Shown: piece after piece, positions 1 through 64,000 of the stretch | How the letters are laid out: each line of letters begins with the position of its first letter | How positions within the stretch are numbered: position 1 is the first letter of the stretch | Assembly: GCF_002257665.1 (NCBI RefSeq) | Contig: NZ_MQWB01000001.1 | Span: 942,515-1,006,514 of the forward strand | Length of the DNA: 64,000 nt | Direction: 5' to 3' | Origin: Rubricoccus marinus | GTDB taxonomy: Bacteria; Bacteroidota; Rhodothermia; Rhodothermales; Rubricoccaceae | Made by a program: the position numbers and the translations under genes | Notes under the pieces: model-generated | Told to the model about the DNA's origin: nothing | Seen by the model: only the letters and a program-made list of their open reading frames with translations | The model's database searches: none

Positions 1-18
1 GATGACGAGCTTGTCCAT
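1..18 (-). CDS. possible 5' end of a gene leaving the window (MurA-like start)
   Basis: Reading leftward, an ATG at 18-16 opens the peptide M-D-K-L-V-I before the window ends. That hexapeptide is typical of the N-terminus of UDP-N-acetylglucosamine 1-carboxyvinyltransferase (MurA), but six residues cannot identify a family. No Shine-Dalgarno is visible upstream. The neighbouring lipoprotein at 167-1468 is on the same strand and ends 149 bp upstream. This is an inference only. Confidence 0.25.
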
Positions 19-148
19 GTGGTGTGGGTTGGGCCGCTGGCGTCGCGCCAGAGGCGGGCTAGGAGAAAGAGGGGCCGAAAGTACGCGGGGCCCCCGCCGA
101 TGGTCCATCGGGAGGGATGAAGAGGGATCGGGAACGCGCGGCCCTGGT

Positions 149-166
149 CGCCAGAGGCCTCTGGCG
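149..166. repeat. palindromic pair of the iterated 9-mer (reverse-forward form)
   Basis: CGCCAGAGGCCTCTGGCG is a perfect 18-bp palindrome made of a reverse and a forward copy of the iterated word sharing a central AGGCCT. It directly abuts the stop codon of the minus-strand dehydrogenase at 167, so it can fold at the 3' end of that mRNA. There is no T-tract, so it is at best a weak terminator. Confidence 0.85.
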
Positions 167-1468
167 CTACCGCGCGGCGTCGTACGGGCTGGACACGCGC
201 CAGATGATGTTGCCCACGTCGTCGGCCACGAGCAGCGCGCCGTCCTTGGCGATCTCCACGCCGACGGGCCGGCCTCTGGCGTCGTCGCCGACGCGGAAGC
301 CGGTCAGCACGTCGGTGGGCTGGCCCGAGGGCATCCCATTGGCAAAGGGCACGAAGATGACCTTGTAGCCGCTGGCGGGCTTCCGATTCCACGAGCCGTG
401 CTGGCCGACGAACATACCCTCGCCGAGCCCGAGCGCGTCCGCACCCCATGCGAGGCCGAGCGACGCCGTGTGCGGGCCGAGCGCGTAGTCGGGCTTGAGC
501 GCCGTCGGCTGCGGCGGCGCGCCGGGAGCGCGCGTGTCCACCACGTCGCCATAGTAGAGCCACGGCCAGCCGTAGAAGTCGCCGTCGCGGACGCGCGTCA
601 TGTAGTCCGGCGGCACGTCGCTGCCCAACTCGTCGCGCTCGTTGACGGCCGTCCAGAGGGCGCCGGTCGTCGGCTCCCACGCGAGGCCGACGGGGTTGCG
701 GAGGCCGCTGGCGTACACGCGGCCCTCGCCAGAGGCCACGTCGTACTCCCAAACGGCCGCGCGGCCGTTTTCCGCTGCCAAGCCCATCTCGCCGACGTTG
801 CTCGCGGAGCCGACGCCGATGTACAGCTTGCTCCCGTCGGGGGAGGCGAGCAGGCTTTTGGTCCAGTGCCGCGCGCCGAGCATGTTGGGAAGCTCCAAGA
901 CCGTCTCGCCGGGCGTGCCGACAAGCGTGGTCGCGCCCGGCGTGTACGGGAAGCGCACGAGTGCGTTGTAAAACGCGACGTAGAGGTCCTCGCCGACGAG
1001 TTGCATCCCGAAGGGCGACGAAAGGCCGGTCAGGAACGGCGTCCGAACGTCGGCCACGCCGTCGCCGTCCGTATCGCGCAAGAGGGTGATGCGGTTGGCG
1101 CTGGGCGCGAGGGCGCCCGCGTTCTCCATCAGGCTTTTCTGGACGATCGCCTTGATGCCGCCCGGCGGGTCGGGGTTGGGCGGCTTGTTGGTCTCGGCCA
1201 CGAGCACGTCGCCGTTGGGCAGCACGTGCATCCACCGGGGGTGGTCCAAGCCGCTCGCGAACGCCTGCACCTCGGCGCCGGCGATGGCCTCTGGCGTTTT
1301 GCCGCCGGGCCAGCCCACGGCGGTGGCGAAGTTGATGGTCGGGATGAGGCCGCCGCTGGGCTCTGGGATCGTCGGGGTGGGGCCGGTGCCCTCCGCCACG
1401 GTGAGGTCGGCGGAGCCGCCGCACGCCGCGAGGGCGAGCAGGGCGGAAAACAGGAGGAGTCGCTTCAT
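167..1468 (-). CDS. PQQ-dependent sugar/sorbosone dehydrogenase-like lipoprotein
   Basis: This 433-residue protein starts with a lipoprotein signal peptide (lipobox L-A-A-C, Cys about residue 16), so it should be anchored on the outer side of a membrane. The rest looks like the six-bladed beta-propeller of the soluble glucose/L-sorbosone dehydrogenase family, with H-P-R-W-M-H-V-L-P-N-G-D-V near the first blade, T-D-G-D-G-V-A-D, G-L-R-N-P-V-G-L-A-W in the middle and D-D-V-G-N-I-I-W-R-V at the end. Family members oxidise sugars or related alcohols with PQQ; the substrate cannot be read from sequence and many homologues are uncharacterised. The ATG choice is secure because the signal peptide begins there. 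The gene stands alone between palindromes of the iterated word. Confidence 0.82.
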   Translation of the reverse strand: MKRLLLFSALLALAACGGSADLTVAEGTGPTPTIPEPSGGLIPTINFATAVGWPGGKTPEAIAGAEVQAFASGLDHPRWMHVLPNGDVLVAETNKPPNPDPPGGIKAIVQKSLMENAGALAPSANRITLLRDTDGDGVADVRTPFLTGLSSPFGMQLVGEDLYVAFYNALVRFPYTPGATTLVGTPGETVLELPNMLGARHWTKSLLASPDGSKLYIGVGSASNVGEMGLAAENGRAAVWEYDVASGEGRVYASGLRNPVGLAWEPTTGALWTAVNERDELGSDVPPDYMTRVRDGDFYGWPWLYYGDVVDTRAPGAPPQPTALKPDYALGPHTASLGLAWGADALGLGEGMFVGQHGSWNRKPASGYKVIFVPFANGMPSGQPTDVLTGFRVGDDARGRPVGVEIAKDGALLVADDVGNIIWRVSSPYDAAR

Positions 1469-1478
1469 CGAGATGGGA

Positions 1479-1496
1479 GCCTCTGGCGCCAGAGGC
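1479..1496. repeat. 18-bp palindrome of the iterated 9-mer
   Basis: GCCTCTGGCGCCAGAGGC, a forward and a reverse copy back to back, lies 10 bp upstream of the start codon of the minus-strand dehydrogenase. At the 5' side it cannot be that gene's terminator, which argues that the palindrome has a role beyond termination. Confidence 0.9.
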
Positions 1497-1615
1497 GAGA
1501 TGGGAGGCTGTGAACCCTAGGGTGGTGCGTGGGTTCACCGGGCGCGTGTGAGGAATGAACAGGGCGCTCTCGGATGGAAGCCTGTGCCTTCAATGTCAGA
1601 GGCGAGCCCTCAACC

Positions 1616-1651
1616 CCTCCCCTCGGGGAGGTGCCCGAAGGGCGGAGGGGG
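1616..1651. repeat. left copy of a 36-bp inverted repeat flanking the DUF559 gene
   Basis: This G/C-rich segment matches the reverse complement of 2153-2188 base for base over 36 bp. Each copy holds two small hairpins, CCTCCC-CTCG-GGGAGG and GCCC-GAA-GGGC. The pair brackets a single gene, the DUF559 protein at 1744-2145, like REP-type palindromes around a linked nuclease gene. Confidence 0.85.
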
Positions 1652-1743
1652 TCGCGCCACGTTGTGCCACTGATCTTCCAGAGCGGCCTCTGGCGTTTCA
1701 CCCCTGACGCCCTATCCTTTTGTGACGACCGACATCATCCCCG

Positions 1744-2145
1744 ATGCCTCGCCCCCGGTACGACCCCAGCGCCACACCCTTCGCGCGCCGGTTGCGACGC
1801 GATGCCACGTTCCCTGAGCGGCTGCTGTGGTCTCGGCTGCGACGGCGTCAGCTTGGCGTCCGCGTTCTTCGCCAGAGGCCTGTCGGCCGTTACGTCGTGG
1901 ACTTCCTCGCGCCTGACGTCGGACTGGTGGTGGAAGTCGACGGACGCAGTCACGACCGGCGGATGGCGCACGATGCTGCCAGAGAGCGGTACCTGGTAGG
2001 GCAGGGTCTTCGCGTCATACGGGTGACGAACGACGAGGTCGTCGCCGAACTCGACGCAGTCATCGAGCGAATCTGCTCGGCTCTTGGGGATGCGCCGGAA
2101 GACTCTGGCAAAGGGGAGACTTTTGGCGGGTCGGAGGAGAGCTGA
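1744..2145 (+). CDS. DUF559 domain endonuclease-like protein
   Basis: The 133-residue protein belongs to the DUF559 family of short Vsr-like (PD-(D/E)XK-like) nucleases. It shows the family start with P-E-R-L-L-W-S-R-L-R, the basic R-R-R-Q-L-G segment, the core D-F-L-A-P-D-V-G-L-V-V-E-V-D-G-R-S-H with its acidic metal-binding residues, and the C-terminal V-I-R-V-T-N-D-E-V. It probably acts on DNA, but no cellular role is established for the family. It is the only plus-strand gene in the first 5.8 kb, and matching 36-bp inverted repeats lie about 90 bp before it and 8 bp after it, so gene plus repeats may have moved as one unit. The last 20 residues are non-conserved and Gly/Ser/Glu-rich. Confidence 0.85.
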   Translation: MPRPRYDPSATPFARRLRRDATFPERLLWSRLRRRQLGVRVLRQRPVGRYVVDFLAPDVGLVVEVDGRSHDRRMAHDAARERYLVGQGLRVIRVTNDEVVAELDAVIERICSALGDAPEDSGKGETFGGSEES

Positions 2146-2152
2146 GAGGGAA

Positions 2153-2188
2153 CCCCCTCCGCCCTTCGGGCACCTCCCCGAGGGGAGG
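2153..2188. repeat. right copy of the 36-bp inverted repeat flanking the DUF559 gene
   Basis: Exact reverse complement of 1616-1651. It starts 8 bp after the DUF559 stop codon and could fold as a double hairpin at the 3' end of that transcript. A palindrome of the iterated 9-mer follows at 2200. Confidence 0.85.
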
Positions 2189-2199
2189 AGGGAAGCCTC

Positions 2200-2217
2200 G
2201 CCTCTGGCGCCAGAGGC
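2200..2217. repeat. 18-bp palindrome between convergent genes
   Basis: GCCTCTGGCGCCAGAGGC, extended to 20 bp by the flanking C and G, sits 6 bp past the stop codon of the minus-strand RNase R gene and 55 bp past the DUF559 stop. In this position it may act as a bidirectional 3'-end hairpin. No T-run is present. Confidence 0.9.
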
Positions 2218-2223
2218 GAGCGG

Positions 2224-4497
2224 CTAGCGGCGGCGCTTCGAGCTCGACTTCTTGCGGCTGCTCTTCTTGCGCGACTTGGAGAGCTGCGAGGCCCGCGAGC
2301 GCGTCTTCTTCCCCTTGTCGCCAGAGGCCTCTGGCGAGGCGCCGGGAGCCGCGCCGGGCTCCTCCACGAAGGCGAGGTCGATCTGTCGCGTCTGCGTGTC
2401 GGCGCCGGTGATCTCGACCTTGACGGGGCTGCCGGTGCGGATGCGGCGGCCGGAGTAGCGGCCGACGAGCTCGTAGCGGCTCGGGTCGTACTCCCAGTAG
2501 TCGTCGTTCATGTCGCGCACGTGGACGAGCCCCTGCACGAGCAACTCCTTGAGCTCCACGAAGACGCCGAACTTGGTCACGCTGACCACGACGCCCTCAA
2601 ACGAGTCGCCGACGTGCTGCTCGGCGTACTCCACCTGCTTGAGCTTGATGGACTCCCGCTCGGCCTCGGTCGCCTCGCGCTCACGCTCGGAGCAATGCTT
2701 GGCCTGCGCCTCCAGCTTGTCCATCTCCGGGACCGGCACCTTGCCGTCGCCAGAGGCGAGGTAGTCCTTGAGCAGGCGGTGGACGATGAGGTCCGGGTAG
2801 CGGCGGATGGGGCTCGTGAAGTGCGCGTAGTGCGAGAAGCCCAGCCCGTAGTGGCCGATGTTGTGCGGGCTGTAGACCGCTTTGCTCATCGCGCGGATGG
2901 CGGCCTGCTCAATGACCGGGGCCTCTGGCGAGCCCTTGACCTTTTTGAGCAGGTTGTTGAGGTCGGCGCGGACCACCTTGCCGCTCTCGTGCGGGAGCGT
3001 GTAGCCGAAGGGGCGCACGTAGTCCGCGAGGGCGGCGATGCGTTCGGCGTCGGGGTTGTCGTGAATGCGGTAGACGAGCGGGCGCTGGAGCTTTTCCGCC
3101 TCCTTGGCGACGGCCTGGTTGGCGAGCAGCATGAACTCCTCGATGAGCCGGTTGGCCGGCTTCCGCTCCTTGGTGATGATGTCGATCGGACGGCCCTTGT
3201 CGTCCAACACGACGCGGATCTCGGGCACGTCGAAGTCGATGGCGCCCTCGGCCATGCGCTTGGCCGTGAGCGTTTTGGCGATCTCGCCGGCGCGGAGCAC
3301 CTCTGGCGCCAGAGGATGATCCTGGTTCTTGCCGTCGAGGATCTCCTGGGCGTCCTCGTAGGCGAACCGCTCTTTGGAGTGGATCACGGTCTCGCGGATG
3401 TCCCAGCTGTGCACGTTGCCGCCGCCGTCGACGGTGAGGAGCACGGAGTAGGTCAGCTTGTCCTCGCGAGGGCGGAGGGAGCAGACGCCGTTGGAGAGCT
3501 CCTCGGGGAGCATCGGGATCACACGGTCCACCAAGTAGGTGCTCGTCGCGCGGTCGTACGCTTCCTGGTCGATGATGCCGCCCTTGGGGACGTAGTGGCT
3601 CACGTCGGCGATGTGGATGCCGAGCTCGGTCATGCCGTCGCCCAGGTCGCGCGTGTGGATCGCGTCGTCGAAGTCCTTGGCGTCGACGGGGTCGATGGTG
3701 AAGATGGGGTAGTCGCGGAGGTCCAACCGGCGGGCGACTTCCTTTTTGGTGATCCCCGCTTTGACGTCGCTAGCGGCCTTCTCGACTTCTGGCGGGAACT
3801 CCGCCTTGGCGCCGTGCGCCATCGCGAGGGCGAGAACCGCCACGCCCGGGGCGTCGGCGCGGCCGAGGACGCTCAGCACGCGGCCTTCCGGCGAGGCCTT
3901 CGGGTCGTCGAACGAGTCGATGCTCACCACGACCTTATCGCCGGGCGTGGCGCCGTTCCACTCCTCGCGCGGCACGTACACGTCGTGGCTGATGCGCGGG
4001 TCGTCGGGCTTGACCCAGCCGGCCTTTTTAACGGTCTGGAAGGTGCCGACGGTCTGGTTCGTCTTGCGCTCCAACACCTCTAGGATCTCCGCCTCGCGCA
4101 AGTCTCCGGGGTCGCGCTTTTTCTTTTCCGCCGCGAGGCCGATGCGGACGCGGTCGCCGTTGAGCGCCGTGCCCATGCGGTTCTTGCGCACGAACACGTC
4201 GTCGCCGCCCTTGTCCAGCGAGACGAAGCCGTGGCCGCTGGCGATCACCTGGAGCGAGCCCTCGGCGGTGTGCTGCGCGCCGCGGTCGCGGTACTGGATC
4301 CGCCCCTTGCCGACGTGCTCGGCCATGCCAGCGTCCTGCATCTCGCGGAGCACGTCCTTAAAGGCCTCGAAGCGGCCTTGATTCTTGATGCCCAGCGTTT
4401 TGGCGATCTCCTTGGGGCGGTACGCCTGATCCTTGTGGGACTTGAGAAATGAGAGGGCTTGCTTGCGGAGCGCGGTGCGCTGGCGGGAGTCGGACAC
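2224..4497 (-). CDS. rnr: ribonuclease R (3'-5' exoribonuclease)
   Basis: At 757 residues this has the length and order of RNase R: an N-terminal winged-helix segment (about 1-65), cold-shock/OB domains (about 80-230), the RNB catalytic core with D-P-V-D-A-K-D-F-D-D-A, whose Asp residues bind Mg2+, the F-T-S-P-I-R-R-Y-P-D-L block, and an S1 domain around V-G-D-S-F-E-G-V-V-V-S-V. A very basic Lys/Ser/Arg tail closes it, typical of RNase R rather than RNase II. It degrades structured RNA processively. The frame stays open far upstream, but that part only mirrors the acetyltransferase gene; the GTG at 4497 is chosen because family homology begins directly after it (S-D-S-R-Q-R-T-A-L). The gene carries few iterated words in its conserved core. 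Confidence 0.93.
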   Translation of the reverse strand: MSDSRQRTALRKQALSFLKSHKDQAYRPKEIAKTLGIKNQGRFEAFKDVLREMQDAGMAEHVGKGRIQYRDRGAQHTAEGSLQVIASGHGFVSLDKGGDDVFVRKNRMGTALNGDRVRIGLAAEKKKRDPGDLREAEILEVLERKTNQTVGTFQTVKKAGWVKPDDPRISHDVYVPREEWNGATPGDKVVVSIDSFDDPKASPEGRVLSVLGRADAPGVAVLALAMAHGAKAEFPPEVEKAASDVKAGITKKEVARRLDLRDYPIFTIDPVDAKDFDDAIHTRDLGDGMTELGIHIADVSHYVPKGGIIDQEAYDRATSTYLVDRVIPMLPEELSNGVCSLRPREDKLTYSVLLTVDGGGNVHSWDIRETVIHSKERFAYEDAQEILDGKNQDHPLAPEVLRAGEIAKTLTAKRMAEGAIDFDVPEIRVVLDDKGRPIDIITKERKPANRLIEEFMLLANQAVAKEAEKLQRPLVYRIHDNPDAERIAALADYVRPFGYTLPHESGKVVRADLNNLLKKVKGSPEAPVIEQAAIRAMSKAVYSPHNIGHYGLGFSHYAHFTSPIRRYPDLIVHRLLKDYLASGDGKVPVPEMDKLEAQAKHCSEREREATEAERESIKLKQVEYAEQHVGDSFEGVVVSVTKFGVFVELKELLVQGLVHVRDMNDDYWEYDPSRYELVGRYSGRRIRTGSPVKVEITGADTQTRQIDLAFVEEPGAAPGASPEASGDKGKKTRSRASQLSKSRKKSSRKKSSSKRRR

Positions 4498-4608
4498 GGG
4501 CGGGTCAGAGAGGGGAGACGCGGGGAGGGCGCGGCGTTGTGCCGGCTTGCCTCTGGCGTCGGAAGTCAAGAAGAGAGAGGGGCCTACGCGCCAGAGGCGC
4601 AATAGATC

Positions 4609-4626
4609 GCCTCTGGCGCCAGAGGC
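4609..4626. repeat. 18-bp palindrome of the iterated 9-mer
   Basis: GCCTCTGGCGCCAGAGGC lies in the 197-bp gap between the start of RNase R and the stop of the acetyltransferase, both on the minus strand. A single reverse copy lies 20 bp before it and a forward copy at about 4549, so this short gap has four copies. Confidence 0.9.
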
Positions 4627-4694
4627 CGCCGCGGGCCGGGGCGGAGTTGCGTCATCCAACGCATCCCCGCTCCTCCGGCTCCGATTCCCGAGCG

Positions 4695-5228
4695 CTACCC
4701 GCCGACGAGGCCGTAGACGACGACATCGACGAACGTCCCGTCTTTGTGGATCTCGTCGCGGAGCACGCCTTCCTTCGCCAGCCCAGCCTTCTCCAAGACC
4801 CGGCCCGATGCTGGGTTGGTCGCAAAGTGGCGCGACGTGATCTTGTGGAGCCCGAGGCCGCCCAGCCCGTAGCGGACCGTGGCGCGGGCGGCTTCGGAGG
4901 CGTAGCCCTGGCCCCAGAACGGCACGCCGATCCAGTAACCCAACTCGCCGCGCCGGTGCTGCGGCGTCACGCCGAGGCTGACCGAGCCGATCAGCGCTCC
5001 GTCCGACTTCAGCGTGATGGCGAAGAAGACGCCGGCTCCGTCGTAGAAGGCCACGGCGCGAGAGGCGATCCACCGCTCGGCCATGCCGTCCTCGTAGGGG
5101 TGCGGGACGTTCTGCGTCATCGCGGCCACCTCGGCCGCTCCGGCCAGTTCCTGGACCCGGCTTGCGTCCGCGAGGCAGAACGGGCGGAGCACGAGCCGGT
5201 CGGTCTCGATGGTCGGGTGAGGCGTCAT
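4695..5228 (-). CDS. GNAT family N-acetyltransferase (RimJ/RimL-like)
   Basis: The 177-residue protein fits the RimJ/RimL-type GNAT family (Acetyltransf_3). It has the N-terminal T-D-R-L-V-L-R-P-F strand, the G-E-L-G-Y-W-I-G-V-P-F-W-G-Q-G-Y-A-S-E-A acetyl-CoA-binding motif A near residue 95, and the late N-P-A-S-G-R-V-L-E-K-A-G-L motif. It transfers acetyl from acetyl-CoA to an amine, perhaps a protein N-terminus or a small molecule; the acceptor is unknown. It lies between the HIT gene and RNase R on the same strand with 32 bp before it, so co-transcription with the HIT gene is likely. Confidence 0.88.
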   Translation of the reverse strand: MTPHPTIETDRLVLRPFCLADASRVQELAGAAEVAAMTQNVPHPYEDGMAERWIASRAVAFYDGAGVFFAITLKSDGALIGSVSLGVTPQHRRGELGYWIGVPFWGQGYASEAARATVRYGLGGLGLHKITSRHFATNPASGRVLEKAGLAKEGVLRDEIHKDGTFVDVVVYGLVGG

Positions 5229-5260
5229 CGCGGGATCGGCGCAGGTCGCAAGAGGCCCTG

Positions 5261-5680
5261 CTACACGGACGGGGGCATCTGCAGTTGCGAGGCCATGTCC
5301 TGAGCCGTCTGGTCCGGTGTGCCCAGAGGAGGCCAGCCCTCAAGGCCGTCGCCGTCAAACCGGGGGATCAGGTGGACGTGGAGGTGCGGGACCGATTGCT
5401 GGGCGGCGCGACCGCTCGCGTGGAGCAGGTTGAAGCCGTCCATGCCGATTGTCTCGCGGTAGTGCTGGGCGAGACTCTGGACTGCGTGCGTGAGATCGCA
5501 GGCGACCTCAACGGGCGCATCGAAGAGGTCCGCGCAGTGAACCGTGGGTGCGAGAACGGTGTGCCCGAACGCGTCCGGCTCGCGCGCGACGAAGCCCACA
5601 ACGCGCTCTGTCCGGTACACGACGAGATCGGCCGAGATGCGGCCGGCCGCGATGTCACAGAAGGCGCAGGGCGTGTCCAA
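5261..5680 (-). CDS. HIT family (histidine triad) nucleotide-binding protein
   Basis: The 139-residue protein carries the histidine triad H-L-H-V-H-L-I-P-R near residue 105 and the family opening C-A-F-C-D-I-A-A-G-R, a Cys pair often found in HIT enzymes that bind zinc. HIT proteins hydrolyse or transfer nucleoside phosphoramidates and similar compounds. No ATG fits; the TTG at 5680 gives the usual length and puts the Cys pair five residues in. Upstream codons in frame look like spacer, with no family similarity. It is divergent from the lipoprotein gene at 5862. Confidence 0.85.
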   Translation of the reverse strand: MDTPCAFCDIAAGRISADLVVYRTERVVGFVAREPDAFGHTVLAPTVHCADLFDAPVEVACDLTHAVQSLAQHYRETIGMDGFNLLHASGRAAQQSVPHLHVHLIPRFDGDGLEGWPPLGTPDQTAQDMASQLQMPPSV

Positions 5681-5752
5681 GGAGGGTGTGGTTCGGTGGC
5701 AGCGGGCACCGCGAGAGCGCACCGCCCGAGGCCCGACGATACGCGACCGCCC

Positions 5753-5770
5753 GCCTCTGGCGCCAGAGGC
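5753..5770. repeat. 18-bp palindrome of the iterated 9-mer
   Basis: GCCTCTGGCGCCAGAGGC (22 bp with flanks) lies in the 181-bp divergent gap between the HIT gene and the plus-strand lipoprotein. Both genes start here, so it cannot be a 3' terminator for either. Confidence 0.9.
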
Positions 5771-5861
5771 GGGGACGCACAACACGGTGCGGGGCAGGCG
5801 AATGAGCCCGCGTCCGATGCGAGGTGGGTGCCTAGATTCTGCGCATCCTCTCTGGTTCTGT

Positions 5862-7454
5862 ATGCCTCGGTTCTTGACCCTCGGTCTCGCTTTCACGGTT
5901 CTGCTATCCGTCGCCGGGTGCAGCATCACGCGCATGGAGCGCGAGGTCATCCCTGCAGAAAAACTCCAGAGCTCTGAGCGCGAGGCGAAGGTGATCCAGG
6001 CGCACCTGCTGGGCGGGGACCTCATCGTGTTCGAGACGTGGGAGACGAGCGACACGGTTATCCGCGGCGAGGGCGTGCGCTACGACCCGCTCCGGACTGA
6101 GTTCGCCAGAGGCCCGCAGGCGATCGCGCTGGACTCCGTCGGCGTCTTCGTCGCCGACCGCGAGGTGGCGGTCCCGAGGACCATCATCGGAATGACCATT
6201 TTGACTGGAGTCTCGGCGGCGCTTACGGCGGCGTGCCTGAGCAACCCGAAGTCCTGCTTCGGCTCCTGCCCCACGTTTTACCAGACCACCGGGGAGCGCG
6301 CGCTTCTGGCGGAGGGCTACTCGGCCAGCATCGCGCCGTCGCTGGAGGACCGCGACGTGGACCGGCTCGCAACGCTCCACCAGGGCGGCGCCTACGAACT
6401 GCGCATGACCAACGAGGCGCTCGAAACGCACGTCACGCGCCGCGCCGACCTTCTCGCCGTGCCCGTAGCCTCTGGCGGTCGGGCGTACTTCGCCGGACAC
6501 GGGACCAACGACGGCGCGTTCTGGGCAACCTCAGCACCCGCCTCGCCGTCGTCCTGCGCCGCGCCCGAAGGCGATTGCACCGCGCCTCTGGCGTCGGCGG
6601 ACGGCATAGAGCGCTTCAGCACCTCGGACTCCACGGACCTCGCGGCCAAGGAATCCCTCGCGCTGACGTTTAGGGACGTGGCGCCAGAGGCCCGCTACGG
6701 GCTCGCGATCACGGGGCGGCAGACTTTGCTCACCACGTTCCTCGTGTACCAAGGCCTCGCGTATGCCGGGCCGGACGTGGGCGCGTGGGTGGCGCAGGCC
6801 GAGACGCGCAACCGCTCCGGCACCCCGACCACTTCGCCCGCGCTGGACATGGTGACGCGGATGCCTGTAGAGGTCAAAACCGCCGACGGCACGTGGCAGG
6901 AGGTGGGCGTCGTCAGCGAGACGGGGCCTCTGGCGCGCGATGCTTACCTCGTCGTGCTTCCCGCCGGCGTCTCCGGTGACGTGGAGGTCCGACTGCGGCC
7001 CACGATGGGCGCGTGGCGGATCGACGCGGTGAGCCTGGTGCGGTTGGACGCGCAGGTGGCGCCCGTTCGCGTCTCGCCGTCCGTAGTCGTGCGCGAGGGG
7101 GAGGGCGGCGCGCCCGCCGCAGACGCCGATGCGCTGGCGGACCTGACCGAGGACGCTCGCCAGCTCGTGAACCTCCCGGGCGTGGCGCTTCGCTTGGGTT
7201 ACGAGGTGCCTCTGGCGCCAGAGGGCTCCTCGTGGGATCTCTTCCTCGAATCGGAGGGCTACTACCTGGAGTGGATGCGCGATGAGTGGATGGTGGACCA
7301 CGACCCCGACGCGCTGGCGCACCTGCTTTTCTCGCCAGAGGCCGCCCTCCGCGACCTCGCGCCGATGTTCAAGGCCATGGAGGCCGAGATGGACGCGGCG
7401 TTCTGGGCCTCTCGTTTTGCCGCGCCGTCGGCGGCTCCGCTCCCCGACTTCTAG
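5862..7454 (+). CDS. hypothetical lipoprotein with a C-x6-C-x3-C patch
   Basis: I do not recognise a named family. The 530-residue protein begins with a clear lipoprotein signal (L-S-V-A-G-C, Cys about residue 20). About residue 125 it has a Cys-rich stretch, A-C-L-S-N-P-K-S-C-F-G-S-C-P-T-F-Y, which looks conserved because the iterated word is absent there, while the later half carries it several times. A short hydrophobic span (G-M-T-I-L-T-G-V-S-A-A-L) precedes the Cys patch. The ATG at 5862 is chosen because it opens the signal peptide; the frame is open further upstream, but that part mirrors the HIT gene. It heads a plus-strand run that continues with a second lipoprotein and a DsbD-type reductase, so a link to thiol chemistry in the envelope is possible. 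Confidence 0.72.
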   Translation: MPRFLTLGLAFTVLLSVAGCSITRMEREVIPAEKLQSSEREAKVIQAHLLGGDLIVFETWETSDTVIRGEGVRYDPLRTEFARGPQAIALDSVGVFVADREVAVPRTIIGMTILTGVSAALTAACLSNPKSCFGSCPTFYQTTGERALLAEGYSASIAPSLEDRDVDRLATLHQGGAYELRMTNEALETHVTRRADLLAVPVASGGRAYFAGHGTNDGAFWATSAPASPSSCAAPEGDCTAPLASADGIERFSTSDSTDLAAKESLALTFRDVAPEARYGLAITGRQTLLTTFLVYQGLAYAGPDVGAWVAQAETRNRSGTPTTSPALDMVTRMPVEVKTADGTWQEVGVVSETGPLARDAYLVVLPAGVSGDVEVRLRPTMGAWRIDAVSLVRLDAQVAPVRVSPSVVVREGEGGAPAADADALADLTEDARQLVNLPGVALRLGYEVPLAPEGSSWDLFLESEGYYLEWMRDEWMVDHDPDALAHLLFSPEAALRDLAPMFKAMEAEMDAAFWASRFAAPSAAPLPDF

Positions 7455-7458
7455 ACCG

Positions 7459-8013
7459 ATGCGCGTTTCTCTCTCGCCTCTGGCGCTACTCCTGACGGCC
7501 GTTCTCGCCAGCGGCTGCGTGTCCTCGCGGAGCTCGCCGCGCGGCGTGATCCCCCAGTCTAGCGAACTCGCGGCGTACCCCATGGGGGCGTGGATCGGCT
7601 TGGAAACGCGAGACCGGGTCGCAATACAGGGAGAGCTCCTGGCCGTCGATGAGGAGTCGGTGCACGTGCTCACAACCGAGAACGAGTACCTCGTGCTCGC
7701 CAAACCGTTTGTGTACAAGGCCCGAGTGGAGGCGTACCGCAACGAGGGATGGAAAGGGACGTCCGCGTGGGCCGGTGTGGGGGCCGCGTCCACACTCACG
7801 CATGGCTTTTTCCTGGTGTTCACGGCCCCGGCGTGGGCGTTGGGAGGGATGCTCACGTCCATCGCCGAATCCAATCGCGGCTTCTACGATCTGCGAGATG
7901 CCGAGGTGGGCTGGCGCGATGTGGCGCCCTACGCCCGGTTCCCGGCTGGTATGCCCGAAGGTCTGGACACCTCCCGTCTCCGGTACGTCCTCGGCCCCGG
8001 CGTGGGAACGTGA
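7459..8013 (+). CDS. hypothetical lipoprotein
   Basis: The 184-residue protein has a lipoprotein signal peptide (L-A-S-G-C, Cys about residue 20) and a later hydrophobic Gly/Ala-rich stretch (about 120-140). The middle part, with I-G-L-E-T-R-D-R-V-A-I-Q-G-E-L and repeated Val/Leu strands, looks like a small beta-barrel such as an Sm- or SH3-like fold, but this is a guess. It starts 4 bp after the upstream lipoprotein and is clearly in the same operon. No function can be assigned. Confidence 0.7.
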   Translation: MRVSLSPLALLLTAVLASGCVSSRSSPRGVIPQSSELAAYPMGAWIGLETRDRVAIQGELLAVDEESVHVLTTENEYLVLAKPFVYKARVEAYRNEGWKGTSAWAGVGAASTLTHGFFLVFTAPAWALGGMLTSIAESNRGFYDLRDAEVGWRDVAPYARFPAGMPEGLDTSRLRYVLGPGVGT

Positions 8014-8088
8014 GGAGCGGGAGGATCCGTAGCACGTCGGCATGCAGAACCCGCTCTTCGGCGTCCTACGCGTGACGCCCCCGACGCT

Positions 8089-10209
8089 ATGCGACTGCCT
8101 TTCCTCTTCTTCGCGCTCCTCGCCCTCGCCAGCGGCCCGCCCCTGGCAGCGCAGAGCGCGTTCGACGCGATCGACCCCGATGATCCCAGTCCGTTCTCGG
8201 ACGCGGAGGTCGTCGCCGAGGCCTCTGGCGTCGCACCCGGCGAGAGCGTGGACGTGGCGCTCATGCTCACGCAGGACCCCACGTGGCATTCGTACTGGCT
8301 CAACGGCGGCGACGCCGGACAGGCGACGAGCATCGACTGGCGGCTTCCCGAGGGGATCACGGCCGGGCCGTTGCGCTTCCCGTACCCCGAGGCCATCGAG
8401 CAGGCCGGGCTCGTCTCGTACGGCTACAGCGACGAAGTGGCGCTGCTGACTACGTTTACCGTCGCGGACGGTGCCGCCAGAGGCCCCACGCGTATCGAGG
8501 GCACGGCCAACTGGCTCATCTGCGCAGACATTTGCCTGCCGGCTAGCGCTGAGATCGCGTTCACGCTCGACATCGGCACGCGCACGCCCGACGCCTCTGG
8601 CGCCGCGCGGATCGCTCGCGCGCGGTCCCTTCTGCCGGTCGACGCCAGAGGCTGGACCGTGGAGGCGATCCCGACCGCCGCGGGCGGCTTCGACCTCCGC
8701 GTGATCCCCGCGCCCGGCTGGAGCGGCTCGCTGGAGGGCGCGTACTTCTTCCCCGAGACCTCTGGCGTGATCGACTACGCCGCGCCACAGCCGGTCCGCC
8801 GTGAGGGCGAGGTGTGGGTACTGGAACTCGAGGGCTCACAGATTGAGGCCACGCCGGACGCGCTGGAGGGCGTGCTCGTCGCTGCCTCTGGCGAGACGTT
8901 CAACGAGGGGAGCCGCGCGCTGGCGGTCCGCGCCCCGGTCCCGCAACTGGTGGCCGCCAGCGAGTCAGAGCCCGAGGTATCGTCGCTCTGGATCGCGTTG
9001 CTGCTCGCCTTTGGCGGCGGCATGCTGCTCAACCTCATGCCGTGCGTCTTCCCGATCCTGAGCATCAAGATCCTCGGCTTCGCCGAAGGGCGCGGCACGC
9101 CAGAGGCGACGATGCGTCGCCACGGACTCTTGTTCGGCGCTGGTGTGCTCGTCTCGTTCCTGGCGCTCGCGGGCTTGCTTCTGGCGCTTCGTGCCTCGGG
9201 CGAGGCCATCGGGTGGGGCTTCCAACTGCAGGCGCCGGGCGTGATCGCCGCGCTCGCGGTCCTCATGACCGGCATGGGCCTGTGGCTTCTCGGCGCCGTT
9301 GAGTTCGGCGGGCGCGTGATGGGCGTCGCCGCCAAGGCCGACACCGCCTCTGGCGCCAGAGGCGCATTCCTCTCGGGCGTGCTCGCGACCGTTGTGGCCA
9401 CGCCGTGCACGGCGCCGTTTATGGGCGCGGCGCTGGGCTGGGCGCTCGTGCAGCCGCCTCTGGCGGCGCTCGTGGTTTTCGCGGCGCTCGGGCTGGGCAT
9501 GGCGCTACCGTACGTGCTGCTCTCCTTTTTCCCGGCGTGGCTCCAACGCCTCCCGCGTCCGGGCGCGTGGATGGAGACACTCAAGCAGGCGCTCGCTTTC
9601 CCGCTGTTCCTGACCGCCGCGTGGCTCGTGTGGACGTTTGGCACCCAGACCGGCATCAACGGCGCAGCATTGCTTCTCGCGGCGCTCGTGCTCGTCGGTT
9701 TCGCCGCGTGGGTGTGGGGGCGGTGGGCACCCGCCAGCGGCTCGGTGCGCCTCACGTCGCGCGCCCTCGTTGCGCTCTCGCTCGCGGGCGCGCTCGCGCT
9801 GACCGTTTTCGGAGCGAGGCAGGAGGCCCAGGCCTCTGGCGCCAGAGGCGCGTGGGAGCGCTACGACACGGCCGAGGTCGCCGCGCTTGTCGCCGCGGGC
9901 GAGCCCGTCTTCGTGGACTACACCGCCACGTGGTGCCTCTCGTGCCAGGCCAACAAAGCCAGCACGCTACACACCGAGCGCGTCCAAGAGGCCTTCCGCG
10001 CCAGAGGCGTCCACCTGTTCGTCGCCGACTGGACGCGTCGCGATGACGCCATCACGGCCTCGCTCGACGCCCTCGGCCGCAGCGGCGTGCCGGTCTACGC
10101 ACTCTACCCGGGCGGCGGCGCGGAGCCTGTCCTGCTGCCCGAGATTCTGACGCCCGGCATCGTCTTAGACGCCCTTGATGGCGTTTCTTCCTCCGTCGCC
10201 TCCCGCTGA
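8089..10209 (+). CDS. DsbD-family protein-disulfide reductase
   Basis: The 706-residue protein has the three parts of a DsbD/ScsB-type transmembrane electron carrier. A signal peptide (about 1-21) leads to a periplasmic DsbD-alpha-like domain (about 35-290). The membrane domain follows (about 300-570), with its two redox cysteines in L-M-P-C-V-F-P-I-L-S and V-A-T-P-C-T-A-P-F-M. A C-terminal thioredoxin domain has the C-x-x-C site in T-W-C-L-S-C-Q. It passes electrons from cytoplasmic thioredoxin to envelope thiol proteins. Iterated words fall in its linkers, for example Q-A-S-G-A-R-G-A before the thioredoxin domain. It sits between a lipoprotein and a thioredoxin-fold lipoprotein at 10221, a likely redox partner. 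Confidence 0.9.
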   Translation: MRLPFLFFALLALASGPPLAAQSAFDAIDPDDPSPFSDAEVVAEASGVAPGESVDVALMLTQDPTWHSYWLNGGDAGQATSIDWRLPEGITAGPLRFPYPEAIEQAGLVSYGYSDEVALLTTFTVADGAARGPTRIEGTANWLICADICLPASAEIAFTLDIGTRTPDASGAARIARARSLLPVDARGWTVEAIPTAAGGFDLRVIPAPGWSGSLEGAYFFPETSGVIDYAAPQPVRREGEVWVLELEGSQIEATPDALEGVLVAASGETFNEGSRALAVRAPVPQLVAASESEPEVSSLWIALLLAFGGGMLLNLMPCVFPILSIKILGFAEGRGTPEATMRRHGLLFGAGVLVSFLALAGLLLALRASGEAIGWGFQLQAPGVIAALAVLMTGMGLWLLGAVEFGGRVMGVAAKADTASGARGAFLSGVLATVVATPCTAPFMGAALGWALVQPPLAALVVFAALGLGMALPYVLLSFFPAWLQRLPRPGAWMETLKQALAFPLFLTAAWLVWTFGTQTGINGAALLLAALVLVGFAAWVWGRWAPASGSVRLTSRALVALSLAGALALTVFGARQEAQASGARGAWERYDTAEVAALVAAGEPVFVDYTATWCLSCQANKASTLHTERVQEAFRARGVHLFVADWTRRDDAITASLDALGRSGVPVYALYPGGGAEPVLLPEILTPGIVLDALDGVSSSVASR

Positions 10210-10220
10210 CCCCTCGACCC

Positions 10221-10904
10221 ATGCGCGCTTCCTTCCTCGCCCTCGCACTGCTCCTCGCCACCGGCTGCGCGTCCGACCCGGACCCCGCGGCAGAGGCCGA
10301 ACCCGCCACATCAGAGACCGCCGCGGTGGCCTCTGGCGAGGCCGAGCCCGGCAACATCCAGCCCGGCGTAATGGCGCCGGACTTTACGCTCACCTCCACT
10401 TCTGGTGAGGAGATCAACCTCGCGAGCCTGCAGGGGCAGACCGTTGTGCTGGAGTGGCTGAACTACGACTGCCCGTATGTGCAGAAGCACTACGGCTCGG
10501 GCAACATGCAGGCGCTGCAAGAGAGCTATACGCAGGCCGGCGATGTGGTCTGGCTCTCGGTCGTCTCCTCTGCTCCCGGCGAGCAGGGCAACTTCTCCGA
10601 CGCCGACATGGACGCGCGGACCGCGAAGGAGCAGGGCAAGCAAACGCACGTGCTGCAGGACGCCTCTGGCGACGTGGGCCGCCTCTACGGCGCGAAGACG
10701 ACGCCGCACATGTTCGTGATCTCGCCCGAGGGTCGCGTGGTCTACAACGGCGCGATTGACGACAAGCCGGTCACGAACGTCGCGTCGCTGGACGACGCCA
10801 CGAACTACCTCGTGAGCGCGATGGAAGCTCTCGCCGACGGCCGCGACGCGGACCCTGCCCGGACCGAGCCGTACGGCTGCTCCGTCAAGTACGCCGACGC
10901 CTAA
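10221..10904 (+). CDS. thioredoxin-like (redoxin/AhpC-TSA) lipoprotein
   Basis: The 227-residue protein has a lipoprotein signal (L-L-A-T-G-C, Cys about 16), a 30-residue Ala/Glu-rich spacer, then a thioredoxin fold: A-P-D-F-T-L at about 52, W-L-N-Y-D-C-P-Y-V-Q-K-H-Y at the active site, and the cis-Pro region K-T-T-P-H-M-F-V. Only the second cysteine of the usual C-x-x-C pair is kept (Y-D-C-P), as in many redoxin-family proteins of this type. It starts 11 bp after the DsbD-type gene, so the two probably form one redox unit in which this protein takes electrons or controls thiols outside the cytoplasm. Confidence 0.85.
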   Translation: MRASFLALALLLATGCASDPDPAAEAEPATSETAAVASGEAEPGNIQPGVMAPDFTLTSTSGEEINLASLQGQTVVLEWLNYDCPYVQKHYGSGNMQALQESYTQAGDVVWLSVVSSAPGEQGNFSDADMDARTAKEQGKQTHVLQDASGDVGRLYGAKTTPHMFVISPEGRVVYNGAIDDKPVTNVASLDDATNYLVSAMEALADGRDADPARTEPYGCSVKYADA

Positions 10905-10922
10905 AACGCCCTAACAGAACCG

Positions 10923-11038
10923 GGTGTCATTGTGAGCGCTCGCGACGCACTCTCGTCCAGATGATCGCAGAGCGACGGGATCGCCGCGTCGCGGAGCCTG
11001 CCCTGAGCGCAGCCGAATGGGCTTCTCGCGATGACACC
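10923..11038. repeat. MITE-like intergenic element with imperfect inverted ends
   Basis: The element opens with GGTGTCATTGTGAGCG and closes with TTCTCGCGATGACACC; the ends pair with a few mismatches. Inside are phrases of the type GACGGGATCGCCGCGTCGCG and CCTGAGCGCAGCCGAA. Elements starting GTCATTGCGAGC are widespread intergenic repeats in bacteria. It lies between the redoxin and FNT genes and holds no open frame of note. Confidence 0.6.
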
Positions 11039-11189
11039 CACAGGGTTTTATCAGGCGGCCTAAGGCGACTGCCAGAGGTCGCGCCCTTACGCAACCGGGG
11101 TGCGCCTCTGGCGTCCGGAGCGCGTGCGGCTCGCGCTGCGGCTTCACGGGGGAGCCGAATCTGCGCGCTGCGCGCGGCGTTGGCGCTTC

Positions 11190-12272
11190 ATGCTGAACCC
11201 GTTCTCCCGTCGCCCCGCGCCGCCAGAGGCCGCGCGCCCCACGGCGCCCGCCCCTGAGCCGTTTGACCGCGCCATGCTGGACCGCTCCGAGAGCGGAGCG
11301 CCCGCAGCCGGCCACGCTGTCCGCGATCTCTTCTCGACCGATGAGATCTTCCAGCGCATCGTCGCGACGGCGGACGAGGAGTTCGTGCGCAGCACGCGAC
11401 TGCTGTTCTTCTCCGGTCTCGCGGCGGGTTTGAGCATCGGGCTCTCCTTCGTCGCGCGTGCTGCGCTAACGGGCGCGGTCCCGGGCGACGCCAGCGGCCT
11501 AATCGGCGGGATTCTCTACCCGGTAGGCTTCGTGCTCATCGTGCTCGGACGGTACCAGCTCTTTACCGAGAACACCCTCACGCCGGTCACGCTCGTGCTG
11601 ACCAAGATCGCGGCGGTCCCGCAACTGCTCCGCGTGTGGGGCATCGTACTGCTCGCGAACGTGGCGGGCGCCGCCTTGGTCGCGCTGCTCCTCGCCAAGA
11701 CAGGCGTGTTGGACCCGGACTCCTTCGAGGCAGCGCGCGAAATCGCGATGCACGGCCTGGAGGTGCCCACGACCGACCTGTTCTGGAAAGGCGTGATCGC
11801 CGGCTGGCTTGTGGCCAGCATGGTGTGGCTTAACCACGCCGCGCGGGACACGACCTCACGTCTGTTGATTGTCTTCGCGATCATGTACCTGGTGCCGGCG
11901 GCAGACCTGTTCCACTGCATCATCGGCGCGTGCGAGGCACTGTTCCTCGTCTTTCAGGGCGACGCCAGCTTGCTCGAAGCCGGGCGCTTTTTCGGAGCCG
12001 TCGTGACGGGCAACACGGTTGGCGGTGTGCTCCTTGTCGCGATCCTGAACTACTCGCAAACCAAGCGTCAGCGCTTCCCGGACCGCGACTGCGAGGCGAT
12101 GGAACTGACGTGGCGCGAGTGGTTCTTCGGCGTCGGCCGGATGGCGCCTACGCACGGCGCCTCGGCGAACAACCCGCTCAGCGGGACTGAGGACATGGAA
12201 GGCGCCGAGACCGGCAGCCTACTCGATCAGCCCGTACCCACCCAGGAGCCTCTGGCGCCAGAGGTGCCGTGA
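11190..12272 (+). CDS. formate/nitrite transporter (FNT) family protein, YfdC-like
   Basis: The 360-residue protein has a 65-residue cytoplasmic N-terminus, then six hydrophobic segments (about 75-290) with the FNT features G-R-Y-Q-L-F-T-E-N-T-L after the second helix, W-x-x-G-V-I-A-G-W in the middle, and a pore-region His in L-F-H-C-I-I-G. FNT channels are pentamers that pass small monovalent anions; the long N-terminus and the T-E-N-T-L signature match the less studied YfdC branch, whose substrate is not firmly known. The ATG at 11190 is chosen because the upstream in-frame part is low-complexity spacer. The tail ends in P-L-A-P-E, a palindrome of the iterated word. Confidence 0.85.
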   Translation: MLNPFSRRPAPPEAARPTAPAPEPFDRAMLDRSESGAPAAGHAVRDLFSTDEIFQRIVATADEEFVRSTRLLFFSGLAAGLSIGLSFVARAALTGAVPGDASGLIGGILYPVGFVLIVLGRYQLFTENTLTPVTLVLTKIAAVPQLLRVWGIVLLANVAGAALVALLLAKTGVLDPDSFEAAREIAMHGLEVPTTDLFWKGVIAGWLVASMVWLNHAARDTTSRLLIVFAIMYLVPAADLFHCIIGACEALFLVFQGDASLLEAGRFFGAVVTGNTVGGVLLVAILNYSQTKRQRFPDRDCEAMELTWREWFFGVGRMAPTHGASANNPLSGTEDMEGAETGSLLDQPVPTQEPLAPEVP

Positions 12273-12294
12273 CAGCCGTCGCCGGAGGTGCCGC

Positions 12295-12312
12295 CGCCAG
12301 AGGCCTCTGGCG
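12295..12312. repeat. reverse-forward palindrome of the iterated 9-mer
   Basis: CGCCAGAGGCCTCTGGCG fills most of the 52-bp gap between the FNT and MFS genes, 13 bp ahead of the MFS start. Both genes run rightward, so it may be a 3' hairpin of the former. Confidence 0.85.
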
Positions 12313-12324
12313 CTAGGTTCGGCC

Positions 12325-13641
12325 ATGCCCGATACGACCGTTCTCGCGCGTCCGCGCTTCGCGCTGTTCACGCTCTGGCTTCTGGTGTTCGCCGCCGCGG
12401 GCCAGATCATCATCGTCGCGCCGATCCTGCCGCGAATCGGCGCCGAGTTGGGGGTGGAGGAGGGGACGCTCGGGCTGCTCGTGACCGTCTACGCCGTCGC
12501 GCTCGGCCTCTGCGGACTCGTCGCGGGTCCGGTCTCCGACCGGTTCGGGCGCCGCGCGATCATCCTGTGGGGCTCCGCGTCCATGACCGTCGCCCTCGCG
12601 CTGCACGGGCTGGCCAATTCCTATGAAGCGCTGCTGTTGGCGCGCGCGGCCTCTGGCGCAGCGGGCGGGATGCTCTCGGGGGCCGCCGTGGCCTACATCG
12701 GCGACGGCTTTCGGGCCGACCGGCGTGGCTGGGCGAGCGGGTGGGTGATGAGCGGCTTTTCGGTCGGGCAGATTATCGGCATCCCGGCGGGAATCGCGCT
12801 GGCGGAGGCCGGAGGATTCCGGATGCCGTTTCTGGGGTTCGCCGCGGTCATGGGCATCACGTTCGTGCTCGCCTTCTGGGCGTTGCCGCAGGTGGCGGGC
12901 ACGCGCTCGCGCCAGAGGCTGACTGTTGGCTCGGCGCTGGCGTCGTACTCCGACCTGCTGCGGTGGTCGGACACGCGAGCCGCTTCGCTCGTCTACCTCG
13001 TGCTGTTCGCGGGCGTTGGGCTGTTCGTGATCTACTTCCCCTCGTGGCTGGAATCCGAGCTGGGCTTTACCAGCGCGATGGTCGCGGGACTCTACGCGCT
13101 CGGCGGGACCGCCAACGTGCTCACGGGGCCACAGGCCGGCCGTCTCTCCGACCGCATCGGTCGCAAGCCCGTCATCGTCATCGCGACCGTTGGCGTGGGC
13201 GCGTGTATGGCGCTTACGCCTCTGGCGCGGCTCTGGCCGCCGCTGGCGTTCGTGTTCTTCTTCAGCGTGATGGCGCTCACGGCGGGCCGGATCAGCCCGC
13301 TTCAGGCGCTGCTCACCGAACTCGTCCCGGCGCAGCGCCGGGGCGTGCTGATGAGCCTGTCGGCCGCGGTCGGCAACGTCGGCTTCGCGGGAGGCAGCGC
13401 CATCGCGGGCGTCATCTACGCCGCCAGCGGCTTTGGAATCAACGCGCTCCTCGCCGGCGCGATGTCGGCGCTGGTCGCTGTTGTCGTGTGGTGGGGCTTG
13501 CCCGAGCCCCGCCGCGATGGTGAGCCGTGTCCACCCGGCCTGGAAGACTGCGCCGACCGGCCCGTTACGACGACGCTATCGGGACCCTCGCCGGAGGCCG
13601 GCCACATGGTCGAGAGCGCCCTGGAGGAAACCGCGGCCTGA
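12325..13641 (+). CDS. MFS transporter
   Basis: The 438-residue protein has about twelve hydrophobic spans and both copies of the major facilitator loop motif: G-P-V-S-D-R-F-G-R-R after helix 2 and G-R-L-S-D-R-I-G-R-K-P after helix 8. The layout resembles drug/small-molecule:H+ antiporters of the DHA1 group, but the substrate cannot be told from sequence. A short acidic Cys-containing tail (C-P-P-G-L-E-D-C) follows the last helix. The stop codon is inside a 27-bp hairpin. Confidence 0.87.
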   Translation: MPDTTVLARPRFALFTLWLLVFAAAGQIIIVAPILPRIGAELGVEEGTLGLLVTVYAVALGLCGLVAGPVSDRFGRRAIILWGSASMTVALALHGLANSYEALLLARAASGAAGGMLSGAAVAYIGDGFRADRRGWASGWVMSGFSVGQIIGIPAGIALAEAGGFRMPFLGFAAVMGITFVLAFWALPQVAGTRSRQRLTVGSALASYSDLLRWSDTRAASLVYLVLFAGVGLFVIYFPSWLESELGFTSAMVAGLYALGGTANVLTGPQAGRLSDRIGRKPVIVIATVGVGACMALTPLARLWPPLAFVFFFSVMALTAGRISPLQALLTELVPAQRRGVLMSLSAAVGNVGFAGGSAIAGVIYAASGFGINALLAGAMSALVAVVVWWGLPEPRRDGEPCPPGLEDCADRPVTTTLSGPSPEAGHMVESALEETAA

Positions 13642-13663
13642 CGCCAGAGCCTCTGGCGTCAGG
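13637..13663. terminator. 27-bp hairpin between convergent genes
   Basis: CCTGACGCCAGA - GCC - TCTGGCGTCAGG is a perfect 12-bp stem with a 3-base loop. It contains the MFS stop codon in its left arm and lies 13 bp past the stop of the minus-strand esterase. The stem holds both orientations of the iterated word's core. With no T-run it is a hairpin-only, probably bidirectional, transcription barrier. Confidence 0.6.
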
Positions 13664-13675
13664 CGCGGCTCGCCG

Positions 13676-16600
13676 CTACCGGATGACAGTAAAGCGGCGC
13701 GTGAGAACCGTGTCCGTCGCGCTCAGGCGCACGATGTAGAGGCCGGGCGCGAGGCTGGACGTCTCCAGCGTGAGGTCGTGCGCACCTGCCGCCAGAGGCC
13801 CGTCGGCGAGGACGGCGACGCGACGGCCGAGCGCGTCGTACACGGCGACCGTCGCCTCTTGCGCGGCGTCGAGCGAGAACGGCACCCGCAGCGCACCACG
13901 CGTCGGGTTGGGCATGGGGGCGCCAAGCGTGAGGACGCGTTCGCCAGAGGCCTCGCCCGCGGTGTTGACGCGCGAGAGCGAGACCACGAAACGTTCGCCG
14001 CCGGGCGTCGCGAGGCGCAGGAACTGCGCGGCCGGGAGCCCGCCGCTGTTGGCGCTTTTCGACGCAGCCTCGGCACCCGCCGCGATCGGCATGAGCGAGG
14101 AACTCCCGTCCAGCACGAGCGCGATCTCGCCCGATTCGGAGAGCGAGTAGCTCTCGCCCGTCACGCGGTCCCGCAACGTCGCGATCCAGCCGTCGAGGCC
14201 TGTTGGCTCCCATGCGAGCCGCGTCGTCGCGCCCGTGGGGGCGCCAGAGGCGAAGGCTTCGGCGAGGAGCGCGACCTCCGCCGCGCCGGGGACGGTGGAG
14301 ACGGAGAGCCCCGGCGATCCCGCCTCGGCTCCGGGGAGCGCCGCCGCGAGGCGGAGCGCGTTCCCGCCAGAGGCAGGCTCCAGGGCGTAGGCGTCGCGGA
14401 TATCGAAGCCCAACTCGGCGTCCTCCGCGATGGCGATAGCCGCGAACGCGGTGTGCTCACGCCCTGCGATCTGGCCCGTCATGTTGAACCGAACGTGCGG
14501 CAGGGCCTCTGGCGCGACGCCGTTCTTGGAAGCCGATTCCGCGCCAGAGGGGCGAGGGGCGTCGAGAACATAGGCGGGATTCCAGAACCCGGTGCGAGCG
14601 CTCGCCGGGGCCGTGAGCTGCGCCGGGTTGCCCGTCGAGTAGGTGAAGAAGCCCTGTCCCACTGGGATCACACCGTCCTTCATCGTGCCTCCCACGCCGA
14701 CCGTCCACTGCCGGTAGTCGCCGAATTCCCCGAGGTACGGGTCGTAGACGTAAGCCGTCGTGATCACACGCGAGCGGGTCCAGCCGGGAGCGTCCCAGTT
14801 CAGGCCTTGATCGTATGGGTTGCCCAGCAGGTTCGCGCCCGGAATCGGACTGTCCCGCGTGAACGTGACCGGGAAGGTGTAATCGGATGTCAGAGGCGTG
14901 CCGCTGGCGGGGAGGACCTTCGGAAAGGTGCCCTGCTCGCCGTTCGTGAACGGGTCTTCGTCCTGGAACATGTAGTACCAGAAGCCCTGGCCGGGCGCGA
15001 GGAAGTTGCTCGTCGGCGCACTGTACTCCGCGTTGGGGACGCCAGAGGTCTCGGTCTCGTCGCGGACGAAAACGTTGGTGTACCCGCCGCTCCCGTCTTC
15101 GTCGATGTCAGCGCCGGGGTACCCCGCGGTGTAGATGGGCTGGAGCAAGCCAGGCGTGACGGCGCCGCCGGGACCCCCGCCAGCGGCGGGGTCATCGCCT
15201 CCCAGCCCGAGGTCGGGGTAGGGAAGGGAAAGCATCCGCCAGCCCGCCGGGCCGTGCAACACCACGCGGTTGAAGAAGGGCACGCCCGCATCGTCCGCGC
15301 CGGCGTAGGTGGTCGCGCCTCTGGCGTCCCCGTCGATGTCCGTCAGCACCGTTGGAAGCTGAGGGACGGAAAGAAGGGGATCGCCCACGGATTCGCCCAC
15401 GATGCGAAGGTTCACCGCGACGGTATCGGCGAAGACAGCCGAGGCCCGACGCGTGTTGGCGTCCGAGACGGTCGCGGCGTTGAAGGTGTCGAGGGCGTCG
15501 ACAAACGCTTCCAGCGTGGTGTAGTCGGTCAGGTCCACCCGGCCGATGGTCGCGCCGTTGCTGGACAGCGCGTTGAAGTCGCTTTCAAAACCCGTCAGAG
15601 GCGCCGCCGTGACGTGCATCGCCGTGCCCGTGCCCCGCGAGGACAGGATGTTGTTGAACACGCTCAGGCCTTCTCCGCCGTCCAACCCTAGCGCCGTCGC
15701 TGCTACCCCGCCACCAGCGCTCAGGGTGTTGTGCCAGATCTGCCAGTTGTCGGACTGCACAAATCGCATCGCGGAACTGCCCCCCGCCTGGGTGAGCACC
15801 ATGTTGTTGGCCGCCAGAGGTCGCGCCCCTGGCGCACCGTCGGAGCCCGTGATAAAGACCCCGGCCAGACCGGCGCTTACGACGTTGCTCTCAAAGCGCG
15901 TCTCTCCGAGAAGGGTGCTCGCCACGAACCCGGAATCGCGTACGGTGATATCGTTGCTACGGATGTCGGGCGCTCCGAGACGCCAGAGGCGTACGCCGAC
16001 GGCCCCGTTTGTAACGGAGTTGCCGACGAGCTCAACGCCCTGCGGTATCGCCGCTCCATCGCCTTCGAGGTGGATCGCAGTGGAGTAGCCAGAAATCGTG
16101 TTGCCTCGGATGCTGAGGTCTGTCGCGCGAAGAGATGGCGCCGAACCGATCGCGACGCGACCACTTCCCGTCCCATCGGCAACCAGGGTGTTGTTCTCGA
16201 TCGATACGCCCGTTAGTGAGCCGTCGAGAACGACGGCGTTCTCAAACGCCGTCCCGGCCGGAGCGAGCATGAGGCCGGAGAGGGTCACGTACTCCGCGCT
16301 GCTCAGGCGGACAACGTAGTCTTCTCCGGCGGCGCTGGCCTCTGGCGCGAGTGTAACGGCCGCGCCAGAGGCCGCCGTGAGGGTGATCCGGTTGGTAGCC
16401 GATGCGCCTGCTACGACACCGATCCGTACGCGCTCCGCGTGCGTGCCTGCTTGCAACTCGAGCCGCACCGAGCCTCGCACGCCGTACGCGTTCAAGTCGC
16501 TCACGGCGTCCGACAGGGTCGTGTAATCCGCGCCCGCGCCGTACACGGAGTACGCTCCGGCTAACCGGCGATCCGTTTCCGTAGCAGCATCCACCTCAAA

Positions 16601-18007
16601 CGGCGCGGCAGGAAGCCCATCGCGGTTTCGAAGGTCGGCGGTCCCCGGCTCCCCGGGGTTCCCAGGGTTCGTCTGCCACGCGTACCGGACCGTGCGCGGG
16701 TCCAGTACGAGCGAACTGGACACGACAACCCGGTCACCCGCGATCACCGCGTCGGCCCACTCGTAGCGCCCATCGGGGCCCGCAAGGGTGAAACCGTTTA
16801 AGACCCCGTCAGCGACGACGAGCCCAGCTCCGACCTCCTTAAACGACACGACGACGGCGCCACCGCCGCCGAGTTGAGCCGAAATGGCTCTCGGACCGCT
16901 CGCCTGAAGGCTTTCTCCATACGCAATGTTCCGGAGCACGAGGGCTAAGCGTTCCCCAACGGGCCTCTTGTTGGTGGGGTGGATGTTCACTCGTCCATCA
17001 GCGTCGGGATACCCGGTATCGTACGTCACCACTTGGCCGGTGTGGGGGAGGACCAGAGCCCGGTCCTGCTGTGCCCGGATTGTCGCAAGAGGCGTGTCCC
17101 CTGGAGGGCGAGCGTTGGTGACCGAGGTGAACGGCTCTCCGATGTTCGGGAGCTGGACCCAGGCAAATGGCATGTTCTCCTGCCCAAAATCGGCCCGCCA
17201 CCCTTCAACCATCGAGATTAGTAGGTCACCGTAGTAGTTGGGTGTCATTCCCCGGAGGGAGTTGGACTCGCCCTGGTACCACGCCACACCCTTGATAGGG
17301 AGGGGCAGGAGTGGGTGCACCATCTTGTTCCAAGCGCCCGCATGCTCGCGCCTTGTCGGCACGCCGCGTCCCGCGATCATGCCCAGAGACATCCACTCCT
17401 CGATTTGCCCTCCTCCGAACGCCGCGTAGATGATCCCGATCGGGACGTTCAATTCAGCTCGTAGGTCTTTTGCTGCGTAGTACGCCACCGCCGAGAAGTT
17501 GCCCGTGTCGGTTGGATTCGTCGCACCAGTCCATCCAGAGCCCGATGCCAACTGGTCCGATGGAGTCGGCGAGAACGACTTCGGCACGTAGAACTGGCGG
17601 AGCATCGGGTCGTTGGCCCGTTGCGCCTCTGCGGCTCCGCCGTCGGATTCGATCACGCGCCACTCCATGTTCGACTGACCAGCGGCGAACCACACGTCAC
17701 CTACGTACACATTGCTCAGCGTCCTGATGGTGCCCGCTGAAGAAATGGTCATTGTGAGAGGGCCACCGGCCGGCTGCGCAGGCAGTTCCGCCCGCCATTG
17801 GCCCGCTCCGTCTGCAACAGTAGTCCCCAAGACCCCCCCGAGATCGACGGAGACCTGGGCGCTCGGCCCTGCGGTGCCCCAGATCACTACCGTCGTGTCA
17901 CGCTGAAGGACGGCGCCGTCCGTGAAGTACGGAAAGAGCTGTAGCTGTGCGGACGCCTCTGGTGCGAGGAGCAATAGCACAGTGAGGACACGTAGGAGGT
18001 GACCCAT
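13676..18007 (-). CDS. secreted sialate O-acetylesterase / beta-helix / T9SS-tail protein
   Basis: This 1443-residue protein is mosaic. After a signal peptide (about 1-21) comes a SASA (DUF303) esterase domain to about residue 480, with the nucleophile motif F-A-A-G-Q-S-N-M-E-W, W-Y-Q-G-E-S-N and the I-H-P-T-N-K histidine region. A right-handed beta-helix part (about 510-1000) with many N-x-I/V turns follows, then a beta-rich region with Gly/Pro loops, and a final T9SS type A sorting domain (N-P-T-R-G ... A-P-G-L-Y-I-V-R-L). It should be exported and used on acetylated glycans. The 5' half (16380-18000) is lower in G+C and lacks the iterated word, unlike the 3' half, which suggests a captured esterase domain. 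The ATG at 18007 opens the signal peptide. Confidence 0.85.
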   Translation of the reverse strand: MGHLLRVLTVLLLLAPEASAQLQLFPYFTDGAVLQRDTTVVIWGTAGPSAQVSVDLGGVLGTTVADGAGQWRAELPAQPAGGPLTMTISSAGTIRTLSNVYVGDVWFAAGQSNMEWRVIESDGGAAEAQRANDPMLRQFYVPKSFSPTPSDQLASGSGWTGATNPTDTGNFSAVAYYAAKDLRAELNVPIGIIYAAFGGGQIEEWMSLGMIAGRGVPTRREHAGAWNKMVHPLLPLPIKGVAWYQGESNSLRGMTPNYYGDLLISMVEGWRADFGQENMPFAWVQLPNIGEPFTSVTNARPPGDTPLATIRAQQDRALVLPHTGQVVTYDTGYPDADGRVNIHPTNKRPVGERLALVLRNIAYGESLQASGPRAISAQLGGGGAVVVSFKEVGAGLVVADGVLNGFTLAGPDGRYEWADAVIAGDRVVVSSSLVLDPRTVRYAWQTNPGNPGEPGTADLRNRDGLPAAPFEVDAATETDRRLAGAYSVYGAGADYTTLSDAVSDLNAYGVRGSVRLELQAGTHAERVRIGVVAGASATNRITLTAASGAAVTLAPEASAAGEDYVVRLSSAEYVTLSGLMLAPAGTAFENAVVLDGSLTGVSIENNTLVADGTGSGRVAIGSAPSLRATDLSIRGNTISGYSTAIHLEGDGAAIPQGVELVGNSVTNGAVGVRLWRLGAPDIRSNDITVRDSGFVASTLLGETRFESNVVSAGLAGVFITGSDGAPGARPLAANNMVLTQAGGSSAMRFVQSDNWQIWHNTLSAGGGVAATALGLDGGEGLSVFNNILSSRGTGTAMHVTAAPLTGFESDFNALSSNGATIGRVDLTDYTTLEAFVDALDTFNAATVSDANTRRASAVFADTVAVNLRIVGESVGDPLLSVPQLPTVLTDIDGDARGATTYAGADDAGVPFFNRVVLHGPAGWRMLSLPYPDLGLGGDDPAAGGGPGGAVTPGLLQPIYTAGYPGADIDEDGSGGYTNVFVRDETETSGVPNAEYSAPTSNFLAPGQGFWYYMFQDEDPFTNGEQGTFPKVLPASGTPLTSDYTFPVTFTRDSPIPGANLLGNPYDQGLNWDAPGWTRSRVITTAYVYDPYLGEFGDYRQWTVGVGGTMKDGVIPVGQGFFTYSTGNPAQLTAPASARTGFWNPAYVLDAPRPSGAESASKNGVAPEALPHVRFNMTGQIAGREHTAFAAIAIAEDAELGFDIRDAYALEPASGGNALRLAAALPGAEAGSPGLSVSTVPGAAEVALLAEAFASGAPTGATTRLAWEPTGLDGWIATLRDRVTGESYSLSESGEIALVLDGSSSLMPIAAGAEAASKSANSGGLPAAQFLRLATPGGERFVVSLSRVNTAGEASGERVLTLGAPMPNPTRGALRVPFSLDAAQEATVAVYDALGRRVAVLADGPLAAGAHDLTLETSSLAPGLYIVRLSATDTVLTRRFTVIR

Positions 18008-18331
18008 GAGGAAAGGATTGGGGAGGGGAAGGGTATCTCTCGCAACCGCAGGTTGCCCGTCTTGTCGCGCGCGCGGTAGAATGGCCTGCACAGCCGCGTC
18101 CTACTACGTGAATCGCTTCAATAGGTGTCTACACGGTTGGGTCCGCGTGACATGGATGGGCAGTATAGGGCGCCGGTGCCATATACCTGCACTTCCGCCT
18201 CTGGCTTCAGACAAACTCCTAGTACGTTCCTGCCGCCTTGAGATGTCGCGTTTATGCCACCGTATACGCGACTCCTAATTGGGCTGCATCTATGCCGTGC
18301 CCCACGTCGGCAGGAGGGCAGCAGACCACAT
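18008..18331. other. gene-free spacer upstream of the esterase gene
   Basis: These 324 bp are clearly lower in G+C than the surroundings. They contain -10-like words on the minus strand (TATACT near 18166, TATATG near 18182) that could serve the esterase gene, but no matching -35 can be set with confidence. One degenerate copy of the iterated word is present near 18200. I see no gene here. Confidence 0.5.
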
Positions 18332-18363
18332 AAAAAAAGGCCCCTTCCGAAATGGAAGGGGCC
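18332..18363 (-). terminator. intrinsic terminator of tRNA-Gly
   Basis: On the minus strand GGCCCCTTCC - ATTTC - GGAAGGGGCC forms a perfect 10-bp stem followed by seven T residues. It begins 6 bp after the CCA end of the tRNA, a textbook rho-independent terminator. It contains no iterated word. Confidence 0.95.
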
Positions 18364-18368
18364 TTCTA

Positions 18369-18444
18369 TGGAGCGGGAAACCGGACTCGAACCGGCGACC
18401 TTCTGCATGGCAAGCAGATGCTCTACCAACTGAGCTATTCCCGC
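18369..18444 (-). tRNA. tRNA-Gly (anticodon GCC)
   Basis: Read on the minus strand, the acceptor stem GCGGGAA pairs with TTCCCGC, the D arm is GCTC-AGTTGGTA-GAGC, the anticodon loop TTGCCAT carries GCC, and the T arm holds GTTCGAGTC. The discriminator T and the CCA end are encoded. The ends and D arm agree with known bacterial tRNA-Gly(GCC). A strong promoter lies 12 bp upstream and a terminator 6 bp downstream, so it is a single-gene unit. Confidence 0.97.
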
Positions 18445-18455
18445 CTGGGGTGCCC

Positions 18456-18485
18456 ATGATACGGCAAGCCGCTTGCAAGGGTCAA
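18456..18485 (-). promoter_or_regulatory. sigma-70-type promoter of tRNA-Gly
   Basis: On the minus strand TTGACC (18485-18480), an 18-bp spacer and TATCAT (18461-18456) form a near-consensus housekeeping promoter, with the tRNA 5' end 11 bp past the -10 box. The spacer contains the small inverted repeat GCAAGCGGCTTGC. It is the clearest promoter in the window. Confidence 0.75.
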
Positions 18486-18933
18486 CGCCCCCGACCCCTC
18501 TGGCGTCGCCCTCCCGCGAGTCTTCATCGGATGACGGTGAGGACCTTGCTCACAACGGCCTCTGGCGTCAATGCGTAGGCACAGCAAAACCAATGGGAGA
18601 GCCACATGCCTCTGGTTTGACAGCGTCTCAGGATAGGAGGCAAAGACAGCCGCACACGGACCCGAGCGAGAGCGATGTCTAGACAGACGCCACAGGCCTC
18701 TGGCGCGAACCACCGGACATTCGCGCTAGCAGCTCAGGGAGAGGGAGTGCGGAAACAGGAAGGTCGGCTGCTGAGGGATGGATGTGCCATCGACCCGCAA
18801 GGGGTAGCGAGAAAGGCGTGTGTCACCATTGCGTAGAAGTCACGACGCCCCTGGCCGCGCGCAGTGCGGTCGGCGCAACCGAGCCGGCAACGCACGACCC
18901 GGTAGCTTGCCCGTCGCCAACGTACCTGAGTAG
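18486..18933. other. gene-free spacer between tRNA-Gly and the NUDIX gene
   Basis: These 448 bp hold several copies of the iterated word (near 18499, 18558 and 18694, plus a degenerate one near 18608), but no open frame with any family look or a good start. I see no RNA structure that stands out. Confidence 0.5.
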
Positions 18934-19491
18934 ATGTCCGACCCCAAGCCACAGCCCTGGACCCTTCTCGCCTCGCGCGAGCTCTTGCACCGGCCGCCGT
19001 GGCTCACGCTTCGGGAGGACCGCGTTCAACTCCCGACCGGGACCGTGCTGGAAGCCTTCTACACTTTGGAGTACCAGGACTGGGCCTGCGTCGTCCCAAT
19101 CTTGGCCTCTGGCGAGGTCGTGATGGTGGAGCAGTGGCGGCACGCGATTGGGCGGGTGAGCCTGGAATTTCCAGCCGGGGCTGTGGACGACGGCGAGACG
19201 CCAGAGGCCGCGGCCCAGCGCGAGATGATGGAAGAAGTAGGAGTGTCGGCTCGGCACCTTGAGCCTCTGGCGCGGTTGGCGACAGAGCCCTCGCGCCACA
19301 CGAACTGGGCGCACGTCTACCTCGCGCGCGAGGCGAGCATCGTGGGAGACGCAACGCCAGAGGCCAGCGAGGACCTCGTCCGCCGGGCGTTTCCTGCGTC
19401 CGATCTCGCGGGACTCGTGACTCGCGGCAAAATCGTGCATGGCGTCCACGCAGCTGCTGCGTTGCTCGCGGCGGGCCGGCTCGCGTCTTGA
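18934..19491 (+). CDS. NUDIX hydrolase (ADP-ribose pyrophosphatase-like)
   Basis: The 185-residue protein has the full NUDIX box G-A-V-D-D-G-E-T-P-E-A-A-A-Q-R-E-M-M-E-E followed by V-G at about residues 84-107. The preceding E-Q-W-R-H-A-I-G and L-E-F-P-A-G strands match the ADP-ribose/ADP-sugar pyrophosphatase group. It should cleave a nucleoside diphosphate linked to another moiety, using Mg2+. Even within the box, the P-E-A-A bases hold a copy of the iterated word, which fits there without breaking the motif. It is followed 68 bp later by the rhomboid gene. Confidence 0.9.
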   Translation: MSDPKPQPWTLLASRELLHRPPWLTLREDRVQLPTGTVLEAFYTLEYQDWACVVPILASGEVVMVEQWRHAIGRVSLEFPAGAVDDGETPEAAAQREMMEEVGVSARHLEPLARLATEPSRHTNWAHVYLAREASIVGDATPEASEDLVRRAFPASDLAGLVTRGKIVHGVHAAAALLAAGRLAS

Positions 19492-19559
19492 GGCCAGAGG
19501 TCCGCACTACCTTCGCGCTCGCCGCAGCCTCTGGCGGCCCCTTCCACCTTTGACGCTTC

Positions 19560-20333
19560 ATGCTGTTTCCCCTCTCCGACGACGATCGTCGACTCTCAGG
19601 CCCCGCGCTTGTGACGTGGTTCTTGATCCTGGCGAACGTTGGGTTCTTCTTCGTGCAGGCCGCGGACGCGGAGTTCACGTACGCCTGGAGCACGGTCCCG
19701 TACGAGATCACGAGCGGCCAAGACATCGCGAACGAGGTCCCCGTAGGAGCGGCCACCATGAGTGAGATCCCGCAGCGACCTGGCCCCGGCCCGGCGCCGA
19801 TGATCTACCTCACGCTGATCACGTCCATGTTCATGCACGGTGGACTGATGCACATCGGAGGCAACATGCTGTACCTCTGGATCTTTGGGGACAACGTGGA
19901 GCATCGGTTCGGCCACGCGCCTTTCTTGGTGTTCTACTTGGTGAGCGGGCTGGCGGCGTCCTTTGCCCAGATCGCCCTGGATCCAGACGGCCTGATCCCG
20001 AGCCTCGGGGCCTCTGGCGCGATCTCCGGCGTGCTCGGCGCCTATCTCGTGCTGTTTCCGCGGAACAAGGTCAACGCCATCTTTTTCTTCCGCGTGGTGA
20101 GCGTGCCCGCTTTCCTGGTGCTTGGGGTGTACATCGTGTTCCAGTTCGTGGACGGTTGGGGAGCCATCTTCTCGACCGAGCAGATGGGAGGCGTGGCGTA
20201 TGGCGCGCACATTGGCGGCTTCGTGGCGGGAGCGCTTGCCGCGCTGGTCTACCGCTTGATCGGGAAAAAGGAGCAACAGAGCCCGCTTTCGCCCGCAATG
20301 CGTCGTGATCCACAGAACCGCCCCATGTGGTAG
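19560..20333 (+). CDS. rhomboid family intramembrane serine protease
   Basis: The 257-residue protein has six to seven hydrophobic spans. The rhomboid marks are H-G-G-L-M-H-I-G-G-N-M-L-Y-L-W in helix 2 (the H-x-x-x-N element), the nucleophile in G-A-S-G-A-I-S-G near residue 150, and the partner His in A-H-I-G-G-F-V-A-G in the last helix. It cleaves transmembrane segments of client proteins; the client is unknown. The loop between helices 1 and 2 is longer than usual. Its tail is polar and ends 26 bp before an 18-bp palindrome. Confidence 0.92.
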   Translation: MLFPLSDDDRRLSGPALVTWFLILANVGFFFVQAADAEFTYAWSTVPYEITSGQDIANEVPVGAATMSEIPQRPGPGPAPMIYLTLITSMFMHGGLMHIGGNMLYLWIFGDNVEHRFGHAPFLVFYLVSGLAASFAQIALDPDGLIPSLGASGAISGVLGAYLVLFPRNKVNAIFFFRVVSVPAFLVLGVYIVFQFVDGWGAIFSTEQMGGVAYGAHIGGFVAGALAALVYRLIGKKEQQSPLSPAMRRDPQNRPMW

Positions 20334-20359
20334 GGCTCTTAGACGGGGGCGCGGCCCGG

Positions 20360-20377
20360 GCCTCTGGCGCCAGAGGC
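20360..20377. repeat. 18-bp palindrome after the rhomboid gene
   Basis: GCCTCTGGCGCCAGAGGC, extended to a 22-bp perfect palindrome by GG and CC, lies 26 bp past the rhomboid stop codon and may form its 3' hairpin. No T-run follows. Confidence 0.9.
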
Positions 20378-20462
20378 CCCGTTCCCGGCACGCCCCTTGA
20401 ATGGGATCCGTTTGTATCCCACCGCCGTTTGGGCGATATTGACGATGACTCTTGACACCGCC

Positions 20463-20852
20463 ATGACGTCTCTCCTCCGCACGCTCGCCTGCGCGCTCCT
20501 TCTCGGAGCCGCCGTGGCCCCTGCTTCTGCAGGCGCTGTGGTCGATCGTGCCGAGTTGGAACTGACGCTCATCGACGAGACGCCGAAGCCGTTCCGCCTC
20601 TCGACCGCACGACCGAACCCGTTCACGTCGTCCACGCGTCTTGAGCTATCGGTCGACGCCACGACGTCGATCCGCGTCGCGGTCTTTGACGCCCTCGGTC
20701 GTGAAGTGGTCAAGTTGCAGGAAGGCACGCTTCAGCCCGGCACGTACAGCCTTCGCTTGGACGCGAGCAACCTCCCGCCAGGTCTCTACCTCGTGCGCGC
20801 CACTGACGGCCGGGGCACGACGGTGACCCGCTCGGTCGCGCTCTCGCGCTAG
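20463..20852 (+). CDS. small secreted protein consisting mainly of a T9SS sorting domain
   Basis: The 129-residue protein has a signal peptide (about 1-27, ending A-P-A-S-A) and then almost nothing but a T9SS type A C-terminal domain: A-R-P-N-P-F-T-S-S-T-R, V-A-V-F-D-A-L-G-R-E-V and P-P-G-L-Y-L-V-R-A. Such a domain usually follows a large cargo, which is missing here. It may be a remnant, or a small protein routed to the surface for its own sake. An in-frame ATG at 20397 exists upstream but would bury the signal peptide, so 20463 is chosen. The gene has no iterated word inside and ends at a good terminator. Confidence 0.78.
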   Translation: MTSLLRTLACALLLGAAVAPASAGAVVDRAELELTLIDETPKPFRLSTARPNPFTSSTRLELSVDATTSIRVAVFDALGREVVKLQEGTLQPGTYSLRLDASNLPPGLYLVRATDGRGTTVTRSVALSR

Positions 20853-20873
20853 CCGCTGGCTCTACTGCTTTCG

Positions 20874-20902
20874 CCCCGCCTCTCGCCAGAGGCGGGGTTT
20901 TT
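20874..20902 (+). terminator. intrinsic terminator built on the iterated word
   Basis: CCCCGCCTCT - CGCC - AGAGGCGGGG has a 10-bp stem and a 4-base loop, followed by five T residues. The right arm carries a reverse copy of the iterated word, GCCAGAGGC. It lies 21 bp after the small T9SS-tail gene. Uptake-sequence terminators in Haemophilus and Neisseria have the same build. Confidence 0.9.
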
Positions 20903-21080
20903 AATGGGCTACGCTAGCGGTCTCGGCGGACCTGCTGTGAGCGTCCGCTACGCCTAGGCGCGGTCCTGGCCTTGAGTGAGAACGCTAGAGATTTGGCAAA
21001 GCGGCCTCTGGCGCAAATGCAAACCGCCCCGCCAGCCGAAGCCAGCGGGGCGGGAGTCGTCTAGAATCTGGCGCCAGAGG

Positions 21081-23696
21081 CTACTCGTCGGACGCCTCTG
21101 GTGTCTCCGGCGTCGCCTCCTCCGGTGACGCGTCGGACGCGTCATCGCCAGAGGCCTCGGCCTCTTTCTTCTTACGCGGCTTGCGCGTCTTGAAGGTGAG
21201 CTCCTCGGCGCCCTTCTTATAGTCGACGGTGATCTTGGCGCCTTCCTCCAGATCCTTCGTGAGGATGGCTTCCGCCATCGGGTCCTCGACGTACTTCTGG
21301 ATGGCCCGGCGCAACGGACGTGCGCCGTACTGCGGGTCGTAGCCCTTGTCGACCAAGAACTCCTTGGCTGATGGCGTCACCTCGATCGCGATGCCCAGGT
21401 CCTCGACGCGGCCGAACAGGTCGCCCTGCATCACGTCGATGATCTTGAACACGTGCTCCTTCTCCAGTGGGTGGAACACGATGACGTCGTCTACGCGGTT
21501 GAGGAACTCGGGGTTGAAAACCCGCTTCAGCGCGTCCTCCACCGTCGACTTCATCTTGGAGTAGTCGAACGTGGAGCCGGACTCCAGCGCGAAGCCGATG
21601 CCCTTACCGAGGTTCTTGATATCCCGCGCCCCGATGTTCGAGGTCATGATGATGATCGTGTTCCGGAAGTCCACGCGGCGGCCGAGGCCGTCGGTCAGGA
21701 TTCCGTCGTCGAGCACCTGAAGCAGGATGTTGAACACGTCCGGGTGCGCCTTCTCGATCTCATCGAGCAGGACGACCGAGTACGGCTTGCGGCGGACCTT
21801 CTCGGTCAGCTGCCCGCCCTCCTCGTAGCCGACGTAGCCGGGAGGCGCACCCACGAGGCGGGACACAGAGAACTTCTCCATGTACTCCGACATGTCGATG
21901 CGGATCAGCGCGTCTTGGCTGTCGAAGAGGTACTCCGTGAGCCGCTTGGCGAGCTCCGTCTTGCCCACGCCCGTCGGGCCGAGGAAGATGAACGAGCCGA
22001 TGGGCCGCTTGGGATCCTTGAGGCCGGCGCGTGTGCGACGGATCGCCCGGGCCAGCTTCTGGATGGGCTCCTCCTGGCCGATGACGGTCCCCTGAAGCGC
22101 CGTTTCCATGCCGAGAAGCTTGGTACCCTCGGTGGTCTGGACGCGGTCCACGGGAACGCCGGTCATCATGGCCACGACGGCCGCGATGTCGGACTCCGTG
22201 ACGGGGTACGTCTCGTCCTCCGCCTGGCGCTGCCACTCCTCCTTGACGTTCTCGAGCTCCTCCTGGAGCTTTTTCTCCTTGTCGCGGAGCTGAGCGGCTT
22301 CCTCGAACTTCTGGCTTTTGACGACCTGGTTCTTCTCCTCACGGACCGCCTCAATGGAGTCCTCGAGCTCGACAACCTCTGGCGGAACCTTGATGTTGGC
22401 GAGATGGACGCGCGCACCGGCCTCGTCCATCACGTCGATGGCTTTGTCGGGGAGGTGCCGGTCGGTGATGTACCGCTCGGAGAGCTTGACCGTGAGCTCG
22501 ATGGCGCCCTCGTCGTAGGTGACGTTGTGGTGCTCCTCGTACTTGGGCTGGATCTGCGTGAGGATCTCGACGGCCTCCTCTGGCGTGGCGGGGTCGACGA
22601 GGATCTTCTGGAAGCGGCGGTCGAGCGCGCCATCCTTCTCGATGAACTGGCGGTACTCGTCCAGCGTGGTCGCGCCGATGCACTGGATCTCGCCTCTGGC
22701 GAGAGCCGGCTTGAACATGTTGGAAGCGTCCAGCGAGCCGCTGGCGCCACCGGCGCCGACGAGCGTGTGGAGTTCGTCGATGAACAGGATGACGTCCTGG
22801 TTCTTCTCCAACTCGTTCATGACCGCCTTCATCCGCTCCTCAAACTGGCCGCGGTACTTCGTCCCGGCCACGAGCGCGGCGAGGTCGAGCGTCACGATGC
22901 GCTTGTCGTAGAGGATGCGGCTCACCTTCCGCTGCGTGATGCGCAGCGCGAGGCCCTCGGCGATGGCGGTTTTGCCGACGCCGGGCTCGCCGATGAGGAC
23001 GGGGTTGTTCTTCTTGCGACGCGAGAGGACCTGAGCAACGCGCTCAATCTCGCGCTCGCGTCCGACGATGGGGTCCAACTTGCCCTCCTGAGCCATCGTG
23101 GTCAGGTCGCGGCCGAAGTTGTCGAGAACGGGGGTGGTGGATTTCTCAGCCATTTGCTTGCGTTCGCCGGAGCGCGACGAGCGGCGGCGGCCTCCGCCCG
23201 ATCCGCCTCCCTCGGAGGGGTCTTCGGGTTCGGCAGGCCCACTGCGGGGCGTCGCGCGCCCGCTGAGGATGGAGTCGAGTTCGCCGCGGACGCCGTCGTA
23301 GGACACAGAGAAGGCCTGCTGGAGGATCTGAGCGGCCACGTTTTCGTCGTCGCGCAGGAGAGAGAGAAGGAGGTGCTCGGTGCCGATGACGTCGCTCTTG
23401 TAGAGCTTGGCTTCGAGGTAGGTGATCTTGAGCACCTTCTCGGCCTGCTTTGTCAGCGGGATGTTGCCGACGGTGAGCGTGCCGCCCGTGCTGCGCACGG
23501 TGTCTTCCACGGCCTGCTTGAGCTTGAACAGCTCGCAGCCGAGGTTGCGAAGGATCTTGACAGCGATGCCCTCGCCCTCGCGGATGATGCCGAGCAACAG
23601 GTGCTCAGTGCCGATGTAGTCGTGCCCCAGCCGGATCGCCTCCTCGCGGGAGTACGAGATCACGTCGCGGACGCGGTTGGAGAAGTTGCCTTCCAT
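21081..23696 (-). CDS. clpC: ClpC-type AAA+ unfoldase, ATPase subunit of Clp protease
   Basis: The 871-residue protein has the full class-I Clp plan. An N-domain with two Clp repeats (about 3-145) is followed by AAA+ module 1 with Walker A G-E-P-G-V-G-K-T, a middle domain with a UVR-like segment ([13 protein letters not shown]), and AAA+ module 2 with Walker [10 protein letters not shown] and the D2-small domain. The length and UVR motif fit ClpC rather than ClpA or ClpB. It unfolds proteins for ClpP. A 45-residue acidic and Ala/Ser/Pro-rich tail is extra to the family. Iterated words are sparse in the conserved core (a 1.2-kb gap). The gene follows the A-type carrier gene at 85 bp on the same strand. 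Confidence 0.94.
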
Positions 23697-23711
23697 GGGT
23701 CGGGTGGGGTG

Positions 23712-23732
23712 CCGCTGGCGCCATGCCAGCGG
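23712..23732. repeat. stem-loop in the leader of clpC
   Basis: CCGCTGGC - GCCAT - GCCAGCGG is a perfect 8-bp stem 16 bp upstream of the clpC start, within the 85-bp gap after the iron-sulfur carrier gene. It resembles a degenerate iterated-word palindrome but could also affect clpC translation. It is not a CIRCE element. Confidence 0.4.
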
Positions 23733-23781
23733 GGATGCGTCGCCAGAGGCCGAGAACCGTCGGGCCTCTGGCGGGAAGAAA

Positions 23782-24138
23782 TCAGGCGTTGAACGAGGAC
23801 CCGCAGCCGCACGTGTCGGTGGCGTTGGGGTTCTCGAACACGAAGCCGCGGGCGTCCAGGCCGTCGTGGTAGTCAACGGTGGTGCCCATGAGGTAGAGCC
23901 CGTGGCGCTTGTCCATGAACGCGGAGACGCCGTCGGCGACTTCGAATTCGAGGTCGTGCTCGCGCTTCTTGTCGAAGCCGAGGACGTAGCTCATGCCAGA
24001 GCAGCCGCCTCCCTTGACGCCGACGCGCAGGCCGAGCGTCTCGGGGATCTGCTTGTTGGCGACGATCTTGCGCACCTCGGTTGCGGCGCGGTCGGTGAGG
24101 TGGACGGGGGCCGGGCGCTGTGCGGTCGCGGTAGCCAT
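23782..24138 (-). CDS. A-type iron-sulfur carrier (IscA/SufA/ErpA family)
   Basis: The 118-residue protein has the HesB/IscA fold with the three cluster-binding cysteines: one in V-K-G-G-G-C-S-G-M near residue 47 and two in D-T-C-G-C-G-S-S-F near the end. It holds and passes Fe-S clusters to client proteins. Which subtype it is (IscA, SufA or ErpA) cannot be told without a tree, so no symbol is given. It lies just upstream of clpC on the same strand with no terminator in between, a possible two-gene operon. Confidence 0.92.
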   Translation of the reverse strand: MATATAQRPAPVHLTDRAATEVRKIVANKQIPETLGLRVGVKGGGCSGMSYVLGFDKKREHDLEFEVADGVSAFMDKRHGLYLMGTTVDYHDGLDARGFVFENPNATDTCGCGSSFNA

Positions 24139-24397
24139 CGTGTGCGGGTGTGTGTGTGGTCTCGAATCAGGAACGGCGAACGCTGTTCCATGCGTGCGCG
24201 AGGATTTCCGGCGACGCGCCGAGTTGCGGCGCCAGGGGCCCGAACGGTCTCACGGCCGTCCCGGCGGCGCCAAGCTACGCGAGAACAACGCCTGCTGGCC
24301 TCTGGCGGAGTACGCAAGAGGGATCGGACGCAGGCGCGTGACAGCACGGGTGGCCTCTGGCGCCAGCGGCCAAACCGCACCTGTCCTGAGCCGTCGT

Positions 24398-27151
24398 CTA
24401 CAGGTCCCGCGCGAGGATGACGACGCTTTTGTACGCCTCGGTCGTCCCGCCCTCCGTGTCGACGGCCTCCAGGAGAACGATGTACGGGCCGATGCGGAGT
24501 CGTTCGCCACGGTCGTCGCGGCCATCCCAGAGAAGGGAGCCGGTGCGGCCCGTCAGGCGCGCGCCTTCAAGCTCGCGCACGGCGCGGCCGGCGCCGTCGT
24601 AGATCCGCACGCGCACCAGCGAGGCCTCAGCCTCCAGGGAGTACGAGATCGTCGTGCCCTCTTCGCCGCTGGCGTCGAAGGGGCTCGGAGAGACCGTGAG
24701 ACCTGTGCCCTCTGGCGGTGCGGGTGTGCCGGCGCCGATGGAGTTGGGCGCGCTGGGCGTGCCGCCTCTGGGGTCCAGGCTGGAGGACCAGTTGTTCGAG
24801 TCGTTGGCGTCGGCGCGCGGATCGCGGCGCTCCAAGGAGACCCCGGTGGCGTCGTCCAACTCGACGCGATGCCAGGCGGGATCGAACACGACAGAGTCCA
24901 GAACCGCGCCAGAGGCCTTCAGGATCACCAGATCGCCGGCGTTGCCGAGACCGGGGAAGTCGTCGGCTTCGACGGCGGGAGCGTCGGGGAAGGTGGCGCG
25001 GAAAGCGGTCAGGTCGGCTACGATGGCCAGGAACTCGCCGGGCGCGAGAATGGAGGGCGTGCCGGTGACGGGGCGGTCGCCAGAGGCGTCGTCGTCCAGG
25101 ACGAGATCGCGGAGGTCGAAGATCTTGTCGGCCGTCAGGTTCTGGATCTCGACGTACTCGCCGTCGCCGCCGGTCTGCGGATCGTACATGATCTCCGTGA
25201 TCGCGAGGTCCCCCGCCAGAGGCGCGTCGGGCGTGCCGAAAAAGAACGTGGCGCTCGTCTCGTCGCGGACGTTGCCCGCGGGGTCACGGAGGCCTCTGGC
25301 GCGAACGGTCAGGAGTTGCCGGTCGGGAAACGGTGCACCGTAGGTGAGGACGGCGCCGACGACCGTCCCGGCGGACCCGTCGGAGGCCGGCAGAACGGTC
25401 ACGCCCGTGGGCTGGCCGAGCCCGTCCACGGTATAGCTCGCGGGCGTCGAGGCGGACTCCGCTACGACGGGCTCGGTGAAGTCCAGCAGGACCGTCGTCG
25501 CGCCGGACGCGCTCGCGCGAGCGATGGCGGGCGCGGTCACGTCGGCGGCGAACGAGAAAGCGACGGAGCCGCTGGCGGTCGTGTTGCCGAGGAGATCGCG
25601 GAGGCCGCTGGCGACAAGCGTGAAGTCGCCCGCGGGGAGGCGGCTCGCGAGCGTAAGCGTGACGGCTGTGCCGTCCGCGCTGAGCGCGGCGGCAGTGACG
25701 GCCGGGCCGCCTGTGATGGAAAAGGCACCGGCGCTCACAGCCTCTGGCGCCAGAGGCTCGTCGAACGTGACGACGAGTGACGTCTCATTGGGCGCGACCG
25801 TGACCGCCAGAGGCTGCGGGCCGGCCGTGTCGGGCGCGAACTGGGAGTTCTGCGCGCCGGGCGTGCCGCCGCGCGGGTCGGTCGTGGTGGCCCAGTTGAC
25901 GGCCACGCTGGAGGGGCCGGCGGGGTCCTTGCGCTCCAAACTCGCGTCCTCGCCGCCCCAACTCGGCGTGTAGGTGAGGGAGTCCACCGTGACGCCCTGA
26001 TACTTGAGCACGATGGCGTCGCCGGAGTTGTTGAGCGCGCTCCAGGGGCTCTGCTCCACGAATGCGACGCCGGGGAAGAGAGCCTGGAATAGTGCGCCGT
26101 CCTCCACGATCACGGCGTAGTCGCCGGGCAGCACGAGGACCTGCGCGTCCGTAACCGGCTCGTCGTCGCCCACGGCGTCGTTGAGCGTGAAGTCCGAGAG
26201 GTCGAACGTCTTGTCGGTTCGGTTGAAGAGCTCGACGAACTCGCCGGGGTTGTCGGCGGTGGGCTCGTCGTAGAGGAACTCGTTGATGACGAGATCGCCG
26301 GGCACGGCGGCCGCGCCCTCGCCGAAGCCGAACGTGACCGAACCACTCGCGAGCGCGTTGCCCGCGCGGTCTTGGACGCCGCTGGCGGTGAGCGTGTAGC
26401 TCTGGAGCGGCGCCAGAGGCTGCGCGAGCGTGAGGCGCACAACGGAGGCGTCATCGTCCAGAACCTCGGCGCTCGCGGGCTGGCCGATTCCGCCGGAGAT
26501 GGAGTAGTTCGCCGCAGTCTCGGCCGATGCGGCGTCGAGGGGTTCGGAGAAGCGCGCGACGACGAGCGTCGCGCTTTCGGCTTGTGCGCTCTGGAGTGTG
26601 GGCGCCGTGGTATCGGTCTCGAACGCCGTGTTCTGCGCACCCGGCGTGCCGCCACCAGAGGCCGTCGAGGTGGTGAAGTTGGGCTGCGTGCTCGGGCCGT
26701 CGGGGTCTCGCCGCTCCAGGCTCGCGTCGGTCCCGCCCCAACTCGGGTCATAGTCCACGGCGTCCAGCTCCGTCCCGCCGATGGAGATCGAGACCCGGTC
26801 GCCGCCGTTGTTCAGGCTCGGAAAGCCGCTGGCGGCGACGAACGCCACGCCGGGGAAGGCAGCCTGAAACGCGGCCTCGTCGCGCACGAGGACCAAGAAC
26901 TCGCCCGGCGCCAGAGGCTGCGGGCCTGCGAGGGCATCGGCGGAGGAGCCCACGTCACTCAGCACCAAGCCCGCGAGGTCGACCGTCCGGTCGCTCCGGT
27001 TGACGAGCTCGACCCACTCATTGCTCGCGCCGCCCGTGGGCGGGTCGTACAGGATCTCGTTGATCACGACCTCGCCAGCGGCGGGCGTTTGCGCGAGGGC
27101 CTCTGGCGCGAGGAGGGCGGCGAGAAGCGCGAGAGGGAGGAGGCGGAGCAT
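24398..27151 (-). CDS. secreted lamin-tail-domain protein with Ig-like repeats
   Basis: The 917-residue protein starts with a signal peptide (about 1-21). It has three lamin-tail domains, each opening with V-I-N-E-I/F-L-Y-D or I-T-E-I-M-Y-D and carrying E-W/F/Y-V-E-L/I and L-A-P-G-E-F-L-V/A (about 26-140, 300-430 and 640-770). Between them lie Ig-like/SbsA-type beta domains with D-x-T-A-P. The C-terminus (about 820-917) is a FlgD-like fold with V-R-I-Y-D-G-A-G-R and I-G-P-Y-I-V-L-L-E-A rather than the classical T9SS tail. It is probably a surface or matrix protein; bacterial lamin-tail proteins often come with nucleases or phosphatases, but no enzyme domain is visible here. The gene begins one base before the stop of the SH3 lipoprotein, so both are in one operon. 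Confidence 0.83.
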   Translation of the reverse strand: MLRLLPLALLAALLAPEALAQTPAAGEVVINEILYDPPTGGASNEWVELVNRSDRTVDLAGLVLSDVGSSADALAGPQPLAPGEFLVLVRDEAAFQAAFPGVAFVAASGFPSLNNGGDRVSISIGGTELDAVDYDPSWGGTDASLERRDPDGPSTQPNFTTSTASGGGTPGAQNTAFETDTTAPTLQSAQAESATLVVARFSEPLDAASAETAANYSISGGIGQPASAEVLDDDASVVRLTLAQPLAPLQSYTLTASGVQDRAGNALASGSVTFGFGEGAAAVPGDLVINEFLYDEPTADNPGEFVELFNRTDKTFDLSDFTLNDAVGDDEPVTDAQVLVLPGDYAVIVEDGALFQALFPGVAFVEQSPWSALNNSGDAIVLKYQGVTVDSLTYTPSWGGEDASLERKDPAGPSSVAVNWATTTDPRGGTPGAQNSQFAPDTAGPQPLAVTVAPNETSLVVTFDEPLAPEAVSAGAFSITGGPAVTAAALSADGTAVTLTLASRLPAGDFTLVASGLRDLLGNTTASGSVAFSFAADVTAPAIARASASGATTVLLDFTEPVVAESASTPASYTVDGLGQPTGVTVLPASDGSAGTVVGAVLTYGAPFPDRQLLTVRARGLRDPAGNVRDETSATFFFGTPDAPLAGDLAITEIMYDPQTGGDGEYVEIQNLTADKIFDLRDLVLDDDASGDRPVTGTPSILAPGEFLAIVADLTAFRATFPDAPAVEADDFPGLGNAGDLVILKASGAVLDSVVFDPAWHRVELDDATGVSLERRDPRADANDSNNWSSSLDPRGGTPSAPNSIGAGTPAPPEGTGLTVSPSPFDASGEEGTTISYSLEAEASLVRVRIYDGAGRAVRELEGARLTGRTGSLLWDGRDDRGERLRIGPYIVLLEAVDTEGGTTEAYKSVVILARDL

Positions 27152-27811
27152 TTAGTTGTAGCGGAGGCGGCTCTCGGCGATCCAGCCGGAAAGCGTGCCA
27201 TCGGAGACGGTAAAGGCCTCGACCTCGCACCAGCGGGAGCGCGAGCCGTTCTGAGGCGGGATGCAGGCCGTGACTTGGACGCGCGCGCCGCTGATCAGGC
27301 GCGTGACGACGGCCGCTTGCGTAGACGCCGAACTGCGGAGGTTTGTCCACCCGTCCGGGTCGTCAACCGTCGCGATGCGGGGAGCGGCCACCTCGCGCGG
27401 AGACGCCGGGCGCTCCACGAGGTCCAGGCCGGATTCGAACGCCCACCCCTCCTGCGCGCCAAAGGATACCTGGCACCAGCGGCGCCCGACCGTTCCTTCT
27501 TGGCATGAGCTGATGCGAACGCTCGACCCGTTGGACATCTGCGCGAGCGAAGCGGTGCGCGAGGATGGTCCTTCGCGGAGGTGCAAAAACGTGTCCTGCG
27601 GGTCGCGAATCGTTGCCTGCCGGTTTACCGCGACAAGCTGGGGCGCTGCGGTGGCCTCTGGCGTGGGAGACGTCGTGGCCGTCGTCTCGCCAGAGGCCGG
27701 GGCCTGCTGCTTGCCCTTGTACACGCCTGAGAACTCGTTGCCGGGGGCCGGGGCGTCGGGCGAGGGGCAGCCGACAAGGGCGGTGGCGAGCGCGAGCAGG
27801 ACGAAACGCAT
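27152..27811 (-). CDS. SH3-domain lipoprotein
   Basis: The 219-residue protein has a lipoprotein signal (T-A-L-V-G-C, Cys about 15), a Thr/Pro/Ala-rich spacer, and two bacterial SH3 (SH3_3-like) domains: about 65-130 with L-H-L-R-E-G-P-S and W-C-Q-V-S-F-G-A-Q-E-G-W, and about 140-215 with T-N-L-R-S-S-A-S and W-C-E-V-E-A. Such domains bind peptidoglycan or peptides in the envelope. Its stop is directly next to the start of the lamin-tail gene. The ATG at 27811 is chosen from the signal peptide; the open frame upstream only mirrors the amidohydrolase gene. Confidence 0.85.
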   Translation of the reverse strand: MRFVLLALATALVGCPSPDAPAPGNEFSGVYKGKQQAPASGETTATTSPTPEATAAPQLVAVNRQATIRDPQDTFLHLREGPSSRTASLAQMSNGSSVRISSCQEGTVGRRWCQVSFGAQEGWAFESGLDLVERPASPREVAAPRIATVDDPDGWTNLRSSASTQAAVVTRLISGARVQVTACIPPQNGSRSRWCEVEAFTVSDGTLSGWIAESRLRYN

Positions 27812-27882
27812 GGCACAGACGGGAAAGCGACGCCCAAAGCTAGCGCCTGCCAGCGCTCCCTCTGGCGACCGGCGGGACGCCG

Positions 27883-29088
27883 TCAGGCCGCGCGGCCCGC
27901 GAGGTCGCGCAGGCACACCTCGGTCATCAGCTGCGCCGCCAGCGGCAGCGCGGCCTCGTCGAGGTCGAAGCGGGAGTGGTGGAGCGGGTAGCGCGTCCGC
28001 TCGCCAGAGGCCGTGCCGATGCGGAGCATGGCGCCGGGCACCTCGCGGAGGTAGTAGGAGAAGTCCTCGCCGCCCATGCTCGGCAGCGGGAGCTCGACGG
28101 CCGCCTCGGCGCCGAGCAGGTCGCGCGCGGCTTCGCGGGCCGTCTGGACCTCTGGCGCCGTGTTGACGACCGCCGGAAGGAGGTGCGCGTAGTCCACGTC
28201 CACGTCGGCGTTGTAGACGGCCCCGAGGGCGCCCGCCACGCGGCGGATCTTCTCGCGCAGGAACGTCAGCGTTTCCGTGTCCGAGCAACGGACGGTCCCG
28301 CCGAACTCCACCTGGCTGGGGATCACGTTGAGCGCATCGCCGCCCTGAATGCGGCAGATCGTGATAACCGAGGGGCGCCGCGCGTCGGTGACACGGCCGG
28401 CGAGCTGGTACAGCTCGGCCATGATCTGCTGCGCGATCCAGATCGTGTCGGCCGTCTCATGCGGACGCGCCGAGTGCCCGGATTTGCCGCTGGCGACCGT
28501 GACCAGAAACGGCGAGCACGCTGCTGTCAGAGAACCCGCGCGAAGTCCCACGCGGCCCACAGCAAGGGTTGGGTCCACATGAATGGCGTAGGCCGCGCTC
28601 ACGCCGTCCAGCACGCCGTCGCGGATCATGACCGGCGCGCCAGAGGGCGAGCTTTCCTCGTTGGGCTGGAAAAACACCCGCAGCGTGCCGCGCATTTCGT
28701 CCCGGCGCGCGTGGGCCAGCATCGCCACGCCGCACGCGATGGTCATGTGCGCGTCGTGCCCGCAGGCATGCATCACGCCGGGCGTTTGCGACCGGTAGGG
28801 CGCGTCGGTGGCCTCGTCCAAGGGGAGCGCGTCCATGTCGGCGCGGTACGCGACGGTCGGCCCCGGGAGGGCGCCCTCGATCTCGACCGCGAAGCCGGTC
28901 CCCGCCAGAGGCTTGCCCGGCGCGAGGCCTCTGGCGGTGAGCCACTCGCGGACCGTTGCGGCCGTGACGTGCTCCTGGAAGCCGAGCTCGGGCCGCGCGT
29001 GGAGCGTGCGGCGGAGGTCCGTGAGTTCCTTGCGGAGCGCGGGGTTGGGAAGGCGGACGGGGGCGTCGGTCACGAGCTCTGGTTGCAT
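27883..29088 (-). CDS. M20 family metallo-amidohydrolase
   Basis: The 401-residue protein is an M20D-type amidohydrolase (N-acyl amino acid amidohydrolase/hippurate hydrolase group). It shows the metal-binding H-A-C-G-H-D-A-H near residue 110, the catalytic acid in F-F-Q-P-N-E-E-S, the dimerisation-domain G-K-S-G-H-S-A-R-P-H, and the late M-G-G-E-D-F-S-Y-Y-L metal site. It removes acyl groups from amino acids or indole conjugates; the substrate is open. The ATG at 29088 is chosen as it lies just before the first conserved helix; an in-frame ATG at 29148 would add 20 basic residues. It overlaps no neighbour, and the SH3 lipoprotein follows after 71 bp. Confidence 0.9.
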   Translation of the reverse strand: MQPELVTDAPVRLPNPALRKELTDLRRTLHARPELGFQEHVTAATVREWLTARGLAPGKPLAGTGFAVEIEGALPGPTVAYRADMDALPLDEATDAPYRSQTPGVMHACGHDAHMTIACGVAMLAHARRDEMRGTLRVFFQPNEESSPSGAPVMIRDGVLDGVSAAYAIHVDPTLAVGRVGLRAGSLTAACSPFLVTVASGKSGHSARPHETADTIWIAQQIMAELYQLAGRVTDARRPSVITICRIQGGDALNVIPSQVEFGGTVRCSDTETLTFLREKIRRVAGALGAVYNADVDVDYAHLLPAVVNTAPEVQTAREAARDLLGAEAAVELPLPSMGGEDFSYYLREVPGAMLRIGTASGERTRYPLHHSRFDLDEAALPLAAQLMTEVCLRDLAGRAA

Positions 29089-29190
29089 ATGCAAAGGTAA
29101 TGGGCCGGTGACGGCACCGTTCCGCGAGGGCCTCTGGCGAGCGGGCACCGCACGCGCCAGAGGCGAGGTCCGTTGTCTGTGCCTACCGGC

Positions 29191-30429
29191 TCAGTCGTTC
29201 CGCTCGGCCGCCGCAGAAGCCTCGGGCGGGGCCTCGCTCGACCGCGGCGCCAGAGGCCGCGCGTTGATGCTGTCGCGGAACTCGCCCGCCACGCTGGCCA
29301 CAACGTCGGGGAGGCGGCGGGAGTGCTCGAACACGCGCCGCTGGCGCTCGTAGCTCGCGCCGGCGTCGATCTGGCCGGGGATGGCGCCGAGCTCCTTTGC
29401 GCAGCCCAACCGCTCCGCGATGGGCATCATCCGCTCGACGAGCATCGGGATCACTTCGCGGAGCGATCCCTGGTCGCCTTCGTTGGTTTTGATGATGCTC
29501 GCGTCCAGGCCGTGACGGCAGGCGCGCCACTTGTTCTCGCGCACGATCCACGGCTGCAAGACGGGCATCGTTACGCCCGCCTCGTAGCGCTCGTCCAGTG
29601 CGACGACGAGCGTTTGGACCAGCGCGACCAGGCTCGCGAGCTCGTGCATCGTCGAGGGCGTGTCACAGATGCGGATTTCCAACGTGCCGAAGCCGGGGTG
29701 GGGGCGGATGTCCCACCAGATCTCGCGGATGCTCTGGATCGCCTTGGCGCGGACAAGCGTGTTCATGAACCGCTGGAACTCGCCGTAATTCGCCAGGCGG
29801 TAGGGGAGTCCGGCCGTCGGCATCCCCTCAAAGATCTTCGAGCGGCAGCTTGCCAAGCCGGTGTCCTCGAAGTCCACGAACGGGCTGCTCGAACTCAGCG
29901 CCAGCAGGTGGGGCAGGTACGAGCACAGCGCGTTGCTGACGGCGATTGCTTTCTCGCCAGAGGACAGGCCCACATGAACGTGGAGCCCGTAAATCAGCAA
30001 GCGTCGCGCCGGCCACTGGATGCGGTCGACGAGGCTTTGGTAGCGGTCGTTGGGGAAGATCTTCTGGTCCCGCCACTGCCCGAACGGGTGGGTCCCGGCA
30101 GCGGAAAGCGTCATGCCGAGCTGGTCGCCGAGGTGGTACACCTGGCGGATGGACGCGGTAAGGTCCACCATCGCTTCCTCCACCGTGGAGCACACGCCGG
30201 TGATGACCTCGATCGTGGACTGCGTCAGTTCTTGCTTGACGTGGTCCAGCGCCCCTTCCACGCCTTCGAGCCCTTCCAAAAGCTCGACCGAGCCCTGCCG
30301 GAGGTTGAACGACTGCGGGTCCACGACCTGCAACTCGATCTCGACGCCGATGGTGGGAGTGGGCGACCCGTTAAACGGGATCTTCGCCGGAGCGTCGAGG
30401 CGAGCGTTGTCGAGCGTAGAAACGTCCAT
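29191..30429 (-). CDS. carboxylate-amine ligase, YbdK/GCS2 family
   Basis: The 412-residue protein belongs to the glutamate-cysteine ligase 2 family. It shows T-I-G-V-E-I-E-L-Q-V at the start (the metal/ATP acidic strand), L-T-Q-S-T-I-E-V-I-T-G-V-C, S-A-A-G-T-H-P-F, G-L-H-V-H-V-G-L and R-I-C-D-T-P-S-T. These enzymes join an amine to a carboxylate with ATP; YbdK has weak glutamate-cysteine ligase activity in vitro and its natural substrate is not settled. A 30-residue Pro/Ala/Glu tail is not conserved. The gene is 102 bp upstream of the amidohydrolase; joint amide making and breaking is possible but unproven. Confidence 0.9.
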   Translation of the reverse strand: MDVSTLDNARLDAPAKIPFNGSPTPTIGVEIELQVVDPQSFNLRQGSVELLEGLEGVEGALDHVKQELTQSTIEVITGVCSTVEEAMVDLTASIRQVYHLGDQLGMTLSAAGTHPFGQWRDQKIFPNDRYQSLVDRIQWPARRLLIYGLHVHVGLSSGEKAIAVSNALCSYLPHLLALSSSSPFVDFEDTGLASCRSKIFEGMPTAGLPYRLANYGEFQRFMNTLVRAKAIQSIREIWWDIRPHPGFGTLEIRICDTPSTMHELASLVALVQTLVVALDERYEAGVTMPVLQPWIVRENKWRACRHGLDASIIKTNEGDQGSLREVIPMLVERMMPIAERLGCAKELGAIPGQIDAGASYERQRRVFEHSRRLPDVVASVAGEFRDSINARPLAPRSSEAPPEASAAAERND

Positions 30430-30508
30430 CGGGTGGGTCTGGGGACAGGGCGTTCAATATCCCTTCACAGACGTACGGGGGCAACTACGCTTCGTCCCCG
30501 TCTACGCG

Positions 30509-30525
30509 GCCTCTGGCGCCAGAGG
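30509..30525. repeat. palindrome of the iterated 9-mer
   Basis: GCCTCTGGCGCCAGAGG lies in the 138-bp gap between the unknown gene at 30568 and the YbdK gene, both on the minus strand, 43 bp past the stop of the former. Confidence 0.85.
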
Positions 30526-30567
30526 GAGCCGGGTGCACCTCGCGCCGGGTGCATCTCTTGACAGGTG

Positions 30568-31386
30568 CTACTCCGAGCGCTTGGGAAACAGCTTCGCGTA
30601 ACGGGCCAGCATGGTCCGGGCTTCCTCCACGTCGCCGCCGTCGTCGGGAGAGAGTGCTTGCGCGATGGCTTCTGGCGTGTCGCCGGATTGGGCGGCGTCC
30701 CAGTAGGCGTCGGCGCGCTCCAGTGCGGAGTCGAACGCGTCGGCGTCCAGCATAACTTCTGGCGCTTCGAGGAGCGGCTGGGCGAACAAGGCGCGGGCCT
30801 CGGTCTCGCTCAACTCGCCATCGCCAAAGCCGGCGTGGACGGGGTCCTGGTCCGCGTCGATGCGGAAAGCGGCGTGGTGGAGAAGGTCGTCGAAGCTCAG
30901 GACCTCATGGCCGGTCTTCTGCGCCATCTCGATCTCCTCGGGGAGGAGCGCCTGCCAGTGGATCTCGGCGGCTTCGATCACGCCTTCGAGGCCCAGCATA
31001 TCGTCCTCCTCGGCTTCGCCGCCGACGAGCTGCTCCACGAGCGCCTGACGCCGATGGGCGCGGGACGACGGCGAGAGCGAGAAAAACGCCCACAGCACGC
31101 GGGCGGTCTCCATCAGCGCGACGACCTCGTCGGGCGCTTTGTCGGGGTCGGTTTTGAGCGTGAACGCCTCTGCGGGGTTGAGCTCGTAGAGCGAGAACAG
31201 CGGCTCGGCGAACAGCGCGAGCGATTCGAACTGCACGCCCGTTTCTCCTTCGATAAGGGCCTTCACGATCCGCTTGCGTCGGATCTCGAACGCGTCATCG
31301 GTGGGCACGCCGGAGCCTGAGAACTCCATGCCGCCGGTGCCGAATGCGCCGCCGAAGCTGTCGAAAGGGTTGCCAAAGTCCGCCAT
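30568..31386 (-). CDS. hypothetical acidic protein
   Basis: I do not recognise this 272-residue protein. It is acidic, rich in Ala, Leu and Glu, and predicted largely alpha-helical from residue 35 onward, with a Gly/Phe-rich start (F-D-S-F-G-G-A-F-G-T-G-G). There is no signal peptide or membrane span, so it is probably cytosolic. The ATG at 31386 is preferred; upstream codons in frame show spacer composition. It carries no full copy of the iterated word, which is rare for 800 bp here and could mean its sequence is constrained. It lies between the YbdK ligase and the DUF3037/HipA pair on the same strand. Confidence 0.7.
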   Translation of the reverse strand: MADFGNPFDSFGGAFGTGGMEFSGSGVPTDDAFEIRRKRIVKALIEGETGVQFESLALFAEPLFSLYELNPAEAFTLKTDPDKAPDEVVALMETARVLWAFFSLSPSSRAHRRQALVEQLVGGEAEEDDMLGLEGVIEAAEIHWQALLPEEIEMAQKTGHEVLSFDDLLHHAAFRIDADQDPVHAGFGDGELSETEARALFAQPLLEAPEVMLDADAFDSALERADAYWDAAQSGDTPEAIAQALSPDDGGDVEEARTMLARYAKLFPKRSE

Positions 31387-31528
31387 GTGATACTGTTGCT
31401 CGGGAGTCAGGGAAGGGGTGAGAGACGCGAGCCGCCGGCTCTGGATTCCCCTCTCGCACTTCTTCACGGCACGGGCGAAGAGCGACTGGCCTCTGGCGCT
31501 AGAGGCCAGGGCTACCGGGTGGGGACGC

Positions 31529-31888
31529 TCAGAGAGATTGCGCGATGCGGTCGAGGGCGGCCTCGGGGTCGTCGTCCATGCCGGTGTGCACCGGCGACGG
31601 CTGCACCACGGTGGAACGCGTGGCCGTGAGCCAGTGGAACCGCTCGGAGGGTGGGTACACGCCCAGCGGTCCTTCGCCAGAGGCCATCTGCTCCATCGCG
31701 CGGAGGTAGCGCGTGAGCAGGCCTGCGCCCAGCCCTGGCCAGCGCGCCGCGAGCGCCTCTGGCGCCTCGGCCCAGCGCACGCCGATAAAACGCTTCTGGC
31801 GGCATTGCAGGATCACGCCCACGGTCTCGCCAGAGGCGAGGTGCACGCGCGGGACGACCCGGATGAGGGCGTAATCGTAGGCGGGCAC
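31529..31888 (-). CDS. DUF3037 domain protein, partner of the HipA-like kinase
   Basis: The 119-residue protein matches the DUF3037 family: Y-A-L-I-R-V-V-P-R-V near the start, V-G-V-I-L-Q-C, and F-I-G-V-R-W after it. Its function is not known. DUF3037 genes are commonly found directly after a HipA-like kinase gene, as here with a 1-bp gap. It may be a regulator or substrate of that kinase. The C-terminal 35 residues (P-S-E-R-F-H-W-L and on) follow the family pattern. Confidence 0.85.
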   Translation of the reverse strand: MPAYDYALIRVVPRVHLASGETVGVILQCRQKRFIGVRWAEAPEALAARWPGLGAGLLTRYLRAMEQMASGEGPLGVYPPSERFHWLTATRSTVVQPSPVHTGMDDDPEAALDRIAQSL

Positions 31889-31889
31889 G

Positions 31890-32726
31890 CTAGCGTCGGT
31901 AGGGGAGGGCGTCGCCCGTTCCGTGGGCGCCCTGGGCGCGGACGGCCTCGGCGACCCAGGCGCGCGGGGACTCCAGCCTCTGGCGAAAGAAGCGCGCGTA
32001 GGCCTCGCGGTTGGCCTCAGGCGTGGCGAACGGCGCGGTCCGGCCTTCGGGCGCGTCCATGTACAGGTCGTCTGGAATGGCGGCCAGGATCTCGACGATC
32101 GCCTCGTCGGTCAGGCGTGGGGCCAGGCGGGCGTCCGCCGCCTCGATGTCGCCAGAGGCGGAGAGGAGCACATGGTCTTTGATCGGCGCAAACGGGGCCC
32201 GTGCACGGGCTTCGTCCACGGAATCCCAGTTGTGGTGGAAGTAGAGCGCTGCGCCGTGATCGATCAGCCACAGGCGCGCGTCGTCGCCCGCGATGAGGAG
32301 GTTGGGGTTGCGCGCCGTCCGGTCGATGTTGGTGGTGAGCGCGTCCAGCCAGACGACCTCGGCGGCGAGGTCCGGCGAGACCAGGTCGCCAGCGGCCACG
32401 GGGTCGTACGGGAACGCGCCCTCGACGTAGCCCAGGCCGACGTTGAGGCCCACGCTTCCCTTGAGGATGTCCTGGATCTCGGGGTCGGGCTCGGCGTGCC
32501 CGAAGGCCTCTGGCGCATCCACGAGCGCGAGGTCTGGAAACGGCAGGTCCAGCGCCCGCGCGATGCCGCCGACGATGAGCTCCGCCAGGAGCGCGCGCGC
32601 GCCCTGGCCGGCTCCGCGAAACTTGGTGACGTACAGCCCGGCGTCGGTCTCGACGAGGGCGGGGAGGGAGCCGCCCTCCCGCAGCGGGGTGACGTAGCGG
32701 AGGGCTCGGTGCGTGGCGAAGGGCAT
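31890..32726 (-). CDS. HipA-like kinase
   Basis: The 278-residue protein belongs to the HipA-related kinase families and is shorter than toxin HipA. It keeps a Y-V-T-K-F-R strand (ATP-binding Lys, about residue 35), the catalytic loop N-I-D-R-T-A-R-N-P-N-L and the metal-binding L-I-D-H-G-A-A-L-Y-F-H. It has no N-terminal HipA subdomain and there is no HipB-type DNA-binding gene next door, so a classical toxin-antitoxin pair is unlikely. The DUF3037 gene follows at once and is presumably its partner. The target of phosphorylation is unknown. Confidence 0.84.
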   Translation of the reverse strand: MPFATHRALRYVTPLREGGSLPALVETDAGLYVTKFRGAGQGARALLAELIVGGIARALDLPFPDLALVDAPEAFGHAEPDPEIQDILKGSVGLNVGLGYVEGAFPYDPVAAGDLVSPDLAAEVVWLDALTTNIDRTARNPNLLIAGDDARLWLIDHGAALYFHHNWDSVDEARARAPFAPIKDHVLLSASGDIEAADARLAPRLTDEAIVEILAAIPDDLYMDAPEGRTAPFATPEANREAYARFFRQRLESPRAWVAEAVRAQGAHGTGDALPYRR

Positions 32727-32787
32727 CGGGCGCAGACCTCTTTCAGAGGTCCGAGTTCCGGGTTCTCGGTTCGGGGCTGCGCTAGAG

Positions 32788-32805
32788 GCCTCTGGCGCCA
32801 GAGGC
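32788..32805. repeat. 18-bp palindrome of the iterated 9-mer
   Basis: GCCTCTGGCGCCAGAGGC lies in the 123-bp gap between the permease stop (32850) and the HipA-like start (32726), just past a four-fold G-run in the permease 3' end. The upstream GCTAGAG is a decayed further copy. Confidence 0.9.
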
Positions 32806-32826
32806 AGAGCGGGCTCACCTTCCAGT

Positions 32827-32850
32827 CCCCAGTCCCCAGTCCCCAGTCCC
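32827..32850 (-). repeat. tandem GGGGACT repeat, G-quadruplex motif at a stop codon
   Basis: On the minus strand the permease stop codon TAG leads into four G-runs (GG(G), then three GGGG), each separated by ACT. This fits the G3+N1-7 rule for a four-run G-quadruplex in the mRNA or coding strand. On the plus strand it reads as tandem CCCCAGT. Confidence 0.7.
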
Positions 32851-33905
32851 TACACCATCGTCTCCGCGTTGCCTCGGCGCAGCAGCAGCAGGAAAAACGG
32901 GACGCCGCAAATCGCCGTGACCACGCCGACGGGCATCTCTTGCCCCGGCAGGACCACGCGCGCGGCGATGTCGGCCAGGAGCATGAACACGGCGCCGCCG
33001 CCGAACGCCAGAGGCACGAGGCGCCTGTGGCCCGGTCCGGCCATGAGGCGGATCGCGTGTGGCGCGATAAGGCCCACGAATCCGACGAGTCCCGCCGCCG
33101 CCACGAGCACGCCGGTGACGACGGCGGAGACCGCCAGAAGCCCCCGTTTGAGGCCTTCGACGGGCACGCCGAGCGCCATCGCGGGCTCCTCGCCTGTGGC
33201 CAGCAGGTCCAGCGGACGAGCGAGTGCCCACAAGACGGCGGCGCCTGCGGTGGAGACCGCCAGAGGCACGAGGACGCCAGGCCACGTCGCGCCCGCGAGC
33301 GAACCCAGAAGCCAGAACAAAACAGCGCGGAGCTTGTCGGGCTCGGGGCTCGCGAACGTCACAAACGCCGTCACGGCGCCCAGCAGCGCTGAGACCGCCA
33401 CGCCCGCTAAGAGCAGCCGCGCCGTGGACAGCCTCGGCCCCTGGCGCGCGACGAGGAACACGAACGCGAGCGCGAGCCACGAGCCGACGACCGCCGCCAG
33501 AGGCATCGAGAACGCCTTGGTGAGAACGGGCGGCAGGAAGCCGAGGTAGAACAGCGCCGCGCCCGCGCTCGCTCCGCCAGAGGCGCCGAGCACGTACGGC
33601 TCCGCCAGAGGATTCCGCACGAGCGCCTGCATCGCCACGCCGATCACGGATAGGCCGCCGCCTACCGCGAGCGCGAGGATCGCGCGCGGCAGGCGGATCT
33701 GGTGCAGGATGGGCTCAGCCGCCCGGTCGCCCTCGCCGATGAGCGCCGCCCAGATCCGCGCCGGGCTCACGTTCGAGCTACCCACGAACAGCGAGAGCAC
33801 GAACACGACGGCGCCGACGACCACGAGCCCGAGCACGACCGCGCGCAGCCGGGCCTCTGGCGAGACGGGCTCGTTCGGGAGATCCGAGGGCGCCTCTGGC
33901 GTCAC
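32850..33905 (-). CDS. FecCD/BtuC-type ABC transporter permease
   Basis: The 351-residue protein has about ten hydrophobic spans and the FecCD features R-L-P-R-A-I-L-A-L-A-V-G-G-G-L near residue 70, Q-A-L-V-R-N-P-L-A-E-P-Y-V-L-G after it, and G-L-V-G-F-V-G-L-I-A-P-H near 280, the loop that docks the ATPase. It would pass iron-siderophore, heme or cobalamin. The GTG start at 33905 is chosen because it overlaps the stop of the binding-protein gene by four bases (GTGA), a usual translational coupling. No ATPase gene follows; the next gene is a HipA-like kinase. Confidence 0.9.
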   Translation of the reverse strand: MTPEAPSDLPNEPVSPEARLRAVVLGLVVVGAVVFVLSLFVGSSNVSPARIWAALIGEGDRAAEPILHQIRLPRAILALAVGGGLSVIGVAMQALVRNPLAEPYVLGASGGASAGAALFYLGFLPPVLTKAFSMPLAAVVGSWLALAFVFLVARQGPRLSTARLLLAGVAVSALLGAVTAFVTFASPEPDKLRAVLFWLLGSLAGATWPGVLVPLAVSTAGAAVLWALARPLDLLATGEEPAMALGVPVEGLKRGLLAVSAVVTGVLVAAAGLVGFVGLIAPHAIRLMAGPGHRRLVPLAFGGGAVFMLLADIAARVVLPGQEMPVGVVTAICGVPFFLLLLRRGNAETMV

Positions 33906-34804
33906 GCCGCGCCAGAGGCGAACGCCTCGGGGTGCAACCGCCTTGCGATGGTTTCGAGCGCCTCGACCGTCCGCGGGCCGGGCCGCAGGATGGGGTCTGC
34001 GGGGATGCTGTAGACGCGCCCGTTCTGCACCGCCGAGAGTCCCGCGAGGGCGGGCGCGGCCTCGATCAGCCTCTGGCGCGCGTCGCCCTCGCCAGCGATC
34101 AGGATGACCTCGGGTGCGTTTTCCAGCACCCACTCCACGGACGGCGCCGCGGCGTCGCCCGAAAACGCGTCGGTGACGTTGTCGGCACCCGCCAGGCGGA
34201 CGACTTCGCTGGCGTACGACTCGCGCCCGAAGGCGTACAACGCGCTGTTCTCGGCGCCGATGAGGAGCAGCACGCGCGGCCGTGGCATCGCGGCCGTCTT
34301 CGCGCGGACAGCGCCAACGCGCGCCTCGAACGCGTCGGCGGCGGCGGCTCCGCCAGAGGAGGCGAGAAGCGTGTCGAGCGTGCGGAGCGCCCGGGGGATA
34401 TCGTCCACCTCGGCAAAGCGGAACGCGTAGGCGGGGATGCCGAGACCTGCCAGCGCGTCCAGGTCGGCGGGCGGGTTGAGGCCAACAACGCCGAGCGCGA
34501 GGCCGGGCCCGAGTTCGAGGATCCGCTCGCGGTCCAGCGGCAGCGAGGCGAACCGCGGCACGCCTCGGACCTCGGCAGGCCAGTCGTCGGCGGTCGCAAC
34601 ACCTGCGAGGCGGTCCACGCCTGCGGCGACGGCGATCATCTCCGTCAGGTTCGGCGCCAGAGGCACCACCGTTTCGGGCGCTCCCGCGAGGGAAACGCTG
34701 CGCCCGTCGTCGTCCGTGAACGTGCGCGGGCCCTCGGCCTCTGGCGAGGCGCACGCACCGAGCGCGAGGAGGCAAACCGCGAAAAGAAGGGAGCGGACGG
34801 GCAT
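33902..34804 (-). CDS. ABC transporter periplasmic binding lipoprotein (BtuF/FecB-like)
   Basis: The 300-residue protein has a lipoprotein signal (A-L-G-A-C, Cys about residue 16) and the helical-backbone metal-chelate receptor fold: V-V-P-L-A-P-N-L-T-E-M near 50, a long central helix, and late L-S-A-V-Q-N-G-R-V-Y-S-I-P. Such receptors bind iron-siderophore, heme or cobalamin complexes. The ATG at 34804 opens the signal; 18 upstream in-frame residues are dropped. The stop overlaps the permease start. The ligand cannot be told from sequence. Confidence 0.88.
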   Translation of the reverse strand: MPVRSLLFAVCLLALGACASPEAEGPRTFTDDDGRSVSLAGAPETVVPLAPNLTEMIAVAAGVDRLAGVATADDWPAEVRGVPRFASLPLDRERILELGPGLALGVVGLNPPADLDALAGLGIPAYAFRFAEVDDIPRALRTLDTLLASSGGAAAADAFEARVGAVRAKTAAMPRPRVLLLIGAENSALYAFGRESYASEVVRLAGADNVTDAFSGDAAAPSVEWVLENAPEVILIAGEGDARQRLIEAAPALAGLSAVQNGRVYSIPADPILRPGPRTVEALETIARRLHPEAFASGAA

Positions 34805-34869
34805 TGCAGAGACCGCAGAGCGGGCGAAATCGGGGCGCGGGTAACTTACCGACCCCACCCCCGGCGTCT

Positions 34870-35853
34870 GTGCGCTTCGCTTTCGTTCTCAACCCGGCGG
34901 CTCGCTCGGGCCGCGCGGCTCGCGATGCGGAGCCCATCCTCGCAGGCGCCCGCGCGCTGGGGATGGACGCGAGCCTGCACGCAACCACCGCGCCCGGTCA
35001 CGCCACCGGTCTCGCCAGAGGCCTTGCGCACACGCACGACGTGGTGGTGGCGGTGGGCGGCGACGGGACGGTCCACGAGGTGATGGGCGGGCTCATCGGG
35101 ACTGAGGCGGCCTTCGGCGTGCTCCCGCTCGGCACCGGCAACGACCTCGCCTGCGCGCTCGGCATGCCGACGCGGCTCCCGGCGGCGCTCGCGGCGCTCT
35201 CCAGCGCGGCCGATGGCGCCCCGCGCATGATGGACGTGGGACGCGTGCGCTGGACCGAGGAGGGCGGCGCCAGCGGCGAGCGCGTGTTCGCCAACTGCGT
35301 CGGCGTGGGGTTTGACGCGATGGTGGCCACCGAGGCGGCGCGCTACAAACGGCTCGGCGGGCGCGCGGCCTACCTCGCGGCCACGCTCCGCAGCCTGCGC
35401 CTCTGGCGCCGCCGCGATCTCGTCGTCGAGGTGCGCACGTCGGGCGGTGTGGAGTTGACGGCTGCTGGCGAGGTAGAGTCTTCGGGCGAGGACGCGCTCT
35501 TTTACCATGGCGCTTTTTTCCTCTGCGAGGTCGGCAACGGGCATTCCATCGGCGGCGGCATCCTGCTCACGCCAGAGGCCGTGCCGGACGACGGCGCGCT
35601 GGACCTCTGCCTCGCGCGGCCGCTCACGTTTGGGCGCATCGCGCGGGTCTTGCCTCTGGCGCTCAAGGGCGCGCACGTGGGCGAGCCTGAGGTCTCGATG
35701 GGGCGCGCCCAGCGCGTGTCCATCCGCGCCGTCCGCGGCGTGCTTCCCATCCACGCAGACGGAGAGGCCGTCGCGACGCGCGCCACGCGAGTCCAGACCG
35801 AGGTGCTGCCGGGCGCGATCCGCGCGCTCTGGGGGCCAGGCTCGGATCGGTAA
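34870..35853 (+). CDS. diacylglycerol/lipid kinase family protein
   Basis: The 327-residue protein has the DAGK catalytic signature: N-P-A-A-R-S-G near the start, V-G-G-D-G-T-V-H-E-V-M-G-G-L about residue 60, and P-L-G-T-G-N-D-L-A about 85. It phosphorylates a lipid, such as diacylglycerol or a related alcohol, using ATP. The GTG at 34870 is preferred over an upstream ATG because the family homology starts directly after it (V-R-F-A-F-V-L-N-P). It is divergent from the binding-protein gene with a 65-bp gap. Confidence 0.9.
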   Translation: MRFAFVLNPAARSGRAARDAEPILAGARALGMDASLHATTAPGHATGLARGLAHTHDVVVAVGGDGTVHEVMGGLIGTEAAFGVLPLGTGNDLACALGMPTRLPAALAALSSAADGAPRMMDVGRVRWTEEGGASGERVFANCVGVGFDAMVATEAARYKRLGGRAAYLAATLRSLRLWRRRDLVVEVRTSGGVELTAAGEVESSGEDALFYHGAFFLCEVGNGHSIGGGILLTPEAVPDDGALDLCLARPLTFGRIARVLPLALKGAHVGEPEVSMGRAQRVSIRAVRGVLPIHADGEAVATRATRVQTEVLPGAIRALWGPGSDR

Positions 35854-35894
35854 CGGGCTTCTGGCGCCAGAGGCATCGCAGAACCTGTTGGGCT

Positions 35895-36581
35895 CTAGTC
35901 CCCCGCGAGGAACGATTGCAGGCGCCAGCGGCCGCCGCCGTCTTCCCAGAACGCGGCGCGGTAGCCCACTGGGCTGAGCGCTTTCTGCGAGGCCACGTAC
36001 GCGACCGTCGAATCTGGAAGCCGAACCATCCGCCAGCCGCCGCTTGGAGGAGAGAGGGCGGGCACGATGATGTGGCTCAGCCGCGCCACGATGGGCGCCG
36101 ACATGCTGGGCCCCTCGCGCGCCGGCACGTTTTCGCTCACGATCGCGACGTTGGAGAACGGGTCCTCCTCGCCCGGCCACAGGCCGTACACGAACGGCGC
36201 CGTCACGGCCTCGTCTTCTTCCACGCTCCCGGCATCCAGCACGCCCGCGAGGACGCGCCACGGGTCGCGCCCCTCGGGCGGGTCCCCGCTGAACCACATC
36301 GTGCGGAAGCCTTCGGGACCACCGGGCTCGTCGCCAAAGGAGAGCCTCGCGCCAGCGGCCACGAGCCCGAGAAAGGCCGCCGTGTCCTTCCGCGCGACGG
36401 CGTCGCGCAACTCGGACCGGAAGCGCGGGAAACCGGGCACGTGCCTGCCGTCGTCCACGGGCACGAAGGAGCCGCGGAACGTGGGGACGGACGCCTCTGG
36501 CGGGGGCGGCGGGGGCTCGGGATCGGCGCAGGCGCCGAGGGCGAGCGCGGCGACCAGGAAAAAACGTGGGGACGCAGGCAT
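35895..36581 (-). CDS. hypothetical lipoprotein with a C-terminal SH3-like domain
   Basis: The 228-residue protein has a lipoprotein signal (A-L-G-A-C, Cys about 18), a Pro-rich spacer, then a helical part (R-F-R-S-E-L-R-D-A-V-A-R-K-D, about 55-130) and a probable SH3-like domain near the end (V-P-A-R-E-G-P-S ... V-A-Y-V-A). The layout (helix plus SH3) is like other envelope lipoproteins of unknown role in this phylum. It has few iterated words. It is convergent with the lipid kinase and separated from it by a degenerate palindrome. Confidence 0.72.
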   Translation of the reverse strand: MPASPRFFLVAALALGACADPEPPPPPPEASVPTFRGSFVPVDDGRHVPGFPRFRSELRDAVARKDTAAFLGLVAAGARLSFGDEPGGPEGFRTMWFSGDPPEGRDPWRVLAGVLDAGSVEEDEAVTAPFVYGLWPGEEDPFSNVAIVSENVPAREGPSMSAPIVARLSHIIVPALSPPSGGWRMVRLPDSTVAYVASQKALSPVGYRAAFWEDGGGRWRLQSFLAGD

Positions 36582-36679
36582 GGGTGAGAGCAGCGTCAGG
36601 GTGAGGTGGAGTCTACGCCTGGCGCGGGTGCCCCGCCCCGGGACGGGTGATTACCGAACCGTTCGGGCTCCCAAACGGA

Positions 36680-36697
36680 GCCTCTGGCGCCAGAGGC
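36680..36697. repeat. 18-bp palindrome of the iterated 9-mer
   Basis: GCCTCTGGCGCCAGAGGC (20 bp with flanking G and C) lies in the divergent gap between the SH3-type lipoprotein and the LapA-like gene, so it is not at a 3' end. Confidence 0.9.
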
Positions 36698-36773
36698 CCG
36701 CCGCTGCTCGGACTCTGAACACAACCTCGGAGACGGAGCGGCGTACCATAGAGCCTCCCCTGCCACGTCTCCC

Positions 36774-37190
36774 ATGCGCTTCGCCTTCGTCCTGATCGTT
36801 CTCGTCGCCCTCGGCGGCGTCCTGTTCGCCACCCAACCGACGAACCTGGAGGACATCGAGTTCGCCATCCCGTTCGTCAGCACGACGATTATCGGCATCA
36901 AGCTGTGGACCGTTCTCGGCGCGTGGGTGCTCGGGTTGTTCATGGGCTACCTCGCGGCCGTGCCGGGCGCCTTCTCGGCCAAGCGCCGCGCCAAGAAGCT
37001 GGAGAAGCAGATGACCGCTGTCCAGGCGCAGGCCGGTGAGACCGCCGCCGACGCCCGCGCCACCGCGGCCACGGCCCGGACGCCAGCGGCCCGCGCGATG
37101 GCGAACGAGACGGCCGAGGACGCGTCGGAAACGCAGCGCCTCGCCGACGAGGTTGCCCGCCGCACCGCTTCCATCTCCCGGGACGCCTGA
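36774..37190 (+). CDS. LapA-like (DUF1049) small membrane protein
   Basis: The 138-residue protein has two transmembrane helices (about 3-20 and 42-65) joined by a short loop, matching the lipopolysaccharide assembly protein A (LapA/DUF1049) domain, then an Ala-rich coiled-coil tail (A-K-K-L-E-K-Q-M-T onward). LapA proteins help balance LPS synthesis in E. coli; the role here is unknown. CorA starts 1 bp after its stop, so the two are co-translated. Confidence 0.8.
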   Translation: MRFAFVLIVLVALGGVLFATQPTNLEDIEFAIPFVSTTIIGIKLWTVLGAWVLGLFMGYLAAVPGAFSAKRRAKKLEKQMTAVQAQAGETAADARATAATARTPAARAMANETAEDASETQRLADEVARRTASISRDA

Positions 37191-37191
37191 G

Positions 37192-38385
37192 GTGGCGTCC
37201 CCACGTACCAAGCTCAAGTCCGCCACGCTTAAAAAGGCGGCTCGCACGCGGGCCGAAGCCCGCACCGTCCTCGACGAGGCGGAGCGCCTGCTCGGCCTCC
37301 CGTTCAAGCTTCTCGGGCGCCCTGGCACCCGGCTGGTCGAGAGCCAGAACCGGAACGCGGGCCGCCCCGCCGGAACGCTCGTCGAGCACCCCGACGCGGA
37401 GCCCGCTCGCGCCGAGGTCCGCCACTTTACCGCCGACTGGGCCGAGGCCAAGACGGTTGGCCAGATCGGGACGCCAGAGGCCCTCGCGCTCCGTCGCTTG
37501 GCCTCTGGCGAAGGCACGACGTGGATCAACGTGGACAGCGTGCGCGACGCGAAAGCCATCCGTGCCTTGGGCGAGGCGTTCGGCTTGCACCCGCTCGTGC
37601 AGGAGGACCTGGGCCACACCAACCAGCGGCCCAAGCTGGAGGTGTACGGCGAGCAGGCCTTCGTGGTCACGCGCATGGTGCTCCCGGAGACCGGCACCGT
37701 GGAGCAGGTCGCGTTCGTGCTCGGGCCGGGCTACCTCCTCTCGTTCCAGGAAGCCGCAGGCGACGTGTTCGACCCGGTTCGCCAGAGGATCGAGACCGAG
37801 GGCAGCCGCTTGCGCGGCGAGGGCGAGGACTACCTGCTCTACGCGCTGCTCGATCTCATCGTGGACGCGGCGTTTGCAACGGTGGAGAAGCTGGGCGACG
37901 CGACCGAGGCGTTGGAAGAGGCCGTGCTGGGCACACCCGGACCGACCGTCCGCGGCGCGATTGCCGGGCTCCGCCGCGAGATCCTCGTGGTCCGCCGTGC
38001 GGTCTGGCCGCTGCGCGAGGTCGTCGCCTCGCTCGCCCGTGCGGAGTCGGACTTGGTGACGGACAAAACTCGCCTGTTCCTCCGGGACGTGCAGGACCAC
38101 GTGGTGCAGGCCGCGGACGCCTTGGAATCCCTGCGCGACGTGCTCGCGGGCGTCTCGGACCTTTACCTCTCGGCGGTCTCCGCGCGCCAGAACGAGGTCA
38201 TGAAGGCGCTGACGGTGATCGGCGCGGTCTTCCTGCCCATCACGTTCCTGACAGGGCTGTACGGCATGAACTTCGAGAACATGCCGGAGCTGGCCATGCC
38301 GCACGCCTACCCCATCTTTCTCGTCGTGCTCGCGGTGATCTCGCTGGGCACGCTGCTCGTGTTCCGCACCAAGCGCTGGCTGTAG
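37192..38385 (+). CDS. corA: CorA family magnesium/cobalt transporter
   Basis: The 397-residue protein has the CorA layout: a large cytoplasmic domain (about 60-310) and two C-terminal membrane helices, with the signature loop Y-G-M-N-F-E-N-M-P-E-L after the first. It forms pentamers that let Mg2+ (or Co2+) in. A GTG start at 37192 is chosen because it begins 2 bp after the LapA-like stop; the first 40 residues are basic and Ala/Lys-rich, more than the family usually has. MgtE, the other common Mg2+ carrier, is also in this window. Confidence 0.9.
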   Translation: MASPRTKLKSATLKKAARTRAEARTVLDEAERLLGLPFKLLGRPGTRLVESQNRNAGRPAGTLVEHPDAEPARAEVRHFTADWAEAKTVGQIGTPEALALRRLASGEGTTWINVDSVRDAKAIRALGEAFGLHPLVQEDLGHTNQRPKLEVYGEQAFVVTRMVLPETGTVEQVAFVLGPGYLLSFQEAAGDVFDPVRQRIETEGSRLRGEGEDYLLYALLDLIVDAAFATVEKLGDATEALEEAVLGTPGPTVRGAIAGLRREILVVRRAVWPLREVVASLARAESDLVTDKTRLFLRDVQDHVVQAADALESLRDVLAGVSDLYLSAVSARQNEVMKALTVIGAVFLPITFLTGLYGMNFENMPELAMPHAYPIFLVVLAVISLGTLLVFRTKRWL

Positions 38386-38442
38386 ACATCGTAGGCGGGC
38401 GCCTCGCGAAAGGACCCGAGGCCTCCGGCGCCAGAGGCCGTG

Positions 38443-40605
38443 CTACCGTGCCAGCGTGACTTGGGCCGACGCGAGCCCTTCGAACTGGAGCAGGTACACG
38501 CCCGCGGGCGCATCGCTGCCCGAAGCGTCGCGGCCGTCCCAGGTGGCATCGGCGGAGGAGACCACCACGCGGCGGACCTCGCGGCCTCTGGCGTCGTGGA
38601 CCACGACCTCGCCGCGGACGGCGCGGCCGAACGCGAGGCGAACCTCGCCCGAGGACGGGTTGGGGTAAGCGTCCAGGCGCAGCAGGCCCGAGGGCGGAGC
38701 CACTGAGGCGGTCGTAAACGTGTTGGCCCAGTACAGCAGGCCGCCTGCGTCGCTGCCCGCCACGAGGTCCACGAGCCCGTCGCCGGTCAGGTCGGCCGCG
38801 CGCGGCACGATGGTGAGGCGCTCGGCGTCGATCTCGCCAGCGGCTTGGTAGGCTGGTGCCGTCGCGCTGCCCACGTTGAGGTACACCGCGATGTCGCCAG
38901 GGGAGGAGCCGATCAGGATGTCGAGGTCGCCGTCGCCGTCGAGGTCAGCGGCGCTCGGGGCGCTCTCCTGGCCGACGTCGTCCGTGAGGCCGAGATCGTC
39001 GCGGAAGGCGAGGTCGGCGGGGCCAGGCGTGCCGTTGCTGGCCGTCGCGAAGGAGGCGGCCTCTGGCGTGCCGGCGTTGCGGTACAGGAACACGCGCCCG
39101 TTGCTCTCGCCGACGAGCAGGTCGAGGTCGCCATCACCGTCGATGTCCGCGAGATCGGGCTTCGCGTACTGCCCGGCGTCGATGCCGGCGTAGCGCTCGT
39201 CGCGGAGTTCGTAGACGGGCGCCGTCGCCGTGCCCGTGTTCTCGAGGAACGCCAGCCGCCCGTTGAAACCGCCGACGAGCAGGTCGAGATCGCCATCGGC
39301 ATCTAGGTCCCCGAATGTGGGCGCGTAGCCGCCGAAGTCGTAGTCCAGCGCGAGCCAGTCCGGGTCCGTCAGCGCGAACCGGGGCGCGCCAGAGGTCCCG
39401 GTGTTGGTGTACAGCGTGAGGTTGGCGTCCGTGTTGCCGTCGCCGACGATCATGTCGAGGTCGCCGTCGCCGTCGATGTCCGCGAACGCCGGGACAGAGC
39501 GCCGGCCGTGGTCGATGCTGCGCAAGAGGCGCGTCGTCTGGATCTCGAAGGCCGGGTCCTCGGGCGTTCCGGTGTTGAGGAAGCTGACGATGTTCTGCGT
39601 CGGCGTGCGCGAGGTGACGCAGAGCCCGCCAAGGACGCCGACCACGAGGTCGAGGTCGCCGTCGCCGTCCGTGTCGCCAAAGGCCGCGGCGTTCTGCCCG
39701 CCCGGCGTGCTCGTGCCGGGGAACGACTCCGAGACGAGGTCGAACGCAGGCGCCTCTGGCGTGCCGATGTTGAGGAAGTAGAAGAGGTTCTCGCTGAAGA
39801 AGTCGCCCCAGAACAGCTCGGGGCCTCCAGACCCGGTGATGTCGGCCAGGGCGAGGGCGTTGGCGCCGTGGCGCGTGGCGCGTCCGGCCTCTGGCGTGAT
39901 GCCGTAGACCGATCCGTAGGCGTCCCTACACTGCGGGCTGCCCTCGTAGATCTGAATGCCCTGCCACTCGGTCGTGATAAGCGAGAACTGCGGGATGCCA
40001 TCCGCGAGGCCGACCATCTCGTAGAACGAGATCGTGCCCAGGTCCGCCTTGCCCACGATGAGGTCGAAGTCTCCGTCGCCGTCCACGTCCGAGAGGTCCG
40101 GTACGCTCGTGTCCTCGATCTGCACGATCTCGCCAGAGGCCAGGAGGAGCGGCTCGGCGCGGAGCGTGAACTGGGGCGACGAGGCCGTGCCAGTGTTCTC
40201 GAAGTAGCGCGCCTGTCCCGGGGCGCCTCGCGTGAGCAAGTCCGGGTCGCCGTCAGCGTCGATGTCCGCGAAGCGGTACCACGGGCCGGGCGTGATCCCC
40301 CCCAGCTTGCCCGTCTGCCACACCCAGCCGTCCGCGGTGTTGGCGTACACGTCGATGCCCGCGCCGCCGGTCGTGATCGTCAGGTCTGGCCGGCCGTCGC
40401 CGTTGAGATCGGTGAGTTGCGGGACCGGTGCCCAGTAGCCGCCGGTAAACGGCAGCGCCAGAGGCCCATCCGCGCCCTCGACCGGGAACGGCGTGGCGGT
40501 ACGGACCAACGCCTCTGGCGTAAACGAGGCCTGTGCCATCGCGGGCGGCGCCGTGCTGCACCCGGTGGTGAGAGCGAGCAGGAGAAGCGGGAGGACGAAG
40601 CGCAT
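38443..40605 (-). CDS. secreted FG-GAP/VCBS repeat protein with a T9SS-like tail
   Basis: The 720-residue protein has a signal with a Cys (L-T-T-G-C, about 16). About ten FG-GAP/VCBS calcium-binding repeats follow, each with D-x-D-G-D-G-D-x-D-L and L-x-N-T-G-T, probably building beta-propellers. The last 80 residues (A-Y-P-N-P-S-S-G-E-V ... A-G-V-Y-L-L-Q-F) form a T9SS type A sorting domain. It should be exported by T9SS and carried on the cell surface. A lipobox and a T9SS tail together are unusual; either the Cys is only part of a type I signal or both signals are used. The partner or ligand is unknown. Confidence 0.84.
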   Translation of the reverse strand: MRFVLPLLLLALTTGCSTAPPAMAQASFTPEALVRTATPFPVEGADGPLALPFTGGYWAPVPQLTDLNGDGRPDLTITTGGAGIDVYANTADGWVWQTGKLGGITPGPWYRFADIDADGDPDLLTRGAPGQARYFENTGTASSPQFTLRAEPLLLASGEIVQIEDTSVPDLSDVDGDGDFDLIVGKADLGTISFYEMVGLADGIPQFSLITTEWQGIQIYEGSPQCRDAYGSVYGITPEAGRATRHGANALALADITGSGGPELFWGDFFSENLFYFLNIGTPEAPAFDLVSESFPGTSTPGGQNAAAFGDTDGDGDLDLVVGVLGGLCVTSRTPTQNIVSFLNTGTPEDPAFEIQTTRLLRSIDHGRRSVPAFADIDGDGDLDMIVGDGNTDANLTLYTNTGTSGAPRFALTDPDWLALDYDFGGYAPTFGDLDADGDLDLLVGGFNGRLAFLENTGTATAPVYELRDERYAGIDAGQYAKPDLADIDGDGDLDLLVGESNGRVFLYRNAGTPEAASFATASNGTPGPADLAFRDDLGLTDDVGQESAPSAADLDGDGDLDILIGSSPGDIAVYLNVGSATAPAYQAAGEIDAERLTIVPRAADLTGDGLVDLVAGSDAGGLLYWANTFTTASVAPPSGLLRLDAYPNPSSGEVRLAFGRAVRGEVVVHDARGREVRRVVVSSADATWDGRDASGSDAPAGVYLLQFEGLASAQVTLAR

Positions 40606-40672
40606 CAGAGACGGGAGAGGGGCGAGGCCTCTGGCTCCAGAGGCTGAGGGCGCCAGGGGCGTGGAAGAGGGG

Positions 40673-42337
40673 CTAGCGCGGCTCGTAGAGCGCGAGGCCG
40701 GAGGCCCAGCGGCCGGTCTGGATCACGGCGATCAGGCTGCCGTCGCGGGCGTCCAGCATGGCGACGTTGCCGTAGAGGTCGTTGGGCTCTGGCGTGCCGT
40801 CGGCCTGGATAAAGCGGATGGAGGGCGTCCACGCGATCTCCGGCATCACCATGGCTGGCGTGGCGCCGGGGCTCGCGGCATCCGCGTCGTGGTCCATGCC
40901 CTCGTGATTCATCCCACCGTGGTCCATCTCGCCAGAGGCCTCTGGCGCTGCGGGTGGCATCGCGCCCATCATCATGGCGAAGTTGCGGCTGGAGACGAAC
41001 AGCGTGCTGCCGTCGGCGGAGAGGGCGGAGCCGTGGACTTGGCTAAAGGGGAGCCCCGCGCCGCCGATCGTGCGCGTGACGGTGAGCGCCGCAGGGTCCA
41101 CAACGGTGACCGTGTTGGAAAGCCGGTTGGGGACGTACACGGCGCTCCCATCCGGGGCGTAGACCGGGTGCCACGGCTGATCGCCGGTCGGGACGCTCCC
41201 GCGGACCGTCAGATCGCCAGAGGCGGTGTCGAAGTCGAACACGTAGAGCGCGCCGCCGGTCTGCGAGGTGAGGACGACCGTCTCGCCATCGGGAGAGACG
41301 GCGTAGTGCACAAAGGCGAGCGTGCCGGGCACGAGTTCCTGATCCACCAGGTCGCCTGTGGCCGCCTCGAAGACGTAGGCGGGCGTGGCGCCGCTGGTGG
41401 CGGTGAGTCCGGCGGTGAACACGTAGCGGCCATCGCGGCTGACGCCGAGCGCGTGCGGGTGCACGTCGGGCGTCTGGATGGTCTCGAAGGCGAGCGTGGA
41501 AGCGTTAAACCGCGCGATGCCGGACGATGTCGGGTCGGCGGAAAAGGACCGGCCGGCGAAAAGGCGCTGGTTCGCGGCGTCGAACGCCAGCATGCCAGGC
41601 TTCTGGAACGTGGCGTCGCCAGAGGGCGGCGTCTCGCTCGCGAGGAGGTAATCGGCATCGGCCGGGTCCATCGTGAGGCTCGACGAAAGCTTGAGCACCG
41701 AGCCTCCGCCGTCGCCCGCGATCAGCGCCACGTACCACGCACTGCCGTCGGGCGTGGCGATGACGTGGTGCGGCTTGGCGTCCGCTGGCTGTCCCAGCGC
41801 TTCGAAGTACACGTTGCGGATGATCCTCTGGCGGTCCACGTCCACGACCGAGACGCGGCCCGCGAGCTGGTTGCAGATGTAAAGCAGACGCGTGGCGTCC
41901 GCGTAGGCGGGCTGGCCGCTGGCGTTGGGCGCGCCGGCTTCGATCCAGCGCCGGATGTAGCGCTTCTCGTCGTCCTGAAGCGAGAGGAGTCTGGGAAACG
42001 GGTTGACGCTGTCGTCCGTGAGGGTCTCCTCCGCGAGACGCACGAGCAGGCTCGCGTCGGCGTCGAAGGGGATCAGGAAGCTGCTCGGTCCGGCATTCAA
42101 AAGCGCCGCATAGGTCACATCCGTCACCTCTGGCGCGAGCGCCTGCCGCGTGTTCAGGATCGGCCGCACGTAGCGCTCGAAGTTGAGCTCCGTGATCCCA
42201 TCGAAGTCGACCGTGTCGGGGTCGATTACCGGCTCCGGGCAGTCCACGCCGCCGGGGCACTCCGCCAGAGGCGCCGTGGAATCACAGCCTGCGAGCGCGA
42301 CGGCGAGAAAGGCGGGGAGGAGGACGAGCAGTCGCAT
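40673..42337 (-). CDS. beta-propeller (YncE-like) lipoprotein with a His/Met-rich loop
   Basis: The 554-residue protein starts with a lipoprotein signal (A-V-A-L-A-G-C, Cys about 17). The first 140 residues resemble the N-terminal part of proteins from cytochrome-like operons (E-R-Y-V-R-P-I-L-N-T and W-I-E-A-G-A-P), but no C-x-x-C-H heme site is present. A seven-bladed YncE-type propeller follows (V-S-V-V-D-V-D, G-R-Y-V-F-T-A-G, S-N-T-V-T-V-V-D and the like). About residues 470-490 a loop rich in His and Met (M-D-H-G-G-M-N-H-E-G-M-D-H-D) interrupts it and may bind copper or another metal. The ATG at 42337 opens the signal. Confidence 0.8.
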   Translation of the reverse strand: MRLLVLLPAFLAVALAGCDSTAPLAECPGGVDCPEPVIDPDTVDFDGITELNFERYVRPILNTRQALAPEVTDVTYAALLNAGPSSFLIPFDADASLLVRLAEETLTDDSVNPFPRLLSLQDDEKRYIRRWIEAGAPNASGQPAYADATRLLYICNQLAGRVSVVDVDRQRIIRNVYFEALGQPADAKPHHVIATPDGSAWYVALIAGDGGGSVLKLSSSLTMDPADADYLLASETPPSGDATFQKPGMLAFDAANQRLFAGRSFSADPTSSGIARFNASTLAFETIQTPDVHPHALGVSRDGRYVFTAGLTATSGATPAYVFEAATGDLVDQELVPGTLAFVHYAVSPDGETVVLTSQTGGALYVFDFDTASGDLTVRGSVPTGDQPWHPVYAPDGSAVYVPNRLSNTVTVVDPAALTVTRTIGGAGLPFSQVHGSALSADGSTLFVSSRNFAMMMGAMPPAAPEASGEMDHGGMNHEGMDHDADAASPGATPAMVMPEIAWTPSIRFIQADGTPEPNDLYGNVAMLDARDGSLIAVIQTGRWASGLALYEPR

Positions 42338-42465
42338 GGGATCGTGCGGGGGGGCAGGCTGCAAGATCGGGGCTGGCGGGGCGCCGTGCCGTAGGACCCC
42401 ATCAAAGAACGCCTCTGGCGCGGGCGTCGCGCCAGAGGCTGATGGGGTGGCCGGACGTCGCCGCG

Positions 42466-42969
42466 TTACGCGGGCGCGTCGCCTTTGGAGAGGTCCGGCG
42501 CGATGTTCGCCGACCGGCTCTCGGGGTCGCCGATGGTGCCGTCAACGTCGGTCGAGATGCCCTCGATTTCGTCGGGGCGGGAGCCGCCCTGGAGCGCGAT
42601 GCCGGCAGCCTTGAGGTAATCGCCCAACCGCGTCAGCGGGCCGACGAGGTGCGCGGCGTCGAGGGTGCCGGCGGCCTCGCGGGTGTGGGCACCCAGCGTC
42701 TCCATCGTTTTGCCGATGTCGGCGCCAGAGGCGGGGCCGTCCTGCGTCTGGCCTTCGAGTTGGAGTGCGAGCCGGTTGAGCCCGTCGCGGATGCCCTTGA
42801 GATCAGGCCGGTCCTCGGCCTCAATCTTGGCGATCCAGCCTCTGGCGACGCTGACGCCGCTCTCGCGCGAGAGCGTAGAGGTCAGGCCGTCCTTAAAGGC
42901 TTCGAGTGTGCTGAAAATGGAGATGCCGTCCTCGGTAGGGCGGTCTTCCTGGGGGACGTGTTCGGACAT
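42466..42969 (-). CDS. hypothetical helical protein, paralogue 3 of the EcsC-linked set
   Basis: I do not recognise a named family. The 167-residue protein is soluble, helical and acidic. Its middle part follows the same pattern as the two upstream genes: G-W-I-A-K-I at about 46, L-x-x-I-x-x-x-L-x-x-L, then G-A-D-I-G-K-T-M-E-T-L-G, and L-x-x-L-G-D-Y-L-K-A-A-G-I-A-L-Q-G-G. The third of a same-strand set, it follows 43048-43380 after 78 bp. The N- and C-terminal 40 residues are specific to it. A role on granules or membranes is only suggested by its neighbours. Confidence 0.65.
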   Translation of the reverse strand: MSEHVPQEDRPTEDGISIFSTLEAFKDGLTSTLSRESGVSVARGWIAKIEAEDRPDLKGIRDGLNRLALQLEGQTQDGPASGADIGKTMETLGAHTREAAGTLDAAHLVGPLTRLGDYLKAAGIALQGGSRPDEIEGISTDVDGTIGDPESRSANIAPDLSKGDAPA

Positions 42970-43047
42970 GAGAGGGGAGAAAGCAGAAGGGAGGCCTCTG
43001 GCGGGAGCCGTCTCGCGCCAGAGGCTGAAAACAGAAGGGGAGCGCGG

Positions 43048-43380
43048 CTAGGCGCCCAGCATGGACGCGCCGCGGTCGAGCGCCGCGCCGAGAGCCTGAA
43101 GCCGACCGGCCAGCGCCCCATCGCCAGAGGCGGAGTCCACCGTCGCGGTGGAGAGGTCGCGCAATGACGCACCGATGGCGCGGCCGTCGAGGCGATCCGC
43201 GCGCAAGAGGCCGCCGAGGTGCGCCAGGCTGCTGGAGATCTCAGTGAGGCCGGCGTCGGCGCACGCGGCCTGCCAGTGGTCAATCAGGCCGAGCGCCGTC
43301 GTGGGCGTAATGCCCGTCAGGCCGCTGGCGAGAGCGGACTCGGTGCGCGCGAGCGCATCGACGTGAGGAGTCTCGCTCAT
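43048..43380 (-). CDS. hypothetical helical protein, paralogue 2 of the EcsC-linked set
   Basis: The 110-residue protein shows the shared pattern I-D-H-W-Q-A near residue 33, L-x-x-I-x-x-x-L-A-H-L-G-G-L-L, D-G-R-A-I-G-A-S-L, and L-Q-A-L-G-A-A-L-D-R-G-A at the end. It overlaps the preceding gene by four bases, so the two are translated together. No signal or membrane span. It is the shortest and most divergent of the three. Confidence 0.65.
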   Translation of the reverse strand: MSETPHVDALARTESALASGLTGITPTTALGLIDHWQAACADAGLTEISSSLAHLGGLLRADRLDGRAIGASLRDLSTATVDSASGDGALAGRLQALGAALDRGASMLGA

Positions 43381-43739
43381 GCGTTGCCGCCTCGGAGGGC
43401 GGAGCCGGCGTGGCGGAGAAGAGAGCCGAGACGCTTGAGGCTGTGTTTCAGCACCTCCTCAGCGTCGTCGGCCGAGGCTTCGGTCATTTCGCCAAGGCGC
43501 ACCATGATCTCGCCGACCTGGTCGCCGTTGACGCCCTCGCCGGTAAGCGAGGCGTGGAGCTCGCCGAGCCCTTCAGCGATCGGGAGGAGGCCGCTCTTTT
43601 CGGTCGCCTCGATCTCGCGCTTCCAGTCGTCGATCCGGTTGACGGCTTTGGAAAGCGAGAGCTGGCCGATGCCACCTTCTAGGTCGTCGATTGTCGCCTG
43701 AAGCTCGATGTTGTGGGTGTCTGTGGGGATGGGGTCCAT
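43377..43739 (-). CDS. hypothetical helical protein, paralogue 1 of the EcsC-linked set
   Basis: The 120-residue protein has R-I-D-D-W-K-R-E-I near residue 36, L-P-I-A-E-G-L-G-E-L-H-A-S-L, N-G-D-Q-V-G-E-I-M-V-R-L-G-E-M-T and L-K-R-L-G-S-L-L-R-H-A-G-S-A-L-R-G-G at its end. The same residues recur at the same spacing in the two following genes. It looks like an all-helical bundle. It follows the EcsC gene on the same strand after 72 bp and overlaps the next gene. Confidence 0.68.
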   Translation of the reverse strand: MDPIPTDTHNIELQATIDDLEGGIGQLSLSKAVNRIDDWKREIEATEKSGLLPIAEGLGELHASLTGEGVNGDQVGEIMVRLGEMTEASADDAEEVLKHSLKRLGSLLRHAGSALRGGNA

Positions 43740-43811
43740 GAGAGGGGAGAAGCGAGGGGAAGAGAAATGGGTGCCAAAGGCCCGGCGTGTCCGGGGCCTC
43801 TGGCGAGAGGC

Positions 43812-44528
43812 CTATGCCTCGGAAGGCTCCGACGGCGCGGGGCTGGGAGTGTTCTCCGGTAGGCCGTCGCCAGAGGCCGGCGGGAAGCCGGACGGCTGCG
43901 GGATGCCGCCGTCGTCCAAGAACATGTCGAGGGCGTTGCGAGCTACCTGCCGCGTCGTAAAGCCGTCGCTGAGCGCGCCGATCACGCCGCCCACGAGGGG
44001 CACGCCGCGCAAGAGGCGCCGCTTGGCGACGGAGCTCGCGGCCTTTTTAGCGCCCCACTTCGCGGCGCCGGCGGCGACGGAGATGGCGGCGTTGAGGCCC
44101 TTCTCGGCGAACTTGAGGCCGATGCGGTCGAAGGTTTCCTGCTCGGCGTCGCGGACGGGGCCGCTGGCGGGGTCCGGCGAGGCGCCGATCAGGCATTCCA
44201 GCACGCGCGACCGGATCAGGTCATCGGAGGGGTCCTTGCCTGCCAGCGCGGCGACGCTGGCGGCCATGTGGATCTGGAGCATCGCCACGCCGCCGAGGTT
44301 GGCCGGGAGCGTGATCGGCAGCGTGAGCCAGCCGCCGAGGCCGCTGGCGAAGCCAGTCGCGCTGGAGAGCGCGATGTGCGTGTTGACGAGCTTCTCGGCG
44401 CGCTCGCGCGGGGAGTTGGCCTCGTCGTTGAAGCGGGCAGCAAAGGCCTCAGGCGTGCCGAGAACGGGGAGGCCGTCGATGGCGCGGGGATAAAGGCGGT
44501 CGAGGACGAATTGGCGAACGGCTTGCAT
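43812..44528 (-). CDS. EcsC family protein
   Basis: The 238-residue protein matches the EcsC family, with the hydrophobic G-G-W-L-T-L-P-I-T-L-P-A-N-L stretch near residue 65 and R-x-L-x-G-V-P-L-V-G-G-V-I-G-A-L near 180. EcsC-type proteins are membrane-associated, with roles not well defined; B. subtilis EcsC is linked to an ABC transporter, which is absent here. It lies 7 bp after the PHA_gran_rgn gene in one operon. A Pro/Ser-rich tail of 30 residues is not part of the family. Confidence 0.84.
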   Translation of the reverse strand: MQAVRQFVLDRLYPRAIDGLPVLGTPEAFAARFNDEANSPRERAEKLVNTHIALSSATGFASGLGGWLTLPITLPANLGGVAMLQIHMAASVAALAGKDPSDDLIRSRVLECLIGASPDPASGPVRDAEQETFDRIGLKFAEKGLNAAISVAAGAAKWGAKKAASSVAKRRLLRGVPLVGGVIGALSDGFTTRQVARNALDMFLDDGGIPQPSGFPPASGDGLPENTPSPAPSEPSEA

Positions 44529-44535
44529 GACGGGT

Positions 44536-44820
44536 TCAGGCGGGATGGGAGAGGGCGCGGTCGAGTTCCCTTTCGATCTCTCGGTGGAGTTGGTTGCGGA
44601 ACGGGCGCGCGAGCAGGCCGAGCGAGGCGGTGACGCGAACGTCGTGCTCGCCCACAGCCAGTTCGCCTTTGACGCCCGCGCCGCGGACGCGGAGCTGATC
44701 GCCGGACCACTCGGAGCGGATCCGGTATTCGTCCTTCAGGCGCGCGGCGACGGCGTCGGCCGCGCGGCGGGCGCCGTCACGGCCGAGGGTGTGGGGACGG
44801 GTGAGATCGATGTCGGGCAC
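44536..44820 (-). CDS. polyhydroxyalkanoic acid system (PHA_gran_rgn) family protein
   Basis: The 94-residue protein has the PHA_gran_rgn look: M-P-D-I-D-L-T-R-P-H at the start, A-A-D-A-V-A-A-R-L-K, and the beta region V-R-G-A-G-V-K-G-E-L-A-V. The family is named from PHA granule gene clusters, but its function is not proven. It is the first gene of a five-gene minus-strand operon with EcsC and three helical proteins. No PHA synthase or depolymerase is in the window. Confidence 0.82.
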   Translation of the reverse strand: MPDIDLTRPHTLGRDGARRAADAVAARLKDEYRIRSEWSGDQLRVRGAGVKGELAVGEHDVRVTASLGLLARPFRNQLHREIERELDRALSHPA

Positions 44821-44874
44821 GACGAGCGGAAGAGAGGGGACGTGTGCAACGCGCGGCCTCTGGCGGGGTTCGAA

Positions 44875-44902
44875 GGGATGAGGGATGAGGGATGAGGAGG
44901 GG
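44875..44902 (+). repeat. GGGATGA tandem, G-quadruplex motif
   Basis: GGG-ATGA-GGG-ATGA-GGG, then ATGAGGA and GGGG: four G-runs with loops of 4, 4 and 7 bases on the plus strand, which meets the usual quadruplex rule. It lies within the divergent spacer about 260 bp ahead of the VWA gene. Confidence 0.6.
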
Positions 44903-44920
44903 CGCCGCCCGATTTGTTCC

Positions 44921-44938
44921 GCCTCTGGCGCCAGAGGC
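44921..44938. repeat. 18-bp palindrome of the iterated 9-mer
   Basis: GCCTCTGGCGCCAGAGGC in the divergent spacer between the PHA_gran_rgn and VWA genes, again away from any stop codon. Confidence 0.9.
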
Positions 44939-45162
44939 CGAGCGCGGCACCGAACGGTTTAGGACCTGGACCCGACTGGCACGGCTCCTCGCGGCTACCC
45001 CTACCGCATCACGCAGTACGCATCCCACCCGAAGCGCCAGAGGCCCGCCCGGCTACTATCTCCCAGTCCCTATCTCCCGGCGCCCAGTCCCCAGTCCCCG
45101 CCAGAGGCCGGAACGCCTCGGCCTCTGGCGGGTGCGAGAGACACACGAGACCGCACACGACG

Positions 45163-46269
45163 ATGAGGATCCGCTACGGCCCCTGGGACGACGAGCGACA
45201 CGGCGACAACCGCCCCGCGTTCGACAAGCTTTACGACCTGTTCCAGCAGCTCTTGCTCCACACCGGCGGCGACGCTGATGAGGCGCTCCGCTGGCTGACC
45301 GCGCTAGACGAGAAGTACGGCCTGACCGACGATGAGATGGGCATGGGCGACTTCATCGAAGAGCTCAAAAACCGGGGCTACATCGACCGCGACGAGGAGA
45401 CCGGCGTGGTCCAGATCACCGCAAAGGCCGAACGCGGCCTGCGCGAGCGGTCGCTGGAGGACATCTTCGACCAGCTCAAGAAAGGAGGCAAGGGAGACCA
45501 CAAGACGCCGTTTTCGGGACTGGGCGACGAGCGTCAGCCCGAGACGCGCCCGTACGCTTTCGGCGACGACGTCTCCAACCTCGACGTGACCGGCACGCTC
45601 TCCAACGCCTTCCGCCACGGCTCCGGCATCGGCGCCGACTTTCGCGTGCGCGAGGACGACTTCCAGGTCTTCGAGACGGACCACCACGCCAGCATGGCGA
45701 CGGTCCTGATGATCGACCTTTCGCACTCGATGATCCTCTACGGCGAGGACCGCATCACGCCCGCCCGAAAAACGGCGCTGGCGCTCGCGCAGCTCATCAC
45801 CACGCGCTACCCCAAGGACACGCTGGACATCGTGGCCTTTGGCAACGATGCATGGGAGGTCGAGATCAAGGACCTGCCATACCTCAACGTCGGCCCGTTC
45901 CACACCAACACGCGCGCCGGGCTCCAGCGCGCCCGCGACATCCTTCGCCGGCGGAAAAACCGCAACAAGCAGATCTTTATGATCACCGACGGCAAGCCGT
46001 CGTGTCACTTCGAGAACGGCCGGATGTACCGCAACGCGTACGGGTTGGACCGAAAGATCATCAACAAGGTGCTGGACGAGGGCGCCATCTGCCGCCGCGA
46101 GGGCATCCCGATCACGACGTTCATGATCGCCAAGGACCCGTACCTCCAGGGCTTCGTCCGCGAACTGACCGAGGTAAACCAGGGCCGCGCGTACTACGCC
46201 GGCCTGGACGACCTGGGCGGCTTTCTGTTCGAGGACTACGTCCAGAACCGCCGCAAGACCGTGCGGTAG
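45163..46269 (+). CDS. VWA domain-containing protein
   Basis: The 368-residue protein has an N-terminal helical part (about 1-110; R-I-R-Y-G-P-W-D-D-E-R near the start) and a C-terminal von Willebrand A domain (about 180-368). It holds the metal site (MIDAS) D-L-S-H-S-M, followed by the T/D elements F-M-I-T-D-G-K-P-S. The combination is found in cytosolic VWA proteins that usually work with a MoxR-type AAA+ ATPase; none lies next to it here. The gene lacks the iterated word through its whole length (a ~1.1-kb gap), which suggests strong protein constraint. The ATG at 45163 is chosen because the conserved start follows directly. Confidence 0.85.
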   Translation: MRIRYGPWDDERHGDNRPAFDKLYDLFQQLLLHTGGDADEALRWLTALDEKYGLTDDEMGMGDFIEELKNRGYIDRDEETGVVQITAKAERGLRERSLEDIFDQLKKGGKGDHKTPFSGLGDERQPETRPYAFGDDVSNLDVTGTLSNAFRHGSGIGADFRVREDDFQVFETDHHASMATVLMIDLSHSMILYGEDRITPARKTALALAQLITTRYPKDTLDIVAFGNDAWEVEIKDLPYLNVGPFHTNTRAGLQRARDILRRRKNRNKQIFMITDGKPSCHFENGRMYRNAYGLDRKIINKVLDEGAICRREGIPITTFMIAKDPYLQGFVRELTEVNQGRAYYAGLDDLGGFLFEDYVQNRRKTVR

Positions 46270-46475
46270 CCGAGGCCTCTGTCGCGCCGCCAGAGGCTCT
46301 GCGTCAACACCCGGGCTCGGCTGTTCGGGCCCGGGCTTCTGGCGCGAAGGCGGGCCCCTAGTGGGATGCAGGATGGGCCTCGTGCTCGCGCCAGAGGGCT
46401 CGGCGCCAGAGGAGAACTGAACCGCAGACCGGGTCGCGCGTCTGCTGGCCTGCCCCTCATCGCTTTTCCTCTCCC

Positions 46476-47462
46476 ATGCCCGTTCCGGATCGTCTCGTCG
46501 CCATCGGTGCGTCTGCCGGCGGCGTCGAGGCTCTCGCCAACTTCCTCGTCCAACTCGACGCGGACTTTGTAGCTCCTATCGTCGTCGTGCTGCACGTTGG
46601 GGCCACCGCCAGCGGCGAGTTCGTGCGCGCGCTGGACCGCTCGGGGCCTCTGGCGGTCACGCTGGCGAAGGACGGCGAGCCGCTCCTGGGCGGGCATGTG
46701 TACGTCGCTCCGCCGGATCATCACCTTCTCGTCTCCGGGAGGACGTGCGTGGTGGCGCACGGGCCGAAAGAGAACCGGTCACGCCCGGCCATCGACCCGC
46801 TGTTCCGGTCCGCGGCCGTCGCCTACGGGCCGGGAGCGCTCGGCGTGCTCCTGACGGGCTACCTAGACGATGGCGTGGCCGGGCTGGGTGCCATCTTGCG
46901 GATGGGGGGCACGGCGATCGTGCAGGATCCCGCCGACGCCGACTTCCCAGACCTCCCGCGGAACGCGCTCGCGCGGCTCACCGTGGACCACGTGTTGCCA
47001 GTCCTGAAGATGGGGCCGGTCGTCCGTCGTTTGATCGCCGCACCCATGCCCGCAGAGCCTGCCCACGACGACACCCGCGAGGGTCTCGTCGCCGAGACGA
47101 AGATCTCGACCGAGGCCGAGAGCCACGTCGCGCGAGAGGAGCGCCTGGGCGATCTCGCGCCGTACGCCTGCCCCGAATGCCACGGGCCACTCTGGAAGTT
47201 GGACGATCCCGACGTGCGCCGCTTCCGCTGCCACGTAGGCCATGCGTACACGGAAACCACGCTGGCCGATGCGCAGGCGGACGCGACCGAGCGTGCGCTG
47301 TGGGCCGCGCTTCGGTCGCTGGAGGAGCGCGCCAACCTCCTCTCCTCCATGAACGAGGACGCGCGCGAGCGGGGGATGGGCATCGGAGGGTTCGAGGAGC
47401 GCGCCGCCCAAGCCCGGGAGCACGCCGACCAACTCCGCAGCCTCCTCCTTCAGGGCCAGTAG
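46476..47462 (+). CDS. CheB-type protein-glutamate methylesterase without receiver domain
   Basis: The 328-residue protein has the CheB effector domain (about 5-190) with the catalytic triad region: Ser in [10 protein letters not shown], His in V-V-L-H-V-G, and Asp in [10 protein letters not shown]. The receiver domain of true CheB is missing. A C-terminal part (about 225-328) carries C-P-E-C-H-G and F-R-C-H-V-G-H, a likely zinc site seen in many CheB-like proteins of Bacteroidota. No other chemotaxis gene is near, so a role outside classical chemotaxis is possible. Confidence 0.87.
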
Positions 47463-47553
47463 GGTTTTCCTCTTGCGCTTCGCGGCCCGAGGGCTCGTGC
47501 GGCCCGAAGTTGGCCTCTGGCGCCCGCCGCGCCTGGACCCGCTCGGACCCGCT

Positions 47554-48465
47554 ATGTACCTCGTCGCCGCCTTCTACCGCTTCTCCTCGCTGCCCGACTT
47601 CGAGGCCCTCCGCGCGCCGCTGCTCGCGCTCTGCCACGACCGCAACGTGCGCGGGACGATCCTGCTCGCGAAGGAAGGTGTCAACGGCACCATTGCGGGC
47701 CCGGCCTCTGGCGTCCACGCCGTGCTCGCGCACCTCCGGGCCGACCCGAGGCTGGTCGAGTTGGAGCACAAGGAGTCGCACGCCGAGACACAGCCGTTCC
47801 GCAAGATGAAGGTGCGCCTCAAGAAAGAGATCGTCACGATGGGCGTGCCCGAACTGGACCCCAACGAGACCGTCGGTACCTACGTCCCGCCAGAGGCCTG
47901 GAACGACCTCATCTCAGACCCAGACGTGGTCCTCATCGACGCGCGCAACGACTACGAGACGGCCATCGGCACGTTCGAAGGCGCCATCGACCCGCACACC
48001 AAGAGTTTCCGCGAGCTGCCCGGCTGGCTGGAGGAGCAGGAGGCGCTCAAAGAGAAGCCGCGCGTCGCGATGTTCTGCACCGGCGGGATCCGCTGTGAGA
48101 AGTCCACGGCGCTGCTCCGCGCCAGAGGCTTCGAGGACGTGTACCACCTCCAGGGCGGCATCCTCAAATACCTCGAAGAAGTGCCGGAGGAGGAAAGCCT
48201 CTGGCGAGGCGAGTGCTTCGTGTTTGACGAACGCGTGAGCGTCGGTCACGGCCTGGAGCCGGGCGATTACGTCCTCTGCCGCGCCTGCGGCGATCCGGTC
48301 TCGGCGGAGGACCGCGAGAGCCCGCAGTACGAGCGCGGCGTGAGTTGCCCCCGGTGCCACGACCGCTACTCCGAGGAGGACCGCGAGCGGTTCCGCACGC
48401 GCCAGAGGCAGATGGACGCGGAGGGGAGGGGGCCTGCCTCTGGCGCCAGAGGCGAACCCGCGTAG
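47554..48465 (+). CDS. trhO: tRNA uridine-5-hydroxylase, rhodanese family (TrhO/YceA)
   Basis: The 303-residue protein follows the UPF0176/TrhO layout. An acylphosphatase-like N-domain with [16 protein letters not shown] comes first. The rhodanese domain (about 120-230) has the active-site loop C-T-G-G-I-R-C-E-K, and a Cys-rich end carries C-R-A-C-G and C-P-R-C-H. TrhO makes 5-hydroxyuridine at the wobble base of some tRNAs with O2. The tail P-A-S-G-A-R-G-E-P is encoded by a perfect iterated-word palindrome (48436-48453) and is extra to the family. The ATG at 47554 matches the usual [10 protein letters not shown] start. Confidence 0.92.
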
Positions 48466-48529
48466 GGGCGAGGTTCGCCTCGCCCGTGCAGCACCAGTCC
48501 CAACAGGGCGAGGCGAGCCTCGCCCCTAC
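48462..48529. repeat. 24-bp inverted repeat between convergent genes
   Basis: Arms 48462-48485 and 48506-48529 (GTAGGGGCGAGG...CGCCC and its complement) pair over 24 bp with a single mismatch around a 20-base loop. The left arm contains the trhO stop codon. The beta-helix gene converges from the right and ends 34 bp away. It is likely a bidirectional 3' hairpin, or a member of a dispersed REP-like family; elements starting GTAGGGGCGAGG occur in many genomes. Confidence 0.8.
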
Positions 48530-48562
48530 ACGATCTGCCTTCTGCGGCCGGCCTCTGGCGGC

Positions 48563-50068
48563 CTACTGGCCCCCAACGCTGCGGCGGACGGCACGGCGCG
48601 GTCCCTCGCGTACCTCATCCCCGGCCGGTGCCGGTGCCGCCGTGCGCTCGCCGGTGCTCGGCGTCGCGCCGTAGAGGCCTGCGGGCTGCACGCCGTACGG
48701 CTGCGCGTCCTCGTTCCGCGGCAGCGGCACCATGCGCACGTCGTACTGCATCTGCGGCGCGAAGTTGGCGATCGCGACTGTCCCGCCGTCTGTGTTGCCG
48801 CCGAACATCCGGCGCACATCGTTCATGACGGTTGGCTGGGCCTGCACCTCGCCAGAGGCCTGCACGCTTTGCAGCGGCGCGAGGACGACGGGGATCTGCG
48901 GGTCGAAGGCCACGTTGCCGCTCATCGTCGCGCTGAGGTCGTCCTCCACGTCGTACAGGTCGAGGACGAGGTAGCGCGGGTTCGTCCCGAACTTGCCGGC
49001 CACGACCGCGGCCTCTGGCGCCGACTGGTTCCACAACGCACCGTTGAGGAAGAACAGGTTTTCGCGGATGGTGAGCTCGCCGCTGTCGCCGTCGGGCCAG
49101 TCGTGCTGGAAGACGCCGCCGGGGTTGTAGGCGAAGAGGTTGCGCTCGAACGCCGCCGCCGCGAACGACTGATCCGTGTGGAGCTCGATGGCCGAGACGT
49201 TGGACGAGGTCTGGTCCGGGTTGTACGGCCAGTTGAGCACGAACGAGTTGTGCCGCACGACGAGCTTGCCGAACGTCCGCAGCTTCGAGGGGTAGATCTG
49301 CGTCTCGAACGCGAGGAGGTTGTTGAGGAAGAAGTTGTTCGTGATGTGGACCTCCGCCTCTGGCGAGGCCGGCGTGATGGTGAGGCGGACCGCCGCGTGC
49401 GCGCCGTTGAGGAAGATGTTGTCCGCGACCGTCAGCCGGTTCACCGTCGCGCGGCCGAACGACATGAGCGGGTAGCTCCGCGACTGCCCTTTGAGGATGC
49501 TGTTGGTGCGCGCGTCGTACGCGTTGGACGGCGCCGCATCCAGGACCAGGCCGCTCACGACCAACTCGTTGAGCACGGACTTGTCCGTCATCTGGAAGAT
49601 GTCGCCATCGCGGCCGTAGACCGTCGTGAGGCGGACGGGGAAGCCAAACGGCTGGCGCCCGGAGAAGTCATCGTTGAAGCCGCCGAGCACTTTGAGCGTG
49701 CCGTTCGGGCTCTCGATCTTCGGCACCTTCCAGACACCAGAGGAGAACTGACCGGTGTACTCGCCGCCTGCGATGCCGACGAGGACGGTGAGCCCGTCGG
49801 TCTCGTTCATCAGCTCGGCCGCTTTCTCCAGGCCGCGCCAGAGCTTGCGCTCCACGAAGATGGTGGAGCCGTTCGCCTTGCTCTCCGCCGCCGTGTAGGC
49901 CGGCGTTCCACGGTCGGCGACGAGCACGAGGAGGGTGGAGGCGTCGGCCTCGGGCAGGCCCGGGTAGGCCTCTGGCGTGATGGGAGCCGCGGCGGCGAGC
50001 GCCAGCGGCGCGGCGGCGAGCAGCGCCAGAGGCGCGAGGAGTAGAAGGAAAAGGCGTCGGGTCCGCAT
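48563..50068 (-). CDS. secreted right-handed beta-helix protein
   Basis: The 501-residue protein has a signal peptide (about 1-28, L-A-L-A-A-A-A) and a parallel beta-helix core (about 40-420) with coil turns such as V-R-H-N-S-F-V-L-N, I-R-E-N-L-F-F-L-N and I-T-N-N-F-F-L-N-N. The plan is that of pectate-lyase-like or polysaccharide-binding proteins, but no catalytic residues can be picked out. No T9SS tail is present; the end is Arg/Pro/Ala-rich. The ATG at 50068 opens the signal; the open frame beyond only mirrors rsmA. Confidence 0.8.
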   Translation of the reverse strand: MRTRRLFLLLLAPLALLAAAPLALAAAAPITPEAYPGLPEADASTLLVLVADRGTPAYTAAESKANGSTIFVERKLWRGLEKAAELMNETDGLTVLVGIAGGEYTGQFSSGVWKVPKIESPNGTLKVLGGFNDDFSGRQPFGFPVRLTTVYGRDGDIFQMTDKSVLNELVVSGLVLDAAPSNAYDARTNSILKGQSRSYPLMSFGRATVNRLTVADNIFLNGAHAAVRLTITPASPEAEVHITNNFFLNNLLAFETQIYPSKLRTFGKLVVRHNSFVLNWPYNPDQTSSNVSAIELHTDQSFAAAAFERNLFAYNPGGVFQHDWPDGDSGELTIRENLFFLNGALWNQSAPEAAVVAGKFGTNPRYLVLDLYDVEDDLSATMSGNVAFDPQIPVVLAPLQSVQASGEVQAQPTVMNDVRRMFGGNTDGGTVAIANFAPQMQYDVRMVPLPRNEDAQPYGVQPAGLYGATPSTGERTAAPAPAGDEVREGPRRAVRRSVGGQ

Positions 50069-50146
50069 AGCGAGGGGGGAGGGGGCTACTCTGCCATGCG
50101 TCGTTCGGCGCCGCACCGGACCATCTGCCCCTCCCTCGTTTCCGCC

Positions 50147-50959
50147 ATGTCCGTCCGTCCCAAGAAAGGCCTGGGCCAGCACTTCCTCGCCGAGCCGTCG
50201 GTCGTCCGCCAGATCGTGGACGCCGTGAACGCGCCGCCAGAGGCGCAGGTCGTCGAGATCGGCCCCGGAGAGGGCGCCATGACGGGTGCGCTCCTGGCGC
50301 GCTACCCGGACCTCATCGCGCTGGAGATCGACGGCGAGGCGATTGCGCACCTCCGCCAGAAGCACCCCACGCTGGACCTCCGCGAGGGCGACGTGCTGGA
50401 CGTGGATTGGGCCGCACTCGCGCACTCGGCCGGGGCCGCCGCCGAGGCCTCTGGCGCCAGAGGCGAGAGCGCCGCGCGCCTCCACATTGTCGGCAACTTG
50501 CCGTACTACATCACCTCGCCCATCCTCTTCTCGCTCCTGGACGCGCGCGAGCACGTCGCGCGGGCGGTCGTGATGGTGCAGAAGGAGGTCGCGGACCGGA
50601 TCGTGGCGCCCGAGGGGAGCAAGACGTACGGGACGCTCTCGGTGTACTTCGCGCTGCTCGCGCGCGCCGAACTCCTCTTCGACGTGGACCGCCGCGCCTT
50701 CCGCCCGCCGCCCAACGTGGAGAGCGCCGTCGTCGCGATTGACTTCACGAACCCGCCAGAGGCGGGGCTAGATTCCGCCGCGCTCCGCCGCGTCGTCCGC
50801 GCGGCGTTCGGGCAGCGCCGCAAGATGCTGAGGAACAGCCTGAGGCCTCTGGCGCAGGAGACGGCGCGCGAGATCCCCGAGTGGGCCGCGACGCTGCGCC
50901 CGGAGCAGGTCTCGCCCGCCGACTTCGTCCGCCTTACCCACGCCTTTTTTTCGCCGTGA
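50147..50959 (+). CDS. rsmA: 16S rRNA (adenine1518/1519-N6)-dimethyltransferase
   Basis: The 270-residue protein is RsmA (KsgA): K-K-G-L-G-Q-H-F-L near the start, SAM motif I V-E-I-G-P-G-E-G-A-M-T about residue 45, and the catalytic N-L-P-Y-Y-I-T-S-P-I-L near 128. It dimethylates two adenines in helix 45 of 16S rRNA. An insertion E-A-S-G-A-R-G-E-S-A-A before the catalytic motif is encoded by an iterated-word palindrome in a loop that is shorter in homologues. The gene overlaps mgtE by four bases (GTGA). Confidence 0.95.
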   Translation: MSVRPKKGLGQHFLAEPSVVRQIVDAVNAPPEAQVVEIGPGEGAMTGALLARYPDLIALEIDGEAIAHLRQKHPTLDLREGDVLDVDWAALAHSAGAAAEASGARGESAARLHIVGNLPYYITSPILFSLLDAREHVARAVVMVQKEVADRIVAPEGSKTYGTLSVYFALLARAELLFDVDRRAFRPPPNVESAVVAIDFTNPPEAGLDSAALRRVVRAAFGQRRKMLRNSLRPLAQETAREIPEWAATLRPEQVSPADFVRLTHAFFSP

Positions 50960-52365
50960 CCGAGCCCACGACCCTGCCCGCGCCAGAGGCCCCGCCTGGG
51001 TCCGGCACCGCCTTCGAGGTCGACGACGAGCTCGTCCGCAACGTCGGCGTGCTCGTGGACGAGGGGCAGCGCGGCATGGTGCTCAACCTCGTCGCCGACC
51101 TCCGCCCGGCGGACCTCGCGCGGATCGTGGCGCACCTGCCTCTGGCGGACGCGCGGACGCTGTTCGACTGGATCCCGAGCGAGCAGACGGCCGACGTGCT
51201 GCCCGAGCTGGAAAGCGCGCTCCGCGGCGACCTCCTGGACGACCTCACCTCGCCCGAGATCGCCGCGCTCCTGGACCAGCTGGAGACCGACGACCAGGCC
51301 GACGTGCTGGGCGACCTCGCGGAGACCGACTCCGCGATGGCGGACGCGGTCCTGCCGCAACTGGAGGACGCCGCCGATGTCCGCCAGCTCCTCACCTACG
51401 GCGACGAGACCGCGGGCGGCCTCATGTCCACGGAGTACGTGGCCGTGCTGGAAACCGCGACCGTCGCCGAGGCCACCGAAGAGGTCCGCCGCCTCGCCGA
51501 AACGCTGGACGACGTCTACGTCGTCTACACCATCGACGCCAGAGGCTGCTTTGTGGGCTTCGTGACGCTGAAGCGGTTGCTCCTGGCGCCCTCGCGCACG
51601 CCTCTGGCGAAGATCGCCGAGACCGACGTGGTAACGGTGGAGGCGGACCTGGACCAGGAGGAAGTCGCCCGCATCATGGAGCGGTACGACCTCATCGCGC
51701 TGCCGGTCGTGAGCGCGAATGGTCACCTCCTGGGCCGCATCACGATTGACGACGTGGTGGACGTGATCCGCGAGGAGGCCGAAGAGGACCTCCAGCGCGC
51801 GGTCGGTATCACCGGCGACGAAGAGATCTCGTCCAGCATCTTCGCGGTGTCGCGAGGGCGCCTGGTGTGGTTGCTGCTCGGCCTGGGAGGCGCGTACATC
51901 TCCGGCCTCGTCATCGTCGGATTCGAGGACGCGCTGCAAGTCGCGCCCGTGCTCGCGCTGTTTATCCCCATCGTGATGGCGATGGCCGGCAACGCGGGGA
52001 TTCAGAGCAGCGCCATCGCCGTGCAAGGCCTGGCCTCTGGCGACATCTGGCGCTCCGACCTCGTGCGGCGCATCGGCAAAGAGCTGGGCGTGGCGCTGAT
52101 CAACGGGTTGGTCCTTTCGGTTGCGCTCGCGCTCATCGTCGTCGCCAGCGGCTTCGGCGACGACACGTCGCGGCTGGCCCTCACGGCCGGGCTCGCGCTC
52201 ATGGTCGTGATCGTGCTCTCCACGCTTGTCGGCGCAACGGTGCCTCTGGCGCTGTCCCGCATTGGCATCGACCCCGCGCTCGCGATGGGGCCGTTTATCA
52301 CGGTCTCGAACGACATCCTCGGCCTGACCATCTTTTTCGCCGTCGCGACCGTCTTGTACCTCTAG
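50956..52365 (+). CDS. mgtE: magnesium transporter MgtE
   Basis: The 469-residue protein has the MgtE plan: an N-domain of short helical repeats (about 30-140), two CBS domains (about 150-280), a plug helix, and five membrane helices (about 300-469) with P-I-V-M-A-M-A-G-N-A-G-I-Q-S-S, the Mg2+ pore signature. It is a Mg2+-gated channel. The GTG start at 50956 is chosen for its four-base overlap with the rsmA stop. Both CorA and MgtE are thus present within 13 kb. Confidence 0.94.
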   Translation: MTEPTTLPAPEAPPGSGTAFEVDDELVRNVGVLVDEGQRGMVLNLVADLRPADLARIVAHLPLADARTLFDWIPSEQTADVLPELESALRGDLLDDLTSPEIAALLDQLETDDQADVLGDLAETDSAMADAVLPQLEDAADVRQLLTYGDETAGGLMSTEYVAVLETATVAEATEEVRRLAETLDDVYVVYTIDARGCFVGFVTLKRLLLAPSRTPLAKIAETDVVTVEADLDQEEVARIMERYDLIALPVVSANGHLLGRITIDDVVDVIREEAEEDLQRAVGITGDEEISSSIFAVSRGRLVWLLLGLGGAYISGLVIVGFEDALQVAPVLALFIPIVMAMAGNAGIQSSAIAVQGLASGDIWRSDLVRRIGKELGVALINGLVLSVALALIVVASGFGDDTSRLALTAGLALMVVIVLSTLVGATVPLALSRIGIDPALAMGPFITVSNDILGLTIFFAVATVLYL

Positions 52366-52492
52366 CGACCGCTCCTCCGGCGGCGCGCCGGGTGAGTCCT
52401 CGCGCTGGCGGATCAGGCGGGCCTCTCGCGAGGGGCCCGCCGCACGATCGGCAGGCGCTCGTCGTTTATTGAGGGCGATCCCACCTCACATC

Positions 52493-53083
52493 ATGTCCCG
52501 CCCGCCCGGCCCCCCGCTCACCGAAGCCCTCCGCCGCGCGCAGAGCGGCGACGAGGTCGCGATGGACTCGCTGCTCCCGTTCGTGTACGACGAGCTCCAG
52601 TCTCTCGCGGCGCAGCAGCTCCGGCAGGAACGGTCCGCGCACACGCTCAACGCGACGGCGCTGGTACATGAGGCGTACCTCAAGCTGATCAACCAGCGCG
52701 ACGCCAGCTGGCAGAACCGCGCCCACTTTTTCGGCATCGCATCCATCGCCATGCGCCGCGTGCTGATCCAGTACGCCGAGCGGCGGGGGGCGGCCAAACG
52801 GGGCGGGGGCGTGGCCGCGGTCACGCTAATCGAGGACGGCATCGCGCGAGAGGCCCCTACCGAGCACCTGCTCGCGCTCGACGAAGCCCTGACGCGCCTC
52901 GGCGTGTTCGCCGAGCGCGCTGCCCGCGTGGTCGAGATGCGCTTCTTTGGTGGCCTCAGCCAGGACGAGATCGCCGAAGCCCTCGGCGTCTCCGTCCCCA
53001 CCGTGCAGCGCGATTGGAAAACCGCCCGCGCGTGGCTGGCCCGCGAACTGAGCGACGACGTGTTCACGCCAGAGGCCTCCTGA
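52493..53083 (+). CDS. ECF-type sigma factor (TIGR02999-like)
   Basis: The 196-residue protein is a compact sigma-70 family factor with region 2 (A-L-V-H-E-A-Y-L-K-L and F-F-G-I-A-S-I-A-M-R-R) and region 4 (V-E-M-R-F-F-G-G-L-S-Q-D-E-I-A-E-A-L-G-V plus the helix-turn-helix). The L-Q-x-L-A-A-Q-Q-L-R start of the domain and the lack of an anti-sigma gene are typical for the TIGR02999 group, usually found next to Ser/Thr kinases in Acidobacteria, Planctomycetes and Rhodothermota. The ATG at 52493 is chosen; 8 in-frame upstream residues are left out. The kinase gene starts 36 bp later. Confidence 0.9.
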   Translation: MSRPPGPPLTEALRRAQSGDEVAMDSLLPFVYDELQSLAAQQLRQERSAHTLNATALVHEAYLKLINQRDASWQNRAHFFGIASIAMRRVLIQYAERRGAAKRGGGVAAVTLIEDGIAREAPTEHLLALDEALTRLGVFAERAARVVEMRFFGGLSQDEIAEALGVSVPTVQRDWKTARAWLARELSDDVFTPEAS

Positions 53084-53119
53084 TCTCTCCTGCGGCCCTC
53101 GCCGCATTCCCCTCCCCGC

Positions 53120-55705
53120 ATGACGCCCGACCTCTGGTCTAGAGTCCAGGACCTCTTCCTCGCCGCGCAGGAGCAGCCTGAGGCGCAGCGGGCGAACTTC
53201 GTGCGGCGCGAAGCGGCGGGCGACGAGCCTCTGGCGCGCGAGGTGCTCTCCCTACTGGGTGTGGACGCATCCGGCGTGCTGGAAGGCAGCGCAGTAGAGG
53301 CGCTCGGTGACGAGGGGCTGCGCGAGATCACGAGCGGGCTGGCCGTCGGCGAACGCCTCGGTCCGTACCGGATCGGCGAGGAGATCGGGCGCGGCGGCAT
53401 GGGCACCGTGTACCGCGCCGAGCGCGCCGACGGGGCGTTCGAGCAGACCGTCGCGCTCAAGCTGGTCAAGCGCGGGATGGACACGGACGCCGTGCTGCGG
53501 CGCTTCGAGGCCGAGCGGCGGATCCTCGCGCGGCTGGAGCACCCCGGCATCGCGCGGCTCCTGGACGGTGGGCAGACCCGGGACGGCCGCCCGTACCTCG
53601 TCATGGAGTACGTAGAAGGCGAGCCGATCACGGACTACTGCGACCGCCAGAGGCTGGGCGTGGACGCGCGCCTCGCGCTGTTCCGACAGGTGTGCGAGGC
53701 CGTGCAGTACGCGCACCACCGGCTCGTCGTCCACCGCGACCTCAAGCCCGGCAACGTGCTCGTGGCCTCTGGCGACGCCGGGCCCCGCGTCAAGCTCCTC
53801 GACTTCGGCATCGCGCGGCTGCTCACCGACGATGCGGAAGAGCCGCTGACGGTCCTCACCGCGCCCGGACAGCTGTTGCTCACGCCCGAGTACGCCGCCC
53901 CCGAGCAGGTCCTCGGCGGCACGATCTCGACCGCGACCGACGTGTACGCGCTGGGTGTGTTGCTCTACGAACTCCTTACCGGCCGGCGCCCGTACACGTT
54001 CGACGCGCGTACGCCGGGCGTGATCGAGCACGTCGTGGCGACGGTCCAGCCGCCGCGGCCGAGCACGGTGGTGGGCACGCCGCCCGACGCGCCCACGCCG
54101 CCAGAGGCCTCTGGCGAGGCGGACTCCGCCAGAGGCGCTAGGCCGAGCGGCACGCAAAGCCTCAGAGGCGACACGATGGACACGCACGGCTCCACGGTGG
54201 ACCGCTTGCGTCGGCGCATCGCGGGGGACTTGGATGTGATCTGCTTGATGGCGCTCCGAAAGGAGCCGGAGCGCCGGTACGCGTCGGTAGAGGCGCTCGT
54301 GGGCGACCTCAAGCGCCACGAGGAAAGCCTGCCGGTTCTCGCCCGGCCGGACACGGTGGGCTACCGCGCGCGCTCGTTTGCCCGCAGGCACCGCGTGGGG
54401 CTCCTGGCGGCCGCGACCTCTGGCGCGGTGATCGCGCTCGTGACGGCGGCGGCGTTTGTGCGCGTGGGCGCGGAGCGCGACCGAGCCGAGACCGAGGCGC
54501 AGACGTCCTCGGAGGTGTCGGCGTTGCTCGCGGGCATCTTCACCGGCGCCGATCCCACACAGACGCGGGGCGCCGACGTGACCGCGCGCGAGTTGCTCGC
54601 GGCGGGAATCGACCGCGTGCGAGCCGATCTAGCGGACGAGCCCGAGGTGCAAGCCCACATGCTCCACTCCATCGGCGACGTGTACTCCCGCTTGGACGAG
54701 TTCGAGGCGGCGGAGAGCGCGCTCGATGAGGCGCTCGCGTTACGCCGAAGGGTGCACGGGACGAACCACCCCAACGTGGGCGTAACGCTCGGCGCGCTCG
54801 GTCACTTGTACGAGCGGCAGGGGCGCTACGCCGACGCCAGAGGCGTCAACCAGCAGGCGTCCGATATTCTCCACGAGCACGCCGGTACGCACAAGGCCGA
54901 GCTCGCGGATGTGCTCCACAACCTCGCGCACTCCGAGATGCGGCTTGTCGAGGTGGAGAGCGCTCTGGCGCACATCGAGGAGGCCATCGCACTCAAGCGC
55001 GAGGTGTTTGGGCCGCGCTCTGCCGAGGTCGCGTACAGCATGAACGTGCTCGGCGACGTGCTGAACTTCGCGGACCGCCTGGACGAGTCCGAGGCCGTGC
55101 ACCTCGAAACGCTCGCGATCCGCGAGGAGACCATCGGGACCGAGCACATGCACACGTCCCACACGTACCACAACCTCGCGGCGACCTATCGCGAGATGGA
55201 GCGCTGGCCCGAGGCCGAGCGCTTCTACCGCGAGGCGCTCCGCGTCAAGCGCATCCATTACGGCGAGGGCGGGCTGGAAACGGCGCAGACGGTCAGCCAA
55301 CTCGGTTACTCCGTGGCCATGCAGGGCCGGTTCGATGAGGCGGAGCGGCTGCACAGCCAGGCGATCGCTACGGTCGGGCGCGTGGGCAACGCGAATGGCT
55401 CCATCGTGGCGCCCATGCTCGCCCGGCGCCGGGAGGTGCTGATGGAGGAGGGGCGGTACGCCGAGGCCGAGGCGGCCGGCCGCCAGGGGCTCCGCCTCTG
55501 GCGCGAGTCCATCGCCGAGCCGACGCCCTGGGTGCCCCGCTGGGTGCTGGGTATCGGCGCCGCCGTGGCCGCCCAGGGCCGGAACGCCGAAGCCGCCCGC
55601 CTCATCGAGCAAAGCCGCGGGCTGTGCAGCAGCCTGGCGCACGAGCGCCAGCGGCTCACCTGCGTTGCCGACGCCGACGCCGCGGCGGCAGACCTCGGCG
55701 CCTGA
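53120..55705 (+). CDS. membrane Ser/Thr protein kinase with TPR sensor
   Basis: The 861-residue protein has an 85-residue N-terminal leader, a Hanks-type kinase domain (about 85-390) and a transmembrane helix near 425-445. About eight TPRs of the kinesin-light-chain type follow in the outer part (about 510-800; H-P-N-V-G-V-T-L-G-A-L-G-H-L and L-H-N-L-A-H-S). Kinase motifs are complete: G-R-G-G-M-G-T-V-Y, the Lys in V-A-L-K-L-V, H-R-D-L-K-P-G-N-V-L, D-F-G-I-A-R and the Ala-Pro-Glu of subdomain VIII. A Pro/Ser/Gly linker around 320-350 carries three iterated words. It presumably regulates, or is expressed with, the sigma factor just upstream. Confidence 0.92.
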   Translation: MTPDLWSRVQDLFLAAQEQPEAQRANFVRREAAGDEPLAREVLSLLGVDASGVLEGSAVEALGDEGLREITSGLAVGERLGPYRIGEEIGRGGMGTVYRAERADGAFEQTVALKLVKRGMDTDAVLRRFEAERRILARLEHPGIARLLDGGQTRDGRPYLVMEYVEGEPITDYCDRQRLGVDARLALFRQVCEAVQYAHHRLVVHRDLKPGNVLVASGDAGPRVKLLDFGIARLLTDDAEEPLTVLTAPGQLLLTPEYAAPEQVLGGTISTATDVYALGVLLYELLTGRRPYTFDARTPGVIEHVVATVQPPRPSTVVGTPPDAPTPPEASGEADSARGARPSGTQSLRGDTMDTHGSTVDRLRRRIAGDLDVICLMALRKEPERRYASVEALVGDLKRHEESLPVLARPDTVGYRARSFARRHRVGLLAAATSGAVIALVTAAAFVRVGAERDRAETEAQTSSEVSALLAGIFTGADPTQTRGADVTARELLAAGIDRVRADLADEPEVQAHMLHSIGDVYSRLDEFEAAESALDEALALRRRVHGTNHPNVGVTLGALGHLYERQGRYADARGVNQQASDILHEHAGTHKAELADVLHNLAHSEMRLVEVESALAHIEEAIALKREVFGPRSAEVAYSMNVLGDVLNFADRLDESEAVHLETLAIREETIGTEHMHTSHTYHNLAATYREMERWPEAERFYREALRVKRIHYGEGGLETAQTVSQLGYSVAMQGRFDEAERLHSQAIATVGRVGNANGSIVAPMLARRREVLMEEGRYAEAEAAGRQGLRLWRESIAEPTPWVPRWVLGIGAAVAAQGRNAEAARLIEQSRGLCSSLAHERQRLTCVADADAAAADLGA

Positions 55706-55728
55706 GAGCGCCTCGCCCCCAGTGTCTT

Positions 55729-55805
55729 GTCATCGCGAGCGAAGCGCGGCGATCTCGCGACGCCGACGCAGGCTTGGCGGAATGCCGTATCGCCGCGCTC
55801 CTCGC
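55729..55805. repeat. imperfect inverted repeat of the GTCATCGCGAGCG type
   Basis: GCGAGCGAAGCGCGGCGAT (55735-55753) faces ATCGCCGCGCTCCTCGC (55789-55805); they pair with a two-base gap. The opening GTCATCGCGAGC resembles that of the element at 10923. It lies 23 bp past the kinase stop and may end that transcript. Confidence 0.5.
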
Positions 55806-55905
55806 CAGAGGCCTGGCCTCTGGCGCCATTCGCGCGAGCTGGCCGCCAGAGGCCGCATCCACGGGGCGCAAACTGGCGATCTTCAGCGCCCTCTTCCCTC
55901 CCGAT

Positions 55906-56505
55906 ATGTCCACGCTTACTGCCGTCCGCAAAGGAAACGTCGTCGCGATCGCGTCCGAGGCGCTCACCACGTTTGAAGACACGCGCCTGCCGTTCGACAA
56001 CGACGCGGCGCCCGAGAAGATTTTCGCCGTCGAGACGACGCAGGGCACGGCGTACGTGGGCGTGGTCGGGTACACGGCGCACTTCCTGGTGCTCAAGCAA
56101 GCCCTGGAAGACTTCTCCAGCAGCGACGAGGGGCTGGACCTGTCCTCGCGAGAGGCCGTCTTCGAGACGTTCCGCCAGCTCCATCCCATCCTGAAGGAGA
56201 GCTACTTCCTGCTCCCGGAGTCCGGCCAGGAAGGCGACCCGTACGAGTCCAGCCAGGCCTCGGTCCTGATCGCGAGCCCCGGCGGCATCTTCGGCGTGTA
56301 CGACATGCGCGAGGTGCACGGCTACAAGCGCTACTGGGCGATGGGCTCCGGCTACCCGTACGCCCTCGGCGCGATGTGGGCGCGCTACGACGACCTGGAG
56401 CCGGGGCCTCTGGCGACGCTCGGCGCCGAGGCGGGCATCGCGTTCGACCGGTCGAGCGACGGCCCGGTCATGGTCTACGAGGTCGCGCTCGCACCAGGCG
56501 AGTAG
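55906..56505 (+). CDS. Ntn-hydrolase-like (HslV/proteasome-related) protein
   Basis: The 199-residue protein opens with S-T-L-T-A-V-R-K-G-N-V-V-A-I-A-S-E-A, which resembles the N-terminal beta strands of HslV/20S proteasome-like Ntn hydrolases (T-x-x-A-x-x-x-G ... A-x-D), and later has G-G-I-F-G-V-Y-D, W-A-M-G-S-G-Y-P-Y-A-L-G and D-D-L-E-P. The G-S-G-x-x-x-A-L-G pattern is also seen in proteasome beta subunits. If the Met is removed, Ser2 or Thr3 could be the nucleophile, but this is uncertain. It stands alone without HslU or a Pup system. The ATG at 55906 is chosen because homology starts there. Confidence 0.68.
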   Translation: MSTLTAVRKGNVVAIASEALTTFEDTRLPFDNDAAPEKIFAVETTQGTAYVGVVGYTAHFLVLKQALEDFSSSDEGLDLSSREAVFETFRQLHPILKESYFLLPESGQEGDPYESSQASVLIASPGGIFGVYDMREVHGYKRYWAMGSGYPYALGAMWARYDDLEPGPLATLGAEAGIAFDRSSDGPVMVYEVALAPGE

Positions 56506-56520
56506 GAGGTGCGGCCGGTC

Positions 56521-56538
56521 GCCTCTGGCGCCAGAGGC
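56521..56538. repeat. 18-bp palindrome between convergent genes
   Basis: GCCTCTGGCGCCAGAGGC fills the 32-bp gap between the Ntn-like gene (stop 56505) and the minus-strand aldo/keto reductase, whose stop codon it touches. A shared bidirectional 3' hairpin is likely. Confidence 0.9.
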
Positions 56539-57545
56539 TAGGCGAGGATCGCGTCGATGCGCGCGATCTCGTCCTCCGCCAGAGGCGGCTGGGACAGCAT
56601 CGCCACGGCCTCCTCGATCTGCTCCGCGCGGCTGGCGCCGATCAGTGTGGACGTGACCTCGGGGCGGCGGCGCGTCCACGCGAGCGCGAGCTGCGCCATG
56701 CTCTGGTTGCGCTCACGGGCAATCTCGCGGAGTGCGCGGACGATTCCAATGACGTCGTCCGTTACCTGGTCCTCGCGCAAGAAGCCCGAAGCCTTCGCGG
56801 CACGCGAGTCTTCCGGAATACCGTCCAGGTACTTGTCGGTCAGAAGTCCCTGCGCCAGAGGCGAGAACACGATGGCGCCGACGCCCTCGTCTTCCAGCAC
56901 GCCAAACAGCTCGGCCTCTGGCGCGCGCTCCAACATGGAGTACTTGGGCTGGTGGATCAGGAGCGGTGCGCCCATGTCTTCCAGCAGTGCCGCCGCCTCG
57001 CGGGTGGCCTGGGGCGGGTAGTTGGAGATCCCCGTGTAGATAGCCTTGCCGGCGTGGACGGCGTGGGCCAGCGCGCCCATCGTTTCCGCCAGAGGCGTCT
57101 CGGGGTCGTAGCGGTGGCTGTAGAAGATGTCGACGTAGTCGATCCCCATGCGCGAGAGGCTCTGGTCCAGACTCGCGAGGAGGTACTTCCGCGATCCCCA
57201 CTCGCCGTACGGCCCGGGCATCATGCGGTAGCCGGCTTTGGTCGAGATGAGAAGCTCGTCCCGGTACGGCGCGAGGTCTTCGGCGAGGATGCGGCCAAAG
57301 GTTGCCTCGGCGGAGCCAAACTCGGGGCCGTAGTTGTTCGCGAGGTCGAAGTGCGTGATGCCGAGGTCGAAGGCGCGGAGCGCCATCGCGCGGGCGTTCT
57401 CGTAGGGGTCTACGCTCCCGAAGTTGTGCCAGAGCCCGAGCGAGATCGGCGGCAGCTTGAGTCCGCTCTGGCCGCAGCGGACGTACTCCATGCTGCTGTA
57501 GCGGTCGGCGGCAGGGGCGTAGGGAGGAGCGGACCGATAGAGCAT
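56538..57545 (-). CDS. aldo/keto reductase (L-glyceraldehyde 3-phosphate reductase-like)
   Basis: The 335-residue protein has the AKR barrel with the catalytic tetrad: Asp and Tyr in F-D-L-A-N-N-Y-G, Lys in I-S-T-K-A-G, His in Y-S-H-R-Y-D-P, and the NADPH loop G-A-S-R-A-E-Q near the end. The close match in pattern is to the YghZ/Gpr group (AKR14), which reduces L-glyceraldehyde 3-phosphate and methylglyoxal with NADPH; the substrate here is not proven. M-L-Y-R-S at the start may be extra, but no later Met gives a better fit. Confidence 0.9.
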   Translation of the reverse strand: MLYRSAPPYAPAADRYSSMEYVRCGQSGLKLPPISLGLWHNFGSVDPYENARAMALRAFDLGITHFDLANNYGPEFGSAEATFGRILAEDLAPYRDELLISTKAGYRMMPGPYGEWGSRKYLLASLDQSLSRMGIDYVDIFYSHRYDPETPLAETMGALAHAVHAGKAIYTGISNYPPQATREAAALLEDMGAPLLIHQPKYSMLERAPEAELFGVLEDEGVGAIVFSPLAQGLLTDKYLDGIPEDSRAAKASGFLREDQVTDDVIGIVRALREIARERNQSMAQLALAWTRRRPEVTSTLIGASRAEQIEEAVAMLSQPPLAEDEIARIDAILA

Positions 57546-57732
57546 GGGGAGGGGGGCGTCTGGCGCCAGAGGCTACGGCCGTTGCGGGGCGCGCACCAGG
57601 ACTTGGACGCGCCGGGCTAACGCGGCAAAACCGGAGCGGGAGCGTAACCCTCGCGCGCGCGCGCACGTACGCGGGACCTCACCCCACGGCGCCCGTCCGT
57701 ACCATGTCCGGCGCCCCTTTCCCGCACCGGCC

Positions 57733-58320
57733 ATGACAACGATTTACTGGTTTTGCCTCGGCGGCGGCCTCGCGTTTTCTCTGCTCCTGGTTCTGCTGGA
57801 TGGCCTCCTCGACGGCGCGCTGGAAGCGCTCGACGGCGCCATCGACGCGTTCGACATCGACGGCGTGTTCGACCCGCTCTCGTTCGTCGCGGGTCTGACC
57901 GTCTTCGGCGGCGCCGGGCTCGTTCTCGACGAATACGTCGGGCTGGGCACCACGCCAGAGGTCGTCATCGCCGCGGCCGTCGGGCTGGTTTCCGCGGTGG
58001 CGCTCCACCTGGTCTACGTCAAGCCGATGAAGCAGAGCGAGAACAGCACGGGCTTCTCCCAGGCGGAGTACGTCGGCAAGACCGGCGAGGCGAACACGAG
58101 CATCCCCGCCAGCGGCTACGGGGAGGTGGTCGTCAAGATGGGCGCCAGCACGACGTTCCAGACCGCAGCCTCGTTTGACGGCTCGCTCATCCCCGACAGC
58201 ACGCCCATCGTCGTGGTAGAGGTCGCCCGCGATGGCACGCTGCTCGTCGCGCCGCTCACGCAAGAGGAGCACTCGCCTCTGGCGGAGGCGCCGCCCGCCC
58301 GCCTTCAGACCGGCGTGTGA
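57733..58320 (+). CDS. NfeD-like (YuaF-type) membrane protein, flotillin partner
   Basis: The 195-residue protein has three membrane helices (about 4-25, 48-70 and 80-100) and a C-terminal OB-fold-like domain (about 115-180; Y-V-G-K-T-G-E-A, S-G-Y-G-E-V-V-V-K and V-V-V-E-V-A-R-D-G-T-L-L-V). That is the YuaF/NfeD short form, which in Bacillus is encoded with flotillin and controls membrane fluidity regions. The flotillin gene follows after 78 bp on the same strand. The ATG at 57733 is used since the first helix starts directly after it. Confidence 0.84.
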   Translation: MTTIYWFCLGGGLAFSLLLVLLDGLLDGALEALDGAIDAFDIDGVFDPLSFVAGLTVFGGAGLVLDEYVGLGTTPEVVIAAAVGLVSAVALHLVYVKPMKQSENSTGFSQAEYVGKTGEANTSIPASGYGEVVVKMGASTTFQTAASFDGSLIPDSTPIVVVEVARDGTLLVAPLTQEEHSPLAEAPPARLQTGV

Positions 58321-58398
58321 TCCCCGCCTCTCGCGCCGAGAGCGCGCCAGAGGCCTGTCTTTTGATTTTCCGTATTCCCTTTCAGTCCCCCTACAGTC

Positions 58399-59952
58399 AT
58401 GCTAGAGCTTCTCGGAATCGGTGGCATCGTCGGCATTGTCGTCGTCGTCACGGTCGTCCTCCTCATCATCCTCGTCGCGAGCCGGTACAAGACGGTCTCG
58501 CCGGATGAGGCCATGATCATCACCGGCGCCGCGCTGGGCGGCAAGAACGTCCTCACGGACGAGAGCGCCCGCCGCGTCAAGATCATCCGCGGTGGCGGCG
58601 CCTTTATCGTGCCCATCGTGCAGCAGAAGGAGTACATCTCGCTGCTCTCGCACAAGCTCGATGTCTCCACGCCAGAGGTCTACACGTCCGAGGGCGTGCC
58701 GGTCCTGACGGACGGCGTGGCGGTGATCAAGGTCGGCTCGTCCGTAGAGGACGTGGCGACGGCCGCCGAGCAGTTCCTGGGCAAGCCCGACGAGGAGCTC
58801 CGCGCCGAGGCCCGGGAGGTCTTGGAGGGCCACCTGCGCGCCATCCTGGGCACGCTGACCGTGGAGGAGGTGTATCGCAACCGCGACAAGTTCGCGCAAG
58901 AGGTGCAGTCCGTCGCCGCCCGCGACCTGAAGAAGATGGGGCTCCAGATCGTGAGCTTCACCATCAAGGACGTGCGCGACAAGAACGGCTACTTGGAAGC
59001 GCTCGGACGCCCGCGCATCGCCGCCATCAAGCGCGACGCCGACATCGCCGAGGCCGAGGCTACGCGCGACGCCCGCATCAAAAAAGCCAACGCGGACGAG
59101 GAGGGCCAGAAGGCGGAGCTGATCCGCGACACGAACGTCGCCGAAGCCAACAAGGCGAAAGAGCTGAAGGTCGCCGCGTTTAAGCAGGAGCAGGACACCG
59201 CGAAGGCGTCCGCCGACCTCGCGTACTCCGTCCAGGAGGCGATCTCTCAGAAGGCCGTGGTCGAGGAGCAGATGCAGGTCGAGCTCGTGCGCAAGGAGCG
59301 CGAGGTGGACCTGGAGAAGCTGGAGATCGTGCGCCGCGAGAACCAGTACGACTCCGAGGTCAAGAAAAAGGCCGACGCCGACCGTTACGCCGTGGAGCAG
59401 TCCGCGGAGGCGAGCAAGCTGCAGCAGATGCGCCGCGCCGAGGCTCGCCAGTTCGAGATCGAGGCCGAGGCGAAGGCAAAGGCCGAGGCCAAGCGCCTGG
59501 ACGGCCAGGCCGTCGGTGACGCGACACGCGCCGAGGGCCTCGCCCAGGCCGACGTGATCCGCCAGCGCGGTCTCGCCGAGGCCGAGGCTAAGGAGAAGCT
59601 CGCCGAGGCGTTCGAGAAGTTCGGCGAGGCCGCGGTCTTGGACCTGCTTGCCAAGATGATGCCCGACCTCGCGAGAGAGATCGCCGCGCCTCTGGCGTCG
59701 ATCGACAAGCTCACGGTCGTGGACACCGGCGGCGGCGAGGGCGTCGGGCGCCTGACGAACACCGTCGCGCAGCTCATGGCGACGACGCCGGAGCTCGTCA
59801 AGGGCATCACCGGCGTCGACCTCGGCGCGATGGCGAACCGCCTCACAAGCGAACGCCAGGAACCGACCGCCAAGCCGGCCGCCTCTGGCGACGGCGCCTC
59901 CTCCACGCCAGCGCTCTCGACGGGCGCGGCGCCAGAGGCGGACGAAGCCTAG
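58399..59952 (+). CDS. flotillin family protein
   Basis: The 517-residue protein has an N-terminal membrane hairpin or helix (about 5-28), an SPFH/band-7 domain (about 30-210; V-S-P-D-E-A-M-I-I-T-G and F-T-I-K-D-V-R-D), and a long Ala/Glu/Lys coiled coil (about 215-430) with many E-A-E-A-K repeats, followed by the flotillin C-domain. It forms oligomeric membrane scaffolds. The Ala/Pro-rich tail carries two iterated words, whereas the SPFH and coiled-coil parts have none for about 1 kb. It is encoded with the NfeD-like gene upstream and, only 4 bp later, the first of four small membrane proteins. Confidence 0.92.
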   Translation: MLELLGIGGIVGIVVVVTVVLLIILVASRYKTVSPDEAMIITGAALGGKNVLTDESARRVKIIRGGGAFIVPIVQQKEYISLLSHKLDVSTPEVYTSEGVPVLTDGVAVIKVGSSVEDVATAAEQFLGKPDEELRAEAREVLEGHLRAILGTLTVEEVYRNRDKFAQEVQSVAARDLKKMGLQIVSFTIKDVRDKNGYLEALGRPRIAAIKRDADIAEAEATRDARIKKANADEEGQKAELIRDTNVAEANKAKELKVAAFKQEQDTAKASADLAYSVQEAISQKAVVEEQMQVELVRKEREVDLEKLEIVRRENQYDSEVKKKADADRYAVEQSAEASKLQQMRRAEARQFEIEAEAKAKAEAKRLDGQAVGDATRAEGLAQADVIRQRGLAEAEAKEKLAEAFEKFGEAAVLDLLAKMMPDLAREIAAPLASIDKLTVVDTGGGEGVGRLTNTVAQLMATTPELVKGITGVDLGAMANRLTSERQEPTAKPAASGDGASSTPALSTGAAPEADEA

Positions 59953-59956
59953 GCCG

Positions 59957-60250
59957 ATGGGATACGCTTGGGGCTCGTTCCACAAGCACCCCGACTACCG
60001 GCGCACGCGCCGGCGGTCGGCGGTGGCGACGGAACAGCTCCAGGCGGCTCTCCGCGAGGAGACCGGCGACGAGCGGCCTCTGGCGCCAGAGGCCAGCGCC
60101 GAGGCTCGCGCGGCGCGCGAGCGGTACCTCGGCCGGCGGCGGAGCCGCCAGAGGTCGGGGCGGCTCGGCGAAGCGCTGACATCGCTCGGCCTCGTCTTGC
60201 TCGTGGTCGCCGTCGTGCTGGGCGCCATCGCCAAGCTGGGTTGGATCTGA
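59957..60250 (+). CDS. small membrane protein 1 of the RHRDRR-motif cluster
   Basis: The 97-residue protein has a basic cytoplasmic start, M-G-Y-A-W-G-S-F-H-K-H-P then R-R-T-R-R-R-S-A-V-A-T-E-Q-L-Q-A-A-L, a Glu/Ala/Pro linker holding a full iterated palindrome, and one C-terminal membrane helix (about 74-95). Its first 35 residues align with those of the three following genes (M-G, R-x-R-R-R/S, T/A-x-x-L/F-x-x-A-L). It starts 4 bp after the flotillin stop, so it is in that operon. No function is known to me. Confidence 0.68.
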   Translation: MGYAWGSFHKHPDYRRTRRRSAVATEQLQAALREETGDERPLAPEASAEARAARERYLGRRRSRQRSGRLGEALTSLGLVLLVVAVVLGAIAKLGWI

Positions 60251-60531
60251 TGGGTGGCTACGGATACCGGAAACCTGCGAAGCCACGCCATAGGGAACGC
60301 CGGTCTGGCCGCGCTACCGCGCGCTTCCAAGAAGCGCTCGACGGTCCTGTGAACACCGACACGCCTCTGGCGCCAGAGGCCTACGAGCGCGCGAAGGCGA
60401 GCCGTGAGAGACACGCGCGCCGTCGGCCGGAGAGCACGGTGGAGGACGAGACCGAGGAAGTCTTGGTGGCGGTCGGGGCGGTTGTCGCCCTCCTCCTCAT
60501 ATTCTTGATGGGCATCGCGTTTGCGAGCTAG
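60250..60531 (+). CDS. small membrane protein 2 of the RHRDRR-motif cluster
   Basis: The 93-residue protein has M-G-G-Y-G-Y then P-R-H-R-E-R-R-S-G-R-A-T-A-R-F-Q-E-A-L near its start, a polar linker with an iterated palindrome (L-A-P-E-A), and a C-terminal membrane helix (about 70-91). The start codon shares one base with the stop of the previous gene (TGATG), so translation is coupled. It is a shortened paralogue of its neighbours. Confidence 0.68.
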   Translation: MGGYGYRKPAKPRHRERRSGRATARFQEALDGPVNTDTPLAPEAYERAKASRERHARRRPESTVEDETEEVLVAVGAVVALLLIFLMGIAFAS

Positions 60532-60543
60532 CAAGGAGAAAAC

Positions 60544-61107
60544 ATGGGCATCGCACCACATCGCAACCCGATCAACGCGCGGCACCGGGACCGGCGCTCA
60601 GGGCACCAAACGCGCTTGCTGCGCGACGCTCTGAGGGATCAGCCGTGGGAGGGCTCATCGGCAGGGAGGACCCCTCTGGCGCCAGAGGCTGAGCGCCACC
60701 AGGGGCCGACCGGATGGGCGCTGAAACGCCGCCGTGCCGTGCAAGCTGTGCGCCTCCGGCACGCCCCCAGCATCATTGGAGCACTCCTGCTTCTCGCGGT
60801 GCTCGTTGTCGTGGCCTTTGGCCTGCGCGACATGGCGCAGCCTCGTGATCTCCTGCCTCTGGCGGAGAATCGGGAGGCTTATGACGCGCTCGCAGACTTC
60901 GGCGCGCGCGGCGAGGCGCCGGGCCAAACCAGGACGCCCGCGCCAGAGGCGGTCCGTCTCGGGCGGGAGCTGCGGGTGTACCGCGTGGTGGAGGACGAGG
61001 AGGGAACGATCGTGATGATCCCGCGCTCAGGGCTCAAGCTTCAATACGCACGTTACCAGAATGGGGCGTGGGATACCGGGAAGTTGCCATTTTCAACATC
61101 TGACTGA
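60544..61107 (+). CDS. membrane protein 3 of the RHRDRR-motif cluster
   Basis: The 187-residue protein begins M-G-I-A-P-H and carries A-R-H-R-D-R-R-S-G-H-Q-T-R-L-L-R-D-A-L, a linker with a full iterated palindrome, a central membrane helix (about 76-95; L-L-L-L-A-V-L-V-V-V-A-F-G-L) and a 90-residue C-terminal part that should lie outside the cytoplasm. The tail ends in a small beta-like segment (V-Y-R-V-V-E-D-E-E-G-T-I-V-M-I). It follows gene 2 by 12 bp. Confidence 0.68.
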   Translation: MGIAPHRNPINARHRDRRSGHQTRLLRDALRDQPWEGSSAGRTPLAPEAERHQGPTGWALKRRRAVQAVRLRHAPSIIGALLLLAVLVVVAFGLRDMAQPRDLLPLAENREAYDALADFGARGEAPGQTRTPAPEAVRLGRELRVYRVVEDEEGTIVMIPRSGLKLQYARYQNGAWDTGKLPFSTSD

Positions 61108-61125
61108 GGCGTTTCGCCAGAGGCC

Positions 61126-61689
61126 ATGGGATTCGCGTCCAGGTCGCACATGACCCCCGATCCTCGCCATCGCGACCGGCGGGGTGCCGCTGCCACGCGG
61201 CAGCTTCGGAAGGCGTTCGTGGATCGGCTGCCCGATCCCGGCTCTGCGCCCGACCCCGAGCGTGCGGGGGCCTTTGCGAAGCGCCGCGTGAGCCGCTGGC
61301 GCCGGCTGCGGCGGCGGTGGGTCCACGTTCTCACGGGCACGAGCGTCGTGGTGGCATTGACTCTGCTCATCGTCGCACTCCGCCCTACACCCTTCCCGGC
61401 AACGTTCACGTCTGTCCGGATTGAGAACAACAGCGCACAGCATCACTACGGCGTCGCGCTCGAGAATGACGGCCGGGAGTATTTCGTCGGCTTCGTCGCG
61501 AGAGGAGAGACGCTGAGCTACGCGGTGCGGAGCATCCGGCCCGAGGGGCTCGCCCTCAGCCTCTCGGACCGCGTGGTCGCGCGGTGCTGCGAGGTCCCGC
61601 CAGAGGCCTCGGAGGTGATCGTGTTCCAACTCGCCGACGATCCGGCCTCTGGCGAGAGCCTGGGGACCGTTGTCAGCCGTCCGAAGTGA
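61126..61689 (+). CDS. membrane protein 4 of the RHRDRR-motif cluster
   Basis: The 187-residue protein begins M-G-F-A-S-R and carries P-R-H-R-D-R-R-G-A-A-A-T-R-Q-L-R-K-A-F, a basic stretch (R-R-W-R-R-L-R-R-R-W), one membrane helix (about 72-90), and an outer beta-rich domain with a single C-C pair (V-A-R-C-C-E-V). It follows gene 3 by 18 bp and ends the run. It converges on a small gene at 61694. The ATG at 61126 is preferred over the one at 61150 because the M-G start is shared by the cluster. Confidence 0.68.
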   Translation: MGFASRSHMTPDPRHRDRRGAAATRQLRKAFVDRLPDPGSAPDPERAGAFAKRRVSRWRRLRRRWVHVLTGTSVVVALTLLIVALRPTPFPATFTSVRIENNSAQHHYGVALENDGREYFVGFVARGETLSYAVRSIRPEGLALSLSDRVVARCCEVPPEASEVIVFQLADDPASGESLGTVVSRPK

Positions 61690-61693
61690 GCGG

Positions 61694-61963
61694 CTACGGC
61701 GCCAGAGGCACCAGCTCTCCGTTCGGCCCGACGGTCATCCCGTCTGGCGGCGGCGTGCTCGGGAAGTTGGAGATCGGGACCGAGCCGTCCCAGTCGTTGG
61801 GCACGTAGTGCGAGTGCCCGCCGTGCGAGATCGCGATGTAGCCCTTGGGCGAGACCACGCCCGTGTCGCTCGTGCGCAGGCCCAGCGCGTCCATCAGCAC
61901 GAAAACGAGCAGCAGCGCGATGGCGGCGAAAAGCACGGTGCGGACCTTCTGGCGCGTCGTCAT
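61694..61963 (-). CDS. small membrane-anchored hypothetical protein
   Basis: The 89-residue protein has one N-terminal membrane helix (about 9-26; V-L-F-A-A-I-A-L-L-L-V-F-V-L) and a short outer part with I-A-I-S-H-G-G-H-S-H-Y-V-P and a Pro-rich end. The His-rich H-G-G-H-S-H could bind a metal, but nothing more is known. It starts 15 bp from the divergent gluconokinase and ends 4 bp from membrane protein 4. The open frame upstream only mirrors gluconokinase. Confidence 0.6.
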   Translation of the reverse strand: MTTRQKVRTVLFAAIALLLVFVLMDALGLRTSDTGVVSPKGYIAISHGGHSHYVPNDWDGSVPISNFPSTPPPDGMTVGPNGELVPLAP

Positions 61964-61978
61964 GGTTCGGGGTGCGAG

Positions 61979-62521
61979 ATGCAGAAGTCTACAGCCCCCT
62001 CTGGCAGCCCGGCGCGAAGCGTCCGCGGAAACCCCCGCGTGATCGTCGTGGCCGGTCCGTCCGGCTCGGGCAAGACCACGTTGGGGCGCGCCCTCGCGGC
62101 GCACCTCGGCTGGGCGTTCGAGGACGCCGACGACTACCACGCGCCAGAGGCCGTCGCCAAGATGGGCGCGGGCAAAGGGCTCACCGACGCCGACCGCGCG
62201 CCGTGGCTGGACCGCCTCGCGGCGCTGATCCAGGAGCGCGCCACCCTCGGACCGCCGACCGTTCTCTCGTGCTCGGCCCTCACGCGCGCCTACCGCGAGC
62301 GCCTCACCCGTGCGGCCTCTGGCGTCGCCCTCGTCTGGCTCGCCGTTCCCGAACACCTCTTGCGCCAGAGGCTGACGTCTCGGCCCGGGCACTTCGCGGG
62401 CGCGGCGCTCCTGCCAAGCCAACTCGCGACGGTCGAACCGCTCGCATCAGAAGAAGGGCTCGCGCTCGACGGCTCGCGGCCTCTGACGGCACTCGTGCGG
62501 GAGGTCGCAGCCTGGGTCTAG
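61979..62521 (+). CDS. gntK: gluconokinase
   Basis: The 180-residue protein is a P-loop carbohydrate kinase of the GntK/thermoresistant gluconokinase type: V-A-G-P-S-G-S-G-K-T-T-L-G near residue 30, D-A-D-D-Y-H-A-P-E-A-V-A-K-M about 55, and V-L-S-C-S-A-L-T-R-A-Y-R and H-F-A-G-A-A-L-L-P-S-Q-L after it. It makes 6-phosphogluconate from gluconate with ATP. The motif P-E-A within the substrate-binding loop is also an iterated word, tolerated because homologues have P-x-x-N/A-x-x-K-M there. The ATG at 61979 fits the family start plus a short leader. The stop overlaps that of the convergent gene by four bases. Confidence 0.9.
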   Translation: MQKSTAPSGSPARSVRGNPRVIVVAGPSGSGKTTLGRALAAHLGWAFEDADDYHAPEAVAKMGAGKGLTDADRAPWLDRLAALIQERATLGPPTVLSCSALTRAYRERLTRAASGVALVWLAVPEHLLRQRLTSRPGHFAGAALLPSQLATVEPLASEEGLALDGSRPLTALVREVAAWV

Positions 62522-62916
62522 ACCCGCTCGCGCCCAGCGGCCTGGGGCGTCGCGCTCTCCGCCAGAGGCGCCGTCTCGGGAGCGCTCTGCTCGCCTCGGG
62601 CGACCATCTGCCGGATGCGCTCGGCATCGGCCGCCTCCCGCTCGCGGCGCTCCAGCGCTTCGAGCCGCGCGTCGATGTCGAGCACGGTCCGGGCGTCCAT
62701 CTCGTCCTCGGACGACCGCGCCACGCGCCGCTTCGCGAGAGGCTCGTCGCGCCCTTTGCGGCGGCCGAACACGACGACGCCGTTGATCGCAGCCGTCACC
62801 ATCGCGAGCATGGACGTGACCATGAGCACGTCGGTGTCGACGGACGCCACACCCATAAAGGCGAAAAAGAGCAGGATGGCGTTGATCGCGAGGAGAAGCC
62901 AGTCGGGGAGTTTCAT
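62518..62916 (-). CDS. small two-helix membrane protein with coiled-coil tail
   Basis: The 132-residue protein has two membrane helices (about 5-22 and 30-48; L-L-L-A-I-N-A-I-L-L-F-F-A-F and V-T-S-M-L-A-M-V-T-A-A) and a cytoplasmic tail with a charged helix (A-R-L-E-A-L-E-R-R-E-R-E-A). I do not recognise a family. It is convergent with gluconokinase, overlapping its stop, and lies 60 bp downstream of a palindrome at the end of the barrel gene. The ATG at 62916 opens the first helix. Confidence 0.65.
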   Translation of the reverse strand: MKLPDWLLLAINAILLFFAFMGVASVDTDVLMVTSMLAMVTAAINGVVVFGRRKGRDEPLAKRRVARSSEDEMDARTVLDIDARLEALERREREAADAERIRQMVARGEQSAPETAPLAESATPQAAGRERV

Positions 62917-62975
62917 GCCGGGGTGAGGTGGCGTGTAGGGGACCCGGTTGCGGACGGCGCCTGGGCTCCGAAGTT

Positions 62976-62995
62976 GCGCCAGAGGCCTCTGGCGC
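62976..62995. repeat. 20-bp reverse-forward palindrome at a stop codon
   Basis: GCGCCAGAGGCCTCTGGCGC is a perfect palindrome that abuts the stop of the minus-strand barrel gene at 62996. The transcript end would fold here. No T-run follows. Confidence 0.9.
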
Positions 62996-63535
62996 CTAAA
63001 ACGCGTAGCGCAGCGCGAGGCCGACCGAGCTGGCGTCGACGGTGTCGCCGGTCTTCGCCGTGTACTCCATCCACGTGTAGCTGAGGGAGAACAGGCTGTA
63101 GCCGGCCTCGACCGTCGCGCCAAAGGCCGGATCGAACGACACGTCCTGGACGAAGCCGCCGCCGCTCAGCTTGGTGCCGACGTGCGCCACCGCGCCTGCT
63201 CCGATCTCCACGTCTGGAGCCACGCGGAAGGAGCCCACGACCTCGACGGGAAAGCGCACGATGCGCGTATTCGCGTTGCTGGACGCGTTGAAGAGCGCCT
63301 TCACGCCAGCGGTCGCGCGCGCGCTAAGTGGCGAGGTGGCAGATGGGCGGAGGAGAATGCCTCCCGCGATGGTGCCGCCCTGGCCCGCCGTGAGCGTCTG
63401 CGTGTCGCCGTCCTCGTATGTCAGCTCTACCACGTCGTCACCGCCGAACTCGAGCGCGAGTTCGATCAACGGAGAAACTGTCTGGCCCAGAGCGACTGCC
63501 GGAAGGAGTAGAAGGCCAAGAAGGAGGAGGCGCAT
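62996..63535 (-). CDS. outer-membrane beta-barrel-like protein
   Basis: The 179-residue protein has a signal peptide (about 1-18, A-V-A-L-G-Q) and then alternating strands typical of small outer-membrane barrels ([31 protein letters not shown]), ending with a strand that closes in Phe (G-L-A-L-R-Y-A-F), the common C-terminal signal of barrel insertion. The ATG at 63535 opens the signal peptide. It lies 110 bp after the aldolase gene on the same strand, past two terminator-like hairpins. Confidence 0.78.
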
Positions 63536-63561
63536 GCGAGAAGTGGGCAAGGGGGGATACA

Positions 63562-63590
63562 GCAAAGCCCCCCGAGCGCGTGCTCGGGGG
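63562..63590 (-). terminator. intrinsic-like terminator after the aldolase gene
   Basis: On the minus strand CCCCCGAGC - ACGC - GCTCGGGGG forms a 9-bp stem, followed by a short CTTTGCTG stretch. It lies about 55 bp past the aldolase stop and 27 bp before the barrel start. Together with the palindrome at 63620 it makes a two-step 3' end. Confidence 0.7.
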
Positions 63591-63606
63591 ACTCTGTTCG
63601 AGGCGG

Positions 63607-63637
63607 CAAATGTAAAAGCGCCTCTGGCGCCAGAGGC
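63607..63637 (-). terminator. terminator of the aldolase gene built on the 18-bp palindrome
   Basis: On the minus strand the palindrome GCCTCTGGCGCCAGAGGC (63620-63637) is followed by GCTTTTACATTTG, and five A residues precede it on that strand (T-run 63642-63646 on plus). It sits 7 bp past the aldolase stop. This is the clearest case where the iterated-word palindrome itself is the terminator stem. Confidence 0.85.
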
Positions 63638-63644
63638 CTGGTTT

Positions 63645-64000
63645 TTAAGCGATGGTGATGCTCTCGTCCAGGTACACGTCTTGGATGGCCTGGAGGATCT
63701 CGACGCCCTCGTTCATGGGCTTCTGGAACGCCTTGCGGCCCGAGATGAGGCCCATGCCGCCGGCGCGCTTGTTGATGACCGCCGTGCGGACCGCCTGCGC
63801 CATGTCGTTGGCGCCGGAGCCGCCGCCGGAGTTGATGAGCCCCGCGCGGCCCATGAACCCGTTGGCGACCTGGTAGCGCGTGAGATCGATGGGGTGGTCG
63901 CTCGTGAGCTCGGAGTAGATCCGCTCGTCCAGCTTGCCGTAGGAGGAGTCGCCGGTGTTGAGCGCCTTGAAGCCGCCGTTGGAGGTGGGCTGCTTCTGCT
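63645..64000 (-). CDS. fbaB: class I fructose-bisphosphate aldolase (C-terminal part)
   Basis: Only the last 118 residues are in the window; the gene runs off the right end. The part present shows [60 protein letters not shown] and the end [11 protein letters not shown], all typical of the bacterial class I (FbaB/DhnA) aldolase. It splits fructose 1,6-bisphosphate into two triose phosphates through a Schiff base. The catalytic Lys is expected in the missing part. This conserved stretch has no iterated word. Confidence 0.93.

Follow-up and report, generated by a model that had tools for sequence, protein, structure and literature searches.

An NfeD-flotillin operon extended by a lineage-restricted family of paralogous membrane proteins in Rubricoccus marinus

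Organization of the locus

The genome of Rubricoccus marinus SG-29T (labeled G000 here) comprises 4,430,441 bp on 15 contigs with a GC content of 69%, and the published SG-29T assembly is described as 4,430,441 bp in 15 scaffolds (PMC5609423). The window analyzed is a 64,000-nucleotide stretch of this genome, and the coordinates below are positions within it. Between 57733 and 61689, an NfeD-like gene is followed by floT and by four small genes, designated g1 to g4, all on the plus strand. The features are as follows.

57733..58320, + strand: NfeD-like (YuaF-type) membrane protein gene, first in the unit, conserved upstream of floT in relatives
58399..59952, + strand: floT, flotillin of 517 aa (NCBIfam FloT, Pfam Band_7 and Flot)
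59957..60250, + strand: g1, 97 aa; basic motif, linker with PLAPEA, C-terminal membrane helix at about residues 74-92
59999..60055, + strand: 19-residue basic motif, g1 copy (RRTRRRSAVATEQLQAALR)
60077..60092, + strand: genome-wide palindrome, g1 copy, coding for LAPEA (g2 equivalent at 60364-60379, g3 equivalent at 60673-60688)
60250..60531, + strand: g2, 93 aa; built as g1, helix at about 71-89; start overlaps the g1 stop
60544..61107, + strand: g3, 187 aa; basic motif, linker, helix at about 76-94, outer domain of about 93 aa
61126..61689, + strand: g4, 187 aa; basic motif, linker, helix at about 66-84, outer domain of about 103 aa

The genes are tightly packed. The spacing is 4 bp between floT and g1, -1 bp between g1 and g2, where the junction TGATG creates a 1 bp overlap, 12 bp between g2 and g3, and 18 bp between g3 and g4. 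A ribosome-binding site (AGGAG) lies immediately 5' of g3. These coordinates and gaps agree with the first-pass annotation, which had described four genes spaced by -1 to 18 bp behind the NfeD and flotillin genes. No promoter-like site (sigma-70-type scan) and no co-directional terminator-like site was found at any junction from floT through g4. The gene arrangement gives good support to the prediction that g1-g4 are co-expressed with NfeD and floT.

The flotillin itself is a clear member of its family. It matches the NCBIfam FloT equivalog with 767 bits (cut-off 700) and the Pfam families Band_7 (4.7e-29) and Flot (3.6e-10), with an N-terminal helix at about residues 9-27, the SPFH/Band 7 domain at 32-222, and the Flot domain at 371-457. 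The upstream protein has no Pfam match, and its NfeD2/YuaF label is based on position and size. With 54-73% identity, the gene precedes floT at every Rhodothermales floT locus whose sequence extends far enough, and it also precedes floT in Paenibacillus and Cohnella, with about 41-47% identity. This pattern fits the YuaF type of NfeD proteins, which is known for strong sequence divergence (PMC2636767). The locus thus has the composition of an NfeD-flotillin (SPFH2) operon, in which an NfeD-type gene immediately precedes a flotillin with SPFH and Flot domains. FloT and NfeD are both acidic, with pI values of 5.0 and 4.1, respectively, and a net charge of -16 each. In the published system, flotillin interacts with the soluble domain of NfeD, and both face the cytoplasm (PMC11222466).

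g1-g4 form one paralogous family

The four proteins share a common architecture, consisting of a basic N-terminal motif of about 35 residues, a variable linker, and one membrane helix. Each begins M-G and carries the pattern R-[HR]-x-x-R-R-[SG]-x-x-x-T-x-x-[LF]-x-x-A-[LF]. In an N-terminal alignment (g1 numbering), M1, G2, a proline, R15, R19, R20, T25, and A31 are common to all four, and R19, R20, T25, and A31 are invariant across the six family members described below. The M-G start, which the first-pass annotation had listed as a common trait, holds for g1-g4 but is not a rule of the family, given that the member from a second genus begins MF.

Profile comparisons demonstrate that this resemblance is beyond chance and in register with the start and the membrane helix. 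When N-terminal profiles were built from the six members with one left out, the held-out gene was the best match outside the training set, with E values of 1e-6 to 1e-8. With the four paralogs of the window only, it was recovered at E 4e-5 to 3e-6. The search set consisted of six-frame translations of 276,003 residues, in which the best unrelated match had an E value of 0.025. The 19-residue motif has a mean pairwise identity of 53% and a z of 6.2 against shuffled sequence, while the linker reaches z 2.2 and the membrane helix z 0.2. The membrane helix is therefore kept as hydrophobicity only, and the motif is kept as sequence. Overall, g1-g4 are one paralogous family, and the shared basic motif proposed in the first-pass annotation withstood alignment with relatives. 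Also borne out were a single membrane helix per protein, an outer domain in two of them, and the lack of a known family: a search of four catalogues (Pfam, NCBIfam, PHROGs, PADLOC) gave g1-g4 no match near any cut-off, making the family new to all four. The sole PDB profile match, to the designed coiled coil 8qag (E 3e-6, profile positions 56-110), reflects a low-complexity helix and was dropped.

Each protein has one hydrophobic stretch, preceded by a net charge of +3 to +13 and followed, in the four proteins of the window, by a net charge of about -3 to +1. Because of this positive-inside distribution, and because relatives of an outer domain are lipoproteins, an orientation with the N-terminus in the cytoplasm and the C-terminus outside is a well supported prediction for g1-g4. 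The proteins g1 and g2 stop 4-5 residues past the helix, and g3 and g4 add an outer domain. AlphaFold2 models of g3 and g4, both of low confidence (pLDDT 53.9 to 54.5), agree on a short N-terminal helix and a long membrane helix, placed at 9-31 and 55-98 in g3 and at 13-33 and 44-85 in g4; the outer domains are unresolved in both. The amphipathic moment of the motif is modest (shuffle fraction 0.04-0.31).

Distribution and history of the family

Profiles were scanned against 60 relatives, 245 genomes of the class, and 395 genomes of the phylum, these sets overlapping, and against 80 floT loci of named genomes. A Rubrivirga MAG is among the relatives of R. marinus. Strong matches, with E values of 6e-15 or better, number six in the 245 class genomes: the four in R. 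marinus, one in its congener (G001), and one in another genus of the same family (G006). The 395 phylum genomes yielded no further strong match. The 80 floT loci contained the family only in L073, a contig of G001, and a tblastn search of plasmids with g3 found no match. All six strong matches are immediately behind floT, in two genera, and the sister species preserves the close spacing, its member starting 3 bp after floT. The check proposed in the first-pass annotation, whether such genes always follow flotillin, has a positive outcome for every member found in the class genomes, and the motif was not met in unrelated contexts. Two weak motif matches, in G029 (E 3e-4, PHRHPDAEHDDERPGDAEQLQRAFRDRL), where floT is on another contig, and in G055 (E 6e-4, SPTRSSTHTDRRSGVDTAQFQ), were taken as chance because neither proximity to floT nor the start of a membrane-helix protein was established.

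The converse does not hold. The floT genes of G003, G007, and G008, from the same family, have no such gene behind them, and likewise in G017, G029, and G039, from a neighboring family, no member follows NfeD and floT. NfeD and floT are thus present without g1-g4 in three genomes of each family, so these genes are dispensable to flotillin. Behind a floT that lacks the family, conservation resumes with a convergent gene for a small membrane protein, a gluconokinase-like gene, or both. The slot behind floT holds four genes in R. marinus, one in its congener, two in G006, and one lipoprotein gene in G004. Among the seven same-family genomes with floT, three have an empty slot and one (G004) has the lipoprotein only. 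In G006, an 85-aa, basic, tail-anchored protein (G006a) precedes the family member (G006b), an ortholog of g3. G006a is of similar build, but it was not accepted as a member in view of its lack of detectable homology (hhalign probability 7.5%). The array is family-restricted and fast-evolving, and the slot that it occupies is variable.

Within this slot the genes have diverged much faster than their neighbors. The congener's protein is a full-length ortholog of g1 with about 37-40% identity (E 4e-14), compared with 85% for FloT and 73% for NfeD between the same species. The g3 protein shares 31% identity over 174 aa with G006b, including both the motif and the outer domain, a kinship also seen by profile search. 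Since g1 matches the gene of the congener and g3 that of the second genus, the split between g1 and g3 probably took place before the two genera separated.

The outer domains of g3 and g4 are unrelated to each other. That of g4 resembles the G004 lipoprotein (BLASTP E 0.004). A profile built from the g4 and G004 sequences, which are themselves its two matches in the floT slot, found an independent lipoprotein in G046 (1.3e-6), and related anchored proteins occur in G099 and G075. Like the outer domain of g4, these small proteins have E-N near the start, G-x-x-Y, and a later P, with a lipobox or membrane anchor; unlike g4, they lack the RHRDRR tail. The sequence inspected around the copies in G046, G099, and G075 contained no floT, and only the Rubricoccaceae copies lie behind floT. 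The lipobox or N-terminal anchor of the relatives places the g4 domain outside the cytoplasm, and the comparison suggests that g4 arose by fusion of the shared tail and helix to a pre-existing outer module.

A possible link to flotillin

The reading favored here, tentatively and short of being probable, is that all four proteins use the basic helix to dock, or to be retained, at the FloT-NfeD assembly or its immediate lipid. The proteins would be made from the NfeD-floT transcription unit as single-pass membrane proteins with some 60-70 cytoplasmic residues. Within these, a disordered linker would separate a short helix, basic and amphipathic, from a second one that enters the membrane. The first helix, with the motif R-H-R-D-R-R-[SG]-x-x-x-T-x-x-L-x-x-A-L, would bind FloT or NfeD at the acidic cytoplasmic body, or else the anionic lipid around them. 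What differs among the proteins, with no outer part in g1 and g2 and two unrelated outer domains in g3 and g4, would supply the function that is kept at the assembly. Accordingly, g1 and g2 might serve as short tethers or assembly modulators, and g3 and g4 might present periplasmic domains. Three observations speak for this reading: the residues conserved are specific and lie on the side of the membrane that docking would require, the genes follow floT closely, and members were found nowhere else. Since the published system places both the FloT body and the soluble NfeD domain in the cytoplasm (PMC11222466), the conserved tails would face the flotillin assembly. Moreover, conservation is concentrated in the motif, which points to specific recognition and not to a generic positive-inside signal.

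Other explanations would also account for parts of these observations. The basic N-terminus might be a lipid-binding or topology element acting on anionic phospholipid of the inner leaflet, with the proteins acting as membrane accessory factors that share a stress or process with FloT without binding it. An arginine-rich, net positive tail followed by a single membrane helix is what such a role would look like, and bacterial flotillin domains reportedly recruit specific lipids (PMC11222466), making co-localization possible without protein contact. However, a role of charge only does not call for the invariance of R19, R20, T25, and A31 while helix and linker drift, and this explanation is regarded as a serious but rather unlikely one. 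Slightly less likely still is that the slot is a permissive operon end where fast-evolving orphan membrane genes come and go, in which case g1-g4 would be lineage-specific duplicates with functions unrelated to flotillin or with almost none. The content of the slot does vary within one family, the genes diverge quickly, and the GC3 of g2-g4 (0.74-0.82) is lower than that of floT (0.92). Yet the motif and the outer domains of g3 and g4 persist at the same site across two genera, and unlinked orphans would be expected to scatter, whereas no member occurs elsewhere in the 245 class genomes. Finally, arginine-rich frames are common in this 69% GC genome, and weak profile matches (E 0.01-1) appear in almost every genome scanned, so that a chance likeness of N-termini had to be considered. 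It is scarcely credible: strong matches (6e-15 or better) and background (3e-4 or worse) are about 10 orders of magnitude apart, and this gap, the genome scans, and the leave-one-out test rule out an artefact of composition.

Docking at the FloT-NfeD assembly has evidence against it as well. Adjacency kept in a few related genomes may reflect vertical inheritance and not interaction. Flotillin can do without these genes, their divergence far outpaces that of the supposed partners, and the amphipathicity of the motif is only modest. A stronger version, in which the shared basic helix of about 20 residues is a modular flotillin-docking tag, the unit of tag and helix was duplicated behind floT, and different outer domains were attached to give co-encoded clients with a transplantable targeting signal, is rather unlikely.

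Comparison with known systems

In R. marinus, a lineage-restricted paralogous family, found in three genomes, extends an NfeD-flotillin operon. The yuaF-yuaG(floT)-yuaI operon of Bacillus subtilis has the same first two genes in the same order and an extra downstream gene; however, yuaI encodes a GCN5-related acetyltransferase reported only there (PMC2636767), whereas the R. marinus extension encodes four paralogous single-pass membrane proteins. In the pspA-ydjGHI operon, the membrane proteins YdjG and YdjH are co-encoded with the SPFH protein YdjI, and the binding of YdjH to YdjI is a precedent for direct interaction and localization (PMC8581546). In contrast to FloT of R. marinus, which has its own helix, YdjI lacks a membrane anchor and needs YdjG/H (PMC8581546). 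Clusters for flotillin-associated rhodopsin (FArhodopsin) likewise place a lineage-specific membrane protein gene beside flotillin, whose microdomain the protein is thought to use, but FArhodopsin is a seven-helix rhodopsin (PMC10308929) and g1-g4 are a bitopic family with a shared cytoplasmic motif.

For the question of how bacterial flotillins choose their membrane clients, a co-encoded family that conserves nothing but a short cytoplasmic motif, with variable helix and outer domain, would be a natural place to seek a flotillin targeting signal. If the motif is a transplantable flotillin tag, the significance of the locus would be wider; if it does not bind flotillin, the locus would represent a small orphan family of limited reach.

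A genome-wide palindrome in the linker

The first-pass annotation had counted an iterated palindrome in the linker among the shared traits of the family, a view that did not survive. The complete palindrome, CCTCTGGCGCCAGAGG, is found in g1, g2, and g3, at the same linker position and coding for LAPEA, and is absent from g4 and from the members in G001 and G006 (G006b). It has 982 copies in the R. marinus genome, one in the sister species, and 0-4 in other members of the family Rubricoccaceae, and its half-site GCCAGAGGC occurs 229 times in the 64-kb window against 1.5 expected. The copy number and the excess of the half-site identify it as a species-specific, genome-wide repeat. If the split between g1 and g3 does predate the genera, the palindrome would have arrived at this position repeatedly, or gene conversion would have copied it from one paralog to another.

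Origin of the NfeD-FloT pair

The NfeD-FloT pair (57733-59952) of the Rubricoccaceae and one neighbouring family is much nearer to that of Paenibacillus, Cohnella and Thermincola than to SPFH proteins from the order's other families. FloT shares 67-74% identity with the proteins of these three genera, against at most 38% for the SPFH proteins, which suggests that the pair was acquired by lateral transfer.

Genes in and beyond the slot behind floT

In the family member G006, the place of g1, the first of the four paralogous membrane protein genes that follow floT in R. marinus, is taken by a basic tail-anchored protein with no detectable homology to the g1-g4 family. The outer domain of g4 is related to a small extracytoplasmic domain scattered across the class. 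This scattered domain possesses E-N close to the start, followed by V-T-G-x-x-Y and Y-L-E-P-G-like blocks, and is joined to a lipobox or membrane anchor.

Features at floT loci and in stretches from relatives (L numbers)
L034 (G006), ~39-296 bp past the floT match: basic tail-anchored protein, 85 aa, beginning MSLYKLKVFQATPKRR
L166, 5720-6094: g4-outer-domain relative
L173, 1438-1782: g4-outer-domain relative
L174, 1360-1767: g4-outer-domain relative
L036, after floT: g4-outer-domain relative
61694-62422, - strand: convergent gene past the slot
60077-60092, 60364-60379, 60673-60688: palindrome CCTCTGGCGCCAGAGG in g1, g2 and g3, respectively

The product of the convergent gene is a small, conserved membrane protein that carries the motifs SHGSHTHYVPNDW and SNFPSTPPPEGMTV; the gene has counterparts in L034-L038 and L042.

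A species-specific palindrome

The palindrome CCTCTGGCGCCAGAGG is species-specific, with 982 copies in the R. marinus genome, one in the sister species and 0-4 in the remaining family members. Its half-site, GCCAGAGGC, occurs 229 times in the 64 kb window, against 1.5 expected. Although the palindrome is similar to the HIP1 phenomenon of cyanobacteria (PMC4390886), it differs in this species specificity and in that it can be read in frame, giving APEA/PLAPEA. In g1, g2 and g3 it lies at the homologous position of the linker, and the G001 (sister species) and G006 orthologs lack it. This distribution among the genes suggests either repeated independent acquisition or conversion between the paralogs.
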